From Mangrovimonas spongiae (GTDB taxonomy: Bacteria; Bacteroidota; Bacteroidia; Flavobacteriales; Flavobacteriaceae): a DNA stretch of 64,000 bases. Every line of letters starts with the position of its first letter. Position 1 is the first letter of the stretch. A program made the translations under genes and the position numbers. Under the pieces are notes generated by a model, which did not search any database, was not told where the DNA came from, and saw nothing but the letters and a program-made list of their open reading frames with translations. Location: the NCBI RefSeq assembly GCF_003944795.1, contig NZ_RWBG01000003.1, forward strand, positions 310,001 through 374,000. Reading direction: 5' to 3'. This document shows, piece after piece, positions 1 to 64,000 of this stretch.

Positions 1-261
1 GATACACCAGAGTTATGCGATTTTTATTTAGGCGGAATAGTTACCAAAGGAAATGTGAAAGTAGCTATTTCTACCAATGGGAAATCGCCAACAACAGCCA
101 AACGTTTACGACAATTTTTTGAAGATGTGATTCCAGAAAATATAGACGATTTAGTACAAAATTTAAACCGATTTAGAAAAACAATAAAAGGCGATTTTGA
201 GCACAAAGTTCAAACGTTAAACAATGTGACTAAAACATTAATTTCAAACAAACATATTTAA
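1..261 (+). CDS. Siroheme synthase N-terminal-type protein (precorrin-2 dehydrogenase / ferrochelatase), 3' end only
   Basis: The reading frame is open from the first base, so the start lies upstream of the window; 86 codons are visible, ending at TAA. The segment (FYLGGIVTKGNVKVAISTNG, then SPTTAKRLRQFFE) resembles the end of the NAD-binding domain and the dimerisation helix of Met8/CysG-N proteins, which oxidise precorrin-2 and may insert iron to make siroheme. A GTG at 55 could be read as a start, but the conserved sequence continues upstream of it. It ends 2 bases before the ferredoxin-NADP reductase gene and fits a sulfite-reduction operon, since siroheme is the sulfite reductase cofactor. 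Family assignment is fairly secure; whether it carries chelatase activity cannot be told. Confidence 0.8.
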   Translation, partial: DTPELCDFYLGGIVTKGNVKVAISTNGKSPTTAKRLRQFFEDVIPENIDDLVQNLNRFRKTIKGDFEHKVQTLNNVTKTLISNKHI

Positions 262-263
262 GC

Positions 264-1313
264 ATGATTAAAACCGATATATTAATAATAGGCGCAGGAC
301 CAACCGGATTATTTACCGTGTTTGAAGCAGGATTATTAAAATTAAAATGCCATTTAATAGATGCATTAGCACAGCCAGGTGGACAATGTTCAGAGATTTA
401 TCCAAAGAAACCAATTTATGATATTCCAGGTTTTCCAGAAGTCTTGGCAGGTGATTTAACTAAAAACCTTCTAGAACAAGGCAAGCAGTTCGAGCCGGGA
501 TTTACATTAGGAGAACGCGCAGATACTATTGAAAAGTTAGAAGACGGGACATTTATTGTTACAACAAATAAAGGAACCAAACATCATGCGCCTGTAGTAG
601 CTATTGCTGGAGGATTAGGAAGCTTTGAACCTAGAAAACCTAAAATTGACAATCTGGAATTTTACGAAGACAAAGGCGTAGAGTATTTTATTAAAGACCC
701 AGAGGTATATCGCAATAAAAAAGTGGTTATTTCTGGTGGAGGAGATTCTGCTTTAGATTGGAGTATTTTTCTAGCTGATATAGCTTCAGAGGTAACTTTG
801 GTTCACCGTAGAAATGAATTTAGAGGTGCTTTAGATTCTGTCGAAAAAGTGAGAGAATTAAAGCTATTAGGAAAAATAAATTTAGTGACGCCCGCTGAGG
901 TAACAACCATTCATGGTAATCAAAATGTTGAAGGTGTAACAATCGAAAAAGAAGGCGAGAACATACTTTTAGAAGCGGATCATTTTATTCCGCTGTTTGG
1001 TCTATCACCAAAACTAGGGCCTATTTCAAATTGGGGGTTAGAAATTGAAAAAAATGCCATAAAAGTCGATACGTTAGATTATCAAACCAACATTCCTGGA
1101 ATTTTTGCTATAGGCGATGTTAATACGTACGAAGGTAAATTAAAGTTGATTTTATGTGGTTTCCATGAAGCAACACTAATGTGCCAATCAGCTTATAAAA
1201 TTATAAACCCTGGAAAAAAATATGTGTTAAAATATACAACTGTAAGTGGGGTAGATGGTTTTGATGGAAGTAGAAAAGAAGCACCAAAAGCCGTGGTGCA
1301 AGCTATAAATTAA
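264..1313 (+). CDS. Ferredoxin--NADP reductase, thioredoxin-reductase-like
   Basis: This 349-residue flavoprotein has an N-terminal FAD-binding GAGPTG motif (residues 10-15), a second dinucleotide site (SGGGDSALDW, about 157-166) and a C-terminal FAD motif (GIFAIGDV). It lacks the redox CxxC of thioredoxin reductase, so the type 2 ferredoxin/flavodoxin-NADP reductase family fits best. Such enzymes pass electrons between NADPH and ferredoxin. Its position directly behind a siroheme gene and ahead of cysE-cysM suggests that it feeds electrons to sulfite reductase; that role is inference from context. A wobble-rich hairpin with a T tail follows the gene. Confidence 0.88.
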   Translation: MIKTDILIIGAGPTGLFTVFEAGLLKLKCHLIDALAQPGGQCSEIYPKKPIYDIPGFPEVLAGDLTKNLLEQGKQFEPGFTLGERADTIEKLEDGTFIVTTNKGTKHHAPVVAIAGGLGSFEPRKPKIDNLEFYEDKGVEYFIKDPEVYRNKKVVISGGGDSALDWSIFLADIASEVTLVHRRNEFRGALDSVEKVRELKLLGKINLVTPAEVTTIHGNQNVEGVTIEKEGENILLEADHFIPLFGLSPKLGPISNWGLEIEKNAIKVDTLDYQTNIPGIFAIGDVNTYEGKLKLILCGFHEATLMCQSAYKIINPGKKYVLKYTTVSGVDGFDGSRKEAPKAVVQAIN

Positions 1314-1343
1314 AAATTAGTTGCTGTATATTTAGTTGTAATT

Positions 1344-1380
1344 CCTCGTGGTAATTTATGTTGCTGCGGGGTTTTATTTT
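1344..1380 (+). terminator. Rho-independent terminator after the reductase gene
   Basis: A 12-pair stem with several G-U pairs (1344-1355 with 1360-1371, four-base loop) is followed by a T-rich tail at 1372-1380. It would end the siroheme/reductase transcript before cysE. Confidence 0.6.
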
Positions 1381-1396
1381 AATTAAATCTTAAAGC

Positions 1397-1429
1397 TTGT
1401 GTATATCCAAAAATGGAATAGTAATTTTA
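1397..1429 (+). promoter_or_regulatory. Candidate promoter for cysE-cysM
   Basis: TTG at 1397-1399, a 22-base spacer and TAATTTTA at 1422-1429 approximate the Bacteroidota consensus (TTG ... TAnnTTTG, one mismatch). It lies 19 bases before the cysE ATG, just downstream of the terminator. Confidence 0.35.
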
Positions 1430-1448
1430 CAGTTTATAAGAGCGAAAT

Positions 1449-2186
1449 ATGCAAATCAATTTAAGAATTAAAGAAACGGTACCCGACTTTACCAAACGAT
1501 TGTTTTATATGCTTTTTGATAATGAACAAAAGCAACAGCAGGAACTTAAAGCGCTTGAAACAGTTTTTAAAACGGTAGTCTCTGAAATAACAGATAAAGA
1601 GCCCAAAAAAATATGGGAAGACTTTAAAAATAAATTACCAGAAATTAAACATAAAATTCAACTGGATGCATTAGCGACAGAAAAAAACGATCCAGCTTGC
1701 AAGAGTTTGGAGGAAATTTACTTAGCTTATCCTGGATTTCACGCTATTGCTACCCATAGAATGAGCCATGAACTCTTTAAATTAGGCGTGCCAATTGTAG
1801 CAAGAATGATGAGCGAATGTATTCATGGCAAAACAGGAATTGACATTCATCCTGGAGCCACTATTGGAGAATCCTTTTTTATCGACCATGGTACAGGAAT
1901 TGTAATAGGAGAAACCAGTATTATTAAAAATAATGTCAAGATTTTTCAAGGAGTTACCTTAGGAGGGCTATCTGTAAAGAAAAGTTTAGCGCAAACAAAA
2001 CGTCACCCCACCATTGAAAATAATGTAACCATTTATGCCAACGCTACAATTTTAGGCGGTGACATTGTAATTGGTGAAAATAGTATTATTGGCGCTAATG
2101 TATGGATAACACAATCGGTGCCGCCAAATTCTTTAGTAACCTACAAATCAGAAATAAAAATTAGTACTAGAAATCATGATAAATAG
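1449..2186 (+). CDS. cysE: Serine O-acetyltransferase
   Basis: It acetylates L-serine with acetyl-CoA, the first step of cysteine synthesis. The 245-residue protein has the helical N-terminal domain followed by a left-handed beta-helix of hexapeptide repeats from about residue 130. The family's catalytic pair is visible as Asp132 (in IDIHPGA) and His147 (in IDHGTG), and IFQGVTLGG follows. The C-terminus reads STRNHDK and does not end in the Ile that many homologues use to dock into CysK, so the classical cysteine synthase complex may not form. The gene overlaps cysM by 11 bases, which implies cotranslation. Confidence 0.93.
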   Translation: MQINLRIKETVPDFTKRLFYMLFDNEQKQQQELKALETVFKTVVSEITDKEPKKIWEDFKNKLPEIKHKIQLDALATEKNDPACKSLEEIYLAYPGFHAIATHRMSHELFKLGVPIVARMMSECIHGKTGIDIHPGATIGESFFIDHGTGIVIGETSIIKNNVKIFQGVTLGGLSVKKSLAQTKRHPTIENNVTIYANATILGGDIVIGENSIIGANVWITQSVPPNSLVTYKSEIKISTRNHDK

Positions 2187-3066
2187 CCAGTCTATAACCG
2201 ATTTAATAGGAAATACGCCATTAATAGAAGCCAAAAATATCTTAAAAAATGAAGGCGTCAGATTGTTTTTAAAACTTGAAGGAAAAAACCCTGGCGGAAG
2301 TGTAAAAGATCGTGCTGCTTTCAATATGATTTCTGAAGCTTTAAAACGAGGCGATATAAAAAAAGGCGATACCTTGGTAGAAGCTACAAGCGGTAATACC
2401 GGAATTGCTTTGGCATTTATTTCAAAATTGCTAGGCGTAAAAATGATTTTAGTAATGCCAGAAAATTCTACCCAAGAGCGTATAAAAACTATGCGTGCTT
2501 ATGGCGCAGAGCTTATTTTAACCTCAGCAGACGACGGGATTGAAGGCTCACGGGATTTAGCAGAACAACTCCATAAAGAAAAAGGCTATTTTATGCTTAA
2601 CCAATTTGCGAATAATGATAATTGGCAAGCACACTATAAAACAACAGGCCCAGAAATTTGGCGAGACACTAATGGCGAAATCACTCATTTTGTGTCGGCA
2701 ATGGGAACCACAGGAACCATAATGGGCGTGTCAACATTTCTAAAAGAAAAAAAACCAAACGTAGCAATAGTCGGTGCGCAACCTAAAGACGGCGCAAAAA
2801 TTCCAGGTATTCGTAAATGGCCAGAAGCTTATTTACCCAAAATATTCAATAGAGATAAAGTAGATCAAATTGTAGAAGTAGGCGAAAAAGACGCACGAGA
2901 AATGGCCAACAGACTGGCAAAAGAAGAAGGTGTGTTTGCAGGGATGAGTAGTGGTGGTGCTGTGGCTTCTGCTCTTAAAGTTTCAGAGACTATAGAGTCA
3001 GGGGTAATTGTTGCCATTATTTGCGATATAGGCGATAGATATTTGTCTTCAGATTTATTTGAATAA
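2176..3066 (+). CDS. cysM: Cysteine synthase B (O-acetylserine sulfhydrylase)
   Basis: This PLP enzyme makes cysteine from O-acetylserine and sulfide or thiosulfate. The PLP lysine is Lys44 in GSVKDR, the substrate loop is TSGNTG (71-76), and the SSGG segment that binds the cofactor lies near residue 257. At 296 residues and with the CysM-like stretch GAKIPGIRKWPEAYLP it fits the B isozyme rather than CysK. It overlaps the 3' end of cysE, so product and substrate enzymes are made together. No terminator is evident after it; the metH promoter and riboswitch follow. Confidence 0.92.
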   Translation: MINSQSITDLIGNTPLIEAKNILKNEGVRLFLKLEGKNPGGSVKDRAAFNMISEALKRGDIKKGDTLVEATSGNTGIALAFISKLLGVKMILVMPENSTQERIKTMRAYGAELILTSADDGIEGSRDLAEQLHKEKGYFMLNQFANNDNWQAHYKTTGPEIWRDTNGEITHFVSAMGTTGTIMGVSTFLKEKKPNVAIVGAQPKDGAKIPGIRKWPEAYLPKIFNRDKVDQIVEVGEKDAREMANRLAKEEGVFAGMSSGGAVASALKVSETIESGVIVAIICDIGDRYLSSDLFE

Positions 3067-3069
3067 ATA

Positions 3070-3100
3070 TTGCTATTCAACTTTTTATTACGTTACTTTG
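3070..3100 (+). promoter_or_regulatory. Candidate promoter for the metH riboswitch transcript
   Basis: TTG at 3070-3072, a 20-base spacer and TTACTTTG at 3093-3100 (one mismatch to TAnnTTTG). The predicted start, near 3107, is shortly before the riboswitch P1 stem at 3126. Confidence 0.5.
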
Positions 3101-3125
3101 TCCCTTAGTTCATAATCTTAATGAT

Positions 3126-3225
3126 GTTATCACGAAAGGCAGAGGGAATAGACCCGACGAAGCCTTAGCAACCCTTTAATTTTAAAGAAGGTGCTAAATT
3201 CTACCCCACAATTGGGACAGATAAC
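3126..3225 (+). ncRNA. SAM-I (S-box) riboswitch upstream of metH
   Basis: All S-box hallmarks are present in order: P1 5' strand GTTATC (3126-3131), GAGGGA (3142-3147), the GACGAAGCC block, GCAACC, AAGGTGCTAAATTC, then GGGACAGATAAC ending with the P1 3' strand GATAAC (3220-3225). The class binds S-adenosylmethionine and represses methionine genes, which matches the methionine synthase genes directly downstream. The expression platform is unusual: only a weak 5-pair hairpin (3228-3243) with a short T run follows, and then an 8-pair hairpin that takes in the metH start codon. Confidence 0.95.
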
Positions 3226-3255
3226 CCGAGAATTATTCTTCTCTCTTTTCATGAT

Positions 3256-3280
3256 GACATTTTAAAAAATATAAAATGTC
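3256..3280 (+). promoter_or_regulatory. Hairpin sequestering the metH start codon
   Basis: GACATTTT (3256-3263) is perfectly complementary to AAAATGTC (3273-3280), with a 9-base AT loop between. The ATG (3276-3278) lies inside the 3' arm. This could be the output of the SAM riboswitch by blocking initiation, but no switching partner for either arm was found in the aptamer. Confidence 0.55.
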
Positions 3281-4289
3281 AGACATTTTTAAAATATTAC
3301 AACACCGAATTTTAGTATTAGATGGCGCTATGGGAACCATGTTACAGCGTTATAATTTTACTGAAAACGATTTTCGTGGTTCACGATTTAAAGATTTTAA
3401 ACATTCATTAAAAGGTAATAACGATTTATTATCCTTAACGCAGCCCGAAGCTATTGCACAAGTTCATGCTAAATACTTTGAAGCAGGTGCCGACATTGTC
3501 GAAACCAATACATTTTCTAGTACAACCATTGGTATGACCGATTACCATATGGAAGACTTGGTGTATGAGTTAAATTACGAATCCGCTAAAATAGCCAAAC
3601 AAGTCGCAGACGAATTCACTAAGCAAAATCCTGAAAAACCACGCTTTGTGGCTGGAAGTATTGGGCCAACTAATCGCACAGCAAGTTTATCGCCAGATGT
3701 TAACAGACCAGAATTTAGAGCAATAACGTTTGAAGAATTGCGTATGGCCTACAAACAACAGGTAGAAGCTTTAGTCGATGGTGGTGCCGATATACTGCTA
3801 GTAGAAACTGTTTTCGACACTTTAAACGCAAAAGCAGCATTATTCGCCATACAAGAAGTTAAGGAAGAGCATAATATTGATATTCCTGTTATGGTATCAG
3901 GAACTATTACCGACGCTTCTGGAAGAACACTTTCAGGACAAACCGTAGAAGCATTTTTAATTTCCATTTCTCATATACCGTTGTTAAGTGTTGGTTTTAA
4001 TTGTGCACTTGGTGCAGACCAATTACAACCGTATTTAAAACGATTGTCTCACGAAACCGATTTTTTTACATCGGCACATCCAAACGCTGGATTGCCAAAT
4101 GCGTTTGGGGAGTATGATCAAACCGCTAAACAGATGCAACAACTTATAGAAAACTATTTAAAAGATGGTTTGGTAAATATTATAGGCGGTTGTTGCGGTA
4201 CCACACCAGAACATATAAAAGCCATTGCCGAAGTGGCGGCTAAATATAAACCAAGAACTGTCGGTTCGAGCGCAGTCAAGAACTTTTAA
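3276..4289 (+). CDS. metH: Methionine synthase homocysteine-binding module (homocysteine S-methyltransferase)
   Basis: This 337-residue protein corresponds to the first module of cobalamin-dependent methionine synthase, which activates homocysteine on zinc. The N-terminal LVLDGAMGTMLQ motif (residues 13-24) and the three zinc cysteines are present: Cys243 in VGFNCALG, Cys306 and Cys307 in GGCCGTTPEH. The rest of the enzyme is encoded by the next gene, three bases downstream. Splitting metH in this way is normal in Bacteroidota and is not a frameshift: the first gene stops cleanly, and the second has its own start and a complete N-terminus. A SAM riboswitch controls the pair. Confidence 0.93.
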   Translation: MSDIFKILQHRILVLDGAMGTMLQRYNFTENDFRGSRFKDFKHSLKGNNDLLSLTQPEAIAQVHAKYFEAGADIVETNTFSSTTIGMTDYHMEDLVYELNYESAKIAKQVADEFTKQNPEKPRFVAGSIGPTNRTASLSPDVNRPEFRAITFEELRMAYKQQVEALVDGGADILLVETVFDTLNAKAALFAIQEVKEEHNIDIPVMVSGTITDASGRTLSGQTVEAFLISISHIPLLSVGFNCALGADQLQPYLKRLSHETDFFTSAHPNAGLPNAFGEYDQTAKQMQQLIENYLKDGLVNIIGGCCGTTPEHIKAIAEVAAKYKPRTVGSSAVKNF

Positions 4290-4292
4290 AGT

Positions 4293-6980
4293 ATGAAAGA
4301 GAATAAAAACCGATACTTAAAACTATCTGGTCTAGAGCCTTTAATTATTACACCAGAAAGTAATTTTATTAATGTTGGCGAGCGTACTAACGTCACAGGA
4401 TCGCGTAAATTTTTACGATTAATTAAAGAGGAAAATTATACCGAAGCTTTAGAGGTAGCCAGAGATCAAGTAGAAGGAGGCGCACAAATTATTGATGTGA
4501 ATATGGATGAAGGCATGCTAGATGGTAAACAAGCCATGGTTACCTTTTTAAACCTTATTGCATCAGAGCCAGATATAGCACGCTTGCCCATTATGATTGA
4601 TAGTTCTAAATGGGATATTATCGAAGCTGGTTTACAAGTTGTACAAGGAAAATCGGTAGTAAACTCTATTAGTTTAAAAGAAGGGGAAGAAGCATTTATT
4701 CATCATGCAAAACTTATCAAGCGTTATGGTGCAGCCGTAATAGTTATGGCATTTGACGAAGATGGACAAGCCGATACATTCGAGCGAAGAATTGAAATAT
4801 GTAAGCGTTCTTACGATATTTTGGTAAATCAAGTTCATTTTCCACCAGAAGATATCATTTTTGATCCCAATATTTTTCCTGTGGCCACAGGAATGGAAGA
4901 ACATCGCCTAAATGCCTTAGACTTTTTTAGAGCCACAAAATGGATAAAAGAAAACTTACCGTATGCTAGCGTTTCTGGTGGTGTAAGTAATGTGTCATTT
5001 TCATTTAGAGGAAATAATGTGGTTCGCGAAGCTATAAATGCCGCATTTTTATATCACGCCATCCAAAACGGTATGAATATGGGAATTGTCAACCCTACTA
5101 TGTTAGAAGTGTATGATGAAATTCCGAAGGATTTATTAGAACACGTAGAAGACGTACTTTTTGATAAGCGAGACGATGCTACCGAACGTTTACTGGAATT
5201 TGCCGAAACTGTAAAAGGACAAAAAAAGGACGATGTAGCAAAAGTGCAAGAATGGCGTAATGAACCGTTGCAAGACCGAATTACACACGCCTTGGTAAAA
5301 GGAATTGACGCATTTATAATTGAAGATGTTGAAGCAGCACGACAAGTTGTAAGCAAACCTATTGAGGTTATCGAAGGGCATTTAATGACTGGAATGAACG
5401 TGGTAGGGGATTTATTTGGAAGCGGAAAAATGTTTCTCCCGCAAGTGGTGAAATCGGCGCGTGTCATGAAAAAAGCCGTAGCACATTTACAACCATATAT
5501 TGAAGCCGAAAAAGATGATTCGCAACAATCTAACGGTAAAATATTAATGGCGACTGTAAAAGGCGATGTGCATGATATTGGTAAAAATATTGTAAGCGTG
5601 GTGTTAGGGTGTAACAATTACGAGATTATCGATTTAGGGGTTATGGTCCCGCCAGAAAAAATTATAGAAATGGCTAAAAAAGAAAACGTCGATGTTATTG
5701 GGTTAAGTGGTTTAATAACACCCTCACTAGATGAAATGGTTTATGTCTCCCAAGAAATGGAAAAACAAGGGTTTAATGTTCCGTTGTTAATAGGCGGTGC
5801 CACAACATCACGAGCGCATTCTGCAGTAAAAATTGCTCCCAATTACTCAAATACAGTAGTTCATGTAAACGATGCTTCGAGAGCGGTAACTGTTGTTGGG
5901 AATTTATTACAAAAAGACAACAAAGTTTATAAAGAACAGATTCGTGAGGAATATGAAAAATTCCGTGAGCAGTTTTTAAAACGCGGTAAGAAAAAGGAGT
6001 ATATCTCAATAGAGGCAGCTCGAGAACGTAAATTTCAAATAGATTGGAAAACGATCAAAATTGTTAAGCCCAAACAGTTAGGAATTCAAGATATTCAAGA
6101 TTTTGATATTACTATTTTAAAAGACTACATCGATTGGTCACCATTTTTTAGAAGTTGGGATTTACATGGGAAATATCCAGATATTTTAACCGATGATGTT
6201 GTAGGTAAACATGCTACAGAATTATTTAGGGATGCTCAAGATTTGTTGCAAAAAGTCTTTGATGAAAAACTACTGAAAGCTAAAGCTATTTTCGGTTTGT
6301 TTCCAGCAAATACTGTAAATAATGATGATATTGAAGTAACGGTTGAAGGCCAAACACCAAACACCAAATACCAATTCCTAACCTTGCGTCAGCAATTAAA
6401 AAAACGAGACGGTGTTCCAAATTTTGCATTAGCCGATTTTATCGCACCAAAGGATACTGGAGTTCAAGATTATATAGGCTGTTTCTGTGTCACAACAGGT
6501 TTTGGAACCGAGCAATTAGCCAAAGAATTTGAAGCGAATCACGACGATTACAATGCCATAATGATCAAAGCATTAGCCGATAGATTAGCCGAAGCATTTG
6601 CGGAATATTTACATAAAGAAGTAAGAACCAAACACTGGGGTTACGCTTCCGAAGAAAATTTATCCAACGACCAATTAATAGCAGAAGACTATAAAGGTAT
6701 TCGTCCAGCACCTGGTTATCCAGCTTGTCCAGATCATTTAGAGAAAAAGACTATTTGGAGTTTGTTGCAAGTTGAAGAAACGATAGGTGTAAAACTTACC
6801 GATAGTTTAGCCATGTGGCCAGCTGCTAGTGTAAGTGGATACTATTTTGGAAATAAAGAGGCTAAATATTTTGGTCTTGGTAAAATAACTGAAGAGCAAC
6901 TTAAAGATTATGCACAGCGTCGAGGAATAGAAGAAGAAAAAGCTAGAAAATGGTTAAGTCCAAATTTAGCAGAGTATTAA
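4293..6980 (+). CDS. metH: Methionine synthase, folate/cobalamin/activation modules
   Basis: The 895-residue partner of the preceding gene carries the methyltetrahydrofolate-binding module (from [12 protein letters not shown], residue 25), the cobalamin cap domain, the B12-binding domain with the GDVHDIGKN motif (cobalt-ligating His427) and the C-terminal SAM-dependent reactivation domain ([12 protein letters not shown]). Together the two proteins transfer the methyl group from methyltetrahydrofolate to homocysteine. Transcription through the upstream SAM riboswitch should couple both to SAM level. The methyl donor is made by metF downstream. Confidence 0.95.
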
Positions 6981-7070
6981 AAACAACAAAAAATTAATAA
7001 ATAATTACAATTAAATTAAAATTGAAATCCAAATTATAGCGTAATATCGTACTATCAAAAAAAGAATGTT

Positions 7071-7160
7071 ATGGGGAAATTAAAATTAGAAATCCGTTTT
7101 GCCGTTCAAGTTGTACTTATGACAGCAGTTTCTTTATTGGTAGCTTACCTTATTGCCTAG
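7071..7160 (+). CDS. Possible 29-residue single-pass membrane peptide
   Basis: An ATG ORF between metH and metF encodes a 29-residue peptide with a short basic N-terminus (MGKLKLEIRF) followed by about 18 hydrophobic residues (VVLMTAVSLLVAYLIA at the end), ending in TAG. The composition is that of a single transmembrane helix, and the charge pattern would place the N-terminus in the cytoplasm. It sits in a 206-base gap, in the same direction as its neighbours, 26 bases before metF. No family was recognised. It may be a real small membrane protein or a chance ORF. Confidence 0.4.
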   Translation: MGKLKLEIRFAVQVVLMTAVSLLVAYLIA

Positions 7161-7186
7161 ATTTAGGGTTTGGCTATCAGTAAATT

Positions 7187-8140
7187 ATGAAGGTAACCGA
7201 GCATATTAAAAACGCCAAAGGCAAGACTTTATTTTCGTTTGAAATTATTCCGCCACAAAAAGGAAGTAATATACAAGAATTGTATAATAACATCGATCCT
7301 TTAATGGAGTTTAAACCGCCGTTTATAGATGTAACTACATCTAGAGAACAGCATGTTTATATAGAAAAAGATGGGCTTTTAGATAGAAAAATTACACGTA
7401 TGCGTCCTGGTACGGTAGGTATTTGCGCATCTTTAAAATACAAGTACAATGTAGATACGGTTCCGCATGTGTTATGTGGTGGTTTTAGCAAAGAAGAGAC
7501 CGAGTATTTACTAGTAGATTGCCATTACTTAGGCATCGAAAATGTAATGGCCTTACGTGGCGATGCGATGAGTCATCAAAAGTATTTCGAACCTTCTAAA
7601 GGCGGACATTTATATGCGAATGAGTTAGTTAAACAAATTCAAAATTTAAATAAAGGAAAATATCTTCACGATGTTATTGAAGCCGATGACAAAGCCGATT
7701 TTTGTATTGGTGTTGCAGGTTACCCAGAAAAACATCTTGAAGCACCATCCTTACAAACCGATTTAAAACGCTTAAAACACAAAGTTGATTGTGGTGCCGA
7801 TTATGTGGTTACACAAATGTTTTTTGATAATAAGAAATATTTTGAATTTGTTAAAGCTGCTAAACAAGCAGGAATACATGTGCCAATTATACCAGGAATT
7901 AAGCCTATTTCTATTAAAAAGCATTTGCAACTTTTACCACAAGTATTTAAAATTGATTTACCTGAAGAGTTGATTAATGCTGTTGAAAACTGTAAGGATA
8001 ACAAAGCTGTACGACAGGTTGGGGTAGAGTGGTGTGTTCAGCAATCAAAAGAATTACAAGATGCAGGCGTTCCTGTATTGCATTATTACTCAATGGGAAA
8101 AAGCGACAATATTAAAGCCATAGCCGAAGCGTTATTTTAA
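7187..8140 (+). CDS. metF: Methylenetetrahydrofolate reductase
   Basis: This FAD-dependent TIM-barrel enzyme reduces 5,10-methylenetetrahydrofolate to 5-methyltetrahydrofolate, the donor used by MetH. The 317-residue protein shows the family's FSFEIIPPQKG start, ITRMRPG, the VMALRGD motif, and GCxYxxTQMFF-type sequence (GADYVVTQMFFDN). It follows the metH genes, with only the small putative membrane ORF between, so the methylation cycle is grouped. No terminator is seen at its end. A perfect TAnnTTTG box (8150-8157) for the next gene begins 10 bases after the stop codon. Confidence 0.95.
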   Translation: MKVTEHIKNAKGKTLFSFEIIPPQKGSNIQELYNNIDPLMEFKPPFIDVTTSREQHVYIEKDGLLDRKITRMRPGTVGICASLKYKYNVDTVPHVLCGGFSKEETEYLLVDCHYLGIENVMALRGDAMSHQKYFEPSKGGHLYANELVKQIQNLNKGKYLHDVIEADDKADFCIGVAGYPEKHLEAPSLQTDLKRLKHKVDCGADYVVTQMFFDNKKYFEFVKAAKQAGIHVPIIPGIKPISIKKHLQLLPQVFKIDLPEELINAVENCKDNKAVRQVGVEWCVQQSKELQDAGVPVLHYYSMGKSDNIKAIAEALF

Positions 8141-8174
8141 TAATTCTGTTATTTTTGCTTCACTAAACGAAACT

Positions 8175-9266
8175 ATGAAGCACCTATTAACCTGCATCTT
8201 TGTGTTGTATGCTTGTTATGCATTTGCACAGGAGAAATTAACTACGTCTACATTTGATGTCAATTACTTTAAAGGTAATATCGCACTTCATAATAACGAT
8301 ATTCTACATTTAATTAAAGGGCATCCAGAAGGATTTATCTTAAGTTGGAACAAAAAAACCTTTGGACATCAAGATTGGGAACAACGTTATAATTATCCAG
8401 ATTATGGGGTGTCGTTTGCTTATCAAAACTTAAAAAACGATGTGTTAGGAAATAACTATTCACTATATGCACATTATAATTTCTACTTTTTAAAACGACA
8501 TGTTATGCTGCGTGTTGGTCAAGGGTTAGCTTATGCAAGCAATCCTTACGATAAAGTTGAGAACCATAAAAATATAGCCTTCGGTTCTCGTTTATTAAGT
8601 AGCACCTATCTTATGCTTAATTATAAAAAAGAGCGCCTTTTTAATAAGTTTGGTTTACAAGCAGGATTAAGCCTAATTCATTATTCAAATGCCAATGTAA
8701 AAGCGCCAAATACAAGTGTAAATTCGCTAACATTAAACGTAGGGCTTACTTATAATTTGGAAGATGAAGAACCTGAATATGTTTACAATATTAAAAAAGA
8801 AAAATTCACCGAACCCATTAAGCTTAATGTCGTTTTAAGAGGCGGAATAAATGAAAGCGATTTTGTTGGTAGTGGTCAATATCCATTTTTTGTTGTTTCG
8901 GCGTATGCCGATAAGCGTTTAGGGCATGTAAGTGCTGTGCAACTTGGTGCCGATGTGTTTTTTTCGGAGTTTTTAAAAGAATTAATTTACTACCAATCCG
9001 TAGCTTATCCAGAAGAAAATGTTAGTGGCGATGAAGACTGGAAACGCGTGGGGATTTTTGCTGGTCACGAATTGTTTATTAATAAAATGTCGGTAGTCAC
9101 GCAGCTAGGGTATTATGTATATTATCCTTACGATTTTGAAGGGAGAACGTATTTAAGAATTGGTTTAAAACGTTACTTTGGAAAAAAACTTTTTGGCGCA
9201 TTAACATTAAAATCTCACGGGGCAAAAGCCGAAGCTGTAGAACTTGGTGTTGGAATACGATTGTAA
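8175..9266 (+). CDS. Acyloxyacyl hydrolase / lipid A deacylase (PagL-like) outer-membrane protein
   Basis: A signal peptide (1-19, ending YAFAQ) precedes a beta-barrel-like sequence of alternating aromatic strands. Residues 168-180 (IHYSNANVKAPNT) match the PagL active-site segment, giving candidate catalytic His169 and Ser171. In PagL a Glu lies twelve residues after that Ser; here the position is Asn183, so the triad is incomplete by that alignment. At 363 residues it is about twice the length of PagL, with an additional C-terminal half that also looks barrel-like. The likely role is outer-membrane lipid modification, but activity is uncertain. The next gene starts 2 bases after its stop codon. 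Confidence 0.7.
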   Translation: MKHLLTCIFVLYACYAFAQEKLTTSTFDVNYFKGNIALHNNDILHLIKGHPEGFILSWNKKTFGHQDWEQRYNYPDYGVSFAYQNLKNDVLGNNYSLYAHYNFYFLKRHVMLRVGQGLAYASNPYDKVENHKNIAFGSRLLSSTYLMLNYKKERLFNKFGLQAGLSLIHYSNANVKAPNTSVNSLTLNVGLTYNLEDEEPEYVYNIKKEKFTEPIKLNVVLRGGINESDFVGSGQYPFFVVSAYADKRLGHVSAVQLGADVFFSEFLKELIYYQSVAYPEENVSGDEDWKRVGIFAGHELFINKMSVVTQLGYYVYYPYDFEGRTYLRIGLKRYFGKKLFGALTLKSHGAKAEAVELGVGIRL

Positions 9267-9267
9267 T

Positions 9268-10014
9268 ATGAAAAAACTACTTTATATAATTGTTTTAATA
9301 GGTTTGTTCTCTTGCGATAGTGAAGATGCAAACGATTGTTTCCAAACGTCGGGGCAAACAGTTCAAGAAGAGATTACAGTTGCAACATTTAATAGGATTT
9401 TAGTTAATAGAAATGTGCAGCTTATTTTAAAAGATGATGTAACAACAAAAGTTGTGGTGGAATCTGGTAAAAATCTTATAAATGATGTTGATATAAAAGT
9501 TGAAAACTCAAAATTAATTATCACCGATAATAATATGTGTAATTATGCACGAGATTATGCCCCAACCAAAGTGTATGTAAGCTCGCCAGATATTTCAGAA
9601 ATACGAACCTCGTCTCAATTTGAAGTATTATCTGATGGCGTATTAAGTTATAATAACTTGAAACTTCTTTCAGAAGATTATAACGGAGGCTCGGAGTTTA
9701 CCGTAGGCGATTTTAGGCTACAATTAGATTGTAGCCAAGTAAGAGTAACCTCTAATAATATATCATCGTTTTATTTATCAGGTACAACTACCAATTTATT
9801 TGTAGGCTTTTTTGCTGGTGCAGGAAGGTTTGAAGGTGCAAATTTAATTGCTGATAATGTAGAGGTTAATCACCGTGGAAGTAATGACATGATTGTTAAT
9901 CCACAACAAGAATTAACAGGTGTTTTACGAGGTACAGGGGATTTGATTTCAGTAAATCAACCACCAATAGTTACTATAGAACGCTTGTATACTGGAGAAT
10001 TGATTTTTTGGTAA
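9268..10014 (+). CDS. GIN-domain (DUF2807-type) lipoprotein
   Basis: The start at ATG 9268 gives MKKLLYIIVLIGLFSC, a classical lipoprotein signal with the acylated Cys at 16; an in-frame GTG at 9244 lies inside the previous gene and is less likely. The mature part is a repetitive beta-structure (FNRILVNRNVQLILKDD ... VEVNHRGSND ... LRGTGDL) typical of the putative auto-transporter adhesin head GIN domain family, common in Bacteroidota and of unknown function. It begins 2 bases after the PagL-like gene, suggesting one transcript, and ends 5 bases from the convergent gldA. Confidence 0.75.
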   Translation: MKKLLYIIVLIGLFSCDSEDANDCFQTSGQTVQEEITVATFNRILVNRNVQLILKDDVTTKVVVESGKNLINDVDIKVENSKLIITDNNMCNYARDYAPTKVYVSSPDISEIRTSSQFEVLSDGVLSYNNLKLLSEDYNGGSEFTVGDFRLQLDCSQVRVTSNNISSFYLSGTTTNLFVGFFAGAGRFEGANLIADNVEVNHRGSNDMIVNPQQELTGVLRGTGDLISVNQPPIVTIERLYTGELIFW

Positions 10015-10018
10015 TCTT

Positions 10019-10915
10019 TTAATTTCTAGTTAAATCTCTGAATAAGCTTTCTAAGCTTGCATTTTTTTGATTGAGTTGTAGAATCTTTAATTGGTTATCA
10101 TGAGCAAAATCAAATACATGCGAGCGCATGTCTTCAGTTGTTGCAAACGTAATTTCATAAACAAAATCGTGCGTATTTTCAACTTTAGAAACCTTAGGGA
10201 GTTTAAGTAAAAAAGCCTCTTCTACACGATAGTCAAATTCTACAATAACGGTTTGTATTTGGTTATCACGAAGATCTTTTAACTTTTTGTCGGCAACAAT
10301 TTCGCCTTTATTTATAATAATAACACGATCGCACATAGCTTCAACTTCTTGCATAATGTGTGTCGATAAAAACACTGTCTTTTCTTTACCAATAGATTTA
10401 ATAAGATTTCTTATATCGATTAGCTGGTTAGGATCTAAACCAGTTGTAGGCTCATCCAGAATTAAAACTTCGGGATCATGTAATAAAGCATTCGCTAAAC
10501 CAACACGCTGTCGATACCCTTTAGAAAGCTGATTTATGGTTTTGTGTGCTTCAGGAGTAAGGCCTGTTAGCTCGATAACATCATCTATTCTAGATTTAGG
10601 AATGTTGTAAACATTGGCGTTAAAGTTTAGATACTCTTTTACATACATATCTAAATACAACGGATTGTGTTCTGGTAAATATCCAACGCGTTTTTGTACG
10701 TCTCTTGAAGAGTCTGCAACATTGTAATCACTTACTTTAGCAGTACCCTTAGAAGCCTCAATATAAGTTGTTAAAATCTTCATCATGGTCGATTTTCCAG
10801 CACCATTAGGGCCTAAAAAGCCAACAATTTCGCCTTTGTCAACTTTAAAAGAAACATTATTTAATGCTTTTTGTTGATTGTAAATTTTAGTGATGTTAGA
10901 AACTTCTATAGACAT
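10019..10915 (-). CDS. gldA: Gliding motility ABC transporter ATPase GldA
   Basis: This 298-residue ATP-binding subunit has Walker A GPNGAGKS (35-42), the signature LSKGYRQR, Walker B VLILDEPTTGLDP and the switch His in STHIM. Sequence and length fit GldA, the ATPase of the GldAFG transporter linked to gliding in Flavobacterium; the GldF and GldG membrane partners are not in this window. The start was taken at MSIEVSNITKIYNQQ because the 11 upstream codons are not typical of the family. Assignment as GldA rather than another ABC-2 ATPase rests on overall resemblance. Confidence 0.8.
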   Translation of the reverse strand: MSIEVSNITKIYNQQKALNNVSFKVDKGEIVGFLGPNGAGKSTMMKILTTYIEASKGTAKVSDYNVADSSRDVQKRVGYLPEHNPLYLDMYVKEYLNFNANVYNIPKSRIDDVIELTGLTPEAHKTINQLSKGYRQRVGLANALLHDPEVLILDEPTTGLDPNQLIDIRNLIKSIGKEKTVFLSTHIMQEVEAMCDRVIIINKGEIVADKKLKDLRDNQIQTVIVEFDYRVEEAFLLKLPKVSKVENTHDFVYEITFATTEDMRSHVFDFAHDNQLKILQLNQKNASLESLFRDLTRN

Positions 10916-11008
10916 AAAACAAGCTGAAATTTTGTCAAAAATAAACAATATTGTCTATCTCAACGCATAGCGAAAACGTTATATTGCAAATCCTTCTAAA
11001 AAAAGATT

Positions 11009-11037
11009 TTGTTTTTTCAATTATTTGGTTACTTTAG
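11009..11037 (+). promoter_or_regulatory. Candidate promoter of the aromatic amino acid operon
   Basis: TTG at 11009-11011, an 18-base spacer and TACTTTAG at 11030-11037 (one mismatch to TAnnTTTG). The start would fall near 11043, only a few bases before the leader-peptide ATG at 11048. Confidence 0.5.
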
Positions 11038-11047
11038 CTTTAACAAA

Positions 11048-11119
11048 ATGAAAACTAATAGCACATTTACATATTATAACTGGTTTTATTTCTTTTTTAG
11101 CAAAGGGAACGAGGCCTGA
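11048..11119 (+). CDS. Aromatic-rich leader peptide of the pheA operon attenuator
   Basis: A 23-codon ORF lies directly upstream of the operon for phenylalanine/tyrosine synthesis. Residues 7-17 read FTYYNWFYFFF: five Phe, three Tyr and one Trp among eleven codons. It ends at TGA (11117-11119), inside the 5' arm of a predicted antiterminator and 39 bases before a strong terminator. This is the layout of a ribosome-mediated attenuator: stalling at aromatic codons leaves the antiterminator free, while finishing translation blocks it. The peptide itself probably has no function after translation. It matches no named leader that I can recall, but the arrangement is self-explanatory. Confidence 0.85.
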   Translation: MKTNSTFTYYNWFYFFFSKGNEA

Positions 11120-11188
11120 TATGTAAACATGTCAAATAAGATAATACTAACAGAAGGTCTCGATTTATTAAATCGGGATTTTTTTTTT
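11110..11188 (+). promoter_or_regulatory. Transcription attenuator (antiterminator/terminator) before pheA
   Basis: Two mutually exclusive structures are visible. The terminator is TCTCGATTT (11158-11166) with AAATCGGGA (11170-11178), a 9-pair stem and 3-base loop followed by ten Ts (11179-11188). The antiterminator pairs CGAGGCCT (11110-11117) with AGGTCTCG (11155-11162), eight pairs with one G-U, and so takes away five bases of the terminator's 5' arm. The first arm overlaps the last codons and stop of the leader peptide, so a ribosome reaching the stop would mask it. Confidence 0.85.
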
Positions 11189-11196
11189 GAATATAT

Positions 11197-12024
11197 ATGA
11201 TTAATTCAGTTGCCATACAAGGTATAAAAGGATCGTTCCACCATATTGTAGCTCAAGCTTTCTTTCAAGAAAACGTCGAGATAAAGGAATACCTGTCGTT
11301 TGATGCTGCAGTGCAAAGTCTTTTAAATGGTCAAACAGATACCGTTATTATGGCGTTAGAAAATTCTATTGCGGGATCAATTATTCCCAATTATGCCTTA
11401 ATCGATGTTAATAAATTACACATTGTAGGGGAGCATTATTTAGATATTCAGCATCATTTAATGGCATTGCCAGGACAGCGTATTTACGATATTAAAGAAG
11501 TGCATTCTCACCCAATGGCTTTATTACAATGTAAAGCATTTTTTGAAGACTACCCGCATATAAAACTTATTGAGGCTAATGATACAGCCGATGTGGCAAA
11601 ACAAATTCAAGACAAGCAATTAAACGGAGTTTCAGCCATAGCAAGTGATTTAGCAGCCAATATTTTTGGTTTAGACATTTTAGCAAAAAGTATACAAACC
11701 ATTTCTCACAACGAAACACGATTTGTTGTAGTAAAACGCCATAACTCAGAAATCACTAAAAACGAGATTAATAAAGTCTCATTAAAATTTGAACTAGAAC
11801 ATAAACGAGGCAGTTTAGCAGCTGTGTTAAACATGATGAGCGACTGCAAGTTAAATTTAACCAAAATACAATCGTTGCCTAAAATAGAGACACCTTGGAA
11901 ATATGCCTTTTTCGTGGATGTTACTTTTGATGATTACAACGATTACAACAAAGCAAAAGCCATACTTAAGCTTATGGCTCAGGATTTTAAAATTCTAGGC
12001 GAATACAAAAATGCAAAACAATGA
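11197..12024 (+). CDS. pheA: Prephenate dehydratase
   Basis: It converts prephenate to phenylpyruvate, the committed step to phenylalanine. The 275-residue monofunctional protein has the two-lobed catalytic domain with the TRF motif (Thr174-Arg175-Phe176) and a C-terminal ACT domain (about 190-270). The usual ESRP Phe-binding motif of the ACT domain reads QSLPK here, so feedback may differ. No chorismate mutase is fused to it; that activity sits on the DAHP synthase three genes downstream. The start is 8 bases after the attenuator T tract, and its stop overlaps the next start (ATGA). Confidence 0.93.
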   Translation: MINSVAIQGIKGSFHHIVAQAFFQENVEIKEYLSFDAAVQSLLNGQTDTVIMALENSIAGSIIPNYALIDVNKLHIVGEHYLDIQHHLMALPGQRIYDIKEVHSHPMALLQCKAFFEDYPHIKLIEANDTADVAKQIQDKQLNGVSAIASDLAANIFGLDILAKSIQTISHNETRFVVVKRHNSEITKNEINKVSLKFELEHKRGSLAAVLNMMSDCKLNLTKIQSLPKIETPWKYAFFVDVTFDDYNDYNKAKAILKLMAQDFKILGEYKNAKQ

Positions 12025-13166
12025 TTACAGTAGCCGATAGATTACATACCGTAGAAGAATATTATTTCTCTAAGAAATTAAAAGAAGTGAATTTTTTAAA
12101 ATCTCAAGGGAAACCTATTATAAATTTAGGTATAGGAAGCCCCGATTTAAATCCATCGGAACGTGTAGTAAGTGCATTAACAGAAAACTTAAGTAAAGAG
12201 GTTGCTCACCAATACCAAAGCTACCAAGGGTTGCCAGAATTACGAGATGCTATAGCACTGTTTTACAAAAAACAATTTCATGTATGGTTAAGTGCACAAA
12301 CCGAAATTTTACCCCTAATGGGAAGTAAAGAAGGCATTATGCATATTTCTATGGCATTTTTAAATCCAGGAGATGAGGTTTTAGCACCTAATCCAGGCTA
12401 TCCTACCTATTCGTCAGTAACCAAACTATTGGGAGCCACACCTATACCTTATAATTTAACCGAAAATACACACTGGTTGCCAGATTTAAAAGCGTTAGAA
12501 AAAACTAACTTAAGTAAGGTGAAAATTATGTGGGTTAATTATCCGCATATGCCAACAGGGGCACAAGCAGATGATATGTTTTATCAGGCATTAATCAATT
12601 TTGCTAAGCGTCATAATATTTTACTAATAAACGACAATCCTTATAGTTTTATACTTAATGATAATCCTAAAAGTATTTTAAAATTTGAAGGCGCCAAAGA
12701 CTGTTGCTTAGAATTAAATTCCTTAAGTAAAACTTTTAATATGGCAGGTTGGCGTGTAGGTATGGTTTTAGGGAAATCGGAATTTATACAACACATACTT
12801 AAAGTAAAAAGCAATATGGATTCGGGTATGTTTTATGGTATTCAAAAAGGTGCTATAGAAGCTTTAAACTGTTCTAATATGTGGTATAAAAGCCTAAATA
12901 GTGTCTATAGAAAGCGCCGGAATTATGTGTGGCAAATTGCCAATGCTTTAAACTGTACTTACAACGAAAATAGTACAGGTATGTTTGTGTGGGCCAAGTT
13001 ACCACCGTTAGTAAAATCAGAAGAATTTGTGGATTTATTATTAAAAGAAAAAGCCATTTTTATTGCGCCAGGAACCGTTTTTGGTAGCAATGGTGAAGGT
13101 TATGTTAGGTTTTCACTTTGTGCCTCAACCGAAGATTTAGAAGAAACCTTAGCAAGAGTAAGATAG
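12021..13166 (+). CDS. PLP aminotransferase class I/II of the aromatic operon
   Basis: This 381-residue fold-type I aminotransferase has the PLP lysine Lys237 in NSLSKTFNMAGWRVG, the NYPHMPTGA segment that replaces the usual NYPNNPTGA, and a substrate-binding Arg near the C-terminus (VRFSLC). Lying between pheA and tyrA, with a 4-base overlap with pheA, it is probably the transaminase that turns phenylpyruvate and 4-hydroxyphenylpyruvate into Phe and Tyr. Use of prephenate or aspartate as substrate cannot be excluded from sequence alone. Confidence 0.85.
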   Translation: MITVADRLHTVEEYYFSKKLKEVNFLKSQGKPIINLGIGSPDLNPSERVVSALTENLSKEVAHQYQSYQGLPELRDAIALFYKKQFHVWLSAQTEILPLMGSKEGIMHISMAFLNPGDEVLAPNPGYPTYSSVTKLLGATPIPYNLTENTHWLPDLKALEKTNLSKVKIMWVNYPHMPTGAQADDMFYQALINFAKRHNILLINDNPYSFILNDNPKSILKFEGAKDCCLELNSLSKTFNMAGWRVGMVLGKSEFIQHILKVKSNMDSGMFYGIQKGAIEALNCSNMWYKSLNSVYRKRRNYVWQIANALNCTYNENSTGMFVWAKLPPLVKSEEFVDLLLKEKAIFIAPGTVFGSNGEGYVRFSLCASTEDLEETLARVR

Positions 13167-13168
13167 AT

Positions 13169-14026
13169 ATGAATATAAAAAATGTATACATAGTAGGTGT
13201 TGGATTAATTGGAGGAAGTATCGCAAAAGATATTAAACATCTCAATCCAGATATTACATTATTTGGAATTGATAAAAATGAAGCTCATTTAAACCAAGCC
13301 TTGGATTTAGGGATTATCGATAATAAAGCGACTTTAAACGATATTGTAAACGCGCATATTGTTATTGTTTCTATTCCTGTAGATGCATCGGTTAATGTAT
13401 TACCGCAAATACTAGACCTCGTTTCAGATGATACCTTGGTTATGGAATCGGGTTCTACCAAATTAGATATTTGTAAGGCAGTTGAAAACCATCCAAAGCG
13501 CAGAAATTTTATGGCTACGCATCCTATTGCAGGAACAGAGTTTTCTGGACCAAGTGCGGCTATTCAAGGGTTGTTTAAAGGAAAAACAAATATTATTTGT
13601 GAGGTTGAAAAAACAGCCTTTAAATTACAAGAAATGGCCTTAGCTATTTTTAACATTATGGGGATGCGAATCCGATATATGAATCCAGAGTCTCATGATA
13701 AACATATTGCTTATGTCTCTCATTTATCACATATAAGCTCATTTATGTTAGGGAAAACAGTTATGGAGAAAGAAAAAAATGAACGTGATATTTTTGATAT
13801 GGCGGGCAGCGGTTTTGCATCAACAGTGCGTTTAGCAAAAAGTTCACCAGATATGTGGACCCCCATTTTTAAGCAGAATAAAACTAATATTATAGAAACA
13901 TTAGACGAATACATTAATAACTTAGAGCGTTTTAAGACATGTTTAGAGACCAATGCTTTTGAAGACGTCTATAAAGAAATGAATGACATCAATCATATAA
14001 AAGACATTTTAAACGGAATTGAATAA
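13169..14026 (+). CDS. tyrA: Prephenate dehydrogenase
   Basis: It oxidatively decarboxylates prephenate to 4-hydroxyphenylpyruvate for tyrosine. Starting at ATG 13169 the protein has 285 residues, with the NAD-binding GVGLIGGSIAKD motif at the N-terminus, the THPIAGTE substrate motif, and SHLSHISSFML. An in-frame upstream ATG at 13118 overlaps the previous gene and adds a non-conserved stretch, so it was not used. No chorismate mutase or ACT domain is attached. It is the third gene of the attenuated aromatic operon. Confidence 0.92.
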   Translation: MNIKNVYIVGVGLIGGSIAKDIKHLNPDITLFGIDKNEAHLNQALDLGIIDNKATLNDIVNAHIVIVSIPVDASVNVLPQILDLVSDDTLVMESGSTKLDICKAVENHPKRRNFMATHPIAGTEFSGPSAAIQGLFKGKTNIICEVEKTAFKLQEMALAIFNIMGMRIRYMNPESHDKHIAYVSHLSHISSFMLGKTVMEKEKNERDIFDMAGSGFASTVRLAKSSPDMWTPIFKQNKTNIIETLDEYINNLERFKTCLETNAFEDVYKEMNDINHIKDILNGIE

Positions 14027-14035
14027 AAGGAAATT

Positions 14036-15118
14036 ATGGAAAACAAAAAAGAATTAAGAAGTTGGTTAGATAGCTTTGGTTTAGAACATCCGTTAGTTAT
14101 TGCTGGACCATGTAGTGCTGAAACAGAAGAACAGGTCCTAAAAATTGCTCATCAATTAAAGGAAACAGATACTACCGTTTTTAGAGCAGGAATTTGGAAA
14201 CCAAGAACACGACCAGGAAATTTTGAAGGTGTAGGCGCATTAGGTTTAAAATGGATGCAAAAAGCAAAAGAAGAAACAGGCTTGCTTACCACAACCGAAG
14301 TCGCAAATGCCAACCATGTAGATTTAGCCTTAAAACACGATGTTGATATTCTTTGGATAGGCGCAAGAACAACAGTAAGCCCTTTTATTGTTCAAGAAAT
14401 TGCAGATGCCTTAAAAGGAACCAATAAACCAGTGTTAATTAAAAATCCTGTTAATCCAGATTTAGCATTATGGTTAGGTGCTGTAGAGCGTTTTTATACG
14501 GCCGATGTAAAAAACTTAGGGGTTATTCATAGAGGGTTTTCAACCTATGAAAAAACCAGATACCGTAATAATCCCGAATGGCAAATAGCCGTCGATTTAC
14601 AAAATCGTTTTCCCGATTTACCATTAATTTTAGATCCATCTCACATAGCAGGACGTCGCGATATTATTTTCGATTTATGCCAAACAGCCCTAGACCTTAA
14701 TTATGATGGCTTTATGGTAGAAACACATCATAATCCCGATAAAGCTTGGAGTGATGCTGCACAGCAAATCACCCCGGAAACACTAAAAACATATACTGAG
14801 GATTTAAAAATTAGAAAGGAAACAGGCGAAGCTGCCGAGTTTAAAAATAAAATCAATACCCTAAGAACACAAATAGATGTTATTGATCATCAATTAATAG
14901 ACATGCTAGGAAAGCGCATGAAAATAGCTGATGATATTGGTAACTTAAAAAAACAGCATAATGTAGCAGTTTTGCAATCGAAACGCTGGAATGAAATTCT
15001 AGGAAAAATGATTTTACAAGGCGAGGAGAAAAAGTTAAGTGAAGAGTTTATTTTAAGAGTATTTAAGGCTATTCATCAAGAGTCTATAAACCATCAAGAA
15101 AAGATAATAAATGGATAA
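14036..15118 (+). CDS. Bifunctional DAHP synthase / chorismate mutase
   Basis: Residues 1 to about 265 form a type I-beta 3-deoxy-7-phosphoheptulonate synthase (VIAGPCSAE, RAGIWKPRTRPG, IGARTT, LDPSHIAG), the entry step of the shikimate pathway. Residues about 270-355 form an AroQ-type chorismate mutase (INTLRTQIDVIDHQLIDMLGKRM). The fusion supplies the mutase missing from pheA and tyrA, and in such fusions prephenate commonly inhibits the synthase. Because its product serves Phe, Tyr and Trp, its place in this operon explains why all three amino acids appear in the leader peptide. Confidence 0.93.
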   Translation: MENKKELRSWLDSFGLEHPLVIAGPCSAETEEQVLKIAHQLKETDTTVFRAGIWKPRTRPGNFEGVGALGLKWMQKAKEETGLLTTTEVANANHVDLALKHDVDILWIGARTTVSPFIVQEIADALKGTNKPVLIKNPVNPDLALWLGAVERFYTADVKNLGVIHRGFSTYEKTRYRNNPEWQIAVDLQNRFPDLPLILDPSHIAGRRDIIFDLCQTALDLNYDGFMVETHHNPDKAWSDAAQQITPETLKTYTEDLKIRKETGEAAEFKNKINTLRTQIDVIDHQLIDMLGKRMKIADDIGNLKKQHNVAVLQSKRWNEILGKMILQGEEKKLSEEFILRVFKAIHQESINHQEKIING

Positions 15119-15182
15119 GGTTGAAATGCTTTTAGGAGCAATCAATAATATTCTTTATTTTGCAGAATATTGATCCAAAAGC

Positions 15183-16127
15183 ATGACAGGAACAGTTTAT
15201 AAATCTACAGGAAGTTGGTATACCGTAAAAACCCAATTGGGAAAAAATTACCAATGCCGTATAAAAGGAAGATTTCGTATAAAAGGTATAAAAAGTACGA
15301 ACCCTATTGCGGTTGGAGACATGGTAGATTTTGAACTAGAAACTAAAAACGATGAAACTACTGGCATCATAAATAATATTCATGACAGGAGAAATTATAT
15401 CGTTAGAAAATCGGTAAACCTATCAAAACAAACACATGTTATTGCAGCCAATATCGATCAGGTTTTTTTATTAGTAACCATCGATAATCCGCCAACATTC
15501 ACCAGTTTTATAGATCGCTTTTTAGTGACTGCCGAAGCGTATGGTATTACAACTATTTTATTGTTTAATAAGATAGATGTTTATGATAAAGAAACGCTAG
15601 ATGAAGTTAGGTATTTAGCACATATTTATCGTAAAATAGGTTATGAATGTATTGGGATTTCAGCAGAAACTGGCAAAAATATTGATAAAGTAAAACATTT
15701 AATGACTGGTAAAGTAAGTATGTTTGCGGGACATTCAGGAGTTGGTAAATCTACGCTAGCAAACGCCATAGAACCCGGATTAGAGTTGAAAACAAAAGTT
15801 ATTTCAGAACAACATCAGCAAGGGCAACATACTACAACTTTTGCAGAAATGTTCGATTTAAGTTTTGGTGCTAAATTAATAGACACACCAGGAATTAAAG
15901 GCTTTGGTATTGTTGATATGGATAAAGAAGAAGTGGGCGATTATTTTCCAGAGTTCTTTAAATTAAAACAAGACTGCAAATTTAATAACTGTATTCATGT
16001 AGATGAACCTAAATGTGCTGTAAAACAAGCTTTAGATGATGATGAAATAGCTTACTCAAGATATCGTAGTTATTTGCAAATACTAGAAGGTGAAGACGAA
16101 CATTATAGAACCGATAATTGGGATTAA
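15183..16127 (+). CDS. rsgA: Ribosome small-subunit-dependent GTPase RsgA
   Basis: This is a circularly permuted GTPase that helps the 30S subunit mature. The 314-residue protein has an N-terminal OB domain (1-70), the GTPase motifs in permuted order (NKID, then SAETGKN, then GHSGVGKSTL, then DTPGIKGFG) and a C-terminal zinc site (CKFNNCIHVDEPKC). It starts 64 bases after the DAHP synthase gene, behind a small inverted repeat (15147-15171), and its stop directly abuts the dtd start. Its placement within aromatic biosynthesis genes appears incidental. Confidence 0.95.
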   Translation: MTGTVYKSTGSWYTVKTQLGKNYQCRIKGRFRIKGIKSTNPIAVGDMVDFELETKNDETTGIINNIHDRRNYIVRKSVNLSKQTHVIAANIDQVFLLVTIDNPPTFTSFIDRFLVTAEAYGITTILLFNKIDVYDKETLDEVRYLAHIYRKIGYECIGISAETGKNIDKVKHLMTGKVSMFAGHSGVGKSTLANAIEPGLELKTKVISEQHQQGQHTTTFAEMFDLSFGAKLIDTPGIKGFGIVDMDKEEVGDYFPEFFKLKQDCKFNNCIHVDEPKCAVKQALDDDEIAYSRYRSYLQILEGEDEHYRTDNWD

Positions 16128-16580
16128 ATGAAAGCTGTTATACAACGTGTTTCAAAAGCAAGTGTTACAATAAACAACAATACTACAGCCAATATACAAC
16201 AAGGTGTTTTGGTGTTGTTAGGAATTGAAGATTCTGATACTATTCAAGACATAGAGTGGTTGTCAAGAAAAATTAATAATCTTCGAATTTTTAACGATGA
16301 AAAAGGTGTTATGAACCATTCGTTAATCGATACAAATGGCGATGCTATTATTGTAAGTCAGTTTACATTACACGCTAGTACAAAGAAAGGGAACAGACCA
16401 AGTTATATAAAAGCGGCAAAACCAGATGTTGCCATACCCATGTATGAAGCTTTTGTAAAACAATTTGAAACAGATTTAGGAAAACCCGTTCAAACAGGTG
16501 AATTTGGAGCAGACATGAAAGTAGACTTGCTAAATGATGGGCCTGTAACCATAATTATAGATACTAAGAATAAAGAGTAA
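16128..16580 (+). CDS. dtd: D-aminoacyl-tRNA deacylase
   Basis: It removes D-amino acids mischarged on tRNA. The 150-residue protein has the DTD-family motifs MKAVIQRVSKASV at the N-terminus, SQFTL, KGNRPSY and the C-terminal GPVT that forms the chiral proofreading site. It starts immediately after rsgA and runs straight into the MazG-like gene with no gap, so these genes are cotranscribed. Confidence 0.95.
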   Translation: MKAVIQRVSKASVTINNNTTANIQQGVLVLLGIEDSDTIQDIEWLSRKINNLRIFNDEKGVMNHSLIDTNGDAIIVSQFTLHASTKKGNRPSYIKAAKPDVAIPMYEAFVKQFETDLGKPVQTGEFGADMKVDLLNDGPVTIIIDTKNKE

Positions 16581-16907
16581 ATGGACATACAAAACGCACA
16601 AAAAGCAGTAGATAATTGGATTAAAGAACATGGCGTTCGTTATTTTAACGAGCTCACCAATATGGCACAACTTACCGAGGAAGTAGGTGAAGTTGCTAGG
16701 ATAATTGCTCGTCGTTATGGCGAACAAAGCGAGAAGGAAAGCGATAAAGACAAAGATTTAGGCGAAGAATTAGCCGATGTTGTTTTTGTGGTATTATGTC
16801 TAGCTAATCAAACAGGAATTGATTTACAAGACGCTTTTAGTAAAAAAATGAACAAAAAAACTAAAAGAGACCACGATAGGCATCATAATAACGAAAAACT
16901 AAAATAA
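16581..16907 (+). CDS. MazG-like nucleotide pyrophosphohydrolase
   Basis: This is a 108-residue all-alpha NTP pyrophosphohydrolase. The metal-binding acidic residues of the MazG family are visible in LTEEVGEVARII and DLGEELADVVFVVLCLANQ. It probably hydrolyses an unusual or damaged nucleotide as a housecleaning enzyme; the actual substrate is unknown. It directly follows dtd and lies 22 bases before aroA. Confidence 0.88.
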   Translation: MDIQNAQKAVDNWIKEHGVRYFNELTNMAQLTEEVGEVARIIARRYGEQSEKESDKDKDLGEELADVVFVVLCLANQTGIDLQDAFSKKMNKKTKRDHDRHHNNEKLK

Positions 16908-16929
16908 CCCATTTTAGAAGAGGTCTATT

Positions 16930-18159
16930 ATGCATTTAAAACTTCATCAATCGCACATAAAAAAAGAGAGTCATATAACAGTCTCAGGGTCTAAAAGCGA
17001 ATCCAATAGGTTACTGTTATTACAAGCTTTATACCCTAAAATAAATATAAGTAATCTTTCCGATTCAGACGATTCTCATGTCATGCAAAAAGGTCTGTCA
17101 GGACATTTTGATGTTGTAGACATTCATCATGCTGGAACAGCTATGCGTTTTCTAACAGCCTATTTTGCTATGCAAGCACAAAAAGAGGTGGTTTTAACAG
17201 GCTCCGAAAGAATGAAAGAGCGTCCCATAAAAATACTCGTTGATGCTTTAAAAAATCTTGGGGCTGATATTACTTATATGGAGAACGATGGTTGCCCACC
17301 ATTAAAAATTTTAGGAAAGGAACTTGTAAAAGACAAAGTAACTCTTAATGCTCATGTAAGTAGCCAGTACATTTCGGCGTTATTGTTAGTTGCTCCTAAA
17401 TTAAAAAATGGGTTAGAGCTAACACTAAAAGGAGAAATAACATCCGTACCATATATAAAAATGACCTTGTCGCTATTAGAGCAAATAGGTGTTGATACAA
17501 CATTTAAGGATAATATTATTACCGTCACCCCAAAACCTAGTTTAGATAAAACGATAGATAGTATTGTAGAGTCCGATTGGTCATCAGCATCTTATTTTTA
17601 TAGCATAGTAGCTATGTCTTCTATGGGGACTAAAATAACTTTATCGTCTTATAAGGAAAATAGTTTGCAAGGGGACTCCGAATTGGCAAGCATATACCAA
17701 CAATTTGGTGTGCAAACCAGTTTTAAAAAGAATACAATAACTCTAGAAAAAATATCAGAAGTTACTCTAGAAAAAGATATCGAACTTAATTTAGTAAACT
17801 GCCCAGATATTGCCCAAACCATAACGGTAACCTGTCTAGGATTAGGTCTTTCATGCTATTTGTCAGGATTACATACACTTAGAATTAAAGAAACCGATAG
17901 ATTACAAGCCTTAAAAACAGAAATTAAAAAACTAGGTGGGCATATTAATATTACAGATAATTCATTAAAATTACACGCTTCAAACAAACTAATAAGAAAC
18001 ATAGAAATCAATACGTATAACGACCATAGAATGGCTATGGCCTTTGCGCCATTAGCACTAAAAACAGACATTTTAATTAAAAATGCCTATGTGGTTACAA
18101 AGTCTTACAAAGCGTTTTGGGATGATTTAAAAACACTTGGATTTAAGATATCTCAATAA
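16930..18159 (+). CDS. aroA: 3-phosphoshikimate 1-carboxyvinyltransferase (EPSP synthase)
   Basis: It joins phosphoenolpyruvate to shikimate-3-phosphate, the penultimate step to chorismate. The 409-residue protein has SGSKSESNR near the N-terminus, AGTAMRFLTA (68-77), ERPIKILVDAL, SSQYISALL, ESDWSSASYFY and NDHRMAMAFA near the end. The segment is more divergent than in textbook enzymes: the Pro that follows AGTAMR in E. coli (Pro101) is Phe74 here. It closes the aromatic gene run, although rsgA, dtd and the MazG-like gene intervene. Confidence 0.93.
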   Translation: MHLKLHQSHIKKESHITVSGSKSESNRLLLLQALYPKINISNLSDSDDSHVMQKGLSGHFDVVDIHHAGTAMRFLTAYFAMQAQKEVVLTGSERMKERPIKILVDALKNLGADITYMENDGCPPLKILGKELVKDKVTLNAHVSSQYISALLLVAPKLKNGLELTLKGEITSVPYIKMTLSLLEQIGVDTTFKDNIITVTPKPSLDKTIDSIVESDWSSASYFYSIVAMSSMGTKITLSSYKENSLQGDSELASIYQQFGVQTSFKKNTITLEKISEVTLEKDIELNLVNCPDIAQTITVTCLGLGLSCYLSGLHTLRIKETDRLQALKTEIKKLGGHINITDNSLKLHASNKLIRNIEINTYNDHRMAMAFAPLALKTDILIKNAYVVTKSYKAFWDDLKTLGFKISQ

Positions 18160-18174
18160 TAATCGGTTAAATAC

Positions 18175-18206
18175 TTGACAACCCATACTTTCAGATTGTA
18201 TATTTG
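18175..18206 (+). promoter_or_regulatory. Promoter of queA
   Basis: TTG at 18175-18177, a 21-base spacer and a perfect TATATTTG at 18199-18206 match the Bacteroidota housekeeping consensus, 26 bases before the queA start. Confidence 0.65.
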
Positions 18207-18232
18207 CACCTTTGAAAATATAAAACAAGCAA

Positions 18233-19282
18233 ATGAAATTATCCAATTTTAATTTTGAACTTCCTAAGGAGTTGTTGGCAGAGTATCCATCAGAGCACAG
18301 AGACGAAGCTCGTTTAATGGTTTTAAACCGAGAAAAGAAAACCATAGAACACAAGCTTTTTAAAGATCTTGTAGATTACTTCAATGAAGACGATGTCATG
18401 ATACTTAATAATACAAAAGTATTTCCGGCTAGACTTTTTGGTAACAAAGAAAAAACAGGTGCAAGAATAGAGGTGTTCTTATTAAGAGAGCTTAACGAAG
18501 AACAACGTTTATGGGATGTTTTAGTAGACCCAGCCAGAAAAATTAGAATTGGTAATAAACTTTATTTTGGCGAAGACGAATCGTTAGTTGCCGAAGTTAT
18601 CGATAATACAACATCAAGAGGAAGAACATTACGTTTTTTATACGATGGTTCTTATACAGACTTTAGAAAAAAGCTGAACGAATTAGGAGAAACACCACTT
18701 CCAAAATACATAAAAAGAGAGGTTGAGCCTGAAGATGAAGATAGATACCAAACTATTTTTGCAAAAAACGAAGGTGCCGTAGCAGCTCCAACAGCTGGAC
18801 TTCATTTTTCTAAACATTTATTAAAACGATTAGAAATTAAAGGCATTAATTTTGCCGAAATTACTTTGCATGTTGGTTTAGGGACCTTCAATCCAGTAGA
18901 GGTAGAAGATCTTTCTAAGCATAAAATGGATAGCGAAGAAATCACTATCGATAAATTAGCTGTTAATACAATTAATCAAGGAATAGCTGAAAAACGAAAA
19001 ATATGTGCAGTAGGAACCACGGTAATGAGAGCTGTTGAAAGTTCGGTGTCTTCAAGCGGAACTTTAAACGAATTCCAAGGGTGGTCTAATAAATTTATTT
19101 TCCCACCTTACGATTTTAGTATAGCTAATTGTATGGTAACAAACTTTCATACACCAAAATCTACATTATTAATGATGGCCTCTGCATTTGCAGGACACGA
19201 TTTTATTATGGAAGCTTACGAAGAAGCCGTAAAAGAAAAATATCGTTTCTACACTTATGGCGATGCGATGTTAATTCTATAA
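18233..19282 (+). CDS. queA: S-adenosylmethionine:tRNA ribosyltransferase-isomerase
   Basis: It transfers and rearranges the ribosyl part of SAM onto the 7-aminomethyl-deazaguanine of tRNA to form epoxyqueuosine. The 349-residue protein has family motifs [14 protein letters not shown] at the N-terminus, [27 protein letters not shown] and [19 protein letters not shown]. It has its own promoter and ends at a strong terminator, so it is probably monocistronic. Confidence 0.95.
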
Positions 19283-19303
19283 AAGTTTTATATCCAATAA
19301 CAT

Positions 19304-19333
19304 AAAACCTTGTTTAACGACAAGGTTTTTTTT
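19304..19333 (+). terminator. Terminator of queA
   Basis: AAAACCTTGT (19304-19313) pairs perfectly with ACAAGGTTTT (19320-19329) around a six-base loop, with a run of eight Ts at 19326-19333. Confidence 0.85.
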
Positions 19334-19350
19334 ATGCCATTTGTAAATAG

Positions 19351-19358
19351 TACTTTTG
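19351..19358 (+). promoter_or_regulatory. -7 element of the rlmN promoter
   Basis: TACTTTTG exactly matches TAnnTTTG, 12 bases before the rlmN ATG. No clear TTG -33 box is seen, since the queA terminator T run occupies that position. Its location argues against the upstream TTG (19356) as the rlmN start. Confidence 0.5.
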
Positions 19359-19370
19359 CAACAGATTTAT

Positions 19371-20411
19371 ATGAAGACAAAAAAGAAAGATATACGAGCC
19401 TTAAGTAAAGAACAATTGCGTGATTTTTTTGTGGCTGAAGGCGACCAAGCCTTTCGTGGTAACCAAGTGTACGAATGGCTTTGGAGTAAAGGCGCTCATA
19501 GTTTTGATGATATGACCAATATCTCAAAACAAACTAGAACAATGTTAGATGATAATTTTGTTATCAATCATATAAAAGTCGATCAATTACAGCGTAGTAA
19601 CGATGGTACGATAAAAAATGCTGTTAAACTTCACGATGGATTAATTGTTGAATCGGTTTTAATTCCAACATCAAAAAGAACCACAGCTTGTGTGTCGTCG
19701 CAAGTAGGATGTAGCTTAGATTGTAAGTTCTGTGCAACAGCTAGGCTTAAACGTATGCGAAACCTGAACCCAGATGAAATTTTCGATCAGGTTAAAGCCA
19801 TAGACAACGAAAGTCGTTTATATTTCGATCGCCCGTTAAGTAATATTGTTTTTATGGGCATGGGTGAGCCTTTAATGAATTACAATAATGTATTAAAAGC
19901 TATCGATAAGATAACTTCTTCAGAAGGATTAGGAATGTCTCCAAAACGAATTACTGTGTCAACTTCGGGTGTGCCTAAAATGATTAAAAAGATGGCCGAT
20001 GAAGAGGTGAAATTCAAATTAGCAGTATCATTACACTCTGCCATAGATGAGGTTCGTACATCTATCATGCCATTTAATGCTACATTTCCATTAAAGGACT
20101 TAAGAGAAGCTTTGGAATATTGGTATGCTAAAACTAAAAATAGAATTACTTACGAATATGTGGTTTGGAAAGGTGTTAACGATAAACAAAAAGATGTTGA
20201 TGCCCTAGTGCAGTTTTGCAAATTTGCGCCAAGCAAAGTCAATTTAATAGAATATAATCCTATAGATGACGGCGATTTTCAACAAGCCAATGAAGAAGCA
20301 CTTCAAATGTATATAAACACATTAGAGGCAAATAATATAACTGTAACGGTAAGGCGTTCTCGTGGTAAAGATATTGATGCCGCCTGCGGACAATTAGCTA
20401 ATAAGAGTTAA
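19371..20411 (+). CDS. rlmN: Dual-specificity 23S rRNA/tRNA adenine C2 methyltransferase
   Basis: This radical-SAM enzyme methylates A2503 of 23S rRNA and A37 of some tRNAs. The 346-residue protein has the cluster motif Cys114-x3-Cys118-x2-Cys121 (GCSLDCKFCATA), the GMGEPLMNYNN motif and the C-terminal catalytic cysteine in DAACGQLA. The ATG at 19371 was chosen because an upstream TTG overlaps the promoter -7 element. A symmetric terminator follows directly. Confidence 0.94.
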   Translation: MKTKKKDIRALSKEQLRDFFVAEGDQAFRGNQVYEWLWSKGAHSFDDMTNISKQTRTMLDDNFVINHIKVDQLQRSNDGTIKNAVKLHDGLIVESVLIPTSKRTTACVSSQVGCSLDCKFCATARLKRMRNLNPDEIFDQVKAIDNESRLYFDRPLSNIVFMGMGEPLMNYNNVLKAIDKITSSEGLGMSPKRITVSTSGVPKMIKKMADEEVKFKLAVSLHSAIDEVRTSIMPFNATFPLKDLREALEYWYAKTKNRITYEYVVWKGVNDKQKDVDALVQFCKFAPSKVNLIEYNPIDDGDFQQANEEALQMYINTLEANNITVTVRRSRGKDIDAACGQLANKS

Positions 20412-20412
20412 C

Positions 20413-20443
20413 AAAAAAGCCACTTAATTAAGTGGCTTTTTTT
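20413..20443. terminator. Bidirectional terminator between rlmN and the T9SS protein gene
   Basis: GCCACTTAA (20419-20427) pairs with TTAAGTGGC (20428-20436), flanked by six As on the left and seven Ts on the right, so it can end transcription from both convergent genes. Confidence 0.85.
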
Positions 20444-20461
20444 GTTTTTTACTAGGTACAA

Positions 20462-21448
20462 TTATTGTTTGATAAACTTTAAAGTCTGTTTCTTATCACC
20501 AGAAGTAATGGTCATAAAATAAATACCATCATCAAAGTTTTTTACATCAATAGTATTATCAAAATTGCTATCATCTATTTGCATTACTTTTTTTCCAAGT
20601 TGATCAAATATATCAATACTAGTAATGTCTAAATTGGTTTTAACACTTATTAAATCAGATGTTGGATTAGGGTAAAGGCTAAAGCCTTGTGCTTCAAACT
20701 CATCTATAGAAAGTTCAGGGTCGGCCTCTGTTGTAAACGTAAAGTCTGCACTAGTAACTTCACCAAGACAGTTGGTTGAAGTAACACTCCAAGTATAAGT
20801 TGTGCTATAAGCCCAGGTATAAGTTATATTAACTGGGTTTGCAACACCGTTTACAGAGCCAACACTAGTTAAATTATAAGTATAATTAGTTGCTTCTCCA
20901 TTATCAGTCCAAGTAAATCCATTTATTACTGGGTTTGCTGGGTCAGTCATATCAATTGGTACGTCGGTAGCGCCATCAGCAGGGTATGTTGCAACAGCAG
21001 CATCTGGTAAAACAGTTGCAGTGCAAGTACAAGAAGGGCTTGTACATTGTATTGTCGTTAAAGTAGCATCACTCGCTTGTGTGTTACACAAAGCATCTAA
21101 ATGCCAGTGAATAATAACATCTGTAGTAGTTGCTGTAAAAGATACTGAAGAGGCGCCATGCCCTAAAACAGTACCTCCGGTAGATGGATTATCCCAATCT
21201 ATTTCAGCTACAGTAATATAAATGCTAGTGCTATTAGTTCCTGTAACAGTGTAAGTATTGCCAATTATTAATCCTTCAATCGCAGAGTACTCAGCATTTG
21301 GCCAATTATCTGTAGCTATTTGTTCAGCAGTCCCATCATTAACCATAACAAGGTTTCCGTAATTACCGCCTGAAATGGTAGTACATTGACTGTAAACTCC
21401 AAAAGAGGTTATTAAATTTAAAAAAAGTAACAAAGTAATTTTTTTCAT
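20462..21448 (-). CDS. Secreted protein with type IX (T9SS type A) sorting domain
   Basis: The 328-residue product has a signal peptide (1-20, ending GVYSQ), a cysteine-containing N-terminal region, an Ig/fibronectin-like module (about 150-245: YPADGATDVPID ... TYTWSVTSTNC ... DFTFTT) and a C-terminal sorting domain (about 255-328) of the type A pattern: FSLYPNPTSDLISV, then LGKKVMQ, then LKFIKQ. The C-terminal domain directs export through the type IX system, whose motor genes gldKLMN lie further along. No enzymatic motif was found, so an adhesin or surface-structure role is possible but unproven. Confidence 0.88.
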   Translation of the reverse strand: MKKITLLLFLNLITSFGVYSQCTTISGGNYGNLVMVNDGTAEQIATDNWPNAEYSAIEGLIIGNTYTVTGTNSTSIYITVAEIDWDNPSTGGTVLGHGASSVSFTATTTDVIIHWHLDALCNTQASDATLTTIQCTSPSCTCTATVLPDAAVATYPADGATDVPIDMTDPANPVINGFTWTDNGEATNYTYNLTSVGSVNGVANPVNITYTWAYSTTYTWSVTSTNCLGEVTSADFTFTTEADPELSIDEFEAQGFSLYPNPTSDLISVKTNLDITSIDIFDQLGKKVMQIDDSNFDNTIDVKNFDDGIYFMTITSGDKKQTLKFIKQ

Positions 21449-21573
21449 AAAGATTTATGTTTAATAGGTTATTAATAGCCATAAATTTAGTTTTTTTCTA
21501 AAAAAGAGTGTTTGCAGTAAGTGTTAAATATTTCAAAATGCTCTATTAAATAGTATATAAAGCTGTTTTTTCC

Positions 21574-21581
21574 TAGTTTTG
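21574..21581 (+). promoter_or_regulatory. -7 element before the polyprenyl synthase gene
   Basis: TAGTTTTG is a perfect TAnnTTTG, 21 bases before the TTG start codon. No convincing -33 TTG was seen. Confidence 0.45.
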
Positions 21582-21602
21582 TGAGGATTTTACATTTCTC
21601 TT

Positions 21603-22580
21603 TTGAAAGTCGTTGAACAAATAAAACAACCCATTGCTTTTGAAATGGAACTTTTCGAACAAAAGTTCCAACTGTCTATGTCTTCAAAAGTAGCATTGCT
21701 TAATAGGATTACGCATTATATTGTAAACCGTAAAGGCAAACAGATGCGTCCTATGTTTGTGTTTTTGGTGGCTAAAATGCTGAATAATGGCGAGGTGAGC
21801 GAAAGAACATATCGCGGTGCCTCGGTTATTGAACTGATTCATACAGCAACCTTAGTACATGACGATGTGGTAGATGATAGCAATAGGCGTCGTGGCTTTT
21901 TCTCAATAAATGCCCTTTGGAAAAACAAAATTGCCGTATTAGTTGGCGATTATCTGCTTTCAAAAGGTTTATTGCTTTCCATAGATAATAACGATTTCGA
22001 TTTACTTAAAATTATTTCGGTTGCTGTTCGAGAAATGAGCGAAGGTGAGTTACTTCAAATAGAAAAGGCTAGAAAATTAGATATTACCGAAGCTGTTTAT
22101 TACGAAATTATTCGTCAAAAAACAGCCACACTAATTGCCGTATGTTGCAGTTTAGGCGCAGCTTCTGTAAAGCCTAATTCGCCAGAAGTAGAAGCCATGC
22201 GTAAGTTTGGTGAACTTATAGGAATGGCTTTTCAAATTAAAGATGATTTGTTTGATTACGGCGAGGAAAAAATAGGTAAGCCAACAGGTATAGATATTAA
22301 AGAACAAAAAATGACACTTCCCTTAATTTATGTTCTTAATAATTGTACACCAAAAGAGAAAAAGTGGCTTATAAACTCCATTAAAAACCATAATAAAGAT
22401 AGGAAACGCGTAAAAGAAGTCATTGCTTTTGTTAAGGCTAATAATGGTTTGGAGTATGCTATTTCTGTTATGGAGAAGTTTCAAAAAGAAGCTTTAAGTA
22501 TTTTAGAAAACTATCCATCTTCAGAGTTTAAAGATTCACTGCAACTTATGGTGAATTATGTTATCGATAGAAAAAAGTAA
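21603..22580 (+). CDS. Trans-polyprenyl diphosphate synthase (quinone side chain type)
   Basis: It elongates isoprenoid diphosphates, most likely for the menaquinone tail. The 325-residue protein has the first aspartate-rich motif HDDVVDD (86-92) followed by NRRRG, and the second, QIKDDLFDY, near residue 215, plus GKQMRP (45-50). The start is TTG at 21603: an in-frame stop lies at 21582-21584 with no ATG or GTG between, and the N-terminal MKVVEQIKQPIAFEM is typical of flavobacterial homologues. A terminator follows. Confidence 0.9.
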   Translation: MKVVEQIKQPIAFEMELFEQKFQLSMSSKVALLNRITHYIVNRKGKQMRPMFVFLVAKMLNNGEVSERTYRGASVIELIHTATLVHDDVVDDSNRRRGFFSINALWKNKIAVLVGDYLLSKGLLLSIDNNDFDLLKIISVAVREMSEGELLQIEKARKLDITEAVYYEIIRQKTATLIAVCCSLGAASVKPNSPEVEAMRKFGELIGMAFQIKDDLFDYGEEKIGKPTGIDIKEQKMTLPLIYVLNNCTPKEKKWLINSIKNHNKDRKRVKEVIAFVKANNGLEYAISVMEKFQKEALSILENYPSSEFKDSLQLMVNYVIDRKK

Positions 22581-22606
22581 ACATTTCTTGTTTAGTATAT
22601 TTGGTT

Positions 22607-22631
22607 AAAAACCAGTGTATTGTGGTTTTTT
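22607..22631 (+). terminator. Terminator after the polyprenyl synthase gene
   Basis: AAAAACCA (22607-22614) pairs with TGGTTTTT (22623-22630) around an eight-base loop, with a T run inside and after the second arm. Confidence 0.6.
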
Positions 22632-22650
22632 GAAATTATTTTTTTATTCA

Positions 22651-22677
22651 GGCAACCATTGGATCACATTTTGCGTC
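22651..22677 (+). promoter_or_regulatory. ECF-type promoter upstream of the sigma factor gene
   Basis: GGCAACC (22651-22657), a 16-base spacer and CGTC (22674-22677) resemble the AAC ... CGT pattern recognised by many ECF sigma factors, and no housekeeping box is seen. Placement just ahead of an ECF sigma gene suggests autoregulation. Confidence 0.55.
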
Positions 22678-22710
22678 TTTATAAATAGAAGTCAACTTTA
22701 AAATAACTTT

Positions 22711-23274
22711 TTGAAAGTCATTCAACTGCACAATAACGAACAAAACCTTATAAAAAGGGCTTTAAAAAATAAGCGCAATGCACAGCAAGCGTTGTTCGAT
22801 TTGCATGCACCTAAAATGTTGAGTGTTTGTAGGTATTACATAAAAGATGTACATCAAGCAGAAGAAGTGATGCTAAATGGGTTTTTAAAAGTATTTACCC
22901 ATTTAAAAAGTTATAAGGCAGCAGGAAGTTTTGAAGGTTGGGTAAGACGTATTATGGTTAGAGAAGCCATTTCGTTTTTAAGAAAACAAAAACATGTTGA
23001 GTTTTCTATGGAAGACATGTCTTTACCTAACACATATTCAGACAATATAACTTCTAATATGAATGTTGCCGAAATTCAGCAGTTAATAGACCAACTTCCA
23101 GAAGGCTATAAAATGGTGTTTATATTATATGCCATAGAAGGTTATAAACACAATGAAATTGCTACCATGCTGCAAATAACAGAAGGGACTTCAAAATCGC
23201 AGTTGTTTAAAGCACGACAAATGTTGCAACAACAAATTATTAAGCAAAATAAGATTGAAAATGGCACCACTTAA
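22711..23274 (+). CDS. ECF-type RNA polymerase sigma factor
   Basis: The 187-residue sigma-70 family protein has region 2 (about 25-95: ALFDLHAPKMLSVCRYYI ... FEGWVRRIMVREAISFLRK) and region 4 with its helix-turn-helix (about 120-180: LPEGYKMVFILYAIEGYKHNEIATML). The start is TTG at 22711; an in-frame TAA lies at 22699-22701. It is preceded by a candidate self-recognised promoter and overlaps the next gene, which encodes a single-pass membrane protein, by 14 bases. That is the usual sigma/anti-sigma layout. Confidence 0.92.
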   Translation: MKVIQLHNNEQNLIKRALKNKRNAQQALFDLHAPKMLSVCRYYIKDVHQAEEVMLNGFLKVFTHLKSYKAAGSFEGWVRRIMVREAISFLRKQKHVEFSMEDMSLPNTYSDNITSNMNVAEIQQLIDQLPEGYKMVFILYAIEGYKHNEIATMLQITEGTSKSQLFKARQMLQQQIIKQNKIENGTT

Positions 23275-24037
23275 ATTTGAAGAGCATATAAAAGAGCGTT
23301 TAGAGTCGAGACATATTTCACCGTCTCAATCAGCTTGGAATAAGTTGGAAGACAAACTTGATGTTGTTGAGAAACACTCAAATAAAAAATGGTATTGGAT
23401 TATTGGTATTGCTGCCTGTTTTATTGGGGTACTGTTACTATCAACCTTGTTTTTTAAAGTCGCTAATCAGTCAAAAAGTATTGAAGCGGATAGTAAAGTT
23501 GTCGAGCAAGCGCCAAAATCATTGGAAAATACTATTGAAACTAATGCGGTAAAAAAAACTGTTAAGAATGAGAAATTAATAGAAAATTCAGCATCAAAAG
23601 AACACATTAAAGTCCCTGATCATAAAAATCGTGTTGTGTCCAACTCTAATGCTAATAAAACAGAAATACAACATGAGGCATTGTTGCAAAAAAATGTGAA
23701 TCAAGATGATTTAGTGGCCACTACAAAAGTTCAGGAGAATGATGTCGAAACAACATTTGAAGACGAAAAAATTAAAGAAGTCGTGGCTAGTATTCAAAAA
23801 ATGAAAGCAAATCAATCATCGGTTACCGATACAGAAATAGATTCGCTACTTAAAAAAGCACAAAACGACATACGAGCTCATAGAATATATAATCAAGCAA
23901 CAAAAACTGTAGATGCTATGGCGTTACTTCAAGACGTTGAAGAAAACATAGATCACTCCTTTAGAGATAAGGTTTTTGAAGCATTATTATCTAGTTACGA
24001 AACGGTAAAAACTGCAGTTGCCCAACGTAACCATTAA
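23261..24037 (+). CDS. Single-pass membrane protein, probable anti-sigma factor
   Basis: Starting at ATG 23261 the protein has 258 residues: a charged cytoplasmic N-terminus (1-43, including the SAWNKLEDKLD segment common to proteins following flavobacterial ECF genes), one transmembrane helix (about 44-66, WYWIIGIAACFIGVLLLSTLFF) and a long low-complexity extracytoplasmic part rich in Lys, Glu, Asn and Val. No zinc anti-sigma motif is present. The role is inferred from topology and from the 14-base overlap with the sigma gene; the family is not well characterised. Confidence 0.65.
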   Translation: MAPLKFEEHIKERLESRHISPSQSAWNKLEDKLDVVEKHSNKKWYWIIGIAACFIGVLLLSTLFFKVANQSKSIEADSKVVEQAPKSLENTIETNAVKKTVKNEKLIENSASKEHIKVPDHKNRVVSNSNANKTEIQHEALLQKNVNQDDLVATTKVQENDVETTFEDEKIKEVVASIQKMKANQSSVTDTEIDSLLKKAQNDIRAHRIYNQATKTVDAMALLQDVEENIDHSFRDKVFEALLSSYETVKTAVAQRNH

Positions 24038-24066
24038 AACAATCATCAATTAAAAAACGAACAGTT

Positions 24067-25164
24067 ATGAACACTATTACAAAATTAATCGTGCCGCTCA
24101 TCTTATGCTTAAGTATTACGTTTGTAAAGGCACAAGACACCCTACAATCTCAAAAAGTTGATTATAAAATCGAGTATTTACAGGAGTCCATAAAACAGGT
24201 AACATCAGAGGAGAAAGCGTTATTAAAACAAGAAGTAGAAGATATTAATAAACAACTTGATGCAGGTAGTATTACACAGGAAAAAGCCGATGCATTAAAA
24301 CAGCAAGCTGCCGAAAAGCGTGCCTTAAACATAGAAAATAGGATTGCTATTATTGAAAATAAAATAGCCTTGTTAGAACGCAATGAAGAAATCGATTTTA
24401 ATGATGAAGAGTCCTTAAAATATGTTTTTAAAATTGGTAAAAATGAAGACTCAGATGCATACGATAGAGGCGTTGTTTATTTTGGCGAAGAAGAAGATTA
24501 TAAGTTAAAGCCCAGAAAATACGACCGGCGAACCACAAGCGATTTAGTATTTGCTATTGGTTTTAATAATGCTGTAATAGAAGGCGAGTCCTTAAACGAT
24601 TCTCCATATAAATTAGGAGGATCTGGTTTTGTAGAGTTAGGCTGGGCATGGAAAACACGGGTGTTTAAAAACACTAATGCTTTAAGGGTAAAATACGGCA
24701 TGTCTTTTCAGTGGAATAAATTAGATATTAAAGACGATAAGTATTTATATGAAAACGATGAAGGCATAATCACTTTACAAGAGTTTCCTTATCAAGTTAG
24801 AAAGTCGAAATTTAGAACAACCAATTTAGTATTCCCAGTACATTTCGAGTTTGGACCTTCAAAGAAAATCGAAAAAGAAGATTATTTTAGGTATTCAACC
24901 TATCATAAATTTAAATTTGGTATAGGTGGCTATGCTGGATTTAATATTGGCTCGCTACAAAAGGTGAAGTATAAATTAGACGGTAATCGCGAAAAAGATA
25001 AATACAAAAGCTATAATACAAACAATATCGTATATGGGTTAAGTGCTTATGCTGGATTTGGTAATGTAGGAATTTATGCAAAGTACGATTTGAATCCTAT
25101 ATTTAAAGACCAAGCCATCGATCAAAATAATATTTCATTAGGATTAAGATTTGATTTGGATTAG
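24067..25164 (+). CDS. Outer-membrane beta-barrel protein with N-terminal coiled coil
   Basis: This 365-residue protein has a signal peptide (1-22, ending FVKAQ), a strongly charged coiled-coil region (about 28-110, many Glu/Lys/Gln heptads) and a C-terminal half of alternating aromatic strands ending in a barrel-like ISLGLRFDLD. It is the third gene of the ECF operon, 29 bases after the membrane protein, and so is a candidate target or sensor component of that envelope circuit. No specific function was recognised. A strong terminator closes the operon. Confidence 0.7.
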   Translation: MNTITKLIVPLILCLSITFVKAQDTLQSQKVDYKIEYLQESIKQVTSEEKALLKQEVEDINKQLDAGSITQEKADALKQQAAEKRALNIENRIAIIENKIALLERNEEIDFNDEESLKYVFKIGKNEDSDAYDRGVVYFGEEEDYKLKPRKYDRRTTSDLVFAIGFNNAVIEGESLNDSPYKLGGSGFVELGWAWKTRVFKNTNALRVKYGMSFQWNKLDIKDDKYLYENDEGIITLQEFPYQVRKSKFRTTNLVFPVHFEFGPSKKIEKEDYFRYSTYHKFKFGIGGYAGFNIGSLQKVKYKLDGNREKDKYKSYNTNNIVYGLSAYAGFGNVGIYAKYDLNPIFKDQAIDQNNISLGLRFDLD

Positions 25165-25167
25165 AAT

Positions 25168-25194
25168 AAAAAAGCCCATTATTTGGGCTTTTTT
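25168..25194. terminator. Bidirectional terminator after the ECF operon
   Basis: AAAAAAGCCCA (25168-25178) pairs with TGGGCTTTTTT (25184-25194) around a five-base loop; A and T tracts on both sides allow use by the convergent lipoprotein gene as well. Confidence 0.85.
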
Positions 25195-25212
25195 ATTTAA
25201 CTAAATAAGGGT

Positions 25213-25632
25213 TTAGTCAACATCATTAAAAATAACATCTCCGGAGTAATTTTCGCCATCTAATGCTTGCTGAATAGTAATTGTAGTATTCTGTTTATCA
25301 GTGAATTTAAACCAACCTTCGTTTACCCCTTGAGCATCACCTACCAAGTTTTCTATTTTCATTATTGTTTCATCTTCGTTTAGCCAAAACCAATCACCAG
25401 TTGCAGTATAGGTGTTACCTAACATTTCAAGTCTTTGTTCATACTGTCCATTGGAGTGAAAATAGATATCAGCAGCAAAGTCTTCACTGTCATACCACCA
25501 TTTATCATATATATTTACATTTGATGGTGTTTCAGGTTGGTCATTGTTGTCGTCATCGCTTGAACAACTGCTAAATAAAGCAATACATAAGAATAGGGAT
25601 AATAGAGATTTGGATAACATAAAATTTTTCAT
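25213..25632 (-). CDS. Small surface lipoprotein, lipocalin-like in size
   Basis: This 139-residue protein has a lipoprotein signal ending LFSSC (Cys23), followed by the acidic stretch SSDDDNND. Acidic residues directly after the lipidated Cys act as a surface-export signal in Flavobacteriia, so it is probably on the outside of the cell. The mature part is short and beta-rich with several Trp and Tyr (KWWYDSEDF, TATGDWFWLNEDE), resembling the small lipocalin-like lipoproteins of the phylum. A run of sixteen As on its coding strand lies about 55 bases upstream of the start. Confidence 0.7.
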   Translation of the reverse strand: MKNFMLSKSLLSLFLCIALFSSCSSDDDNNDQPETPSNVNIYDKWWYDSEDFAADIYFHSNGQYEQRLEMLGNTYTATGDWFWLNEDETIMKIENLVGDAQGVNEGWFKFTDKQNTTITIQQALDGENYSGDVIFNDVD

Positions 25633-25686
25633 TTTAAATAAAATTGAAATTGATTAATAAATAGTTTTTGATTTACCTGCAAGTTA

Positions 25687-25702
25687 TTTTTTTTTTTTTT
25701 TT
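25687..25702. repeat. Homopolymer tract of 16 T (A on the minus strand)
   Basis: Sixteen consecutive Ts lie 55 bases upstream of the minus-strand lipoprotein gene, about where an UP element or promoter spacer would be. It is the longest homopolymer noticed in the window and could vary in length by slippage. Confidence 0.8.
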
Positions 25703-25811
25703 GTTTTCACAAATTGGGATATATTTTGTTCAAAACAATCTAAATCCTTTACTATTAAAAACGGAATAAAAAGATGATTAAGATTCATTAAAAACGAGAG
25801 CTGTAGAAATC

Positions 25812-25844
25812 AAAAAAGGCTTCATTAAAAAATGAAGCCTTTTT
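25812..25844 (+). terminator. Orphan terminator ahead of dnaG
   Basis: AAAAAGGCTTCATT pairs with AATGAAGCCTTTTT around a short A loop (25812-25844). It lies 53 bases before dnaG and about 180 bases upstream of the divergent lipoprotein gene, so it has no protein gene to terminate. It may end a short untranslated RNA or act in the dnaG leader. Confidence 0.7.
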
Positions 25845-25896
25845 ACATTTATTGTTTTTATCTTTATATTTTTACACTCTTAATCGCATACATATT

Positions 25897-27861
25897 TTGA
25901 TATCAAAATCCACCATAGATAAAGTATTTGAAACTGCTCGTGTAGAGGAGGTTATTGGCGATTTTGTGCAGTTAAAAAAGGCGGGAAGTAACTTTAAAGG
26001 ATTAAGTCCGTTTAGCGACGAACGCACTCCGAGTTTTATGGTATCGCCTGTAAAGCAAATCTGGAAAGATTTTAGTACCGGAAAAGGTGGTAATGCCGTC
26101 GCTTTTTTAATGGAACACGAGCATTTTACCTATCCAGAAGCCATAAAATACTTAGCTAAAAAGTATAGCATTGAAATTGAAGAAACTCAGCAAACTAACG
26201 AGCAAAAAGAGAAAGCTAACGAGCGTGAGAGTTTGTATTTGGTAAGCGACTTTGCAAACACCTATTTTCAGAAAACATTACATAAAACAAACCAAGGTAA
26301 AGCCATTGGATTAAGCTATTTTAAAGAACGTGGTTTTACACAAGAAACAATTGAAAAGTTCGATTTAGGCTATTCGCTTGATGAATGGCAAGCATTTTCA
26401 GACGAAGCCTTAAAAAAAGGCTATAAAATGGAGTTCCTTGAAAAAACAGGACTCACCATTGTTAAAGGCGATAAACACTTCGATAGGTTTAAAGGGCGCG
26501 TTATGTTCCCTATAAAAAGTATGAGTGGCCGTGTTTTAGGTTTTGGCGGACGTATTTTAACAAACGATAAAAAAGCGGCTAAATACCTAAACTCTCCAGA
26601 GAGCGATATTTACCATAAAAGTAAAGTGCTTTATGGTATTTACAATGCTAAACAAGCCATAGCAAAAGAGGATAATTGCTTTTTAGTTGAAGGTTATACC
26701 GATGTTATTCAGTTTTATCAAACAGGAATACACAATGTGGTATCATCATCTGGGACAGCCTTAACACCAGAACAAATAAGGTTAATTAACAGATTGACTA
26801 ACAACATAACGGTTTTGTTTGATGGCGATGCAGCCGGAATACGCGCATCGCTTCGAGGTATCGATTTAATCCTCGAGCAAGGCATGAATGTAAAAGTGTG
26901 TAGCTTTCCTGAAGGTGAAGATCCCGATAGTTTTGCAAGAGAAAACACCTTAGAAGAGTTAACTACATATTTAGAAAATCACGCTACAGATTTTATACGC
27001 TACAAAGCGTCTATATTAGTTAATGAAGCAAAAGACGATCCAGTTAAACGTGCCGAAACAATTAAAGACATTGTAAATAGTATTTCTAAAATACCAGACC
27101 GGATTAAACAAGAAATTTATTTAAGAGAATGTTCTAAGATAATGGACATTAGCGAAACGGTTTTGTTTAGCACGCTTCAGCAATTAACGCAAAAAGAAAT
27201 TAGCAACGCTAATAAGCAATATAAAAAAGAGCAACAACAAAAAGCTTTCGAGGTTGTAAAAAACGAACCTCAAAGAAAAACGGTCGATGTTCAATATGAA
27301 TTGGAACGAAAAATTATTCAAATTTTATTGCTTTATGGTAATCGTACCGAAATTTTTGACGATTTATTGTTAAAAGAAAACGAAGAGAATGAGCTTGTAC
27401 TAGAGTCGGAAGAAATGGAAGCCAAAGTGTTTCAGAAAATATATTTAGATTTACAAGAAGATGAGATGGAGTTTACCAACGACCATTTTAAAACACTCTA
27501 TTATAGTATAATTGAAAAGCTTAATCAAGACCCAGAATATGCTGTAGAAAATTTAGTTAACGATGTAACGCCAGATGTCGCCTCTGAAATAACGACCATT
27601 CTCATGGAAGATGAGCGGTACGAACTTTCTAACTGGCAAATACAAAATATTTTCCCTAAAGAGAAGACCGATACTGTAGCACAACTTGTAAATCAAACTA
27701 TTTTAAATTTAAGAAGTTATTTAATTTCTAGAAAAATAGATGAATTAAGTGAGGAGGTGAAAAACAATATTCAAGAACAACATCCTACTATTTTGGAAGA
27801 TGTTATGAACTACAAGAAGTTAGATAATTTATTATCTAGAAAACTAGATAAGCCGCTTTAA
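25897..27861 (+). CDS. dnaG: DNA primase, zinc-ligand-free variant
   Basis: This 654-residue enzyme synthesises replication primers. The N-terminal zinc-finger-type domain is recognisable, but its ligands are replaced: in SPFSDERTPSFMVSP ... KDFSTGKGG the positions of the usual Cys, His, Cys, Cys hold Ser37, Ser40, Asp58 and Thr61. The catalytic core is intact, with EGYTD (265-269) and DGDAAG of the TOPRIM fold. A helicase-binding C-terminal region follows. The start is TTG at 25897, giving the family-typical MISKSTIDKVFETAR; no ATG is available upstream. Its stop codon overlaps that of the convergent regulator gene. Confidence 0.93.
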   Translation: MISKSTIDKVFETARVEEVIGDFVQLKKAGSNFKGLSPFSDERTPSFMVSPVKQIWKDFSTGKGGNAVAFLMEHEHFTYPEAIKYLAKKYSIEIEETQQTNEQKEKANERESLYLVSDFANTYFQKTLHKTNQGKAIGLSYFKERGFTQETIEKFDLGYSLDEWQAFSDEALKKGYKMEFLEKTGLTIVKGDKHFDRFKGRVMFPIKSMSGRVLGFGGRILTNDKKAAKYLNSPESDIYHKSKVLYGIYNAKQAIAKEDNCFLVEGYTDVIQFYQTGIHNVVSSSGTALTPEQIRLINRLTNNITVLFDGDAAGIRASLRGIDLILEQGMNVKVCSFPEGEDPDSFARENTLEELTTYLENHATDFIRYKASILVNEAKDDPVKRAETIKDIVNSISKIPDRIKQEIYLRECSKIMDISETVLFSTLQQLTQKEISNANKQYKKEQQQKAFEVVKNEPQRKTVDVQYELERKIIQILLLYGNRTEIFDDLLLKENEENELVLESEEMEAKVFQKIYLDLQEDEMEFTNDHFKTLYYSIIEKLNQDPEYAVENLVNDVTPDVASEITTILMEDERYELSNWQIQNIFPKEKTDTVAQLVNQTILNLRSYLISRKIDELSEEVKNNIQEQHPTILEDVMNYKKLDNLLSRKLDKPL

Positions 27862-28487
27862 ACATTCATTAATTTTGCACGATTAACCAAATCAACAATA
27901 TTGTTTACGTCTAGCTTTTTCATTAAACGCGATTTATACGTACTAACTGTTTTTTCGTTTATTTCCAGTTCTTGGGCAATTTCTTTATTCTTTTTACCTA
28001 CCGATAATAACTTTAATACCTCAATTTCTCTGGTGGACAATTTTTTGTAGTAAGAACCAGAGCGTCTGTTTATTTTTCGTCTATACGATAATTGCTCGGT
28101 TAAATTAGGACTTAAATAGGTTTCGCCTTGGCTTACTTTAGTAATGGCTTCTTTAAGTGTTATAATATTAGCCATTTTAGACAGGTAGCCAGAAGCGCCA
28201 GCTTTAATAGTGTTTAATGCATAAATTTCCTCTGGTTGAGAGGTAAACATAAGAACATTAATATCTGGATACTCTTTAGAGAGTCGCCTTAAAGCCGTAA
28301 TACCATTAAGTTTTGGTAAATCTACTTCGCAAAGAATAACATCGGCTTGATGATGCCTTAAAAATTCGAAAATAGCCTCTCCATTGCTAACACCTCCAAC
28401 AACTCTTATGTCTTGCGATGCCACAAAAATTAACTCAATCCCTTTACGAACAACGGGATGACTATCTGCAACCAATAGTTTAATCAT
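27858..28487 (-). CDS. LuxR-type response regulator with altered phosphorylation site
   Basis: Starting at ATG 28487 the protein has 209 residues: a receiver domain (1-120) and a LuxR/NarL helix-turn-helix (about 143-205: LSTREIEVLKLLSVGKKNKEIAQELEINEKTVSTYKSRLMKKL). In the receiver, the phosphoacceptor position is Glu54 (VILCEVDLP) instead of Asp, confirmed as GAA in the DNA, and one of the acidic pair is Ser9 (ADSHP). The conserved Thr/Ser and Lys (SKMA) remain. It may therefore work without phosphorylation, with Glu mimicking the active state. No histidine kinase gene is adjacent. Confidence 0.88.
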   Translation of the reverse strand: MIKLLVADSHPVVRKGIELIFVASQDIRVVGGVSNGEAIFEFLRHHQADVILCEVDLPKLNGITALRRLSKEYPDINVLMFTSQPEEIYALNTIKAGASGYLSKMANIITLKEAITKVSQGETYLSPNLTEQLSYRRKINRRSGSYYKKLSTREIEVLKLLSVGKKNKEIAQELEINEKTVSTYKSRLMKKLDVNNIVDLVNRAKLMNV

Positions 28488-28580
28488 AATAAAAAAATTT
28501 AAAAATGGTTGTGAGGCAAAAAATAACACCGAAACTTTGTGCTAAAGTAAAGATAATGAATTTTTTACGAATAAACTTAC

Positions 28581-29369
28581 TTACTTTAAATTTTCTGGGA
28601 TTTCACAAACAGGAATAGGAACCATTTTATGTTTGTTGTTACGATTGTAACGAGTATAAATTTTAAATACCTCGAGCTCCCTTCCTGAAAAATCAGCTTC
28701 AGATTTTCCTTTTTCTACCATAGCCATCGCCCATTCTAGTTCTGGGTAAGATGCTCCAATTTGGTCTTCGTCTGTTCTGTCATCTCCCCAAAGGCCATCG
28801 GTTGGTTGTGCATCAATAATATCTTGATTTATACCTAAGTATTTGGCAATCTCATACACTTCGGTTTTAAGTAAATCTGCAATTGGGCTTAAATCTACCC
28901 CACCATCGCCATATTTTGTGTAAAACCCTACGCCAAAATCCTCTACTTTGTTACCTGTACCAGCCACTAAATAGTTATGTAAAGCAGCAAAATAATAAAG
29001 CGTGGTCATTCTTAAACGCGCTCTAGTATTAGCTAGCGACATAAATCTGTCTTCTTCGTTTTTTACCGAAGGTAGTGCTTGGACAAGACTATCAAAAACA
29101 GGGGTTAAGTTAACTTGAGTCATCAAAACATTTGTATAATTAGATTGTAGCCAATTAACATGATTAATAGCTCGGTTAACTTGTGATTGCGCTTGGTGGA
29201 TGGGCATTTCTAAAACCAAAACATCTAATCCTGTTTTGGCACACAAGGTTGAGGTTACAGCAGAATCTATTCCGCCAGAAACGCCTATAACAAAACCATT
29301 AATTTTAGCGTTATTAGCATAATCTTTTAACCAATTTACAATATGATTAACTACTTTTTCTGTTTGCAT
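28581..29369 (-). CDS. nadE: NAD synthetase, ammonia-dependent type
   Basis: This 262-residue enzyme amidates deamido-NAD to NAD. The PP-loop ATPase motif SGGIDS (about 31-36), the GTGNKVEDFGVGFYTKYGDGGVDLSPIADL segment and the QPTDGLW loop are present. The glutaminase domain found in long NadE forms is absent, so free ammonia or a partner must supply nitrogen. It is divergent from gldB; nadE-gldB-gldC is also the order I recall in Flavobacterium johnsoniae. Confidence 0.93.
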   Translation of the reverse strand: MQTEKVVNHIVNWLKDYANNAKINGFVIGVSGGIDSAVTSTLCAKTGLDVLVLEMPIHQAQSQVNRAINHVNWLQSNYTNVLMTQVNLTPVFDSLVQALPSVKNEEDRFMSLANTRARLRMTTLYYFAALHNYLVAGTGNKVEDFGVGFYTKYGDGGVDLSPIADLLKTEVYEIAKYLGINQDIIDAQPTDGLWGDDRTDEDQIGASYPELEWAMAMVEKGKSEADFSGRELEVFKIYTRYNRNNKHKMVPIPVCEIPENLK

Positions 29370-29373
29370 GATG

Positions 29374-29405
29374 ACTAAATTTAAAACAAAGAATTAGTAC
29401 CTTTG
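29374..29405 (+). promoter_or_regulatory. Promoter of gldB-gldC
   Basis: TTG at 29374-29376, a 21-base spacer and a perfect TACCTTTG at 29398-29405. The predicted start near 29412 is consistent with either candidate gldB start (29436 or 29463). Confidence 0.6.
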
Positions 29406-29462
29406 CCACACAAAAATAACGTAATCGTTGTATTAATGAAAATTAACTTGAACGAAGTTTAT

Positions 29463-30428
29463 ATGAAAAAGACCATGTTGCTTTTTATCGTTTTAATGAT
29501 ATGCTTTTCCTGTAACAAGGATAGCAAAATTGAAAGACAGATAGCTACTATAGATGTTGATTTTACCATAGAACGATTTGATCTTGCTTTTCAAGAAGCC
29601 ACACCCAAAGATTTGCCTAAACTTAAATCGGCTTACCCATTTATGTTTCCTCGTCAATATAAAGACACCTTTTGGATTGATAGGATGGCAGATACTTTGC
29701 AGCAAGAACTCCTTAAAGAAACCACAAAAACATTTCCAGATTTAAAGCAAGAACGGCAAGATATAAAAACCTTATTTCAGCATTTAAAATTTTATTTTCC
29801 TAATAATTTTAAAATACCAAGAGTTGTTACAACAACTTCGAGTGTAGATTACCGCAATAAGGTTGTTGTAACAGATACTATTGTGTTAATTTCTTTAGAC
29901 ACCTATTTAGGTGAAAGCCATAAGTTTTATCAAGGTATTCAAAAGTATTTAAGAGAACGTTTTGATAAATCGCAAATAAGTATCGATTTAGCTAAAAAAT
30001 ATTCTGAAAACTATATATATCAAGAGCAAAAGAAAACACTCTTAGACGAGATGATTTATTTTGGTAAACAGCTTTATTTTACAGAGAAAATGTTACCTAA
30101 AAAACAAAAGAATGAGATTATTGGGTATACCAAAGACGATTATCTTTGGGCAGAAAAAAATGAAAACCAGATTTGGCGTTATTTTCTAGAAAAAGAACTA
30201 TTGTTTAGTACCAATTCTAAATTACCAAGTAGATTTATAAATCCGGCGCCATTCTCTAAGTTTTACCTACAAGAAATAGATAGTGAATCTCCTGGAGAAA
30301 TAGGAAAATATATGGGCTGGCAAATAGTTAAAGCTTACATGGAAAACAATGATGTTTCTCTAAGCCAAATGCTTTTAAAATCGCCCGAAGCAATTTTTAA
30401 TAACTCAAAATTTAAACCAAAACGATAA
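29463..30428 (+). CDS. gldB: Gliding motility lipoprotein GldB
   Basis: Beginning at ATG 29463 the 321-residue product has a lipoprotein signal (MKKTMLLFIVLMICFSC, Cys17), then a soluble domain typical of GldB (YPFMFPRQYKDTFWIDRM ... PEAIFNNSKFKP). GldB is required for gliding in Flavobacterium and stabilises other Gld lipoproteins. An earlier in-frame ATG (29436) would add nine residues ahead of the signal and is less likely. Its stop and the gldC start share one base (TAATG), indicating translational coupling. Confidence 0.9.
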   Translation: MKKTMLLFIVLMICFSCNKDSKIERQIATIDVDFTIERFDLAFQEATPKDLPKLKSAYPFMFPRQYKDTFWIDRMADTLQQELLKETTKTFPDLKQERQDIKTLFQHLKFYFPNNFKIPRVVTTTSSVDYRNKVVVTDTIVLISLDTYLGESHKFYQGIQKYLRERFDKSQISIDLAKKYSENYIYQEQKKTLLDEMIYFGKQLYFTEKMLPKKQKNEIIGYTKDDYLWAEKNENQIWRYFLEKELLFSTNSKLPSRFINPAPFSKFYLQEIDSESPGEIGKYMGWQIVKAYMENNDVSLSQMLLKSPEAIFNNSKFKPKR

Positions 30429-30763
30429 TGGCAAATATAAAATCGACCATAGAATTAACCGTAGAATTAGATGAAAATCGCGTACCGGAAAAACTAACTT
30501 GGAATGCCCAAGATGGCGGTATAAAAAACGAAGAAGCGAAAGCGATGATGCTTTCGGTTTGGGATAGTGAAAAGCAAGAGTCTTTACGTATCGACTTATG
30601 GACAAAAGATATGCCTGTTGATGAGATGAAAGTGTTTTTTCACCAAACCTTAGTAGCTATGAGCAATACTTTTAAGCGCGCTACCCAAGACGAAAAAATG
30701 AGTGCTACAATGATGGATTTTTGTGATTATTTTGCGGAAAAATTAGAGCTTACAAAAAAGTAA
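30428..30763 (+). CDS. gldC: Gliding motility protein GldC
   Basis: This 111-residue soluble protein lacks a signal peptide and matches GldC in length and sequence character (TIELTVELDENRVPEKLTWNA ... MMDFCDYFAEKLELTKK). GldC is a cytoplasmic accessory that enhances but is not strictly required for gliding in Flavobacterium. It is cotranslated with gldB and abuts the convergent rodA with no intergenic base. Confidence 0.9.
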   Translation: MANIKSTIELTVELDENRVPEKLTWNAQDGGIKNEEAKAMMLSVWDSEKQESLRIDLWTKDMPVDEMKVFFHQTLVAMSNTFKRATQDEKMSATMMDFCDYFAEKLELTKK

Positions 30764-32041
30764 TTACCACTCGTTAATTCTATTAGAATCTAGTTTAATA
30801 AAGATAAATAGTAAAATTGTAAAGCCCCAAAGCCCAGAACCACCATAGCTAAAAAAGGGTAAAGGAATACCAATAGTAGGTATTAAGCCCATTACCATAC
30901 CTATGTTTATCATAAAATGGGTAAACATAATTGCGGCAACACTATACCCATAAATTCTACTAAATTGCGATTTTTGAAGTTCGGCTAGATGTAGGATTCT
31001 TAGTAAGAGCAAAACAAAAAGTATAATTACAAAAACACTTCCTACAAAACCCCATTCTTCACCAACGGTGCTAAAAATATAATCGGTATGTTGCTCGGGA
31101 ACAAATTTTCCTGTCGTTCTTGTGCCTTCTAAAAAGCCTTTTCCTGTCCAGCGGCCAGAACTTATGGCTTGTTCAGATTGGATAAGGTTGTAAGCCTCCC
31201 GTTTTTTCATGAGTTCAAGTTTGGCTGGGTCTTTTTCTAGGCGCAGCCAAAGTGTAATTCTGTTTTGTTGGTGTGGTTGAAGGATATTATTGTAAAAAAA
31301 CTTCACTCCAAAAGCTAATACACTGCATGCTATAATAGTAAATAATGTTTTGTAGAAAGCTGGTTTTTTCCTTCTTGTGAAATGATAAGTTAAAATAATT
31401 ACCGACGCTCCCAATATCGTGGCTAGAATGCCAAATTTTAGGGCAGATATAGCAATTAGTATAAGTAAAACGCCAATGGTTAGGTATATTTTGGGTAGAC
31501 CTTCTCTATATAAAACGAAAAAAAATGAGGCGTAAACAATAGTACTACCAGCATCGTTTTGTAATAAGATTAAAAGCGCTGGAATGGCAATTATGGTAAA
31601 GATTCTTATTTGATCTTTAAATGTTTTTATGTCGGTGTTAAGGTCGCTAATGTATTTTGCCACGGCTAGAGCGGTTGCTGTTTTAGCAAATTCACTTGGT
31701 TGTATGGTCATACCGCCTATACCATACCACGAAGTTGCACCATTAACATTTTTTCCAAAGAAAAAGAGCCCTATTAAAGAGAGCATGGCTATGATGTAGA
31801 TAACACTCGAAAACCGCTCGTAAAACTTAGCGTCTATGGCCAATACGAGCACAATAAGTATAAATGTCAGGAAAATAAACATAAGTTGTTTTCCGTAGGG
31901 TTGAGAAAAATCTAAATAATTAAATGTTTCGCCAACATGCGAAGCCGATAGGATGTTTAGCCAGCCATAGCCTACTAGTAGTAGAAAAAGAATAATGGTA
32001 ATCCAATCGAATTTAAAATATCTATTAGTTTCTCTATACAT
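30764..32041 (-). CDS. rodA: Rod-shape SEDS peptidoglycan glycosyltransferase RodA
   Basis: This polytopic membrane enzyme polymerises lipid II during lateral wall growth. The 425-residue protein has about ten hydrophobic helices and the SEDS motifs, including GGMTIQPSEFAK and the C-terminal PTIGIPLPFFSYGGSGL. It overlaps the PBP2 gene by one base, and the pair forms the elongation synthase. It is the last gene of the mre cluster. Confidence 0.95.
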   Translation of the reverse strand: MYRETNRYFKFDWITIILFLLLVGYGWLNILSASHVGETFNYLDFSQPYGKQLMFIFLTFILIVLVLAIDAKFYERFSSVIYIIAMLSLIGLFFFGKNVNGATSWYGIGGMTIQPSEFAKTATALAVAKYISDLNTDIKTFKDQIRIFTIIAIPALLILLQNDAGSTIVYASFFFVLYREGLPKIYLTIGVLLILIAISALKFGILATILGASVIILTYHFTRRKKPAFYKTLFTIIACSVLAFGVKFFYNNILQPHQQNRITLWLRLEKDPAKLELMKKREAYNLIQSEQAISSGRWTGKGFLEGTRTTGKFVPEQHTDYIFSTVGEEWGFVGSVFVIILFVLLLLRILHLAELQKSQFSRIYGYSVAAIMFTHFMINIGMVMGLIPTIGIPLPFFSYGGSGLWGFTILLFIFIKLDSNRINEW

Positions 32042-33897
32042 TAATTTATGCTAAATGGTTGCCCTGAGTAGGGTTTTATATATTCATCTTCTAAGCTATT
32101 GTTTAATAGCCAAGTTTCCATATCGGTTCTGGTAATGTCGCCTTTTAAATATTGTTCAATCATTAAACTGGCTATTCTTCCTGCGTAAATAGATCCATAA
32201 TGCCCATTTTCAACTAAAACAGCAAGGGCAATTTTGGGATCATCTTTAGGAGCAAATGCCACAAAAATAGAGTGATCTTGTAGCTGCATGCGTTCGCCAT
32301 CAATTTTTATAAAGTTTTCGGCAGTACCTGTTTTTCCACAAATCTCTATACCTGGGATTCTTAAAAACTTAGCGGTTCCGTTTTCATAAACATCATATAA
32401 TCCTTCAATAATAGGGTCGAAATGTTTTGGTGCTACGGTTGTTTCATGCTTAGTAACAAAATCTTTGTTTATTTTTTCGCCTTCTATGCCTTTTATAATA
32501 TGTGGTGTATAGTAGTAACCCCGGTTGGCAATAGCGGCAGTGAAGTTAGCCATGTGAATAGGGGTGGTTAAAATTTCGCCTTGTCCAATTGAGTTTGAAA
32601 TAATTGTTGTAGCACCCCAACGAAAATCTGGATACCATTTATCATAGTAAGCACCATCTGGAATATTACCTTTTTTTCCAATAGGTAAATCTGTACCTAG
32701 GTACTGTCCTAAACCAAAGCTTTTAATGTGGTTACTCCATACATCCATCCCTTTACTGGCATTACTATATTTATCGATTGATTTTCTGTAAATAGTTGCA
32801 AAGTAAGAGTTACAAGATTTAGCGATTCCTTTGGTTAAATCTCGGCGTCCGCCACCACAATGACATCCCATTGGGCGTCTTCCGCCATAATGATAAGCGC
32901 CTCTACAGGTTACCGAAAAGCTAGGTGTAATAACATCTTCTTGTAGTGCTGTAAGTGCTACAAGGGCTTTAAAAGGAGAGCCTGGTTCGTGAACACGTAA
33001 TAAGCCTTTGTCTATTAATGGTAGATGAATAGAGTCTTTATAGAGTTTGTTGTAATTTTTAGAACGTTTTCTGCCTACTAATAAATTGGGATTATATGAA
33101 GGTGCCGAAACTAAAGCTAAAATTTCACCAGTTTTTGGCTCTATAGCAACTATGCCGCCTCTTTTGTTTACCATAAGTTTTTCGCCATAAGCTTGTAGTT
33201 TGGAATCTATAGTTATGGTGATATCTTTTCCGGGAACAGGAATAGTATCGAATTTACCGTTTTTGTATGGGCCTAAGTCGCGGTTAAATCGGTCTTTTTG
33301 GATAAACTTAACGCCTTTAACACCACGTAACTCTTCCTCGTAAGACAGTTCAACTCCTTGTTTCCCTATTAAATCGCCCATTTTGTAATAGGGATTTTTT
33401 TGTATTTGCCCTTGGTTAACTTCGGCAATAAACCCTAAAACATTGGCGCCAATAGAGGTTTGATAATCTCTTAAAGAGCGCTTTTGAATGTAAAACCCTT
33501 CATATTTACGCATTTTCTCCTGTAGTACGGCATAATCTTCTTTTGAGAGGTGCGATACAAATACCGATGGCAGTCTTGGCGAATAGTGATAAGCTTTATT
33601 GTAGGTTTTTACAAATTGTGCTTTGTCTATTTTTAATAATGAACAAAATTCAACAGTATCTAAAGGTTTAACTTCTCTAGGAATAACCATAACATCGTAA
33701 GATGGCTGATTAGCAACTAGTAGCTCGCCATTCCGGTCAAAAACAAAGCCGCGTTTAGGGTAATCGTAAACTTTTCGTATAGCAGGGTCTTCAAACAAAT
33801 CGTAGTTGTCCGAATTATAGATTTGTAAGTAGAAAAGTCTGCCAATAAAAACGATTCCTACAACAATAATAGAAACGAATAGTAATAATTGTCTCAT
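32041..33897 (-). CDS. mrdA: Penicillin-binding protein 2 (elongation transpeptidase)
   Basis: The 618-residue protein has an N-terminal membrane anchor (1-27), a pedestal/dimerisation domain and a C-terminal transpeptidase domain with the three active-site motifs: SPFK (in EPGSPFKALVAL), SCN (KSCNSYFATIY) and KTG (ICGKTGTAEN). It crosslinks peptidoglycan together with RodA. It lies immediately after mreD in the operon. Confidence 0.95.
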   Translation of the reverse strand: MRQLLLFVSIIVVGIVFIGRLFYLQIYNSDNYDLFEDPAIRKVYDYPKRGFVFDRNGELLVANQPSYDVMVIPREVKPLDTVEFCSLLKIDKAQFVKTYNKAYHYSPRLPSVFVSHLSKEDYAVLQEKMRKYEGFYIQKRSLRDYQTSIGANVLGFIAEVNQGQIQKNPYYKMGDLIGKQGVELSYEEELRGVKGVKFIQKDRFNRDLGPYKNGKFDTIPVPGKDITITIDSKLQAYGEKLMVNKRGGIVAIEPKTGEILALVSAPSYNPNLLVGRKRSKNYNKLYKDSIHLPLIDKGLLRVHEPGSPFKALVALTALQEDVITPSFSVTCRGAYHYGGRRPMGCHCGGGRRDLTKGIAKSCNSYFATIYRKSIDKYSNASKGMDVWSNHIKSFGLGQYLGTDLPIGKKGNIPDGAYYDKWYPDFRWGATTIISNSIGQGEILTTPIHMANFTAAIANRGYYYTPHIIKGIEGEKINKDFVTKHETTVAPKHFDPIIEGLYDVYENGTAKFLRIPGIEICGKTGTAENFIKIDGERMQLQDHSIFVAFAPKDDPKIALAVLVENGHYGSIYAGRIASLMIEQYLKGDITRTDMETWLLNNSLEDEYIKPYSGQPFSIN

Positions 33898-34401
33898 TTA
33901 ACGCTTTCTGCTAAAAATTATGATTGTTAATACGGTTAGTATTATAGTAAAAATACTAGAGAATAACGTTTTTTTAAGTATTAAAAGTATGTTCTTTATG
34001 TTAAAAACTTCTAAAGAGAATACAACCAAATGATGTATTAAGGTTAGCGTAATTAAATATACGAGGAGCGCTCCAAATTCAATAGTGTTAAACCTAATAG
34101 TTTGATGCTCGTAAGCTGCCCCAAATGAAAACTTTAAAATAATAGGTCTGGTGTAAGCAGCCGTTAATGCAGCTGCAGCATGAATACCGCCAGAATCGGA
34201 AAAAATATCGACAAAAAGCCCTAATAAAAAACTTAAAAATAAAAATAAAAAACGGTTATTTTTAATAGGATAAAGTGCTATAAAAAGAATGTAAAGATAT
34301 GGGTTTATATATCCTAAAAAATTAATGTGATTTAAGATTAATGCTTGAAGAAGCACAAGTATGACAAAACGTAATGTATGGCCAGAAATTAAATTATTCA
34401 T
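33898..34401 (-). CDS. mreD: Rod-shape membrane protein MreD
   Basis: This is a 167-residue, strongly hydrophobic protein with about five transmembrane helices (for example ILVLLQALILNHINFLGYI and FLFLFLSFLLGLFVDIF). Sequence conservation in MreD is low, so the name rests on topology and on its exact position between mreC and mrdA; it overlaps mreC by 8 bases and abuts mrdA. It links the cytoskeletal elongasome components in the inner membrane. Confidence 0.85.
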   Translation of the reverse strand: MNNLISGHTLRFVILVLLQALILNHINFLGYINPYLYILFIALYPIKNNRFLFLFLSFLLGLFVDIFSDSGGIHAAAALTAAYTRPIILKFSFGAAYEHQTIRFNTIEFGALLVYLITLTLIHHLVVFSLEVFNIKNILLILKKTLFSSIFTIILTVLTIIIFSRKR

Positions 34402-35224
34402 CTGTTGGGTTTAACAGGTTGTTAATTTCATTTTTATCTTTATTCTCTATAATGTAAACATGTTCAATATTAGTCATGTCATTAAAGAGTTTTACGTTTA
34501 TAGTATAATAATTTTCAGCGTTGTCTAAAGAAAAATCTGTAACAGTGCCAATAGGAATTCCCTTAGGAAAAATAGCCGAAAGCCCTGAGGTTGTAATGGT
34601 GTCGCCTTGGGTTACCGGTGCTATTTTAGGAATTTCTTTTAATTGAACTGTATAGGGCGATTTACCATTCCAAATTAACGACCCAAAATGATTTGTATGT
34701 TTTAGTTTAGCGCTTATTCTACTATTGGTGTTTAAAATAGAAATTACAGTAGAAAACTTTTTACTTGTTTGGTCTATTATTCCTAAAATACCTTTTGGTG
34801 TAATAACACCAAAATCTTCTTTTATACTATCTCGTTCCCCTTTGTTTAGTAATAAAATATTATCAGTTGCAGAGTAACTGTTTTTTATCACCAAAGCAGG
34901 TGTGAATTTGTAAGCGATGCCAAAACTTGTACTGTCTATGTAAGTGATTTGAATAGAATCGTTTTGTTTTTCACCGTTGTGAATAAGCATTCTTAAATTA
35001 TTGTTCTCCTCTTGAAGAATGGTATTTTGTGTTTTTAAATTAAAATACTCAGAAATATTGTTAGTCGAATTATAAATGCCACCACTTAAAAAGTTAGCTG
35101 AATTTATAAACCGACTTTTGTGATAAGAATGCGATTGAATAGTAAAAACAAGCGATATAGAAAGCAATAATATATACAACAAAAAGGTTTTGTTTCTTAT
35201 TAAAAAGTTAATGATTTGTTGCAT
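34394..35224 (-). CDS. mreC: Rod-shape protein MreC
   Basis: The 276-residue protein has an N-terminal transmembrane helix (about 12-30), a periplasmic coiled coil (about 55-85: NLKTQNTILQEENNNLRMLI) and the beta-rich MreC core with GVITPKGILGIIDQTSKKFS and GDTITTSGLSAIFPKGIPIGTV segments. It scaffolds PBP2 and RodA. Nine bases separate it from mreB. Confidence 0.93.
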   Translation of the reverse strand: MQQIINFLIRNKTFLLYILLLSISLVFTIQSHSYHKSRFINSANFLSGGIYNSTNNISEYFNLKTQNTILQEENNNLRMLIHNGEKQNDSIQITYIDSTSFGIAYKFTPALVIKNSYSATDNILLLNKGERDSIKEDFGVITPKGILGIIDQTSKKFSTVISILNTNSRISAKLKHTNHFGSLIWNGKSPYTVQLKEIPKIAPVTQGDTITTSGLSAIFPKGIPIGTVTDFSLDNAENYYTINVKLFNDMTNIEHVYIIENKDKNEINNLLNPTDE

Positions 35225-35233
35225 ATGTTATGG

Positions 35234-36262
35234 CTATTTTATCAAGACGCTTTTATATTTAGTTATGTTCTTTAAAGTTATTCCAGTACCGCGTACTACG
35301 GCTCTTAATGGGTCTTCTGCGATATAAACCGGTAAGTCTGTTTTTTGAGATAGACGTTTGTCTAACCCACGCAACATAGATCCACCACCAGCAAGGTAAA
35401 TACCCGTGTTGTAAATATCGGCAGCTAATTCTGGGGGCGTTTGTGATAAGGTTTCCATTACAGCGTCTTCAATTCGTAAAATGGACTTATCTAAAGCCTT
35501 TGCTATTTCTCTATACGAAATTTGTACCTGTTTTGGTTTTCCTGTAAGTAAATCTCTACCTTGTACACTCATGTCCTCTGGTGGTAATTCGAGGTCTTCG
35601 GTAGCTGCACCAATTTGTATTTTTATTTTTTCGGCAGTACGTTCACCAACATAAAGGTTGTGTTGGGTACGCATATAATAAATAATATCATTGGTAAATA
35701 CATCACCTGCAATTTTTACCGATTTGTCGCAAACAATACCTCCTAAAGCAATAACTGCAATTTCGGTTGTACCACCACCTATATCAACAATCATGTTTCC
35801 TTTAGGCTGCATAATATCAACACCAATACCTATGGCCGCAGCCATAGGTTCGTGTATAAGATAAACTTCTTTGCCATTAACGCGTTCGGCACTTTCTTTT
35901 ACAGCGCGCATTTCAACCTCTGTAATTCCTGAAGGAATACAAATAACCATACGTAAAGCTGGATTAAACAACTTCTTTTTTAAAGCAGGAATATTTTTAA
36001 TAAACATGCTTATCATTTGTTCTGAAGCGTCAAAATCGGCAATTACCCCGTCTTTAAGAGGTCTTATGGTTTTGATGTTTTCGTGTGTTTTACCTTGCAT
36101 CATGCTGGCTTCTTTACCTGCAGCAATAATTTTTCCAGTAACACGATCACGAGCTACTATAGAAGGACTATCAACAACTACTTTATCGTTATGAATAATA
36201 AGTGTGTTGGCTGTACCAAGATCTATAGCAATTTCTTCAGTTAGGAAGTCAAAAAATCCCAT
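35234..36262 (-). CDS. mreB: Rod-shape actin homologue MreB
   Basis: This 342-residue cytoskeletal ATPase has the actin-fold phosphate loops EIAIDLGTANTLI and MIVDIGGGTTEIAVI and the adenosine motif IYLAGGGSMLRGLD. It forms membrane filaments that direct elongation machinery. It heads the mre cluster, 55 bases behind purH on the same strand. Confidence 0.97.
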   Translation of the reverse strand: MGFFDFLTEEIAIDLGTANTLIIHNDKVVVDSPSIVARDRVTGKIIAAGKEASMMQGKTHENIKTIRPLKDGVIADFDASEQMISMFIKNIPALKKKLFNPALRMVICIPSGITEVEMRAVKESAERVNGKEVYLIHEPMAAAIGIGVDIMQPKGNMIVDIGGGTTEIAVIALGGIVCDKSVKIAGDVFTNDIIYYMRTQHNLYVGERTAEKIKIQIGAATEDLELPPEDMSVQGRDLLTGKPKQVQISYREIAKALDKSILRIEDAVMETLSQTPPELAADIYNTGIYLAGGGSMLRGLDKRLSQKTDLPVYIAEDPLRAVVRGTGITLKNITKYKSVLIK

Positions 36263-36317
36263 TCGTTTTAACGTAGTTTTTGAGGTTTAAAAATCAAATC
36301 TTGTAAATGTAATAAAA

Positions 36318-37850
36318 TTAATGCTTAAAATGACGCGTTCCTGTAAATACCATAGCAACATTATTCGTGTTACAATAATCTATACTAAGTTGATCTTTAA
36401 TTGATCCTCCTGGCTGAATTACAGCTGTAATACCTGCGTTGTTAGCAATTTCCACACAGTCTGGAAATGGGAAGAACGCATCGCTTGCCATAACAGCACC
36501 ATTAAGGTCAAATTTAAAGGATCCTGCTTTGTGAATGGCTTGGTTTAAGGCATCTACACGACTTGTTTGTCCTGTTCCGCTAGCACAAAGTTGTTTGTTT
36601 TTTGCTAGGACTATAGTATTAGATTTGGTATGCTTGCAAATTTTTGAAGCAAAAATTAAATCTTCTAACTCGTTTTTTGTTGGTTTATTATTGGTTACAT
36701 CGGTTAAATCTTCAAGCGCATCGGTTTTGTTGTCTCTGTCTTGAACTAAAACACCGTTTAAACAACTTCTTACCGTCGTTTTTGGCAGCTCAATGTCTTT
36801 AAGAATAAGTAAAATACGGTTCTTTTTACCTTTTAAAATATCTAGAGCATCGTTTGAAAAGCTTGGAGCAATAACAACTTCACAGAATAGGCTGTGTATT
36901 TCTTCGGCTGTTGCTTTATCAATTTCTGTGTTACTTATTAAAATACCACCAAACGCTGAAACAGGATCTCCTGCTAAAGCATCTACATAGGCTTGATGTA
37001 TGGTGTCGCGTTGTGCTAAACCACAAGCGTTGTTGTGTTTTAAAATGGCAAATGTTGGTGCTTCACCTTTAAACTCGTTCATTAATGTTACGGCTGCATC
37101 AACATCTAAAAGGTTGTTGTAGCTAAGTTCTTTACCATGTAACTTAGTAAACATAGCGTCAAAATCGCCATAGAAGAACCCTTTTTGATGTGGGTTTTCA
37201 CCATAGCGTAAAGTTTGCCCTTTGGTTTCACTTATCTTAAACGATTCGATGTTTTGATCTGTATTGAAGAAATTAAAAATAGCAGAATCGTAATGCGATG
37301 ATACGTTAAAGGCCTTTGTGGCAAAACGTTTTCTGTCTTCTTGAGAAGTTTCACCATTTTTAGTGTTTAATAACTCTAAAAACTCAGTGTAATCTTCTAC
37401 CGATGATACACAAACCACATCGGCGTAGTTTTTAGCTGCGGCTCTAATTAAAGAAATACCGCCAATATCAATTTTTTCAATAATATCTTGATGAGATGCA
37501 CCAGAGGCAACTGTTTTCTCAAAAGGATACAAATCCACAATAACTAAATCTATTTGTGGGATTTCAAAATCTGCCAATTCAGCGACATCATTATCGTTAT
37601 CTTGCCTGTTTAAAATACCGCCAAATACTTTTGGGTGTAATGTTTTAACACGTCCCCCAAGGATAGATGGGTAAGAGGTGACATCTTCAACAGGAACAAC
37701 ATCGATACCTAAATCTTTAATAAATTTTTCTGTTCCTCCTGTGGAGTAAATAGTAACGCCTTGTTCGTTAAGTTTTTTTACAATAGGTTCTAATCCGTCT
37801 TTTGAAAATACGGAGATTAATGCCGATTTAATGCTTTTTGTGGTACTCAT
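36318..37850 (-). CDS. purH: Bifunctional AICAR formyltransferase / IMP cyclohydrolase
   Basis: This enzyme catalyses the last two steps of IMP synthesis. In the 510-residue protein, the N-terminal cyclohydrolase (1 to about 195, beginning KSALISVFSKDGLEP) is followed by the transformylase (SKGQTLRYGENPHQKG-type segment, here TKGQTLRYGENPHQ, then KHNNACGLA and FFPFPDCVEIA near the end). KHNNACG differs from the usual KHxNPCG by Pro to Ala. A perfect TACTTTTG box (37876-37883, minus strand) lies upstream. Confidence 0.95.
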   Translation of the reverse strand: MSTTKSIKSALISVFSKDGLEPIVKKLNEQGVTIYSTGGTEKFIKDLGIDVVPVEDVTSYPSILGGRVKTLHPKVFGGILNRQDNDNDVAELADFEIPQIDLVIVDLYPFEKTVASGASHQDIIEKIDIGGISLIRAAAKNYADVVCVSSVEDYTEFLELLNTKNGETSQEDRKRFATKAFNVSSHYDSAIFNFFNTDQNIESFKISETKGQTLRYGENPHQKGFFYGDFDAMFTKLHGKELSYNNLLDVDAAVTLMNEFKGEAPTFAILKHNNACGLAQRDTIHQAYVDALAGDPVSAFGGILISNTEIDKATAEEIHSLFCEVVIAPSFSNDALDILKGKKNRILLILKDIELPKTTVRSCLNGVLVQDRDNKTDALEDLTDVTNNKPTKNELEDLIFASKICKHTKSNTIVLAKNKQLCASGTGQTSRVDALNQAIHKAGSFKFDLNGAVMASDAFFPFPDCVEIANNAGITAVIQPGGSIKDQLSIDYCNTNNVAMVFTGTRHFKH

Positions 37851-37875
37851 TTTAGTTATGTTGTGAAATAAGTTG

Positions 37876-37883
37876 CAAAAGTA
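37876..37883 (-). promoter_or_regulatory. -7 element upstream of purH
   Basis: On the minus strand this reads TACTTTTG, an exact TAnnTTTG, 25 bases before the purH start. No clear -33 TTG at the proper distance was seen. Confidence 0.45.
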
Positions 37884-37962
37884 ACTATTTCAAACCGAAA
37901 ATAAGCCCTGATCTTATTGAAAAGTAGGTGTTTTTTTAACGAGAAAATATTGTTGTTGATAA

Positions 37963-38418
37963 TTATAAAATACTGGCAACTTCCTTACATACAAACTCTA
38001 AGAATTCTTCGTCGTCTTTAGTGAAAGGGTCTGGTGTATTTGAGTCTATATCTATTTGGCCAATATTTTCGCCGTTAACAAAAATGGGAATCACTATTTC
38101 AGCTTTAACAGTAATGCTACAGGCTATATAGTTGTCTTGGGCTGAGACATCTGGAACTACAAAGTTTTCGTTACTAACGGCTACTTGCCCACAAATACCT
38201 TTGCCAAATGGAATAATAGTGTGATCTGTTGGGGCGCCAACATATGGGCCTAGTTTTAGTTCGTTTTTATTACCGTTTTTAAAGTAAAATCCAACCCAAT
38301 TGTAGTGGTTGATGTTAAGTTCTAATAGTTGACAAATTTCTAATAACCTCTCGTTGGTGGATTTTTTATTATTAGAAATTATTTGAGAAACTTGAGATTT
38401 TAACTTGTTAAATGGCAT
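37963..38418 (-). CDS. GAF-domain protein, free methionine-(R)-sulfoxide reductase-like
   Basis: The 151-residue single GAF domain matches the fRMsr family (WVGFYF, FGKGICGQVA, DNYIACSITVKAEIVIPIF, GQIDIDSNTPDPF). Two of the three family cysteines are present, Cys76 and Cys100, 24 residues apart as in E. coli. The first one (ten residues before Cys76) is His66 here. By that alignment the catalytic Cys is kept but one resolving Cys is lost. A perfect TACTTTTG box (38436-38443, minus) lies just upstream. Confidence 0.85.
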   Translation of the reverse strand: MPFNKLKSQVSQIISNNKKSTNERLLEICQLLELNINHYNWVGFYFKNGNKNELKLGPYVGAPTDHTIIPFGKGICGQVAVSNENFVVPDVSAQDNYIACSITVKAEIVIPIFVNGENIGQIDIDSNTPDPFTKDDEEFLEFVCKEVASIL

Positions 38419-38435
38419 TGCTAAGAAATTTTTAG

Positions 38436-38443
38436 CAAAAGTA
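38436..38443 (-). promoter_or_regulatory. -7 element upstream of the GAF-domain gene
   Basis: Reads TACTTTTG on the minus strand, 17 bases before the start codon; no clear TTG box. Confidence 0.45.
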
Positions 38444-38503
38444 TTTAAAAGAGATGGTTTGAAAATTGATTTTATATAACTTTAACATCGTTAAAAAAAT
38501 AAT

Positions 38504-39061
38504 TTGAAGCAGCTTTTAAAAACATATAACTCGGTAATAAAGTTTATATTGACTTTTTTAATGGTTTATGTTGTTTTAATATTTGGCTATAGGTTGTATT
38601 TACAAATGTCTACAGGCCAAGTGTATTACCCAGATTATGTTACTAAGCTTGTTGCAGACCAGAGTGCTATTTTACTAAACGATTTTGGTTATAAAGCCGC
38701 AGTTTTTCCACATCCTAATGAGGCTTCGGTAAAGTTATTTCTTAACGAGAAATATGTAGCTAGAGTGATAGAAGGTTGTAATGCCATAAGTGTAATCATT
38801 CTTTTTCTATCCTTTATAATTGCTTTTTCAGGGAAATTAAAAACAACCATTATTTTTGGGTTAGTTGGAGGTGTACTAATTTATGTTGTCAACCTTTTTA
38901 GAATTGCTGTTTTAGCCATTGGGTTTTACCATTATCCCGAGTACGAAAATATATTACATGGTGTTGTTTTTCCTGCTATAATTTATGGTATGGTTTTCTT
39001 ACTATGGATTGTTTGGGTAAACAGATTTTCAAAAGTAAGTGCGCATGCAAAAAAAGTATAG
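38504..39061 (+). CDS. xrtF: Exosortase family protein XrtF
   Basis: This 185-residue membrane protein has the exosortase/archaeosortase catalytic residues in place: Cys92 (EGCNAISV), Arg133 (NLFRIAVL) and His152 (NILHGVVFP), each at a membrane segment. XrtF is the short form found in Flavobacteriia; its sorting targets are not established to my knowledge, and none is visible in this window. The start is TTG at 38504, forced by an in-frame TAA at 38492-38494 and no ATG before residue 20. It overlaps its partner gene by 17 bases. Confidence 0.9.
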   Translation: MKQLLKTYNSVIKFILTFLMVYVVLIFGYRLYLQMSTGQVYYPDYVTKLVADQSAILLNDFGYKAAVFPHPNEASVKLFLNEKYVARVIEGCNAISVIILFLSFIIAFSGKLKTTIIFGLVGGVLIYVVNLFRIAVLAIGFYHYPEYENILHGVVFPAIIYGMVFLLWIVWVNRFSKVSAHAKKV

Positions 39062-39491
39062 ATTTTTAGTCTTTATTGTATTAGTTAGTTTTTTAATTTT
39101 AATACGTGCTTTCGAGAATCAATTGTTCTACGATCCTTACTTACTGTTTTTTAAAAATGATTACTTATATGCGGATGCACCCAAACTAGATATGTTTAAG
39201 TTAGTTGTTTCTATAACTTTAAGGTATACACTTAATACAATAATATCACTAGGTATTTTATATGTGATTTTTGTCGATAAAAGTATGGTGGAATTTTCAC
39301 TATTAATTTATACGATTTCTTACGTTATTTTAATCTTACTTTTCTTGTATTTTATAACCAACCATAGACAAGAGGATTATTATCTGTTTTTTAATATTAG
39401 ACGATTTTTAATACAACCTATACTATTATTACTTTTGGTGCCAGCGTTTTATTATCATAAAAGGAAGAAGCGAATTAAAATTCGAAATTAA
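39045..39491 (+). CDS. Exosortase F-associated membrane protein
   Basis: Starting at ATG 39045 the protein has 148 residues and about four transmembrane helices, with a very basic C-terminus (YYHKRKKRIKIRN). The family is defined by its constant position next to xrtF in Flavobacteriia (TIGR04127-type). The 17-base overlap with xrtF supports coupled translation. Molecular function is unknown. An upstream GTG (39039) is a possible alternative start. Confidence 0.85.
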   Translation: MQKKYRFLVFIVLVSFLILIRAFENQLFYDPYLLFFKNDYLYADAPKLDMFKLVVSITLRYTLNTIISLGILYVIFVDKSMVEFSLLIYTISYVILILLFLYFITNHRQEDYYLFFNIRRFLIQPILLLLLVPAFYYHKRKKRIKIRN

Positions 39492-39498
39492 ACCCTTT

Positions 39499-39529
39499 TT
39501 GAGTTAGCTTTTTATTTTTTGTAATTTTG
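39499..39529 (+). promoter_or_regulatory. Promoter of the metal-handling gene group
   Basis: TTG at 39499-39501, a 20-base spacer and a perfect TAATTTTG at 39522-39529. The next gene's ATG is at 39537, so the mRNA may be leaderless or nearly so. Confidence 0.6.
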
Positions 39530-39536
39530 CATCGTG

Positions 39537-39947
39537 ATGAAAACTATTTTACATAAAACGTTTTCCTTAGTATTATCGCTTTTAGTGTTGTTTTCAACAG
39601 TATCCTTTACGGTTGAAAAACATTTTTGCGACAATACATTAATAGATGTTTCTTTTTTCTCTACAGTTGAATCTTGTTGTCCCGAAGGTGCTGTTAATAA
39701 AAAATCTGAATTCCAAAAACAATCGTGTTGTAAAGACACAATAGATTTGGTAAAAGGTCAAGACCAATTAATTATAAAAAAGTTTGAAGACTTAAATCTT
39801 GATCAACAATCATTCTTTACAACATTTGCATATTCTCTCCTTACTGTTTTTGAGGATTTGTCGCAATACATTATTCCTTACAAATATTACTCCCAACCTC
39901 ATTTGGTTGCCAATATACAAGTGCGCAACCAAGTTTTCTTAATTTGA
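39537..39947 (+). CDS. HYC_CC_PP-type secreted or membrane-anchored cysteine protein
   Basis: The 136-residue protein has a hydrophobic signal or anchor (about 8-24), then the spaced cysteine pattern H-F-C (29-31), CC (47-48) and CC (64-65) that characterises the HYC_CC_PP family of Bacteroidota. Such genes accompany metal-uptake or metal-resistance genes, and here a TonB receptor and a secreted HMA protein follow. Metal binding through the cysteines is likely but not shown. ATG at 39537 is preferred to the GTG three bases upstream. Confidence 0.7.
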   Translation: MKTILHKTFSLVLSLLVLFSTVSFTVEKHFCDNTLIDVSFFSTVESCCPEGAVNKKSEFQKQSCCKDTIDLVKGQDQLIIKKFEDLNLDQQSFFTTFAYSLLTVFEDLSQYIIPYKYYSQPHLVANIQVRNQVFLI

Positions 39948-40016
39948 TTCAATAAACAACTTCCGTGAAAACGGATAACATAATTTATTGTTCAATCAAA
40001 TAAGAAATCAAAAAAA

Positions 40017-42314
40017 ATGATACAAATACATCATATTACAGGAATAACCTGTAATAGCTGTCAAGCAACAGTAAAAAAACTTATTTATATATTACTATTA
40101 TTACCTATATTATCTTTTTCCCAAGAGAAAATAAAAGGGAAGATTATGGAAATAGATAGCCAAGGAAACGAAATGCCACTTCCAGGAGCTAATGTGTATT
40201 GGTTAAATACAAGCGTTGGTGCTGTAGCCGATTTTAAGGGTAATTTCTCTATCAAATATGAAACTGAATATAAAGATTTGGTGATTAGTTTTGTTGGCTA
40301 TAAAACCGATACCATTTCGGTAAATAATCCTAATAAACCTATAAAACACATCTTAAAAGCTACAAGTGCGTTAGATGAAGTTGAAATAGTCTCTCGTAAG
40401 AAAGCTACTTCAAAATCTTATTTACAAGCCCAAAATGTGATGAATGTAAGCAGTGACGAACTCTTAAAAGCAGCGTGTTGTAATTTATCTGAAAGCTTTG
40501 AAACCAACCCCTCAATCGATGTTAATTTCGCCGATGCCGTTTCAGGTACCAGACAAATAAAAATGTTAGGGCTTACTAGTCCGTATATTTTAATTGCAAC
40601 TGAGAATATTCCTTCGGTTCGTGGTGCTTCGCAAGCCTATGGATTAACGTTTACACCTGGAACTTGGGTAGAAAGTATTCAAATTACCAAAGGTGCCGGA
40701 AGTGTGGTTAATGGTTACGAAAGTATTGCAGGGCAAATTAATGCCGAACTTCAAAAACCAACAAAAGATGACAAGTTGTTTGTAAACCTTTATGGGGCAA
40801 GCAATGAACGTTTGGAGTTAAACACACATTTTAATACTAAGCTAAGTGATAAATGGAGTACGGGTTTGTATTTACATGGAAATATGCATCAAAAGGAACA
40901 CGATGTCAATCATGATAATTTTTTAGATATGCCGCTTTATCATCAAATAAACGTGATGAATCGTTGGCAATACACCGATACCGAAAACGGTTTTGTGGGC
41001 TTTTTCAACTTTAGATATTTAACCGATGAAAAGCAAACAGGCGAATTGGATTTCAATCCAGAGACCGATAAACTAACCACCAACGCTTGGGGAAGCGAAA
41101 TAGATACACAACGTTTTGATTTTTCTGGAAAGTTAGGATATGTTAATCCAGAATTGCCTTGGCGAAGTATTGGTGTGCAGTTTGCAGTAAGCAATCATCA
41201 ACAAGACTCATATTTTGGGGTGCGCGAGTATAATATTGAGCATAATAGTATATATTCTAACGTAATGTATAACTCAATAATCAGTGATTCACGACATAAA
41301 ATAAAAACAGGGGTTAGCTTTACTTTCGATCATTATGATGAGCTTGTTGAGCTAAATACTTTTGAACGTACCGATAATTCGGTTGGTGCTTTTTTTGAGT
41401 ACAATTTTGATAATCTAGATAAACTAAACCTAACTGCTGGCATACGTGTGGATAACCACAATAAACTAGGCTTTTTTGTTACACCTCGCGTTCACGCACG
41501 CTATACACCTTGGGAAAAATCGGCTTTTAGAGCATCGTTTGGTCGTGGTAAGCGTTCGGCTAATATTTTTACTGAAAATCAAAGTCTATTTGCAACCTCA
41601 AGAAATATTAATATCATAGGTTCAAACGGTGGCGATATTTATGGGTTGGATCCTGAAATTGCGTGGAACTATGGCGTGTCTTATTTGCAAGGCTTTAATC
41701 TCTTTGGAAGAAAAGCTGATGTTAGTGTTGATTTTTACCGGACCGATTTTCAAAACCAAGTCGTTGCCGATTGGGAAAATCCGCAAGAGATAAGTTTCTA
41801 TAATTTAGAAAACGATAGTTATGCCAATAGTTTACAAGCCGAATTTAACTATAACATGTTTAAACGTTTTGATGTACGTTTGGCGTATAAATATTACGAC
41901 GTAAAGACTAGGTATTTAACCGGGAAAAAAACAAGACCATTAACACCAAAACATCGGTTTTTTGCCAATGCAGGTTACGAAACTCATAGAAAGGAAAATG
42001 GTGCGCAATGGAAATTTGACGCAACTTATAATTGGTTAGGAGAACAGCGGTTTTCATCAACAATTAATAATCCAGTGCAATATCAATTACCAGAAAAAAC
42101 ACCAACAGTAGGAACCTTAAATGCACAGATAACTAAAGTGTTTTCTTCTAAATTTGAAGTATATTTAGGAGGTGAAAACATTACTAATGTACGCCAAGAT
42201 AACCCAATTATGGGAGCAGAAGATCCGTTTGGAGCAAATTTTGATACTACTTATGTGTATGGGCCAATTTTTGGTAATATGTATTACGCAGGATTACGAT
42301 TTAGAATGAAATAA
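40017..42314 (+). CDS. TonB-dependent receptor, metal-associated, with CxxC before the signal peptide
   Basis: The 765-residue outer-membrane receptor has a carboxypeptidase-regulatory-like domain (about 37-113), a plug (about 120-245, with SSDELLKAACCNLSESFETNPSID) and a 22-strand-type barrel ending in YYAGLRFRMK. Unusually, the signal peptide (KKLIYILLLLPILSFSQ) is not at the very N-terminus: residues 1-19 read like the first strand and metal loop of an HMA copper-binding domain (ITGITCNSC, Cys12 and Cys15). No start codon occurs between the two parts. The neighbours suggest copper or a similar metal as substrate. Confidence 0.85.
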   Translation: MIQIHHITGITCNSCQATVKKLIYILLLLPILSFSQEKIKGKIMEIDSQGNEMPLPGANVYWLNTSVGAVADFKGNFSIKYETEYKDLVISFVGYKTDTISVNNPNKPIKHILKATSALDEVEIVSRKKATSKSYLQAQNVMNVSSDELLKAACCNLSESFETNPSIDVNFADAVSGTRQIKMLGLTSPYILIATENIPSVRGASQAYGLTFTPGTWVESIQITKGAGSVVNGYESIAGQINAELQKPTKDDKLFVNLYGASNERLELNTHFNTKLSDKWSTGLYLHGNMHQKEHDVNHDNFLDMPLYHQINVMNRWQYTDTENGFVGFFNFRYLTDEKQTGELDFNPETDKLTTNAWGSEIDTQRFDFSGKLGYVNPELPWRSIGVQFAVSNHQQDSYFGVREYNIEHNSIYSNVMYNSIISDSRHKIKTGVSFTFDHYDELVELNTFERTDNSVGAFFEYNFDNLDKLNLTAGIRVDNHNKLGFFVTPRVHARYTPWEKSAFRASFGRGKRSANIFTENQSLFATSRNINIIGSNGGDIYGLDPEIAWNYGVSYLQGFNLFGRKADVSVDFYRTDFQNQVVADWENPQEISFYNLENDSYANSLQAEFNYNMFKRFDVRLAYKYYDVKTRYLTGKKTRPLTPKHRFFANAGYETHRKENGAQWKFDATYNWLGEQRFSSTINNPVQYQLPEKTPTVGTLNAQITKVFSSKFEVYLGGENITNVRQDNPIMGAEDPFGANFDTTYVYGPIFGNMYYAGLRFRMK

Positions 42315-42335
42315 AAACTTATAAATCAAATAACA

Positions 42336-42686
42336 ATGAAAAAAATACTAGTAATAGCAACCTTTTTAATTGCAACAGTATCATTTGCTCAAAATAAAAA
42401 TGCCAAAGCCTCTTTTGAGGTTGATGGTGTGTGTATGATGTGTAAAGATCGTATTGAAAAAGCATGTATTAAAACAAAAGGCGTAAAAAGTGCCAATTGG
42501 AATGTGCAAACTCACGAGTTGCGTTTAATCTATAATGAGGGTAAAACCAGTTTAGACGATGTTAAGAAAAACATATTAGCTGTAGGTCACGACTTAAAGG
42601 ATATAAAAGCATCTGATGAAGCCTACAATTCTGTTCACCCGTGTTGTAAATACCGCGATGAAGAAGTAAAGGGGGATCATAAATAA
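42336..42686 (+). CDS. Secreted heavy-metal-associated (HMA) domain protein
   Basis: The 116-residue protein has a signal peptide (1-19, VSFAQ), one HMA domain (about 24-92) with the metal-binding CMMC motif (Cys33, Cys36), and a C-terminal tail HPCCKYRD (His101, Cys103, Cys104) that could provide further ligands. It probably acts as a periplasmic copper or other soft-metal carrier for the TonB receptor encoded 21 bases upstream. Confidence 0.88.
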   Translation: MKKILVIATFLIATVSFAQNKNAKASFEVDGVCMMCKDRIEKACIKTKGVKSANWNVQTHELRLIYNEGKTSLDDVKKNILAVGHDLKDIKASDEAYNSVHPCCKYRDEEVKGDHK

Positions 42687-42693
42687 AAATACA

Positions 42694-42727
42694 GTACTAT
42701 AAAACTATCTAAAAAGGTAGTTTTATA
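42694..42727. terminator. Hairpin terminator between convergent genes
   Basis: ACTATAAAACTA (42694-42705) pairs perfectly with TAGTTTTATAGT (42716-42727), plus two inner pairs; it is symmetric, but no long T run follows on the plus strand. Confidence 0.6.
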
Positions 42728-42732
42728 GTTGT

Positions 42733-45075
42733 TTAGTTTACGTTAATAGTTTCAATTTGAGAAAATAAACTACCGTCTTCTCCCATGCCCTCTATGTATA
42801 AATTAATAGAATCATAAAAGTAATTAGGTACTTTAATTTCAAGTTTGTCTGCAGTATTTTTTTCTACATTTGGAATCCAATTAAGAACACCATAGCTTTT
42901 AAAGCTATCTCTCTTATAGGTATTATACATTGGACTGTAGTATTTTTTTGGTGTTGAAAACCCAAAATCTATAGTTGAGTTATTATACGTTGATTTTTTC
43001 TTTCTACTAAACCCTCTTTTAGTGAAAATATGAATTACTCCACCAGGTGAAGCGTTGATGTTAGATATTTTTGAAACAAACATTTCTTCAACATCAGCAA
43101 CTATTAAGTTACTTATCATTTCTAAACTATTCGTAATGTTAACATTGTCAAGGAAGACAATAGGAGATAAAGCCCCTTTAAAAGTAAGAACTCTTCTATT
43201 AATAATTTTCACATTTACCCCGTCATTCGTTACATCAAAACCATAATTGCGTATTTGTTGTGTTATCAATGAATATTGGTTAGGAGCGTCTGTAAAATTT
43301 ATATGTTTAGCCTGAGACATTCCGTAAGGAGTGTTTTTAGGTTTGGAAATTTTAATAGGTTTAATAATAACACTATCTAGAACATTGATGCCTTCACTTA
43401 AAACAAAAGATTTGTTGTCATTAAGTTGTTTGGTTTTTAGTATCTTATGATGTTGTTTAACATTTATAAAGTCTTTTTTATAAGAAGGGTATATGTTATA
43501 ATAGATATTTGGTGTTGATAATTTCCCTTTTTTATTTTTTAAGGTAAAGCTTAAATTAGATTTATCTTTAATATAGAGCTTGTCAAATTTAAAATAAGGG
43601 CTGTCTTTTAAATTATATTCTAGTTGAATTCCGTTTGATTTAGATTGTAAAATTAAAACATCTCCATTTTTATAATCGTAATTGTTTAGTTTCCCTTTTA
43701 TTAAGAAGCCAGTTTCAAAATTGTGTAGCAATTTAGGTGGAGTGTTAAATATATTTTTCCATGAATATGAACTCCATCCTTGGGTTAATAATAATAAATC
43801 AAGATCAAAACGTTTTTTTGCATCTATCTCATTAAAATAATACCAAGGATTTTCAATGTTTCCTTTAATATAAGGGAGTAGTAAAAACTTAGAAATAATG
43901 TTTTTATTTGTTTTATTTGCTATAGTAGAGCTTGGTAGTACAGAAACACTTAAACTAATATCTTTAGGGTGTGATTTTTTAGAGAATGTGATTATTGTAG
44001 AATCTTTTTTCTTTAAAATATTAGATACTTCAATGTTTTTCACTGAACTGTTTGTGTAATTGTAAATAATACGCTCAGCAATGGGCTTAAATTCATCATT
44101 AAATAATGTTATAATATTAACCCCTTTGTTTAAGAATTGACGGCCAATTCTATATTGATAAGTTAATTTATCATCAGAGAAGTTTACATCAATTTTATTT
44201 AAAAATCCATCTCTGTGAATAGCAATAAAAAAACGCTTATTGTTAACAGATTTTAATGTTTTTTGATTTAAGCTTAAGCGTATGTATAGGTTGTCTTTTC
44301 TCGAATTTTCAACAGATAACCCTATACCATATTTTTTTATATTCGTAACAGGTCTTGTAAGTGTTTTACCGTTTTCTAATTCTATACTTGCAATATAGCT
44401 TTCTCCTTCCTTTGGTGTGAAAGAAAATTTTCCTAACCCAAAAAGATTACTTTTAAATGTAGCAACTGGTTTATTGTTTGAGTTATTAATACTTCCTGAG
44501 GTTATTTTTATGGACTTTCCGTTGTTGTTTATTAATTTAAAACCAACAGTATTAAGGGTGTTTTCAATTAGATGTCCACCTTCAGGTAAGAGCTGAAAGT
44601 CAAATGTTTCTAGTTCAGTTTCTTCAGGAATAGTACTTTTTTTACCAACAACCTTAAATTTCTGTAAATCATATAGATTTTGATGGAAGTTTTTCATCCA
44701 GTTGGTTGTTGTTTTAATATAATAAGTTCCTTCAGAAAATGTAGAGTCTATTTTGAAATTACCATTAGTGAAACCATTTTTTGCTACATAAATTTTACTC
44801 TTTATGAGTTCTCCTCTATCATTATAAATATTTGAGTGAATGTTAGTGGAACTTATATAAGGAGATTGCCTTTTAATGTCATATATGTATGTTTTAAACC
44901 ATAATTCTTCATTTTTTAGATAGAGAGTTTTATTTAAATGAGTAAAAATGGTTTCGTAATCTAAAGCGTAATATGCTTTTATTTTTTTGTCAAAATCTTC
45001 AATGTTAATATTTTGAGAGTAAGAGGTTGTAATAAGTGTAAGAAATAGGATAAAATAGCTTACTTTTTTGTGCAT
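42733..45075 (-). CDS. Large secreted protein with a TonB-plug-like C-terminal region but no barrel
   Basis: The 780-residue protein has a signal peptide (1-20, TSYSQ). Residues about 25-330 contain beta-sandwich segments like those of macroglobulin (MG2-type) domains (FTHLNKTLYLKNEELWFKTYI, GTYYIKTTTNWMKNF). Residues about 600-700 resemble the plug of a TonB receptor (NYGFDVTNDGVNVKIINRRVLTF, LDNVNI, VEEMFVSKI, GGVIHIFTKRG), but no beta-barrel follows. Similar proteins occur in Bacteroidota with unknown function. The gene looks more AT-rich than its neighbours, with long A/T runs, and could be a later acquisition. Confidence 0.6.
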   Translation of the reverse strand: MHKKVSYFILFLTLITTSYSQNINIEDFDKKIKAYYALDYETIFTHLNKTLYLKNEELWFKTYIYDIKRQSPYISSTNIHSNIYNDRGELIKSKIYVAKNGFTNGNFKIDSTFSEGTYYIKTTTNWMKNFHQNLYDLQKFKVVGKKSTIPEETELETFDFQLLPEGGHLIENTLNTVGFKLINNNGKSIKITSGSINNSNNKPVATFKSNLFGLGKFSFTPKEGESYIASIELENGKTLTRPVTNIKKYGIGLSVENSRKDNLYIRLSLNQKTLKSVNNKRFFIAIHRDGFLNKIDVNFSDDKLTYQYRIGRQFLNKGVNIITLFNDEFKPIAERIIYNYTNSSVKNIEVSNILKKKDSTIITFSKKSHPKDISLSVSVLPSSTIANKTNKNIISKFLLLPYIKGNIENPWYYFNEIDAKKRFDLDLLLLTQGWSSYSWKNIFNTPPKLLHNFETGFLIKGKLNNYDYKNGDVLILQSKSNGIQLEYNLKDSPYFKFDKLYIKDKSNLSFTLKNKKGKLSTPNIYYNIYPSYKKDFINVKQHHKILKTKQLNDNKSFVLSEGINVLDSVIIKPIKISKPKNTPYGMSQAKHINFTDAPNQYSLITQQIRNYGFDVTNDGVNVKIINRRVLTFKGALSPIVFLDNVNITNSLEMISNLIVADVEEMFVSKISNINASPGGVIHIFTKRGFSRKKKSTYNNSTIDFGFSTPKKYYSPMYNTYKRDSFKSYGVLNWIPNVEKNTADKLEIKVPNYFYDSINLYIEGMGEDGSLFSQIETINVN

Positions 45076-45111
45076 AAGGTTGTTGTGAATAATTTTGACT
45101 AATATAAAAAT

Positions 45112-45148
45112 AAAAAAAGCTGTTTTCCAATTTAGAAAACAGCTTTTT
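45112..45148 (-). terminator. Terminator of groESL
   Basis: GCTGTTTTC (45119-45127) pairs with GAAAACAGC (45135-45143), extended by A and T tracts; read on the minus strand it ends in a T run 24 bases after groEL. Confidence 0.85.
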
Positions 45149-45171
45149 AAGATAGAGATGTAAAATAATTA

Positions 45172-46824
<1,653 letters not shown>

Positions 46825-46893
46825 CTAAGCGAAATGCTTTAGGCGTTTTTAGTTTTTAAATTAAATCTTCTTTTTTTAGAAAGAAATAAATGT

Positions 46894-47169
46894 TTACACA
46901 ATCGCGAAAATATCGCTTTCACGCATAATTAAATAGTCCTTGCCGTCAAGTTTTAGTTCGGTTCCAGAATATTTTCCGTAAAGTACAGTGTCTCCAACGC
47001 TAACAGTCATTGGTTCGTCTTTAGTGCCGTTACCTACAGCAACTACTTTGCCTTTTTGTGGTTTTTCTTTGGCGTTATCTGGAATAATAATTCCAGCAGC
47101 AGTTTTAGTTTCAGCTTCAACAGGTTCTACAAGAACTCTGTCTGCTAAAGGTTTAATGTTTAATGCCAT
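46894..47169 (-). CDS. groS: 10 kDa co-chaperonin GroES
   Basis: The 91-residue co-chaperonin includes the mobile loop ([20 protein letters not shown]) and the [24 protein letters not shown]-terminus. It caps GroEL. The upstream region contains a good -24/-12 (sigma-54-type) promoter; no CIRCE inverted repeat was seen. Confidence 0.98.
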
Positions 47170-47214
47170 TGTGTTATATTTTAAAATTATGTTATTGTTT
47201 TAATGCTATGCATC

Positions 47215-47232
47215 AAGCTAAAAATGTGCCAA
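47215..47232 (-). promoter_or_regulatory. Sigma-54-type promoter upstream of groES
   Basis: On the minus strand the sequence reads TTGGCACATTTTTAGCTT, with GG (47230-47229) and GC (47218-47217) twelve bases apart, as in the -24/-12 consensus (TGGCACR-N4-TTGCW, one mismatch). Transcription would start near 47205, about 36 bases before groES. A sigma-54 activator is encoded 3 kb away. Confidence 0.65.
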
Positions 47233-47310
47233 TAGATGATGACTGACAAATTTTCATTTTTTTGATTTAAGAGAGCGTTTTTTAGAGCTTTTAAAGCTAA
47301 ATTTTGTGTA

Positions 47311-47340
47311 AAAAAAATGCCAACTATATAGTTGGCATTT
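47311..47340 (-). terminator. Terminator of the miaB-secG operon
   Basis: AAATGCCAACTAT (47315-47327) is exactly complementary to ATAGTTGGCATTT (47328-47340). A run of seven As on the plus strand becomes the T tract for minus-strand transcription leaving secG. Confidence 0.8.
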
Positions 47341-47366
47341 AAAATATTGTTGTTTTTCTAAAACTT

Positions 47367-47729
47367 TTACTCGGCGTCGTTTTGAGTGTTGTTAGTTCCA
47401 GCTTCGTTTTGGGTTGCTGGAGCAGCATCTGGAGTCGTTACAGGCTGTGTTGTAGTGGCATCAGGATCTAGAGCTTTAGACTCTGCTCTTGGGCCTCTTT
47501 CTATGGCTACATTCGATAATAAAATTAAGGCTAACATTAAGGCTGCAAGTGTCCAAGTACTTTTGTCTAGAAAATCAGTCGTCTTTTTTACACCACCTAA
47601 TTGTTGTGTGCCACCGCCACCAAACGAAGATGATAATCCACCCCCTTTTGGGTTTTGTACCATGATTACTACAACCAATAAAAAGGCTACGACAACAATT
47701 AATGCTAAAAATATAGTAAACGTACTCAT
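47367..47729 (-). CDS. secG: Preprotein translocase subunit SecG
   Basis: The 120-residue protein has two transmembrane helices (about 3-23 and 56-74) separated by the SecG loop with QNPKGGGLSSSFGGGG, and a low-complexity Thr/Pro/Asn/Ala C-terminal tail. It assists SecYE during protein export. It is the last gene of the minus-strand operon, 6 bases after the TPR-like gene. Confidence 0.92.
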   Translation of the reverse strand: MSTFTIFLALIVVVAFLLVVVIMVQNPKGGGLSSSFGGGGTQQLGGVKKTTDFLDKSTWTLAALMLALILLSNVAIERGPRAESKALDPDATTTQPVTTPDAAPATQNEAGTNNTQNDAE

Positions 47730-47735
47730 TATGAT

Positions 47736-48662
47736 TTATTTATTTTGTTCTTGTAATTTTTGTATTGCTTTAATTTGGTCTGCAAAGAAACCACTTTTTT
47801 CTGGATATTTCAAACTTAAAATTTTATAAGATTGAATCGCCTTTTTATAGTTCTTTTGTTCAACATAAATTCTGGCTAGTGTTTCAGTCATTAATGTATC
47901 TGGTTGAATCATTTGTTGTTCAGCCAAATTTTTGTTTTTACTAGCTGTTTTCTCTGGTTTTAATTTGGGATTTTTAGAGATAAATTTATCTATTAACTTA
48001 AATTTTTTGTCGCGTTCGGAAACGGGTGTTTCGGGCTGTGTTTGTTCTCGTTCTATAGGAGAAAAGCGAGTAAGCTTAAGCCACTCGTTAAAGGAGTGTT
48101 TTTCGTTTTGAGTAAATTCAAACGGTTCTCCAATTTTTAAAATGTTATCAGAAGTATCATCATTGGACTTTAAAACACTATCTTTTTCGCGATTGTCATC
48201 ATCTTTATTTACTGTTGCTTCTTGAGATGATTCTAATTCTTGTTTTGATGATTCTTTAGGCGTGAATAATTCTGGGTCTAAAACGCTAGAGGTTTCTTGT
48301 ATTTGCTGTTTTAAATTATCATCAATAGTAACATGTTTATTTACAGAAATATCTTCAGCGGTTACATTAATTGCTTTTAAACTGGATGAGTTTTGTTTAA
48401 TAGACTCAGAAATTTCATTCTGTAGGAAGTCTTCAGACGTTATAAAATCGAATAAAATACTTCTGTCAGTAGTATAAGCAGCTGTTGTTTTTAGTGCTTT
48501 ATTATATTTAAAACTCCCTTTGTTTTTTAACGCTTTTAAAAGAATAGCCTTGGGCGATTGAAAGTAAGGATATGTGTCGATTATAGACTGCAAGTCTTCT
48601 GTATATGCAGGAAGCATATGTTTGGGATTTTGTAGTATGTGTTTAAAATCAAAATTGTCCAT
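47736..48662 (-). CDS. TPR-like protein of unknown function in the lptE-secG operon
   Basis: From ATG 48662 the protein has 308 residues and no signal peptide. The N-terminal part (about 1-85) includes the conserved-looking stretch DTYPYFQSPKAILLKALKNKGS and TAAYTTDRSILFDFI; the middle is charged and low in complexity; the C-terminus carries a tetratricopeptide-type repeat (SETLARIYVEQKNYKKAIQSYKILSLKYPEKSGFFADQI-like). It lies between lptE and secG in Flavobacteriaceae as far as I recall; function is unknown. An ATG nine bases upstream (48671), overlapping the lptE stop, is an alternative start. Confidence 0.7.
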   Translation of the reverse strand: MDNFDFKHILQNPKHMLPAYTEDLQSIIDTYPYFQSPKAILLKALKNKGSFKYNKALKTTAAYTTDRSILFDFITSEDFLQNEISESIKQNSSSLKAINVTAEDISVNKHVTIDDNLKQQIQETSSVLDPELFTPKESSKQELESSQEATVNKDDDNREKDSVLKSNDDTSDNILKIGEPFEFTQNEKHSFNEWLKLTRFSPIEREQTQPETPVSERDKKFKLIDKFISKNPKLKPEKTASKNKNLAEQQMIQPDTLMTETLARIYVEQKNYKKAIQSYKILSLKYPEKSGFFADQIKAIQKLQEQNK

Positions 48663-48664
48663 GA

Positions 48665-49174
48665 CTACCATTTAGCCAATGTGGCATTAAAAATATCTTG
48701 CGTTAATCGTTCAAAAAGAACTTCGTGAGCTTCATCTCTAGCGGGGCCAATAAGTTGTGCGTTTCTATCGTAATCATAGAAAAATGAAAAGCGTTGTTCT
48801 TGAAAATCGTCTTCAGAGTTTTTGTTGTAAAATCTAACATTAACACTCATGGTTAAACGGTTTTGAGCTGCCGTATTTTCGGCAGTTGCTGTTGTTGGAG
48901 AAATACGATATTCGGTTATTTCGCCTTCGTAAACTAAATCGCCATTACTTTTTACAAGGTCTAAATTGGTTTGATTTAGAAGTAAGTCGGTTAACGCATT
49001 TGTAAAATCTCTGTCTAAGCCAGGTTCTATTAGCATGGCATTATTCTGAAAATAATTAACCTGGAATGTTTTTGTGCCTGCAGGGATGGATGCGCCAGTA
49101 AACGAGTAAATGCCACAGCCAAAAAGTAATATAACAGAGCAAAAAGTGATAATAAATTTAAAGTATCGTGTCAT
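48665..49174 (-). CDS. lptE: LptE-family lipopolysaccharide assembly lipoprotein
   Basis: This is a 169-residue lipoprotein (signal ending LLFGC, Cys20) whose mature part (YSFTGASIPAGTKTFQVNYFQNNA ... DLVYEGEITEYRISPTTATAENTAAQNRLTMSVNVRFYN) matches the LptE-like family of Bacteroidota. LptE plugs the LptD barrel during LPS insertion in the outer membrane. It directly follows the sigma-54 activator gene with no spacing. Confidence 0.9.
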   Translation of the reverse strand: MTRYFKFIITFCSVILLFGCGIYSFTGASIPAGTKTFQVNYFQNNAMLIEPGLDRDFTNALTDLLLNQTNLDLVKSNGDLVYEGEITEYRISPTTATAENTAAQNRLTMSVNVRFYNKNSEDDFQEQRFSFFYDYDRNAQLIGPARDEAHEVLFERLTQDIFNATLAKW

Positions 49175-50431
49175 TTACAGGTCGTATTGTTTTATTTTTC
49201 TATAAAGTGTGCGTTCGCTAATGCCCAATTCTTGCGCTGCCAATTTACGTTTTCCATTATGACGTTCCAAAGATTTTTTTATGAGTTCTAATTCTTTGTC
49301 TTGAAGCGATAAGGTTTCTTCTTCTTCAACATCTTCGGCAAAATGATACTTGTCTTCTTGTGGTTCTTGTTCAATAGGTTGCGGTTCATGTTTTTCGGGG
49401 ATTGAAAGCACTTCTAAATCTTCTACAGTAGTTTCATTCTCATTTTCGCCATAAATTTTTTGAATCAAGCTTTCGTTGTCCTTGGCGACTTCCGAGGTAT
49501 TGCCACTTTTCATCAATTCCATGGTGAGTTTTTTCAAATCGTTGAGGTCACTTTTCATATCGAACAAAACCTTATACAGGATTTCACGTTCGTTACTAAA
49601 ATCGCTTTCCGATTTGGTTTGATTAACTACCGCAGGTAAATTGCTTCCTGCATCTGGAAGATAGCTTCTAAGCGTATCGGGTGAAATGGTTCTGTTTTGC
49701 TCCAAGACAGAGATTTGTTCTGCAACGTTACGAAGCTGACGAATATTGCCATTCCATCGGTATTTTAGCAACATATTAACAGCATCGTCGGTAAGTTTTA
49801 CCGTGGGCATTTTGTATTTTAAAGCAAAATCGCTGGCAAATTTTCTAAATAATAGGTGAATATCCTCTTTACGCTCGCGCAATGGTGGTAAATGAATTTC
49901 AACAGTACTTAAACGGTAATATAAGTCTTCACGGAATTTATCTTTTTTAATGGCTTCAAACATATTGACGTTTGTCGCCGCTACAATACGTACGTTGGTT
50001 TTTTGTACTTTGCTGCTTCCCACTTTTATAAATTCGCCATTTTCCAAAACACGTAATAAACGTACTTGTGTAGTTAAAGGAAGCTCGCCAACTTCATCAA
50101 GAAAAATGGTGCCGCCATCGGCAACTTCAAAATAACCATTTCGTGTTTGTGTGGCACCTGTAAAAGCGCCTTTTTCATGACCAAATAATTCACTGTCTAT
50201 GGTGCCTTCTGGAATGGCACCACAGTTTACAGCAATATACTTGCCGTGTTTACGATGTGAGAGTTGATGTATGATTTTTGGAATACTTTCTTTACCAACA
50301 CCACTTTCTCCTGTAACCAATACAGAAATGTCTGTAGGCGCCACTTGTATGGCTTTTTCAATAGCACGATTTAACCCAGGATCGTTACCTATAATTCCAA
50401 ATCGTTGTTTTATGGCTTGTATTGATTCCAT
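49175..50431 (-). CDS. Sigma-54-dependent transcriptional activator (no receiver domain)
   Basis: From ATG 50431 the protein has 418 residues: an AAA+ domain at the N-terminus with Walker A GESGVGKE (41-48), the sigma-54-contacting GAFTGA loop (88-93), Walker B GGTIFLDEVGEL and an Arg finger region, a long acidic linker, and a Fis-type helix-turn-helix (KLAAQELGISERTLYRKIKQY). No regulatory N-terminal domain is present, so activity may be set by abundance or a partner. A GTG at 50443 is an alternative start. It shares an operon with miaB and lptE; groES, with a sigma-54-type promoter, is a possible target. Confidence 0.92.
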   Translation of the reverse strand: MESIQAIKQRFGIIGNDPGLNRAIEKAIQVAPTDISVLVTGESGVGKESIPKIIHQLSHRKHGKYIAVNCGAIPEGTIDSELFGHEKGAFTGATQTRNGYFEVADGGTIFLDEVGELPLTTQVRLLRVLENGEFIKVGSSKVQKTNVRIVAATNVNMFEAIKKDKFREDLYYRLSTVEIHLPPLRERKEDIHLLFRKFASDFALKYKMPTVKLTDDAVNMLLKYRWNGNIRQLRNVAEQISVLEQNRTISPDTLRSYLPDAGSNLPAVVNQTKSESDFSNEREILYKVLFDMKSDLNDLKKLTMELMKSGNTSEVAKDNESLIQKIYGENENETTVEDLEVLSIPEKHEPQPIEQEPQEDKYHFAEDVEEEETLSLQDKELELIKKSLERHNGKRKLAAQELGISERTLYRKIKQYDL

Positions 50432-50438
50432 AGTATTG

Positions 50439-50452
50439 CTCACTTAAGTGAG
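50439..50452. repeat. 14-base perfect palindrome before the sigma-54 activator gene
   Basis: CTCACTTAAGTGAG lies 8 bases ahead of the activator's ATG, in the 57-base miaB-activator gap. It may be an operator or an RNA hairpin near the start; it overlaps the alternative GTG start. Confidence 0.5.
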
Positions 50453-50488
50453 TGTCTTTTAGATTCCTTTTTTAAAAGGAAAATTTTA

Positions 50489-51937
50489 TTAATTATTTTC
50501 TGAATACCCTATAGGTTCACCAATTAAGGTGGCTTTTGTGCAGTCGGTTATTTTTACATTTACAAAATCACCTGGTTTATAGTTTTCTTTAGGGAAAACC
50601 ACCATAGTGTTTTGGCTGTTTCGTCCCGCCCAATGCGCATCCGATTTTTTTGATTCTTTTTCAATTAAAACTTCTTCAACCTTGCCAAGATGTTGTTGTG
50701 TTCTATAATGACTGTGTTCTTGTTGTAGTTGAATAATGTCTTGTAAGCGACGTTTTTTTGTTGCTTCAGGAATGTCGTCCTCTAGTTTTCGTTCGGCTAA
50801 TGTGCCTGGTCTTTCGGAATAAGCAAACATAAATCCAAAGTCGTATTTTACGTACTCCATTAAGCTTAAAGTGTCTTGATGATCGTCTTCTGTTTCGGTT
50901 GGAAAACCAGCAATCATATCTTGAGAAATAGCGCAATCTGGAATAATACGACGAATGTTGTCGATCATTTTAAAATATTCTTCACGTGTATGTTGACGAT
51001 TCATGGCTTTTAAAATACGGTTACTGCCACTTTGCACAGGCAAATGTATGTACTTGCAAATATTCTGGTACTTGGCCATGGTTTCAATCACATCTAAAGT
51101 CATGTCTTGTGGATTAGATGTTGAGAAGCGAAAGCGCATTTTTGGTTGTGCTTGGGCACAAAGTTCTAGAAGCTTGGCAAAATTAACAGCCGTTGCTTTC
51201 TGCATATCGGTAGCTTTGTCGAAATCCTTTTTTAATCCGCCGCCATACCATAAATAGCTGTCTACGTTTTGCCCAAGAAGGGTTACTTCTTTATAGCCTT
51301 TGTTGGCCAAATCGTTTATTTCCTCAACTATACTTTGCGGATCACGACTACGTTCACGTCCTCTGGTAAAGGGTACAACGCAAAACGTACACATATTGTC
51401 GCAACCACGTGTAATAGATACAAAAGCTGTAACGCCATTAGTATTTAAACGTACAGGAGCAATATCGCCATAAGTTTCTTCTTTAGAGAGGATCACATTA
51501 ATAGCATCGCGACCATCATCTACTTCAGAAAGTAAATTGGGTAAATCTTTGTAAGCATCTGGACCAACAACAAGATCGACGATTTTTTCTTCTTCTAGAA
51601 ATTTACTTTTTAAACGTTCTGCCATACAGCCTAAAACACCCACTTTCATGTTGGGGTTTACCTCACGTTTTACAGCATTGTATTTTTCAAGGCGTTTCCT
51701 TACCGTTTGTTCTGCTTTATCGCGAATAGAACAGGTGTTTACTAAAACTAAGTCGGCATCTTTGAGATCTTGAGTGGTGTTATAGCCATTTTCAGATAAG
51801 ATAGAAGCTACAATTTCACTATCGCTAAAATTCATCTGGCAACCGTAACTTTCTATAAATAGTTTTCGGTTGTTTCCTGCTTTCTTCTCTATAATGAGGC
51901 TTTCGCCTTGTTTGTTTTCGTCTATAATCTTCTCCAT
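50489..51937 (-). CDS. miaB: tRNA-2-methylthio-N6-isopentenyladenosine synthase MiaB
   Basis: This radical-SAM methylthiotransferase modifies A37 of tRNA. Starting at ATG 51937 the 482-residue protein has the N-terminal UPF0004 domain with its cysteines ([32 protein letters not shown]), the radical-SAM motif [13 protein letters not shown] and a C-terminal TRAM domain. It is first in the operon with the sigma-54 activator, lptE, the TPR-like gene and secG. Confidence 0.95.
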
Positions 51938-51975
51938 ATACAATATTGAATAATACTTGCTTGTCAATAAGTGTG

Positions 51976-52007
51976 CAAAGATACAATTTATTTATGTACT
52001 ATGACAA
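51976..52007 (-). promoter_or_regulatory. Promoter of the miaB operon
   Basis: On the minus strand: TTG (52007-52005), a 21-base spacer and a perfect TATCTTTG (51983-51976). The inverted repeat TGACA-n3-TGTCA (52002-52014) overlaps the -33 element and could be an operator. Confidence 0.65.
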
Positions 52008-52114
52008 AGTGTCAGAATGAGATTTTATCATAAAATTTAAAAATTTGTTGCTGAAAATGATAGGGTTTACGTACAGAGACCATCAAAAATTAGGAACATA
52101 AGTTTTTTTTCAAT

Positions 52115-52122
52115 TACATTTG
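52115..52122 (+). promoter_or_regulatory. -7 element of the topA promoter
   Basis: TACATTTG exactly matches TAnnTTTG, 19 bases before the topA ATG; no clear TTG -33 box is visible. Confidence 0.5.
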
Positions 52123-52141
52123 TAACCTTAAAAATCGATTT

Positions 52142-54637
52142 ATGGCGAAGAATTTAGTAATAGTGGAGTCACCTGCAAAGGCCAAAACCATTGAAAAATT
52201 CCTAGGAAAGGATTTTAAAGTGGAGTCTAGTTTTGGGCATATTGCAGATTTACCTTCAAAAGAATTAGGAGTAGATGTAGAAGGAGATTTTAAGCCTAAA
52301 TATGAAGTGTCCAAGGACAAAAAAGCGGTTGTAAAAAAGTTAAAAGAACTTGCTAAAAAAGCTGAGACAGTTTGGTTAGCTAGTGATGAAGACCGTGAAG
52401 GAGAGGCTATTGCATGGCATTTAGCCGAATCGCTTGGTTTAGATAAAGAAAAAACAAAGCGTATTGTTTTTCATGAGATTACCAAAACAGCTATTAAAAA
52501 AGCGATAGAGAATCCTAGAAGTATAGATTACGATTTAGTAGATGCACAACAAGCACGTCGTGTATTGGATAGAATTGTGGGTTACGAATTGTCACCTGTG
52601 CTTTGGCGTAAAGTAAAAGGCGGGTTGTCAGCGGGTCGTGTTCAATCGGTGTCTGTGCGTTTAATTGTAGAACGTGAAAGAGAAATTGAAGGATTTAAAC
52701 CTGTGGCATCTTACAGAATAGATGCTGAATTCTCTACAAAAGACGGCCAAACTTTTAAAGCAAAACTTCCAAAGAATTTTGATACTAAAGAAGATGCCTT
52801 AAAGTTTCTTGAAGCCAATGCTACTGCAGATTTTAGTATTGCCGATTTACAGAAAAAACCTGCAAAGAAATCGCCAGCACCACCATTTACAACATCAACA
52901 TTACAGCAGGAGGCGTCAAGAAAGTTATATTTTTCTGTGAGCAAAACCATGACGATGGCGCAACGTTTATACGAAGCCGGTTTGATTACCTATATGAGAA
53001 CCGATAGTGTAAACTTATCAGACGAAGCAAAAAGTGGTGCGCAACGTGAAATAGAAGCTGCTTATGGTTCTAACTATAGTAAGCCAAGAAACTATAAAGG
53101 GAAATCTAAAGGGGCACAAGAGGCTCACGAAGCCATTCGTCCTACCGATTTTTCTAGACATACCGTTAATGTAGATCGCGATCAAGCAAGATTATACGAG
53201 TTAATTTGGAAACGTGCTATCGCGTCGCAAATGAGCGAAGCTCAATTAGAGCGTACCAATGTAAAAATAAGCGCTACCACTCACGACGAGCTATTTACTG
53301 CAAATGGTGAAATGATTAAGTTTGATGGGTTTTTAAAAGTCTATCTTGAAGGAACAGACGATGAAGATGGCGAACAAGATGGTATGTTACCAAAACTAAG
53401 TGTTAACGAGACGCTACTTAACAACTTTATTACCGCAACACAACGTTTTACACGTCCGCCATATCGTTTTACCGAAGCTTCTTTAGTGAAGAAATTAGAA
53501 GAATTAGGAATAGGTAGACCATCTACTTACGCGCCAACCATTTCAACCATTCAAAATAGAGGCTACATTGAGAAAGGTACTGTAGAAGGTGTTGAGCGTA
53601 ATTATGTTCAGCTAACTTTAAAAGAAGGTCATGTTAAAGATGTCACTTTAACCGAAAAGGTGGGGTCGGATAAAGGAAAGTTAGTGCCAACAGATATAGG
53701 TATGATTGTAACCGATTTCTTGGTTAATCATTTCGATACTATTTTAGATTATAATTTCACAGCAAAAGTAGAAGAAGACTTTGATGATATTGCTGATGGA
53801 AAAATAGATTGGGAAAATATGATGAAAGCATTTTATAAGGACTTTCATCCAATTGTAGAAGACGTTCAAGAAAATGCCGATAGAGAATCTGGAGAGCGTG
53901 TTCTTGGTACCGATCCCGAAACAGGGCGTCAGGTAAGTGTGCGTTTAGGACGCTTTGGACCAATGGTTCAAATAGGAACTGCCGAGGAGGAAGAAAAACC
54001 ACTGTTTGCAAGTTTAAGCCCAGATCAGCAATTAAATACCATTACGTTTGAAGAGGCTATGGATTTATTCAAGCTTCCAAAAAGCCTTGGAGATTATGAA
54101 GGTGAAGCTGTAGAGGTTAATAATGGCCGTTATGGCCCTTATGTTAAATTTGGAAAGAAATATATATCCTTACCAAAAGGAAAAGATCCTTTAGATGTTG
54201 AAATGAAGGATGCTATAGAACTTATAAAGGAAAGACAAAAAGCCGATGCGCCAATTTATAATTATAATGGCCACGATGTTACAAAAGGAAAAGGACGTTT
54301 TGGACCATTTATAAAATGGAACAATATGTTTATTAATGTAAACAAAAAGTACGATTGGGATAACCTATCTGATAATGACATTGAAACCCTTATTGAAGAT
54401 AAACTTCAAAAAGAACGTGATAAGCTTATTCATAATTGGGAGGAAGAAGGTATTAGAGTAGAGAAAGCACGTTGGGGAAGACATAATATTATAAAAGGTA
54501 AAACAAAAGTAGAGCTGCCTAAAACAGTAGATGTGTCTGATATGACTTTAGAAGAAGCTAAAGCGCATCTTGAGAAAAATGCTCCAAAGAAGAAGAAAAA
54601 AACCACAAGGAAAAAATCGACAACCAAAAAGAAATAA
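52142..54637 (+). CDS. topA: DNA topoisomerase I
   Basis: This 831-residue type IA topoisomerase relaxes negative supercoils. The TOPRIM domain (LVIVESPAKAKTIEKFLG ... SDEDREGEAIAWHL) and the active-site Tyr284 (LITYMRTDS) are present. Instead of C-terminal Cys4 zinc fingers it has cysteine-free topoisomerase C-terminal repeats (RLGRFGPMVQIG, NNGRYGPYVKFGKKYISLPKG, GKGRFGPFIKW) and ends in a lysine-rich tail, presumably for DNA contact. The next gene begins 6 bases after its stop. Confidence 0.96.
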   Translation: MAKNLVIVESPAKAKTIEKFLGKDFKVESSFGHIADLPSKELGVDVEGDFKPKYEVSKDKKAVVKKLKELAKKAETVWLASDEDREGEAIAWHLAESLGLDKEKTKRIVFHEITKTAIKKAIENPRSIDYDLVDAQQARRVLDRIVGYELSPVLWRKVKGGLSAGRVQSVSVRLIVEREREIEGFKPVASYRIDAEFSTKDGQTFKAKLPKNFDTKEDALKFLEANATADFSIADLQKKPAKKSPAPPFTTSTLQQEASRKLYFSVSKTMTMAQRLYEAGLITYMRTDSVNLSDEAKSGAQREIEAAYGSNYSKPRNYKGKSKGAQEAHEAIRPTDFSRHTVNVDRDQARLYELIWKRAIASQMSEAQLERTNVKISATTHDELFTANGEMIKFDGFLKVYLEGTDDEDGEQDGMLPKLSVNETLLNNFITATQRFTRPPYRFTEASLVKKLEELGIGRPSTYAPTISTIQNRGYIEKGTVEGVERNYVQLTLKEGHVKDVTLTEKVGSDKGKLVPTDIGMIVTDFLVNHFDTILDYNFTAKVEEDFDDIADGKIDWENMMKAFYKDFHPIVEDVQENADRESGERVLGTDPETGRQVSVRLGRFGPMVQIGTAEEEEKPLFASLSPDQQLNTITFEEAMDLFKLPKSLGDYEGEAVEVNNGRYGPYVKFGKKYISLPKGKDPLDVEMKDAIELIKERQKADAPIYNYNGHDVTKGKGRFGPFIKWNNMFINVNKKYDWDNLSDNDIETLIEDKLQKERDKLIHNWEEEGIRVEKARWGRHNIIKGKTKVELPKTVDVSDMTLEEAKAHLEKNAPKKKKKTTRKKSTTKKK

Positions 54638-54643
54638 CCCTAA

Positions 54644-55810
54644 ATGAACTTTGATTTTCTTTCTCCTGTTTCCGATTCTGTAATGGCACATTCAACATTA
54701 CTGGCTTCGCAGGCGCTAGGGAGAAAGATGTTAATTCACTCCAGTCAGAATGGTTTTCCAGATTTAGAAGATGTTCAATTGGCTATAATTGGCGTTTTAG
54801 AGAATAGAAACGATGTTGATTATATTGGTGACGAAATCTATCTCGATAATATTAGAAAATCATTCTATCAATTGTTTCCAGGTAATTGGAATGTTAAAGT
54901 AGCCGATTTAGGCGATATTAACAAAGGAGAAACAGTAGAAGATACCTACTATGCGTTAAGAACAATTCTGGAAATTCTTATTCAAAAAAAAATCATACCT
55001 ATTATATTAGGAGGGAGTCAGGATTTAACATTTGCCAATTATCGCGCTTACGACAATATTATTCCTATGGTAAATATTGTAAATGTAGATTCAAAATTCA
55101 ACCTAGGAGATTCTGCAAAACCAATAAAGAGTAATAGTTTTGTTGGGAAAATTGTAGTAGACCAACCTTATAACCTGTTTAATTATTCTACAATTGGTTA
55201 TCAAACCTATTTTAATTCTCAAGAAGAAATAGATTTAATGGAAAAACTCTATTTCGAGTTTTACAGATTAGGAGAAGTATCAAATAATATAACCTTAGCA
55301 GAACCTGTACTAAGAGATGCTAATATTGTAAGTGTTGATTTAAACGTAGTAAAAGCATCAGAGTTGGGAGGAAGACAACAATTGTCGCCTAATGGATTAG
55401 ATGGTAAAGAAATTTGTGCTATATCAAGATATGCTGGAATAAGTAATAAAGTGTCCTCCTTTGGTATATATGAATATAAACCGTCTAATGATGATGATGT
55501 AACTCCAATGTTGGTAGCGCAAATGATTTGGTATTTTATTGAAGGATTCTCTTTTAGAGTAAGTGACGATGATTTTTCAAATGAGAATAATTACCAGAAA
55601 TTCATCACCTTGGTAGAGGAGCAAGAGCTTATTTTCTTTAAAAGTAATAAAACTGGGCGCTGGTGGATTGAAATCCCTTTTTTATCAAACGTTAATAATA
55701 AATTAAAAAAACATACGTTATTACCCTGCATGCATCAAGATTATATAGATGCCTGTAATAACAAAGTACCCGAACGTTGGTATAAAGCGTTCAAAAAGAA
55801 TTGTATATAA
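54644..55810 (+). CDS. Ureohydrolase-fold protein (formimidoylglutamase-like) with most metal ligands lost
   Basis: The 388-residue protein has the arginase/agmatinase/formimidoylglutamase core, but the manganese-binding motifs are degraded. GGDHS reads GGSQD (123-127, His to Gln126), DAHxD reads DSKFN (149-153, His to Lys151, Asp to Asn153) and SxDxD reads SVDLN (230-234, Asp to Asn234). Only Asp149 and Asp232 remain. It is thus unlikely to be a normal binuclear-manganese hydrolase. It lies between topA (6-base gap) and gldK, and may have taken a structural or regulatory role; that is inference. Confidence 0.75.
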   Translation: MNFDFLSPVSDSVMAHSTLLASQALGRKMLIHSSQNGFPDLEDVQLAIIGVLENRNDVDYIGDEIYLDNIRKSFYQLFPGNWNVKVADLGDINKGETVEDTYYALRTILEILIQKKIIPIILGGSQDLTFANYRAYDNIIPMVNIVNVDSKFNLGDSAKPIKSNSFVGKIVVDQPYNLFNYSTIGYQTYFNSQEEIDLMEKLYFEFYRLGEVSNNITLAEPVLRDANIVSVDLNVVKASELGGRQQLSPNGLDGKEICAISRYAGISNKVSSFGIYEYKPSNDDDVTPMLVAQMIWYFIEGFSFRVSDDDFSNENNYQKFITLVEEQELIFFKSNKTGRWWIEIPFLSNVNNKLKKHTLLPCMHQDYIDACNNKVPERWYKAFKKNCI

Positions 55811-55890
55811 TAAAATGAGCATAAAACGTACAATATCATCGTTGAAATGCACTTTTTGACGACGAAATGTGTAATTTTTTAGTAAAAAAG

Positions 55891-55921
55891 TTGTTTTTTA
55901 AAAAATATATAGATATGTTTA
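55891..55921 (+). promoter_or_regulatory. Candidate promoter of gldKLMN
   Basis: TTG at 55891-55893, a 20-base spacer and TATGTTTA at 55914-55921 (one mismatch to TAnnTTTG), 45 bases before the gldK start. Confidence 0.5.
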
Positions 55922-55966
55922 CGCTCTTAAAATTTTTAAGGCATAAAATTTAACCTCGAGTTTTCT

Positions 55967-57340
55967 ATGGATATGAAGAAACTTACATTATTAATCGCAG
56001 TTTTAGCTATACTAACTAGTTGTGGGTCAGGAGATAGAGGCCAGCTAGTAGGAGTTAAAGGAAAGAAATGGCATCCCGAAAAACCGTATGGAATGGAATT
56101 AATTCCTGGCGGCGCATTTATTATGGGTAAAGCAGACGATGATCTAGCTGGAATTCATGATGCCCCAACAAAAACCGTAACGGTTAGGTCATTCTACATG
56201 GATGCAACAGAAATTACTAATAGTGAATACCGCCAATTTGTTGAGTGGGTAAGAGATTCTACTATTAGAACCAAATTAGCAATATTAGCTGACGAAATTG
56301 GAGAGACTCCAGGCAATGGAGGAATTGGTGAATTTGCATTTAAAGATGCCGATACAGCAAACATGACCGTATATGAAAAATACATGTACGATAACTATGT
56401 AGGGCTTGGACCAACAGGATATGAAGGCAGAAAACTAAATCACGACATAGATTTAATTTTTGATACAGCAGAATATCCAGATGAGTATTATGCCGAAGTT
56501 ATGGATACGATGTACCTTCCTATGGAGGAATCATACAATGGTCAAAGAACTTGGGATGTAACTAAGTTTAAATTCCAATATACCTATATGGATATGGAAA
56601 AAGCAGCCAAAGCCTCAAACAAAGGGAAAAAGCGTTCAGAGTTTATTATTAAAGAAGAAGTAGAAATTTATCCAGATACTACAGCCTGGATTCGTGATTT
56701 TGCTTATTCTTATAACGAACCAATGCATAACGATTACTTCTGGCACGAAGCTTATAGTGATTATCCTGTAGTAGGTGTGTCTTGGGAGCAAGCAAAAGCG
56801 TTTTGTGAGTGGAGAACACTACACCACAATGCATACAGAAAAGAAAGAGGTAAGCATTTTGTAAATAAATATAGACTACCATCTGAAGCAGAATGGGAAT
56901 ACGCAGCAAGAGGTGGCCTGCAAGCAGCAACTTATCCTTGGGGTGGTTATTACACCAAGAACGATAGAGGGTGCTTTATGGCAAACTTTAAACCATTACG
57001 TGGAGATTATGCAGCCGATCAAGCATTATATACTGTAGAGGCAGAGTCTTATGAGCCTAACGATTTTAACCTTTATAATATGGCAGGTAATGTTTCAGAA
57101 TGGGTAAATGCTTCTTACGATCAGTCATCTTACGAGTTTGTTTCTACTATTAACCCAAGTGTTAACGATGTAAACAACCAACGTAAAGTAGTAAGAGGAG
57201 GATCTTGGAAAGATGTTGCTTATTTCTTGCAAGTGAGTTCTCGTGACTACGAATATGCAGATTCAGCAAGAAGTTATATCGGTTTCAGAACAGTACAAGA
57301 TTACATGGGAACAGATGTAACCTTAAACGCTAGAAACTAA
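55967..57340 (+). CDS. gldK: Gliding motility / type IX secretion lipoprotein GldK
   Basis: The 457-residue lipoprotein (signal ending ILTSC) carries a formylglycine-generating-enzyme-type fold (GMELIPGGAFIMG, ATEITNSEYRQFVEW, YRLPSEAEWEYAARGG, NMAGNVSEWVNASYD, RGGSWKDVAYFLQVSSRDY, IGFRTVQ). With GldN it forms the ring beneath the outer membrane that couples to the GldLM motor of the type IX system. The ATG at 55967 is followed by a second in-frame ATG at 55973 that gives a more typical lipoprotein start. Confidence 0.96.
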   Translation: MDMKKLTLLIAVLAILTSCGSGDRGQLVGVKGKKWHPEKPYGMELIPGGAFIMGKADDDLAGIHDAPTKTVTVRSFYMDATEITNSEYRQFVEWVRDSTIRTKLAILADEIGETPGNGGIGEFAFKDADTANMTVYEKYMYDNYVGLGPTGYEGRKLNHDIDLIFDTAEYPDEYYAEVMDTMYLPMEESYNGQRTWDVTKFKFQYTYMDMEKAAKASNKGKKRSEFIIKEEVEIYPDTTAWIRDFAYSYNEPMHNDYFWHEAYSDYPVVGVSWEQAKAFCEWRTLHHNAYRKERGKHFVNKYRLPSEAEWEYAARGGLQAATYPWGGYYTKNDRGCFMANFKPLRGDYAADQALYTVEAESYEPNDFNLYNMAGNVSEWVNASYDQSSYEFVSTINPSVNDVNNQRKVVRGGSWKDVAYFLQVSSRDYEYADSARSYIGFRTVQDYMGTDVTLNARN

Positions 57341-57392
57341 AAACTAACTAAATTAGAAAATCAATTAACAATTAACTAAATATTAAACTATC

Positions 57393-57412
57393 TTAAGTAT
57401 TAACGTACTTAA
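57393..57412 (+). promoter_or_regulatory. Hairpin between gldK and gldL
   Basis: TTAAGTA (57393-57399) pairs with TACTTAA (57406-57412) around a six-base loop in the 87-base gldK-gldL gap. There is no T tract, so an mRNA stability or processing element is more likely than a terminator. Confidence 0.4.
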
Positions 57413-57427
57413 ACTAAAACTAAAATT

Positions 57428-58066
57428 ATGGCACAAAAAGGAAAACTTACTTTAACAAACATGATCTACGGATTAGGAGCAGCAGTAGTAATTGTAGGAG
57501 CTCTATTTAAGATTCAGCACTGGCCAGGAGGGTCTCTAATCTTAACAATAGGTATGGTTGTTGAAGCATTAGTATTTACATATTCTGCTTTTGAAAGACA
57601 ACAAAGCGATTTAGATTGGTCTTTAGTATATCCAGAATTAGCTGGAGGACAATCATTAGGAGGTAAGAAAGGTAAAAAAGAAGAACCTAAAGATGCAGAA
57701 GGATTATTATCTAAAAAATTAGATAACTTATTAAAAGAAGCTAAAATCGATGCCGACTTAATGTCTAGCTTAGGAAATAGCATTAAAAACTTTGAAGGAG
57801 CAGCTAAAGGAATTTCTCCAACAGTAGACTCTATTGCAGCTACTAAAAAGTATGGTGAAGAGTTATCTTTAGCAGCAGCTCAAATGGAATCTTTAAATAG
57901 CATGTACAAAGTACAGTTAGAAAGCGTTAACCGTCAAGCGGCAATTAACGAAGAAACTGTTGAGAATGCTCAAAAGTTAAAAGAACAAATGCAATCATTA
58001 GCATCTAACCTATCATCTTTAAACGGTGTTTATGGTGGTATGTTAACTGCTATGAACAAGTCTTAA
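57428..58066 (+). CDS. gldL: Type IX secretion motor subunit GldL
   Basis: The 212-residue inner-membrane protein has two N-terminal transmembrane helices (about 11-27 and 37-54), each with a buried charged residue (Lys28 at the end of the first, Glu46 in the second), as expected for the proton-driven GldLM motor. A cytoplasmic helical domain follows (about 85-212, coiled-coil character). It is the second gene of the gldKLMN operon. Confidence 0.96.
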   Translation: MAQKGKLTLTNMIYGLGAAVVIVGALFKIQHWPGGSLILTIGMVVEALVFTYSAFERQQSDLDWSLVYPELAGGQSLGGKKGKKEEPKDAEGLLSKKLDNLLKEAKIDADLMSSLGNSIKNFEGAAKGISPTVDSIAATKKYGEELSLAAAQMESLNSMYKVQLESVNRQAAINEETVENAQKLKEQMQSLASNLSSLNGVYGGMLTAMNKS

Positions 58067-58120
58067 TTAGTATTATTTACTAGTAAATTTTAATTTCTAA
58101 CAAACAAAACTAATTAAAAC

Positions 58121-59695
58121 ATGGCAGGAGGAAAATTATCTGCAAGGCAGAAAATGATTAACCTAATGTACTTAGTGTTTATTGCAATGATTGCGATGAC
58201 CATGAGTAAGGAAGTACTTTCAGCATTCGGGTTAATGAACGATAAATTTGTAAGAGCTAACGAACTAGCTTCTACATCAAACACAGGAATGCTTGAAGGC
58301 TTAAAGCAAAAAGCAGAAGAAAAACCAGAAGAGTTTAGAGTAGCATCAAACAATGCACAACAAATAAGCAAAATCTCTGATGACTTTTTCAAGTATTTAG
58401 GTGAACAAAAAGCAATGATCCTTGAAAGAGGAAAATTTGAAAGAGAAGAAAATGGCGAATTACCATCAGAAAAGATGGATAAAGGTGATTTCTTAGACGA
58501 ATATTGGTTTACAGGTGATCGTTTAACCAAAGAAGGACAAGCTTTTATGGACCGTCTTAATAAATATAAAGCTGATATTGAAGCAGTTTTAGGAGACGAT
58601 GTTAAATACCAAAAAGCTGTTGAAAACTTTGAAGAACGTTTCAATACTAAAGAAGTTGTAAACCAAGACGGTAAAAAATTACAATGGTTAGATTACCATT
58701 TCCAAGGTTTCCCAGCAATTGCATCGTACACTAAGCTTACAGCTATGCAAAACGATGTAAAAGCTACCGAAACAAATATGTATAACCTATTTTTAGGAAA
58801 CACATTAGACGAAGCGGTATCATTAAAAAACTACACGGCTATTGTAGTACCAGACAAAAATGCTTTTTTCGCTGGTGAGAAATTTACAGGTAAAGTAGTA
58901 TTAGGTAAATATGCTAACGTTACACCAACCAAATTAAGTGTAGGTGGCGAATCTCTAGATTTAGATAGAGAAGGTGCTATCGATTCTACTGGAGCAGCTC
59001 GTATCGAGTTTACAGTAGGTAATGTTGGTGAACATGATGTAGATGGACAGTTTACTTTCTTAGAAGATGGTAAAGAATTACCAATCGACTTTAACGGTAA
59101 ATACGTTGTTGTACCAAGACCAAATTCAGCAACTATTTCAGCTGATAAAATGAATGTTGTTTATAGAGGTGTTGTAAACCCAATGACAATTTCATTTGCT
59201 GGAGTGCCAGATAACAAAGTTAACGCTAGTGCAACAGGATTAAGAAAAACTGGTAATGGAAAATACGAAATGAGACCAGGAACAGGTAGAGAAGTTACAA
59301 TTAATGTAACAGCTACTTTAGATGATGGATCTGCTGTTTCAGATAGAAAAACATTCCGTATCAAGGATATACCAAAACCAACAGGAACTATTGCTGGACA
59401 ACCAGGAATTGTTAAGTTACCAAGAAACAATGTACAGATTGCAACAATTGGAGCAGAGTTAGAAGACTTTGATTTCGAACTACCAATCGTAGTATCTGAA
59501 TTTAAAATTAAAGTGCCAGGTCAGCCTTCTGTAAGAGTTAGTGGAACAAAACTTAACTCACAAGCTAAAAACGCTTTACGTAAAGCAAGAAGAGGAGACC
59601 AAGTTGCAATTTTCGATATTAAAGCGAGTATTAGAGGAAACTCTAGTTATAAGTTAAAAAGTGTTTCTCCTGTAGTGGTAGAAATTACTAACTAA
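58121..59695 (+). CDS. gldM: Type IX secretion motor subunit GldM
   Basis: The 524-residue protein has one N-terminal transmembrane helix (about 10-35, MINLMYLVFIAMIAMTMSKEVLSAFGLMNDKF) followed by a long periplasmic part of helical and then beta-rich domains (KNYTAIVVPDKNAFFAGEKFTGKVVLGKY; NVVYRGVVNPMTISFAGVP; VSEFKIKVPGQPSVRVSG). GldM spans the periplasm and carries motion from GldL to the GldK/GldN ring. Confidence 0.96.
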   Translation: MAGGKLSARQKMINLMYLVFIAMIAMTMSKEVLSAFGLMNDKFVRANELASTSNTGMLEGLKQKAEEKPEEFRVASNNAQQISKISDDFFKYLGEQKAMILERGKFEREENGELPSEKMDKGDFLDEYWFTGDRLTKEGQAFMDRLNKYKADIEAVLGDDVKYQKAVENFEERFNTKEVVNQDGKKLQWLDYHFQGFPAIASYTKLTAMQNDVKATETNMYNLFLGNTLDEAVSLKNYTAIVVPDKNAFFAGEKFTGKVVLGKYANVTPTKLSVGGESLDLDREGAIDSTGAARIEFTVGNVGEHDVDGQFTFLEDGKELPIDFNGKYVVVPRPNSATISADKMNVVYRGVVNPMTISFAGVPDNKVNASATGLRKTGNGKYEMRPGTGREVTINVTATLDDGSAVSDRKTFRIKDIPKPTGTIAGQPGIVKLPRNNVQIATIGAELEDFDFELPIVVSEFKIKVPGQPSVRVSGTKLNSQAKNALRKARRGDQVAIFDIKASIRGNSSYKLKSVSPVVVEITN

Positions 59696-59741
59696 GCGCT
59701 TTTATCTTAATTGATAAGCCCTAATAATTAAAAAGAAGAAG

Positions 59742-60641
59742 ATGAATTTAAAGAGTATTTTATTAACCGTTTTAACCATATCGTTTGGTGTAACTGCTTA
59801 TTCGCAAGCCAATATTTTAAATGCCAAAGCTCCAGAAGAGATTGGTGTAAAAACAGAGGCACAAATAGCAGTTGATAATGATAAGCCTTTAGAATATGGT
59901 TATGTAGATGATAGAGATATTATGTTCTCTAAAATGACATGGGAACGTGTTGTTCTTGACGAACGTGTAAACTTTCCATTGTATTATCCAATAGATACAA
60001 ATAATATTGGGAAAAATAGACGCTCTTTATTTGATGTGCTTTGGAAATCTATTAAAGAAGGAAAAATCGAAAAAATTTACGATGATTCTTACTTTACTGC
60101 AGAACGTACCATCGAAGATTTAAAGTATTCAATGTCTAAAGTAGATACCTTAGATATTGGTTATGAACAATTCAATGCCGAAGGTCGTGTAGATCCAGAA
60201 TATATCACAAAAACCGATATCACTTCTTTCCATATTAGTGCTTATTTGGTAAAAGGATTATGGTATTTTGACAAACGTCAAGGAGAATTAAAGTACAGAC
60301 TTCTTGGTATTGCACCAGCAGCACCAGATGTTAACTTCCTAGATTCTGATGACGAAGCAAACAAAGAACCAATTCCTTTATTCTGGGTATTCTATCCAGA
60401 TGCTAGAGAAGTATTGCACGAAGCAAAATCGTTTAATAACGAAAATAGCGCTATGCCATATTCTTTCGATCATATCTTAAATTCAAGACGATTTAATGGA
60501 TATATCTTTAAAGAAGAAAATGTGTATGGTGATAGAAAAGTAACCGAATACATTTCTGATAACGCTTTAATGCAACTTTTAGAATCTGAAAGAATCAAAG
60601 AAAAAATTAGAAACTTTGAGTTGGATATGTGGGCTTATTAA
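59742..60641 (+). CDS. gldN: Type IX secretion ring protein GldN
   Basis: The 299-residue periplasmic protein has a signal peptide (1-20, GVTAYSQA) and the GldN/PorN core (DRDIMFSKMTWERVVLDERVNFPLYYPID ... DVLWKSIKEGKI ... RFNGYIFKEENVYGDRKVTEYI). It complexes with GldK. It ends the operon at a strong GC-rich terminator. Confidence 0.95.
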   Translation: MNLKSILLTVLTISFGVTAYSQANILNAKAPEEIGVKTEAQIAVDNDKPLEYGYVDDRDIMFSKMTWERVVLDERVNFPLYYPIDTNNIGKNRRSLFDVLWKSIKEGKIEKIYDDSYFTAERTIEDLKYSMSKVDTLDIGYEQFNAEGRVDPEYITKTDITSFHISAYLVKGLWYFDKRQGELKYRLLGIAPAAPDVNFLDSDDEANKEPIPLFWVFYPDAREVLHEAKSFNNENSAMPYSFDHILNSRRFNGYIFKEENVYGDRKVTEYISDNALMQLLESERIKEKIRNFELDMWAY

Positions 60642-60667
60642 AGCCTATTTGTCAAAAAGTAATAAAG

Positions 60668-60698
60668 AAAAACGCGCACTTTTAAGTGCGCGTTTTTT
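60668..60698 (+). terminator. Terminator of gldKLMN
   Basis: CGCGCACT (60673-60680) pairs with AGTGCGCG (60685-60692) around a four-base loop, extended by A and T tracts, ending in seven Ts. Confidence 0.9.
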
Positions 60699-60716
60699 TA
60701 TGTTATCTTCGTAAAT

Positions 60717-61754
60717 ATGAAAGTAGATTATATTATCGTTGGTCAGGGCTTAGCAGGCGTAAACTTTTGTTATTTATTATTACAGCATAGCAAATCTTTT
60801 GTGGTGTTTGATGATAATTCGCAACAGTCGTCTACTGTAGCAGGTGGCTTGTATAATCCTGTTGTTTTAAAGCGTTTTACACCAGTTTGGAAAAGCGATG
60901 AACAATTAGAATTAGTAAACCATATATATAACGACTTAGCGTCTTATTTAGAAACTACTTTAGATTATAAACTTCCTGTAAAACGGTTATTCAATTCTGT
61001 TGAAGAACAAAATAATTGGTTTGTAGCAGCCGATAAATATGGTCTGCAAAAATATTTGTCGCCAAAAATTTGTAACAATAATAATATGGCTGTTCCTGCT
61101 CCTTATGGTTTAGGTGAAGTACTACATACTGGAAGAATAGATACAGAGCATTTATTGGCTACGTTTAAGAAAAAGTTGGCGAGTACATATATTAATGAAT
61201 CGTTTAATTATGATGATTTAATAATTAAAGAAGACGCTGTAATTTATAAAGATATTCAAGCAAAAAATATCGTGTTTTGCGAAGGCTTTGGTTTAAAAAA
61301 GAACCCTTATTTTAACCATTTACCACTAAATGGAACCAAAGGCGAACTATTAACCATTCATGCTCCAGATTTAAAAATAGATTTTGTATTAAAATCGAGT
61401 GCGTTTTTAATTCCGTTAGGGAATGATTATTATACAGTTGGTGCTACCTATAATTGGACCGATAAAACCAATCAACCTTCAGCGGAAGGTAAAAAAGAAC
61501 TCCTAGAAAAGCTAAAAACCTTTATTAAGTGCGATTTTAAGGTTGTTAATCAAAAAGCAGGTATTCGTCCCACCGTAAAAGATAGAAGACCATTAGTTGG
61601 GCAACACCCTAAATACGATAATCTTTACGTGCTAAATGGTCTTGGAACAAGAGGCGTTATGATAGCCCCTTATGTGGCTAAACAGCTTTATAACTTTATT
61701 GAAAATGCTATAAAATTAGAAGAAGATATTAATATTACTCGGTTTTCTTCTTAA
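60717..61754 (+). CDS. FAD-dependent oxidoreductase, DAO family
   Basis: The 345-residue flavoenzyme has an N-terminal FAD-binding motif (DYIIVGQGLAGVNF, GxGxxG), the AGGLYNPVVLKRFTPVW segment, and a C-terminal FAD contact (RPTVKDRRPLVG ... YVLNGLGTRGVMIAPYVA). This pattern is that of D-amino-acid-oxidase-fold enzymes, including the C-terminal domain of MnmC, but the substrate is unknown. Its 3' end overlaps the convergent DUF983 gene by 20 bases. Confidence 0.8.
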   Translation: MKVDYIIVGQGLAGVNFCYLLLQHSKSFVVFDDNSQQSSTVAGGLYNPVVLKRFTPVWKSDEQLELVNHIYNDLASYLETTLDYKLPVKRLFNSVEEQNNWFVAADKYGLQKYLSPKICNNNNMAVPAPYGLGEVLHTGRIDTEHLLATFKKKLASTYINESFNYDDLIIKEDAVIYKDIQAKNIVFCEGFGLKKNPYFNHLPLNGTKGELLTIHAPDLKIDFVLKSSAFLIPLGNDYYTVGATYNWTDKTNQPSAEGKKELLEKLKTFIKCDFKVVNQKAGIRPTVKDRRPLVGQHPKYDNLYVLNGLGTRGVMIAPYVAKQLYNFIENAIKLEEDINITRFSS

Positions 61755-62127
61755 CTAAATTTTCGTCATAATGCATAAAAATGTTAATCCATACGTTTCT
61801 GGATAAACGCATAATTATAGGAGCAAAAACAACCAAAGTTCCAATTATAGCAAAAAATGCAGTTATTAAACTACTCTCTAAAAACAAATAACTAATAACA
61901 AAAGCAGCAACGCCAAAAGCAATACCAATAGCATAGCTAACATACATCGAGCCATAAAAAAAAGATGGTTCTATACGATATTTGGTATGGCAATGCGAAC
62001 ATTCCTCGTTTATTTTTAAAACATCAGATAAAACATAAGGGTTTTTTGTTTCATACATCGATTCTTGATGGCATTTTGGACAACTCCCTGTTAAAATGCT
62101 GTATAGTTTGGAGCCTTTTTTAATCAT
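61735..62127 (-). CDS. DUF983 membrane protein with zinc ribbon
   Basis: The 130-residue protein starts with a likely zinc ribbon (CPKC at 16-19 and CSHC at 43-46) and continues with two transmembrane helices (about 61-80 and 84-104). This is the DUF983 family; function is not established. On its coding strand an exact TAATTTTG box (62172-62165) lies upstream. Confidence 0.85.
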   Translation of the reverse strand: MIKKGSKLYSILTGSCPKCHQESMYETKNPYVLSDVLKINEECSHCHTKYRIEPSFFYGSMYVSYAIGIAFGVAAFVISYLFLESSLITAFFAIIGTLVVFAPIIMRLSRNVWINIFMHYDENLVKKKTE

Positions 62128-62138
62128 AATTAAAACTG

Positions 62139-62172
62139 TACTTTTGCGCTGAATATTGTAATTACAAAATTA
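62139..62172. promoter_or_regulatory. Divergent promoter region between the DUF983 and ABC-F genes
   Basis: TACTTTTG (62139-62146, plus strand) and TAATTTTG (62172-62165, minus strand) are exact TAnnTTTG boxes facing in opposite directions; the perfect 12-base palindrome TTGTAATTACAA (62156-62167) lies between and overlaps the minus-strand box. Neither has a clear TTG box at normal spacing. Confidence 0.4.
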
Positions 62173-62209
62173 CAACATTATTCATCATTAACTGTAACAA
62201 AAGTCACAA

Positions 62210-64000
62210 ATGCTCAACATTCATAACCTTTCTATAAGTTTTCAAGGCGAATACCTTTTCGAGGAAATTACATTTAAATTGGGTGTTGGCGATCGTGTTG
62301 GATTGATAGGAAAAAACGGCGCTGGAAAATCTACCATGCTTAAAATTCTTTCTAAAGAGCTTGAACCAGATTCTGGACAAATTGCAGCCGATAAGGATTT
62401 AAGTATAGGATTTTTAAAGCAAGATATCGATTTTGAGTTTGGGAAAACCGTTTTAGAAGAATCCTACGAAGCTTTCAAGGATATTAAGGATTTGGAAGCT
62501 AAAATGGAAGGCATTAATTTACAATTAGCCGAACGTACCGATTACGAAAGCGAGAGTTACAATCAGTTAATGATTGATTTAAATGATATCCAACACCAAT
62601 ACGAAATTTTAGGCGGTTACAACTATCAAGGCGATACCGAAAAGATTTTACAAGGTTTAGGTTTTAAACGGGAAGATTTTAATAAGCTTACCGATACTTT
62701 TTCCGGTGGATGGCGTATGCGTATAGAATTAGCCAAACTTCTGTTACAGAATAACGATGTGTTGCTTTTAGATGAGCCTACAAACCATTTGGACATTGAA
62801 TCGATAATTTGGTTGGAGAATTTTTTAAAAAATTACCAAGGTGCTGTTGTTATTGTTTCTCACGATAAAATGTTTTTAGATAATGTTACCAACCGTACTA
62901 TTGAAATTTCATTAGGCAGAATTTACGATTACCCCAAACCATATAGCGAGTTTTTAGTGCTTCGTGAAGAGATTAGAGAGCAGCAATTAGCAGCACATAA
63001 AAATCAGGAAAAGCAAATACAACAAACCGAAAAGCTGATTGAAAAATTTAGAGCTAAAGCTTCTAAAGCTTCAATGGCACAATCTTTAATAAAGAAATTA
63101 GATAAAATAGATCGTATTGAAGTTGATGAGGAAGATAATAGTGTCATGACCTTAAATTTTCCTGTGTCCATAACACCTGGAAAAGTTGTTCTGGAAGCTA
63201 AACAGGTATCTAAAAACTATGGCGATCTTCAAGTACTACACAACATTAACCTTTCTATAGCGCGAGATAGTAAAGTAGCTTTTGTTGGACAGAACGGCCA
63301 AGGAAAATCTACCTTAGCCAAAATTATTGTCAATGAAATTGAACATCAAGGACAGTTACATCTAGGACACAATGTACAAATAGGATATTTTGCCCAAAAT
63401 CAAGCCGAATATTTAGATGGTAATAAAACGGTTCACGATACCATGATTGATGCTGCAAACGAAACAAATAGAACAAAAGTACGCGATATTTTAGGCGCAT
63501 TTTTGTTTCGTGGCGAAGAAGTCGATAAATATGTTAGAGTGTTATCGGGTGGAGAGCGTAACCGTTTAGCATTAGCCAAACTAATGTTGCAGCCTTTTAA
63601 CGTTTTGGTGATGGATGAGCCTACAAACCATTTAGATATCAAATCTAAAAATGTATTAAAAGATGCTTTAAATCGTTTTGAAGGAACATTAATATTGGTA
63701 TCACACGATCGTGATTTTTTACAAGGATTAACCAATACCGTTTACGAATTTAAAGACCAAAAAATTAAAGAATATTTAGGCGATATTGATTTTTATTTAA
63801 AACAGCGTAATGTTGAAAACCTTCGCGAAGTAGAAAAACGGGATGTTATAAAAGAAGTTCCTAAAGAAAACGTTAATCAAAGTTACGAAGCCCAAAAGCA
63901 ACAAAAGTCATTAAAAAATAAACTAAGTAAAGTAGAGTCTAAAATCACGCAATTAGAAAAAGATATTAAAGCGATTGATGTAGAGTTAGCCGTGAATTAC
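62210..64000 (+). CDS. ABC-F family ATPase (ribosome-associated), truncated by the window end
   Basis: An uninterrupted frame of 597 codons from ATG 62210 runs off the window. It contains two ABC domains: Walker A GKNGAGKS and GQNGQGKS, signatures FSGGWRMR and LSGGERNR, and two LLLDEPTNHLD/VMDEPTNHLD motifs, joined by the charged linker typical of ABC-F proteins. A C-terminal coiled coil (QSLKNKLSKVESKITQLEKDI) begins near the window end, as in Uup-like members. ABC-F proteins act on the ribosome, resolving stalled translation or conferring antibiotic protection. No transmembrane domain is present. Confidence 0.93.
   Translation, partial: MLNIHNLSISFQGEYLFEEITFKLGVGDRVGLIGKNGAGKSTMLKILSKELEPDSGQIAADKDLSIGFLKQDIDFEFGKTVLEESYEAFKDIKDLEAKMEGINLQLAERTDYESESYNQLMIDLNDIQHQYEILGGYNYQGDTEKILQGLGFKREDFNKLTDTFSGGWRMRIELAKLLLQNNDVLLLDEPTNHLDIESIIWLENFLKNYQGAVVIVSHDKMFLDNVTNRTIEISLGRIYDYPKPYSEFLVLREEIREQQLAAHKNQEKQIQQTEKLIEKFRAKASKASMAQSLIKKLDKIDRIEVDEEDNSVMTLNFPVSITPGKVVLEAKQVSKNYGDLQVLHNINLSIARDSKVAFVGQNGQGKSTLAKIIVNEIEHQGQLHLGHNVQIGYFAQNQAEYLDGNKTVHDTMIDAANETNRTKVRDILGAFLFRGEEVDKYVRVLSGGERNRLALAKLMLQPFNVLVMDEPTNHLDIKSKNVLKDALNRFEGTLILVSHDRDFLQGLTNTVYEFKDQKIKEYLGDIDFYLKQRNVENLREVEKRDVIKEVPKENVNQSYEAQKQQKSLKNKLSKVESKITQLEKDIKAIDVELAVNY

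Follow-up and report, generated by a model that had tools for sequence, protein, structure and literature searches.

A candidate ribosome-mediated attenuator with a Phe- and Tyr-rich leader peptide ahead of the aromatic operon of Mangrovimonas spongiae, and its counterparts across Bacteroidota

The window, a stretch of 64,000 nucleotides from Mangrovimonas spongiae, contains on its plus strand an operon of four tightly packed genes. Its first gene is pheA, encoding prephenate dehydratase (11197-12024; Pfam PDT, E 1.4e-53, and NCBIfam), followed by a class I/II aminotransferase gene that overlaps it by 4 bases (12021-13166; Pfam PF00155, E 2e-61), the prephenate dehydrogenase gene tyrA (13169-14026; NCBIfam PRK08507, 381.6 bits at a cut-off of 295; start codon chosen within the ORF) and a fusion of DAHP synthase and chorismate mutase (14036-15118; Pfam DAHP_synth_1 and CM_2). 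The Pfam and NCBIfam matches thus bear out the expectation, voiced before any database search, that the operon includes DAHP synthase. The gene upstream of pheA, gldA (10019-10915, minus strand; TIGR03522, 463.9 bits at a cut-off of 402.6), points away from it.

Ahead of pheA, direct reading and comparison identify a leader peptide ORF, MKTNSTFTYYNWFYFFFSKGNEA, at 11048-11119 of the plus strand. Nine of its 23 codons, which are closed by a TGA stop, specify Phe, Tyr or Trp (codons 7, 9, 10 and 12-17), and with nine aromatics in 11 codons it is the densest of all ATG ORFs of 8-50 codons on both strands of the window, the runner-up having eight. The leader is followed by an intrinsic terminator (11158-11188, plus strand), composed of a stem of nine pairs, one of them G.U (11158-11166/11170-11178), and ten T (11179-11188). 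Arm 3 of the antiterminator, AGGTCTCG (11155-11162, plus strand), overlaps the 5' half of the terminator and can form eight pairs, one of them G.U, with arm 2, CGAGGCCT (11110-11117, plus strand), which lies inside leader codons 21-24 and in the window ends on the first base of the TGA. Since pairing of arm 2 with arm 3 excludes the terminator, the two structures are mutually exclusive, and their location between promoter and first gene is that of a classical attenuator. The original prediction had described this layout, with nine aromatic codons among codons 7-17 of a 23-codon leader, a 9-pair terminator with ten T and an 8-pair antiterminator whose first arm overlaps the leader stop, and it was accurate to the base. 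Elsewhere on the plus strand of the window, at 32446 and 25832, two further short ORFs are dense in aromatics, with 8 and 7 per 11, respectively.

In these 400 bp, the terminator scan yields a single site, where 0.1 would be expected; the identical lax scan over 10000-18400 finds 4 sites at 4.3 expected and by itself is therefore weak proof. Folding of the window leader RNA (z = -4.6) yields as minimum-energy structure a 1:2 hairpin (11061-11132, plus strand), the protector, in which the aromatic codons pair with the region that holds arm 2. When a ribosome is placed as a stall at codons 7-17, 2:3 is the best fold of the nascent RNA, with inner pairs at probabilities of 0.95-1.0 in the cases computed; when it is placed at the stop, the 2:3 pairing of the window's nascent RNA is gone. 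In the nascent RNA of the window with no ribosome, 2:3 has a probability of about 0.6, so the untranslated default is not clear-cut, and the full RNA without ribosome folds as 1:2 plus 3:4. At equilibrium, the terminator wins in the complete RNA in each case computed, even with arm 2 free, so that antitermination would have to rest on co-transcriptional kinetics. The protector pairing recurs: in 115 of 124 leaders (distinct combinations of peptide end and arms, drawn from the 161 loci as they stood before three contig-edge regions were re-cut), arm 2 pairs with upstream leader codons at a probability above 0.5, and the mean fold z of the leaders against mononucleotide shuffles is -2.3.

A predicted sigma-A promoter precedes the leader on the plus strand (11007-11037; TTTTG at 11007-11011, an 18-nt spacer and TACTTTAG at 11030-11037). 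According to the promoter passages of PMC9723704, the TAnnTTTG box of flavobacteria sits at -12 to -5, and this published placement predicts a transcription start near 11042 and a 5'UTR of about 6 nt; in the same passages, leaderless mRNAs amount to 5.5%. The box, in the form TACTTTAG or TACATTAG, is found in 75 of 80 sequences (the window and the 79 nearest loci, from the best 80 of 153), and a TAnnTTTG-like box (at least 5/6) preceded by TTG at a distance of 16-22 nt in 136 of 162 loci, compared with 9.8% of mononucleotide shuffles. Between box and ATG lie 10 nt in the window and a median of 14.5 nt (9-59) in the nearest set, which makes predicted 5'UTRs of about 6-11 nt usual, not universal. 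An ordinary terminator that ends unrelated transcription, with pheA read from a second promoter of its own, would be an alternative, and a weak match of sigma-70 type at 11116-11145 could be taken for such a promoter. Matches of this type, however, occur at chance frequency over 10000-18400 (39 versus 35.7) and the promoter type is not flavobacterial; the conserved promoter sits before the leader. Moreover, in the window the T run ends just 8 bases short of the pheA ATG, and in some relatives (e.g. L004, L008, L012) the ATG directly adjoins the T run; with this gap and with gldA divergent, the terminator serves pheA and cannot serve gldA. The probability left to a separate pheA promoter is close to negligible.

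Among the 80 nearest pheA loci (the best 80 of 153), 79 retain the leader, and in the sole exception (L022) the contig starts 128 nt before pheA, with the aromatic frame still open there. Loss of the leader ORF in relatives, or disruption of its frame, had been named beforehand as the outcome that would speak against an attenuator; instead, the relatives keep the ORF, and gaps before the antiterminator arm preserve the frame. The usual core of the peptide in the nearest loci is T-Y-[YF]-N-W-F-Y-F-F-F-S-K-x-N-E-T-L-Y-V. In the set formed by the window and the 79 nearest loci (again from the best 80 of 153), TTC encodes the Phe that opens the FFF run in 79 of 80 sequences, and 79 of 80 also have the GAG at the heart of arm 2. 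The stop lies three codons later than in the window in 67 of 80; the TGA of the window is an early stop shared by only one other member (2 of 80; the window and L066) and, beyond this set, by L201, L205 and L207. The overlap of the antiterminator arm with the stop codon is hence a minority arrangement. In the family alignment, all internal coding gaps before the antiterminator arm measure 3 or 6 nt (62 rows, few independent events); one 1-nt gap (L062) is located at the arm, and gaps of many sizes follow the stop region.

The strong conservation of the core as a peptide in the nearest loci might also be read as the mark of a nascent-chain arrest peptide, for which TnaC is the model: the motif T-Y-x-N-W-F-Y-F-F-F-S would then itself stall the ribosome on sensing a free amino acid or another signal, and uncharged tRNA would not be the cause. 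Distant loci, however, keep mainly the aromatic content (MASNRFYFSNSFYFFFSRSQDCAMVI; MTKRFFFNGFYFYFFFERGTGLL; MKLFNTYYFGYFYYFSKSRG), and the conservation also fits the RNA pairing of the codons, as indicated by the near-invariant TTC and the 1:2 fold. Arrest by the peptide itself is therefore improbable in our judgement, and stalling on uncharged tRNA is preferred.

The codon content of the leaders was assessed in 163 loci, which are what is left of 165 after removal of two (L116, L135) whose assigned terminator or leader looked wrong by eye; outside the 163 are also the window and L011, L033, L071 and L201, which the hairpin finder missed although their hairpins can be recognised by eye. Every one of the 163 leaders has both Phe and Tyr codons, and 94 have Trp codons, with mean counts per leader of 4.9 (Phe), 3.7 (Tyr) and 0.6 (Trp). 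Such content suits an operon that itself serves to make Phe and Tyr, and Trp fits the role of an optional third signal, for DAHP synthase. The earlier proposal that a mix of all three aromatics suits an operon with DAHP synthase is thus upheld for the operon content, and its Trp part does not hold in general.

A wider set of 203 regions comprised the window, the 80 nearest loci (the best 80 of 153) and 122 regions from genome searches, the latter a selection, not all matches, of loci returned (own genome left out) and chosen stretches; in the underlying searches, 151 of 296, 52 of 198 and 11 of 11 genomes had a locus. The scan took the best ORF per region of about 700 nt, and at least two pairs of regions (L075/L084, L123/L155) represent one locus each. 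With a threshold of at least 6 aromatics in 11 codons, an ORF is present in 170 of 203 regions, as opposed to 29 of 609 dinucleotide shuffles and 12 of 203 reverse strands; at a threshold of at least 8 in 11, the counts are 150 of 203, 0 of 609 and 0 of 203 (both controls were made before three contig-edge regions, L173, L175 and L209, were re-cut). The aromatic leader is not due to chance, and an ORF rich in codons for the products of the pathway, presumably translated, is what a classical attenuator would have. At the threshold of 6 in 11, the scan gave no leader in 33 of 203 regions: one at a contig end, 8 of the 9 regions from a family whose pheA is divergent, and a further 24, among which ORFs of 5 aromatic residues occur, as in L131, L162, L167, L168 and L183. 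In the genome of L131, a covariance model, built on the family alignment with the window included, matches at pheA. Across 40 genomes (own and relatives), this model, which scores the window element at 94.7 bits, gave 27 matches, spread over 25 genomes. For 25 matches, from 24 genomes, pheA lies in the flank; one of these (L238) is the opposite strand of another. The two matches without pheA are a plain terminator (L237) and a Cys/Met-rich leader (L230).

Comparison between families provides the evidence for the antiterminator helix. Within the Flavobacteriaceae alignment the helix hardly varies and there is no covariation signal (86.2% of cells paired, 86.3% in shuffles), and distant families were compared instead. 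In other families of the order and class, peptide and terminator differ and arm 2 alters along with the terminator; examples of arm 2/arm 3 in distant loci are CGAGACT/AGTCTCG, GGCAGGA/TCCTGCC, GTCAGGATTGTG/TACAATCCTGAT, GAGGCTTTGTA/TATAAAGCCTC, ACGGGACT/AGTCCCGT, GAGCGGTC/GACCGCTC and GCCGGGACT/AGTCCCGGC. For the 51 of 163 loci with distinct arm 3, the pairs of a locus with its own partner score 18.5 on average and swapped pairs 13.5; none of 20,000 permutations reaches the own mean, and with one locus per family (17 families) none of 100,000 does so. Single loci are less clear, the own arm being the best of all arms in just 17 of 51, because many terminators share GGGAC. Mononucleotide shuffles of region 2 match the own score in 4.8% of trials, and the arms of some family representatives (L187, L190) are short. 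An alignment of the region upstream of pheA across Flavobacteriaceae, to look for conserved aromatic codons and covarying stems, had been suggested as the check to make: the leader is kept, and the stems change together between families, not within this one.

The geometry fits as well. The ribosome footprint was given textbook limits, 13 nt ahead of the A site and, at termination, -20 to +8 relative to the end of the stop. Counted from the last aromatic codon of the dense stretch (its first base), arm 2 starts at a distance of 6-20 nt (median 14), which is at least 12 nt in 143 of 163 loci. Arm 2 overlaps the modelled footprint of a ribosome at the stop codon in 155 of 163, lying outside it in 8. 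This spacing, by which a stall would free arm 2 and a ribosome at the stop would mask it, is that of a classical attenuator.

Rfam contains no known family at the pheA leader at either gathering or permissive thresholds. The notion that a riboswitch, a T-box or a protein-binding attenuator controls the operon, the ORF being incidental, draws on the fact that these attenuators, too, combine a terminator and an alternative stem; the top Rfam match is to PyrR, albeit at chance level (25.6 bits versus a gathering threshold of 54). However, the 10 Rfam matches obtained at the leader up to E 10 include neither a T-box nor a riboswitch, and the frame-preserving gaps and the codon content point to translation, which makes control of this kind very improbable and argues for a translated leader. 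Bacteroid-trp (RF01692, gathering threshold 49 bits) has no match at 10950-11260, and Phe_leader (RF01859) reaches 21.4 bits at the leader, below its gathering threshold of 55. The latter family is the enterobacterial pheL type, with a Phe leader peptide, alternative hairpins and pheA as target; the leader in the window, by contrast, mixes Phe with Tyr codons, and its operon also includes tyrA and DAHP synthase.

The attenuator logic of the original prediction, in which a stalled ribosome brings about the antiterminator and completed translation the terminator, is supported by sequence and comparison through the leader and its codon content, the conserved frame, the exclusive pairings, the inter-family co-change, the geometry and the position. 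Very probably, then, the element is a classical ribosome-mediated transcription attenuator, which would sense how far tRNA-Phe and tRNA-Tyr are charged (in leaders with a Trp codon, tRNA-Trp as well) and set transcription of pheA, the aminotransferase gene, tyrA and the DAHP synthase gene. We infer that the leader is translated and that stalling and premature termination mediate a response to amino acids in the following manner: RNA polymerase would start a few bases before the leader ATG, with the ribosome close behind. When charged tRNA is scarce, the ribosome would stall in the aromatic run, codons 7-17, and cover the 5' half of 1:2, leaving arm 2 (11110-11117) free just ahead of it; arm 2 may then pair with arm 3 (11155-11162) while the 3' half of the terminator has yet to be transcribed, and the polymerase would read on. 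When aromatics are plentiful, the ribosome would reach the stop and cover arm 2, such that 3:4 (11158-11178) and the T run end transcription before pheA. With no translation, 1:2 would be made first and would hide arm 2, favouring termination; this step is the least certain.

The proposed mechanism is that of the classical leaders pheL, trpL and hisL. Attenuation of this type had been regarded as best described in Proteobacteria, a view to be qualified in that it has also been described in Bacteroidota, as Bacteroid-trp and in the relevant parts of PMC9723704; the surprise is thus smaller than implied earlier. Bacteroid-trp (RF01692) goes back to the portion of Weinberg 2010 (PMC2864571) that deals with it. 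It scores above cut-off in 10 of 21 genomes searched, including Mangrovimonas spongiae, where the match (L150, C4:103570-103692, minus strand) is on another contig than the pheA leader. Like the pheA leader, it belongs to Bacteroidota, and by eye its own-genome match spans a leader ORF, MNTILNNTWWWNFRNATFVK, in which three codons specify Trp, together with a T-run terminator; unlike the pheA leader, it uses Trp codons. The hisG leader of the same genome (C5; L212, 2400-2000, minus strand) carries MTFIQLHHHHFHTCTQAS and then a T-run terminator, by eye, with His codons instead. In the Flavobacterium psychrophilum transcriptome (2021, PMC9723704), the sections concerned report structured elements before pheA and hisG that other Flavobacteriaceae share and that match no Rfam family, and see strong indications of leader-peptide attenuation ahead of amino-acid biosynthesis operons; for the pheA element, which precedes the same gene as here, these sections give no leader peptide, arms, covariation or range beyond the family. 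In the open-licence literature, we found no description of the leader peptide, arms or range of the pheA element. A comparative attenuation survey of 2010 by Lopatovskaya and others may list it. The pheA element has hence been noticed previously and its mechanism is not new in kind; new here are its anatomy, the inter-family covariation and the spread across the class.

Comparison shows what appears to be a leader-peptide attenuator of the aromatic operon to be widespread in Bacteroidota, in many families of one class and, in this genome, beside trp-type and his leaders. We consider it likely, if well short of assured, that the pheA leader is an old class-wide attenuator, a joint sensor of Phe and Tyr (often also Trp) for the whole aromatic branch, whose RNA starts almost at the leader ATG so that the ribosome loads at once and stays coupled to the polymerase, and that the leader codons, the 1:2 protector and the antiterminator arm, which overlap within a single stretch of coding sequence, evolved together in at least 17 families. 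Because such attenuation needs close coupling of ribosome and polymerase, its spread would be indirect evidence for coupling in bacteria without Shine-Dalgarno sequences, among which the pertinent text of PMC9723704 counts the flavobacteria. The pheA leader may also be a ready reporter for aminoacyl-tRNA supply in these bacteria and is a candidate Rfam family.

Three side observations concern other elements. The pheA-less match L230 (G300:C4:25571-25696, minus strand) consists of a short ORF, MCRCMMCINYAGDTIV, and then a terminator, and resembles a Cys/Met leader attenuator; one exact Cys/Met leader pattern derived from it is absent from the window's own genome. In Gelidibacter loci (L018, L028, L044, L061), repeat-like units (by eye, approximately GTTGAACTAATCCCGCC...GGCGGGATCT) lie between attenuator and pheA, and in L028, with about four such units, this stretch is longer by hundreds of bases. 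Finally, the window harbours at 3124-3227 a SAM riboswitch (RF00162, 76.7 bits) ahead of a gene that, judged by eye from its first residues, resembles methionine synthase.
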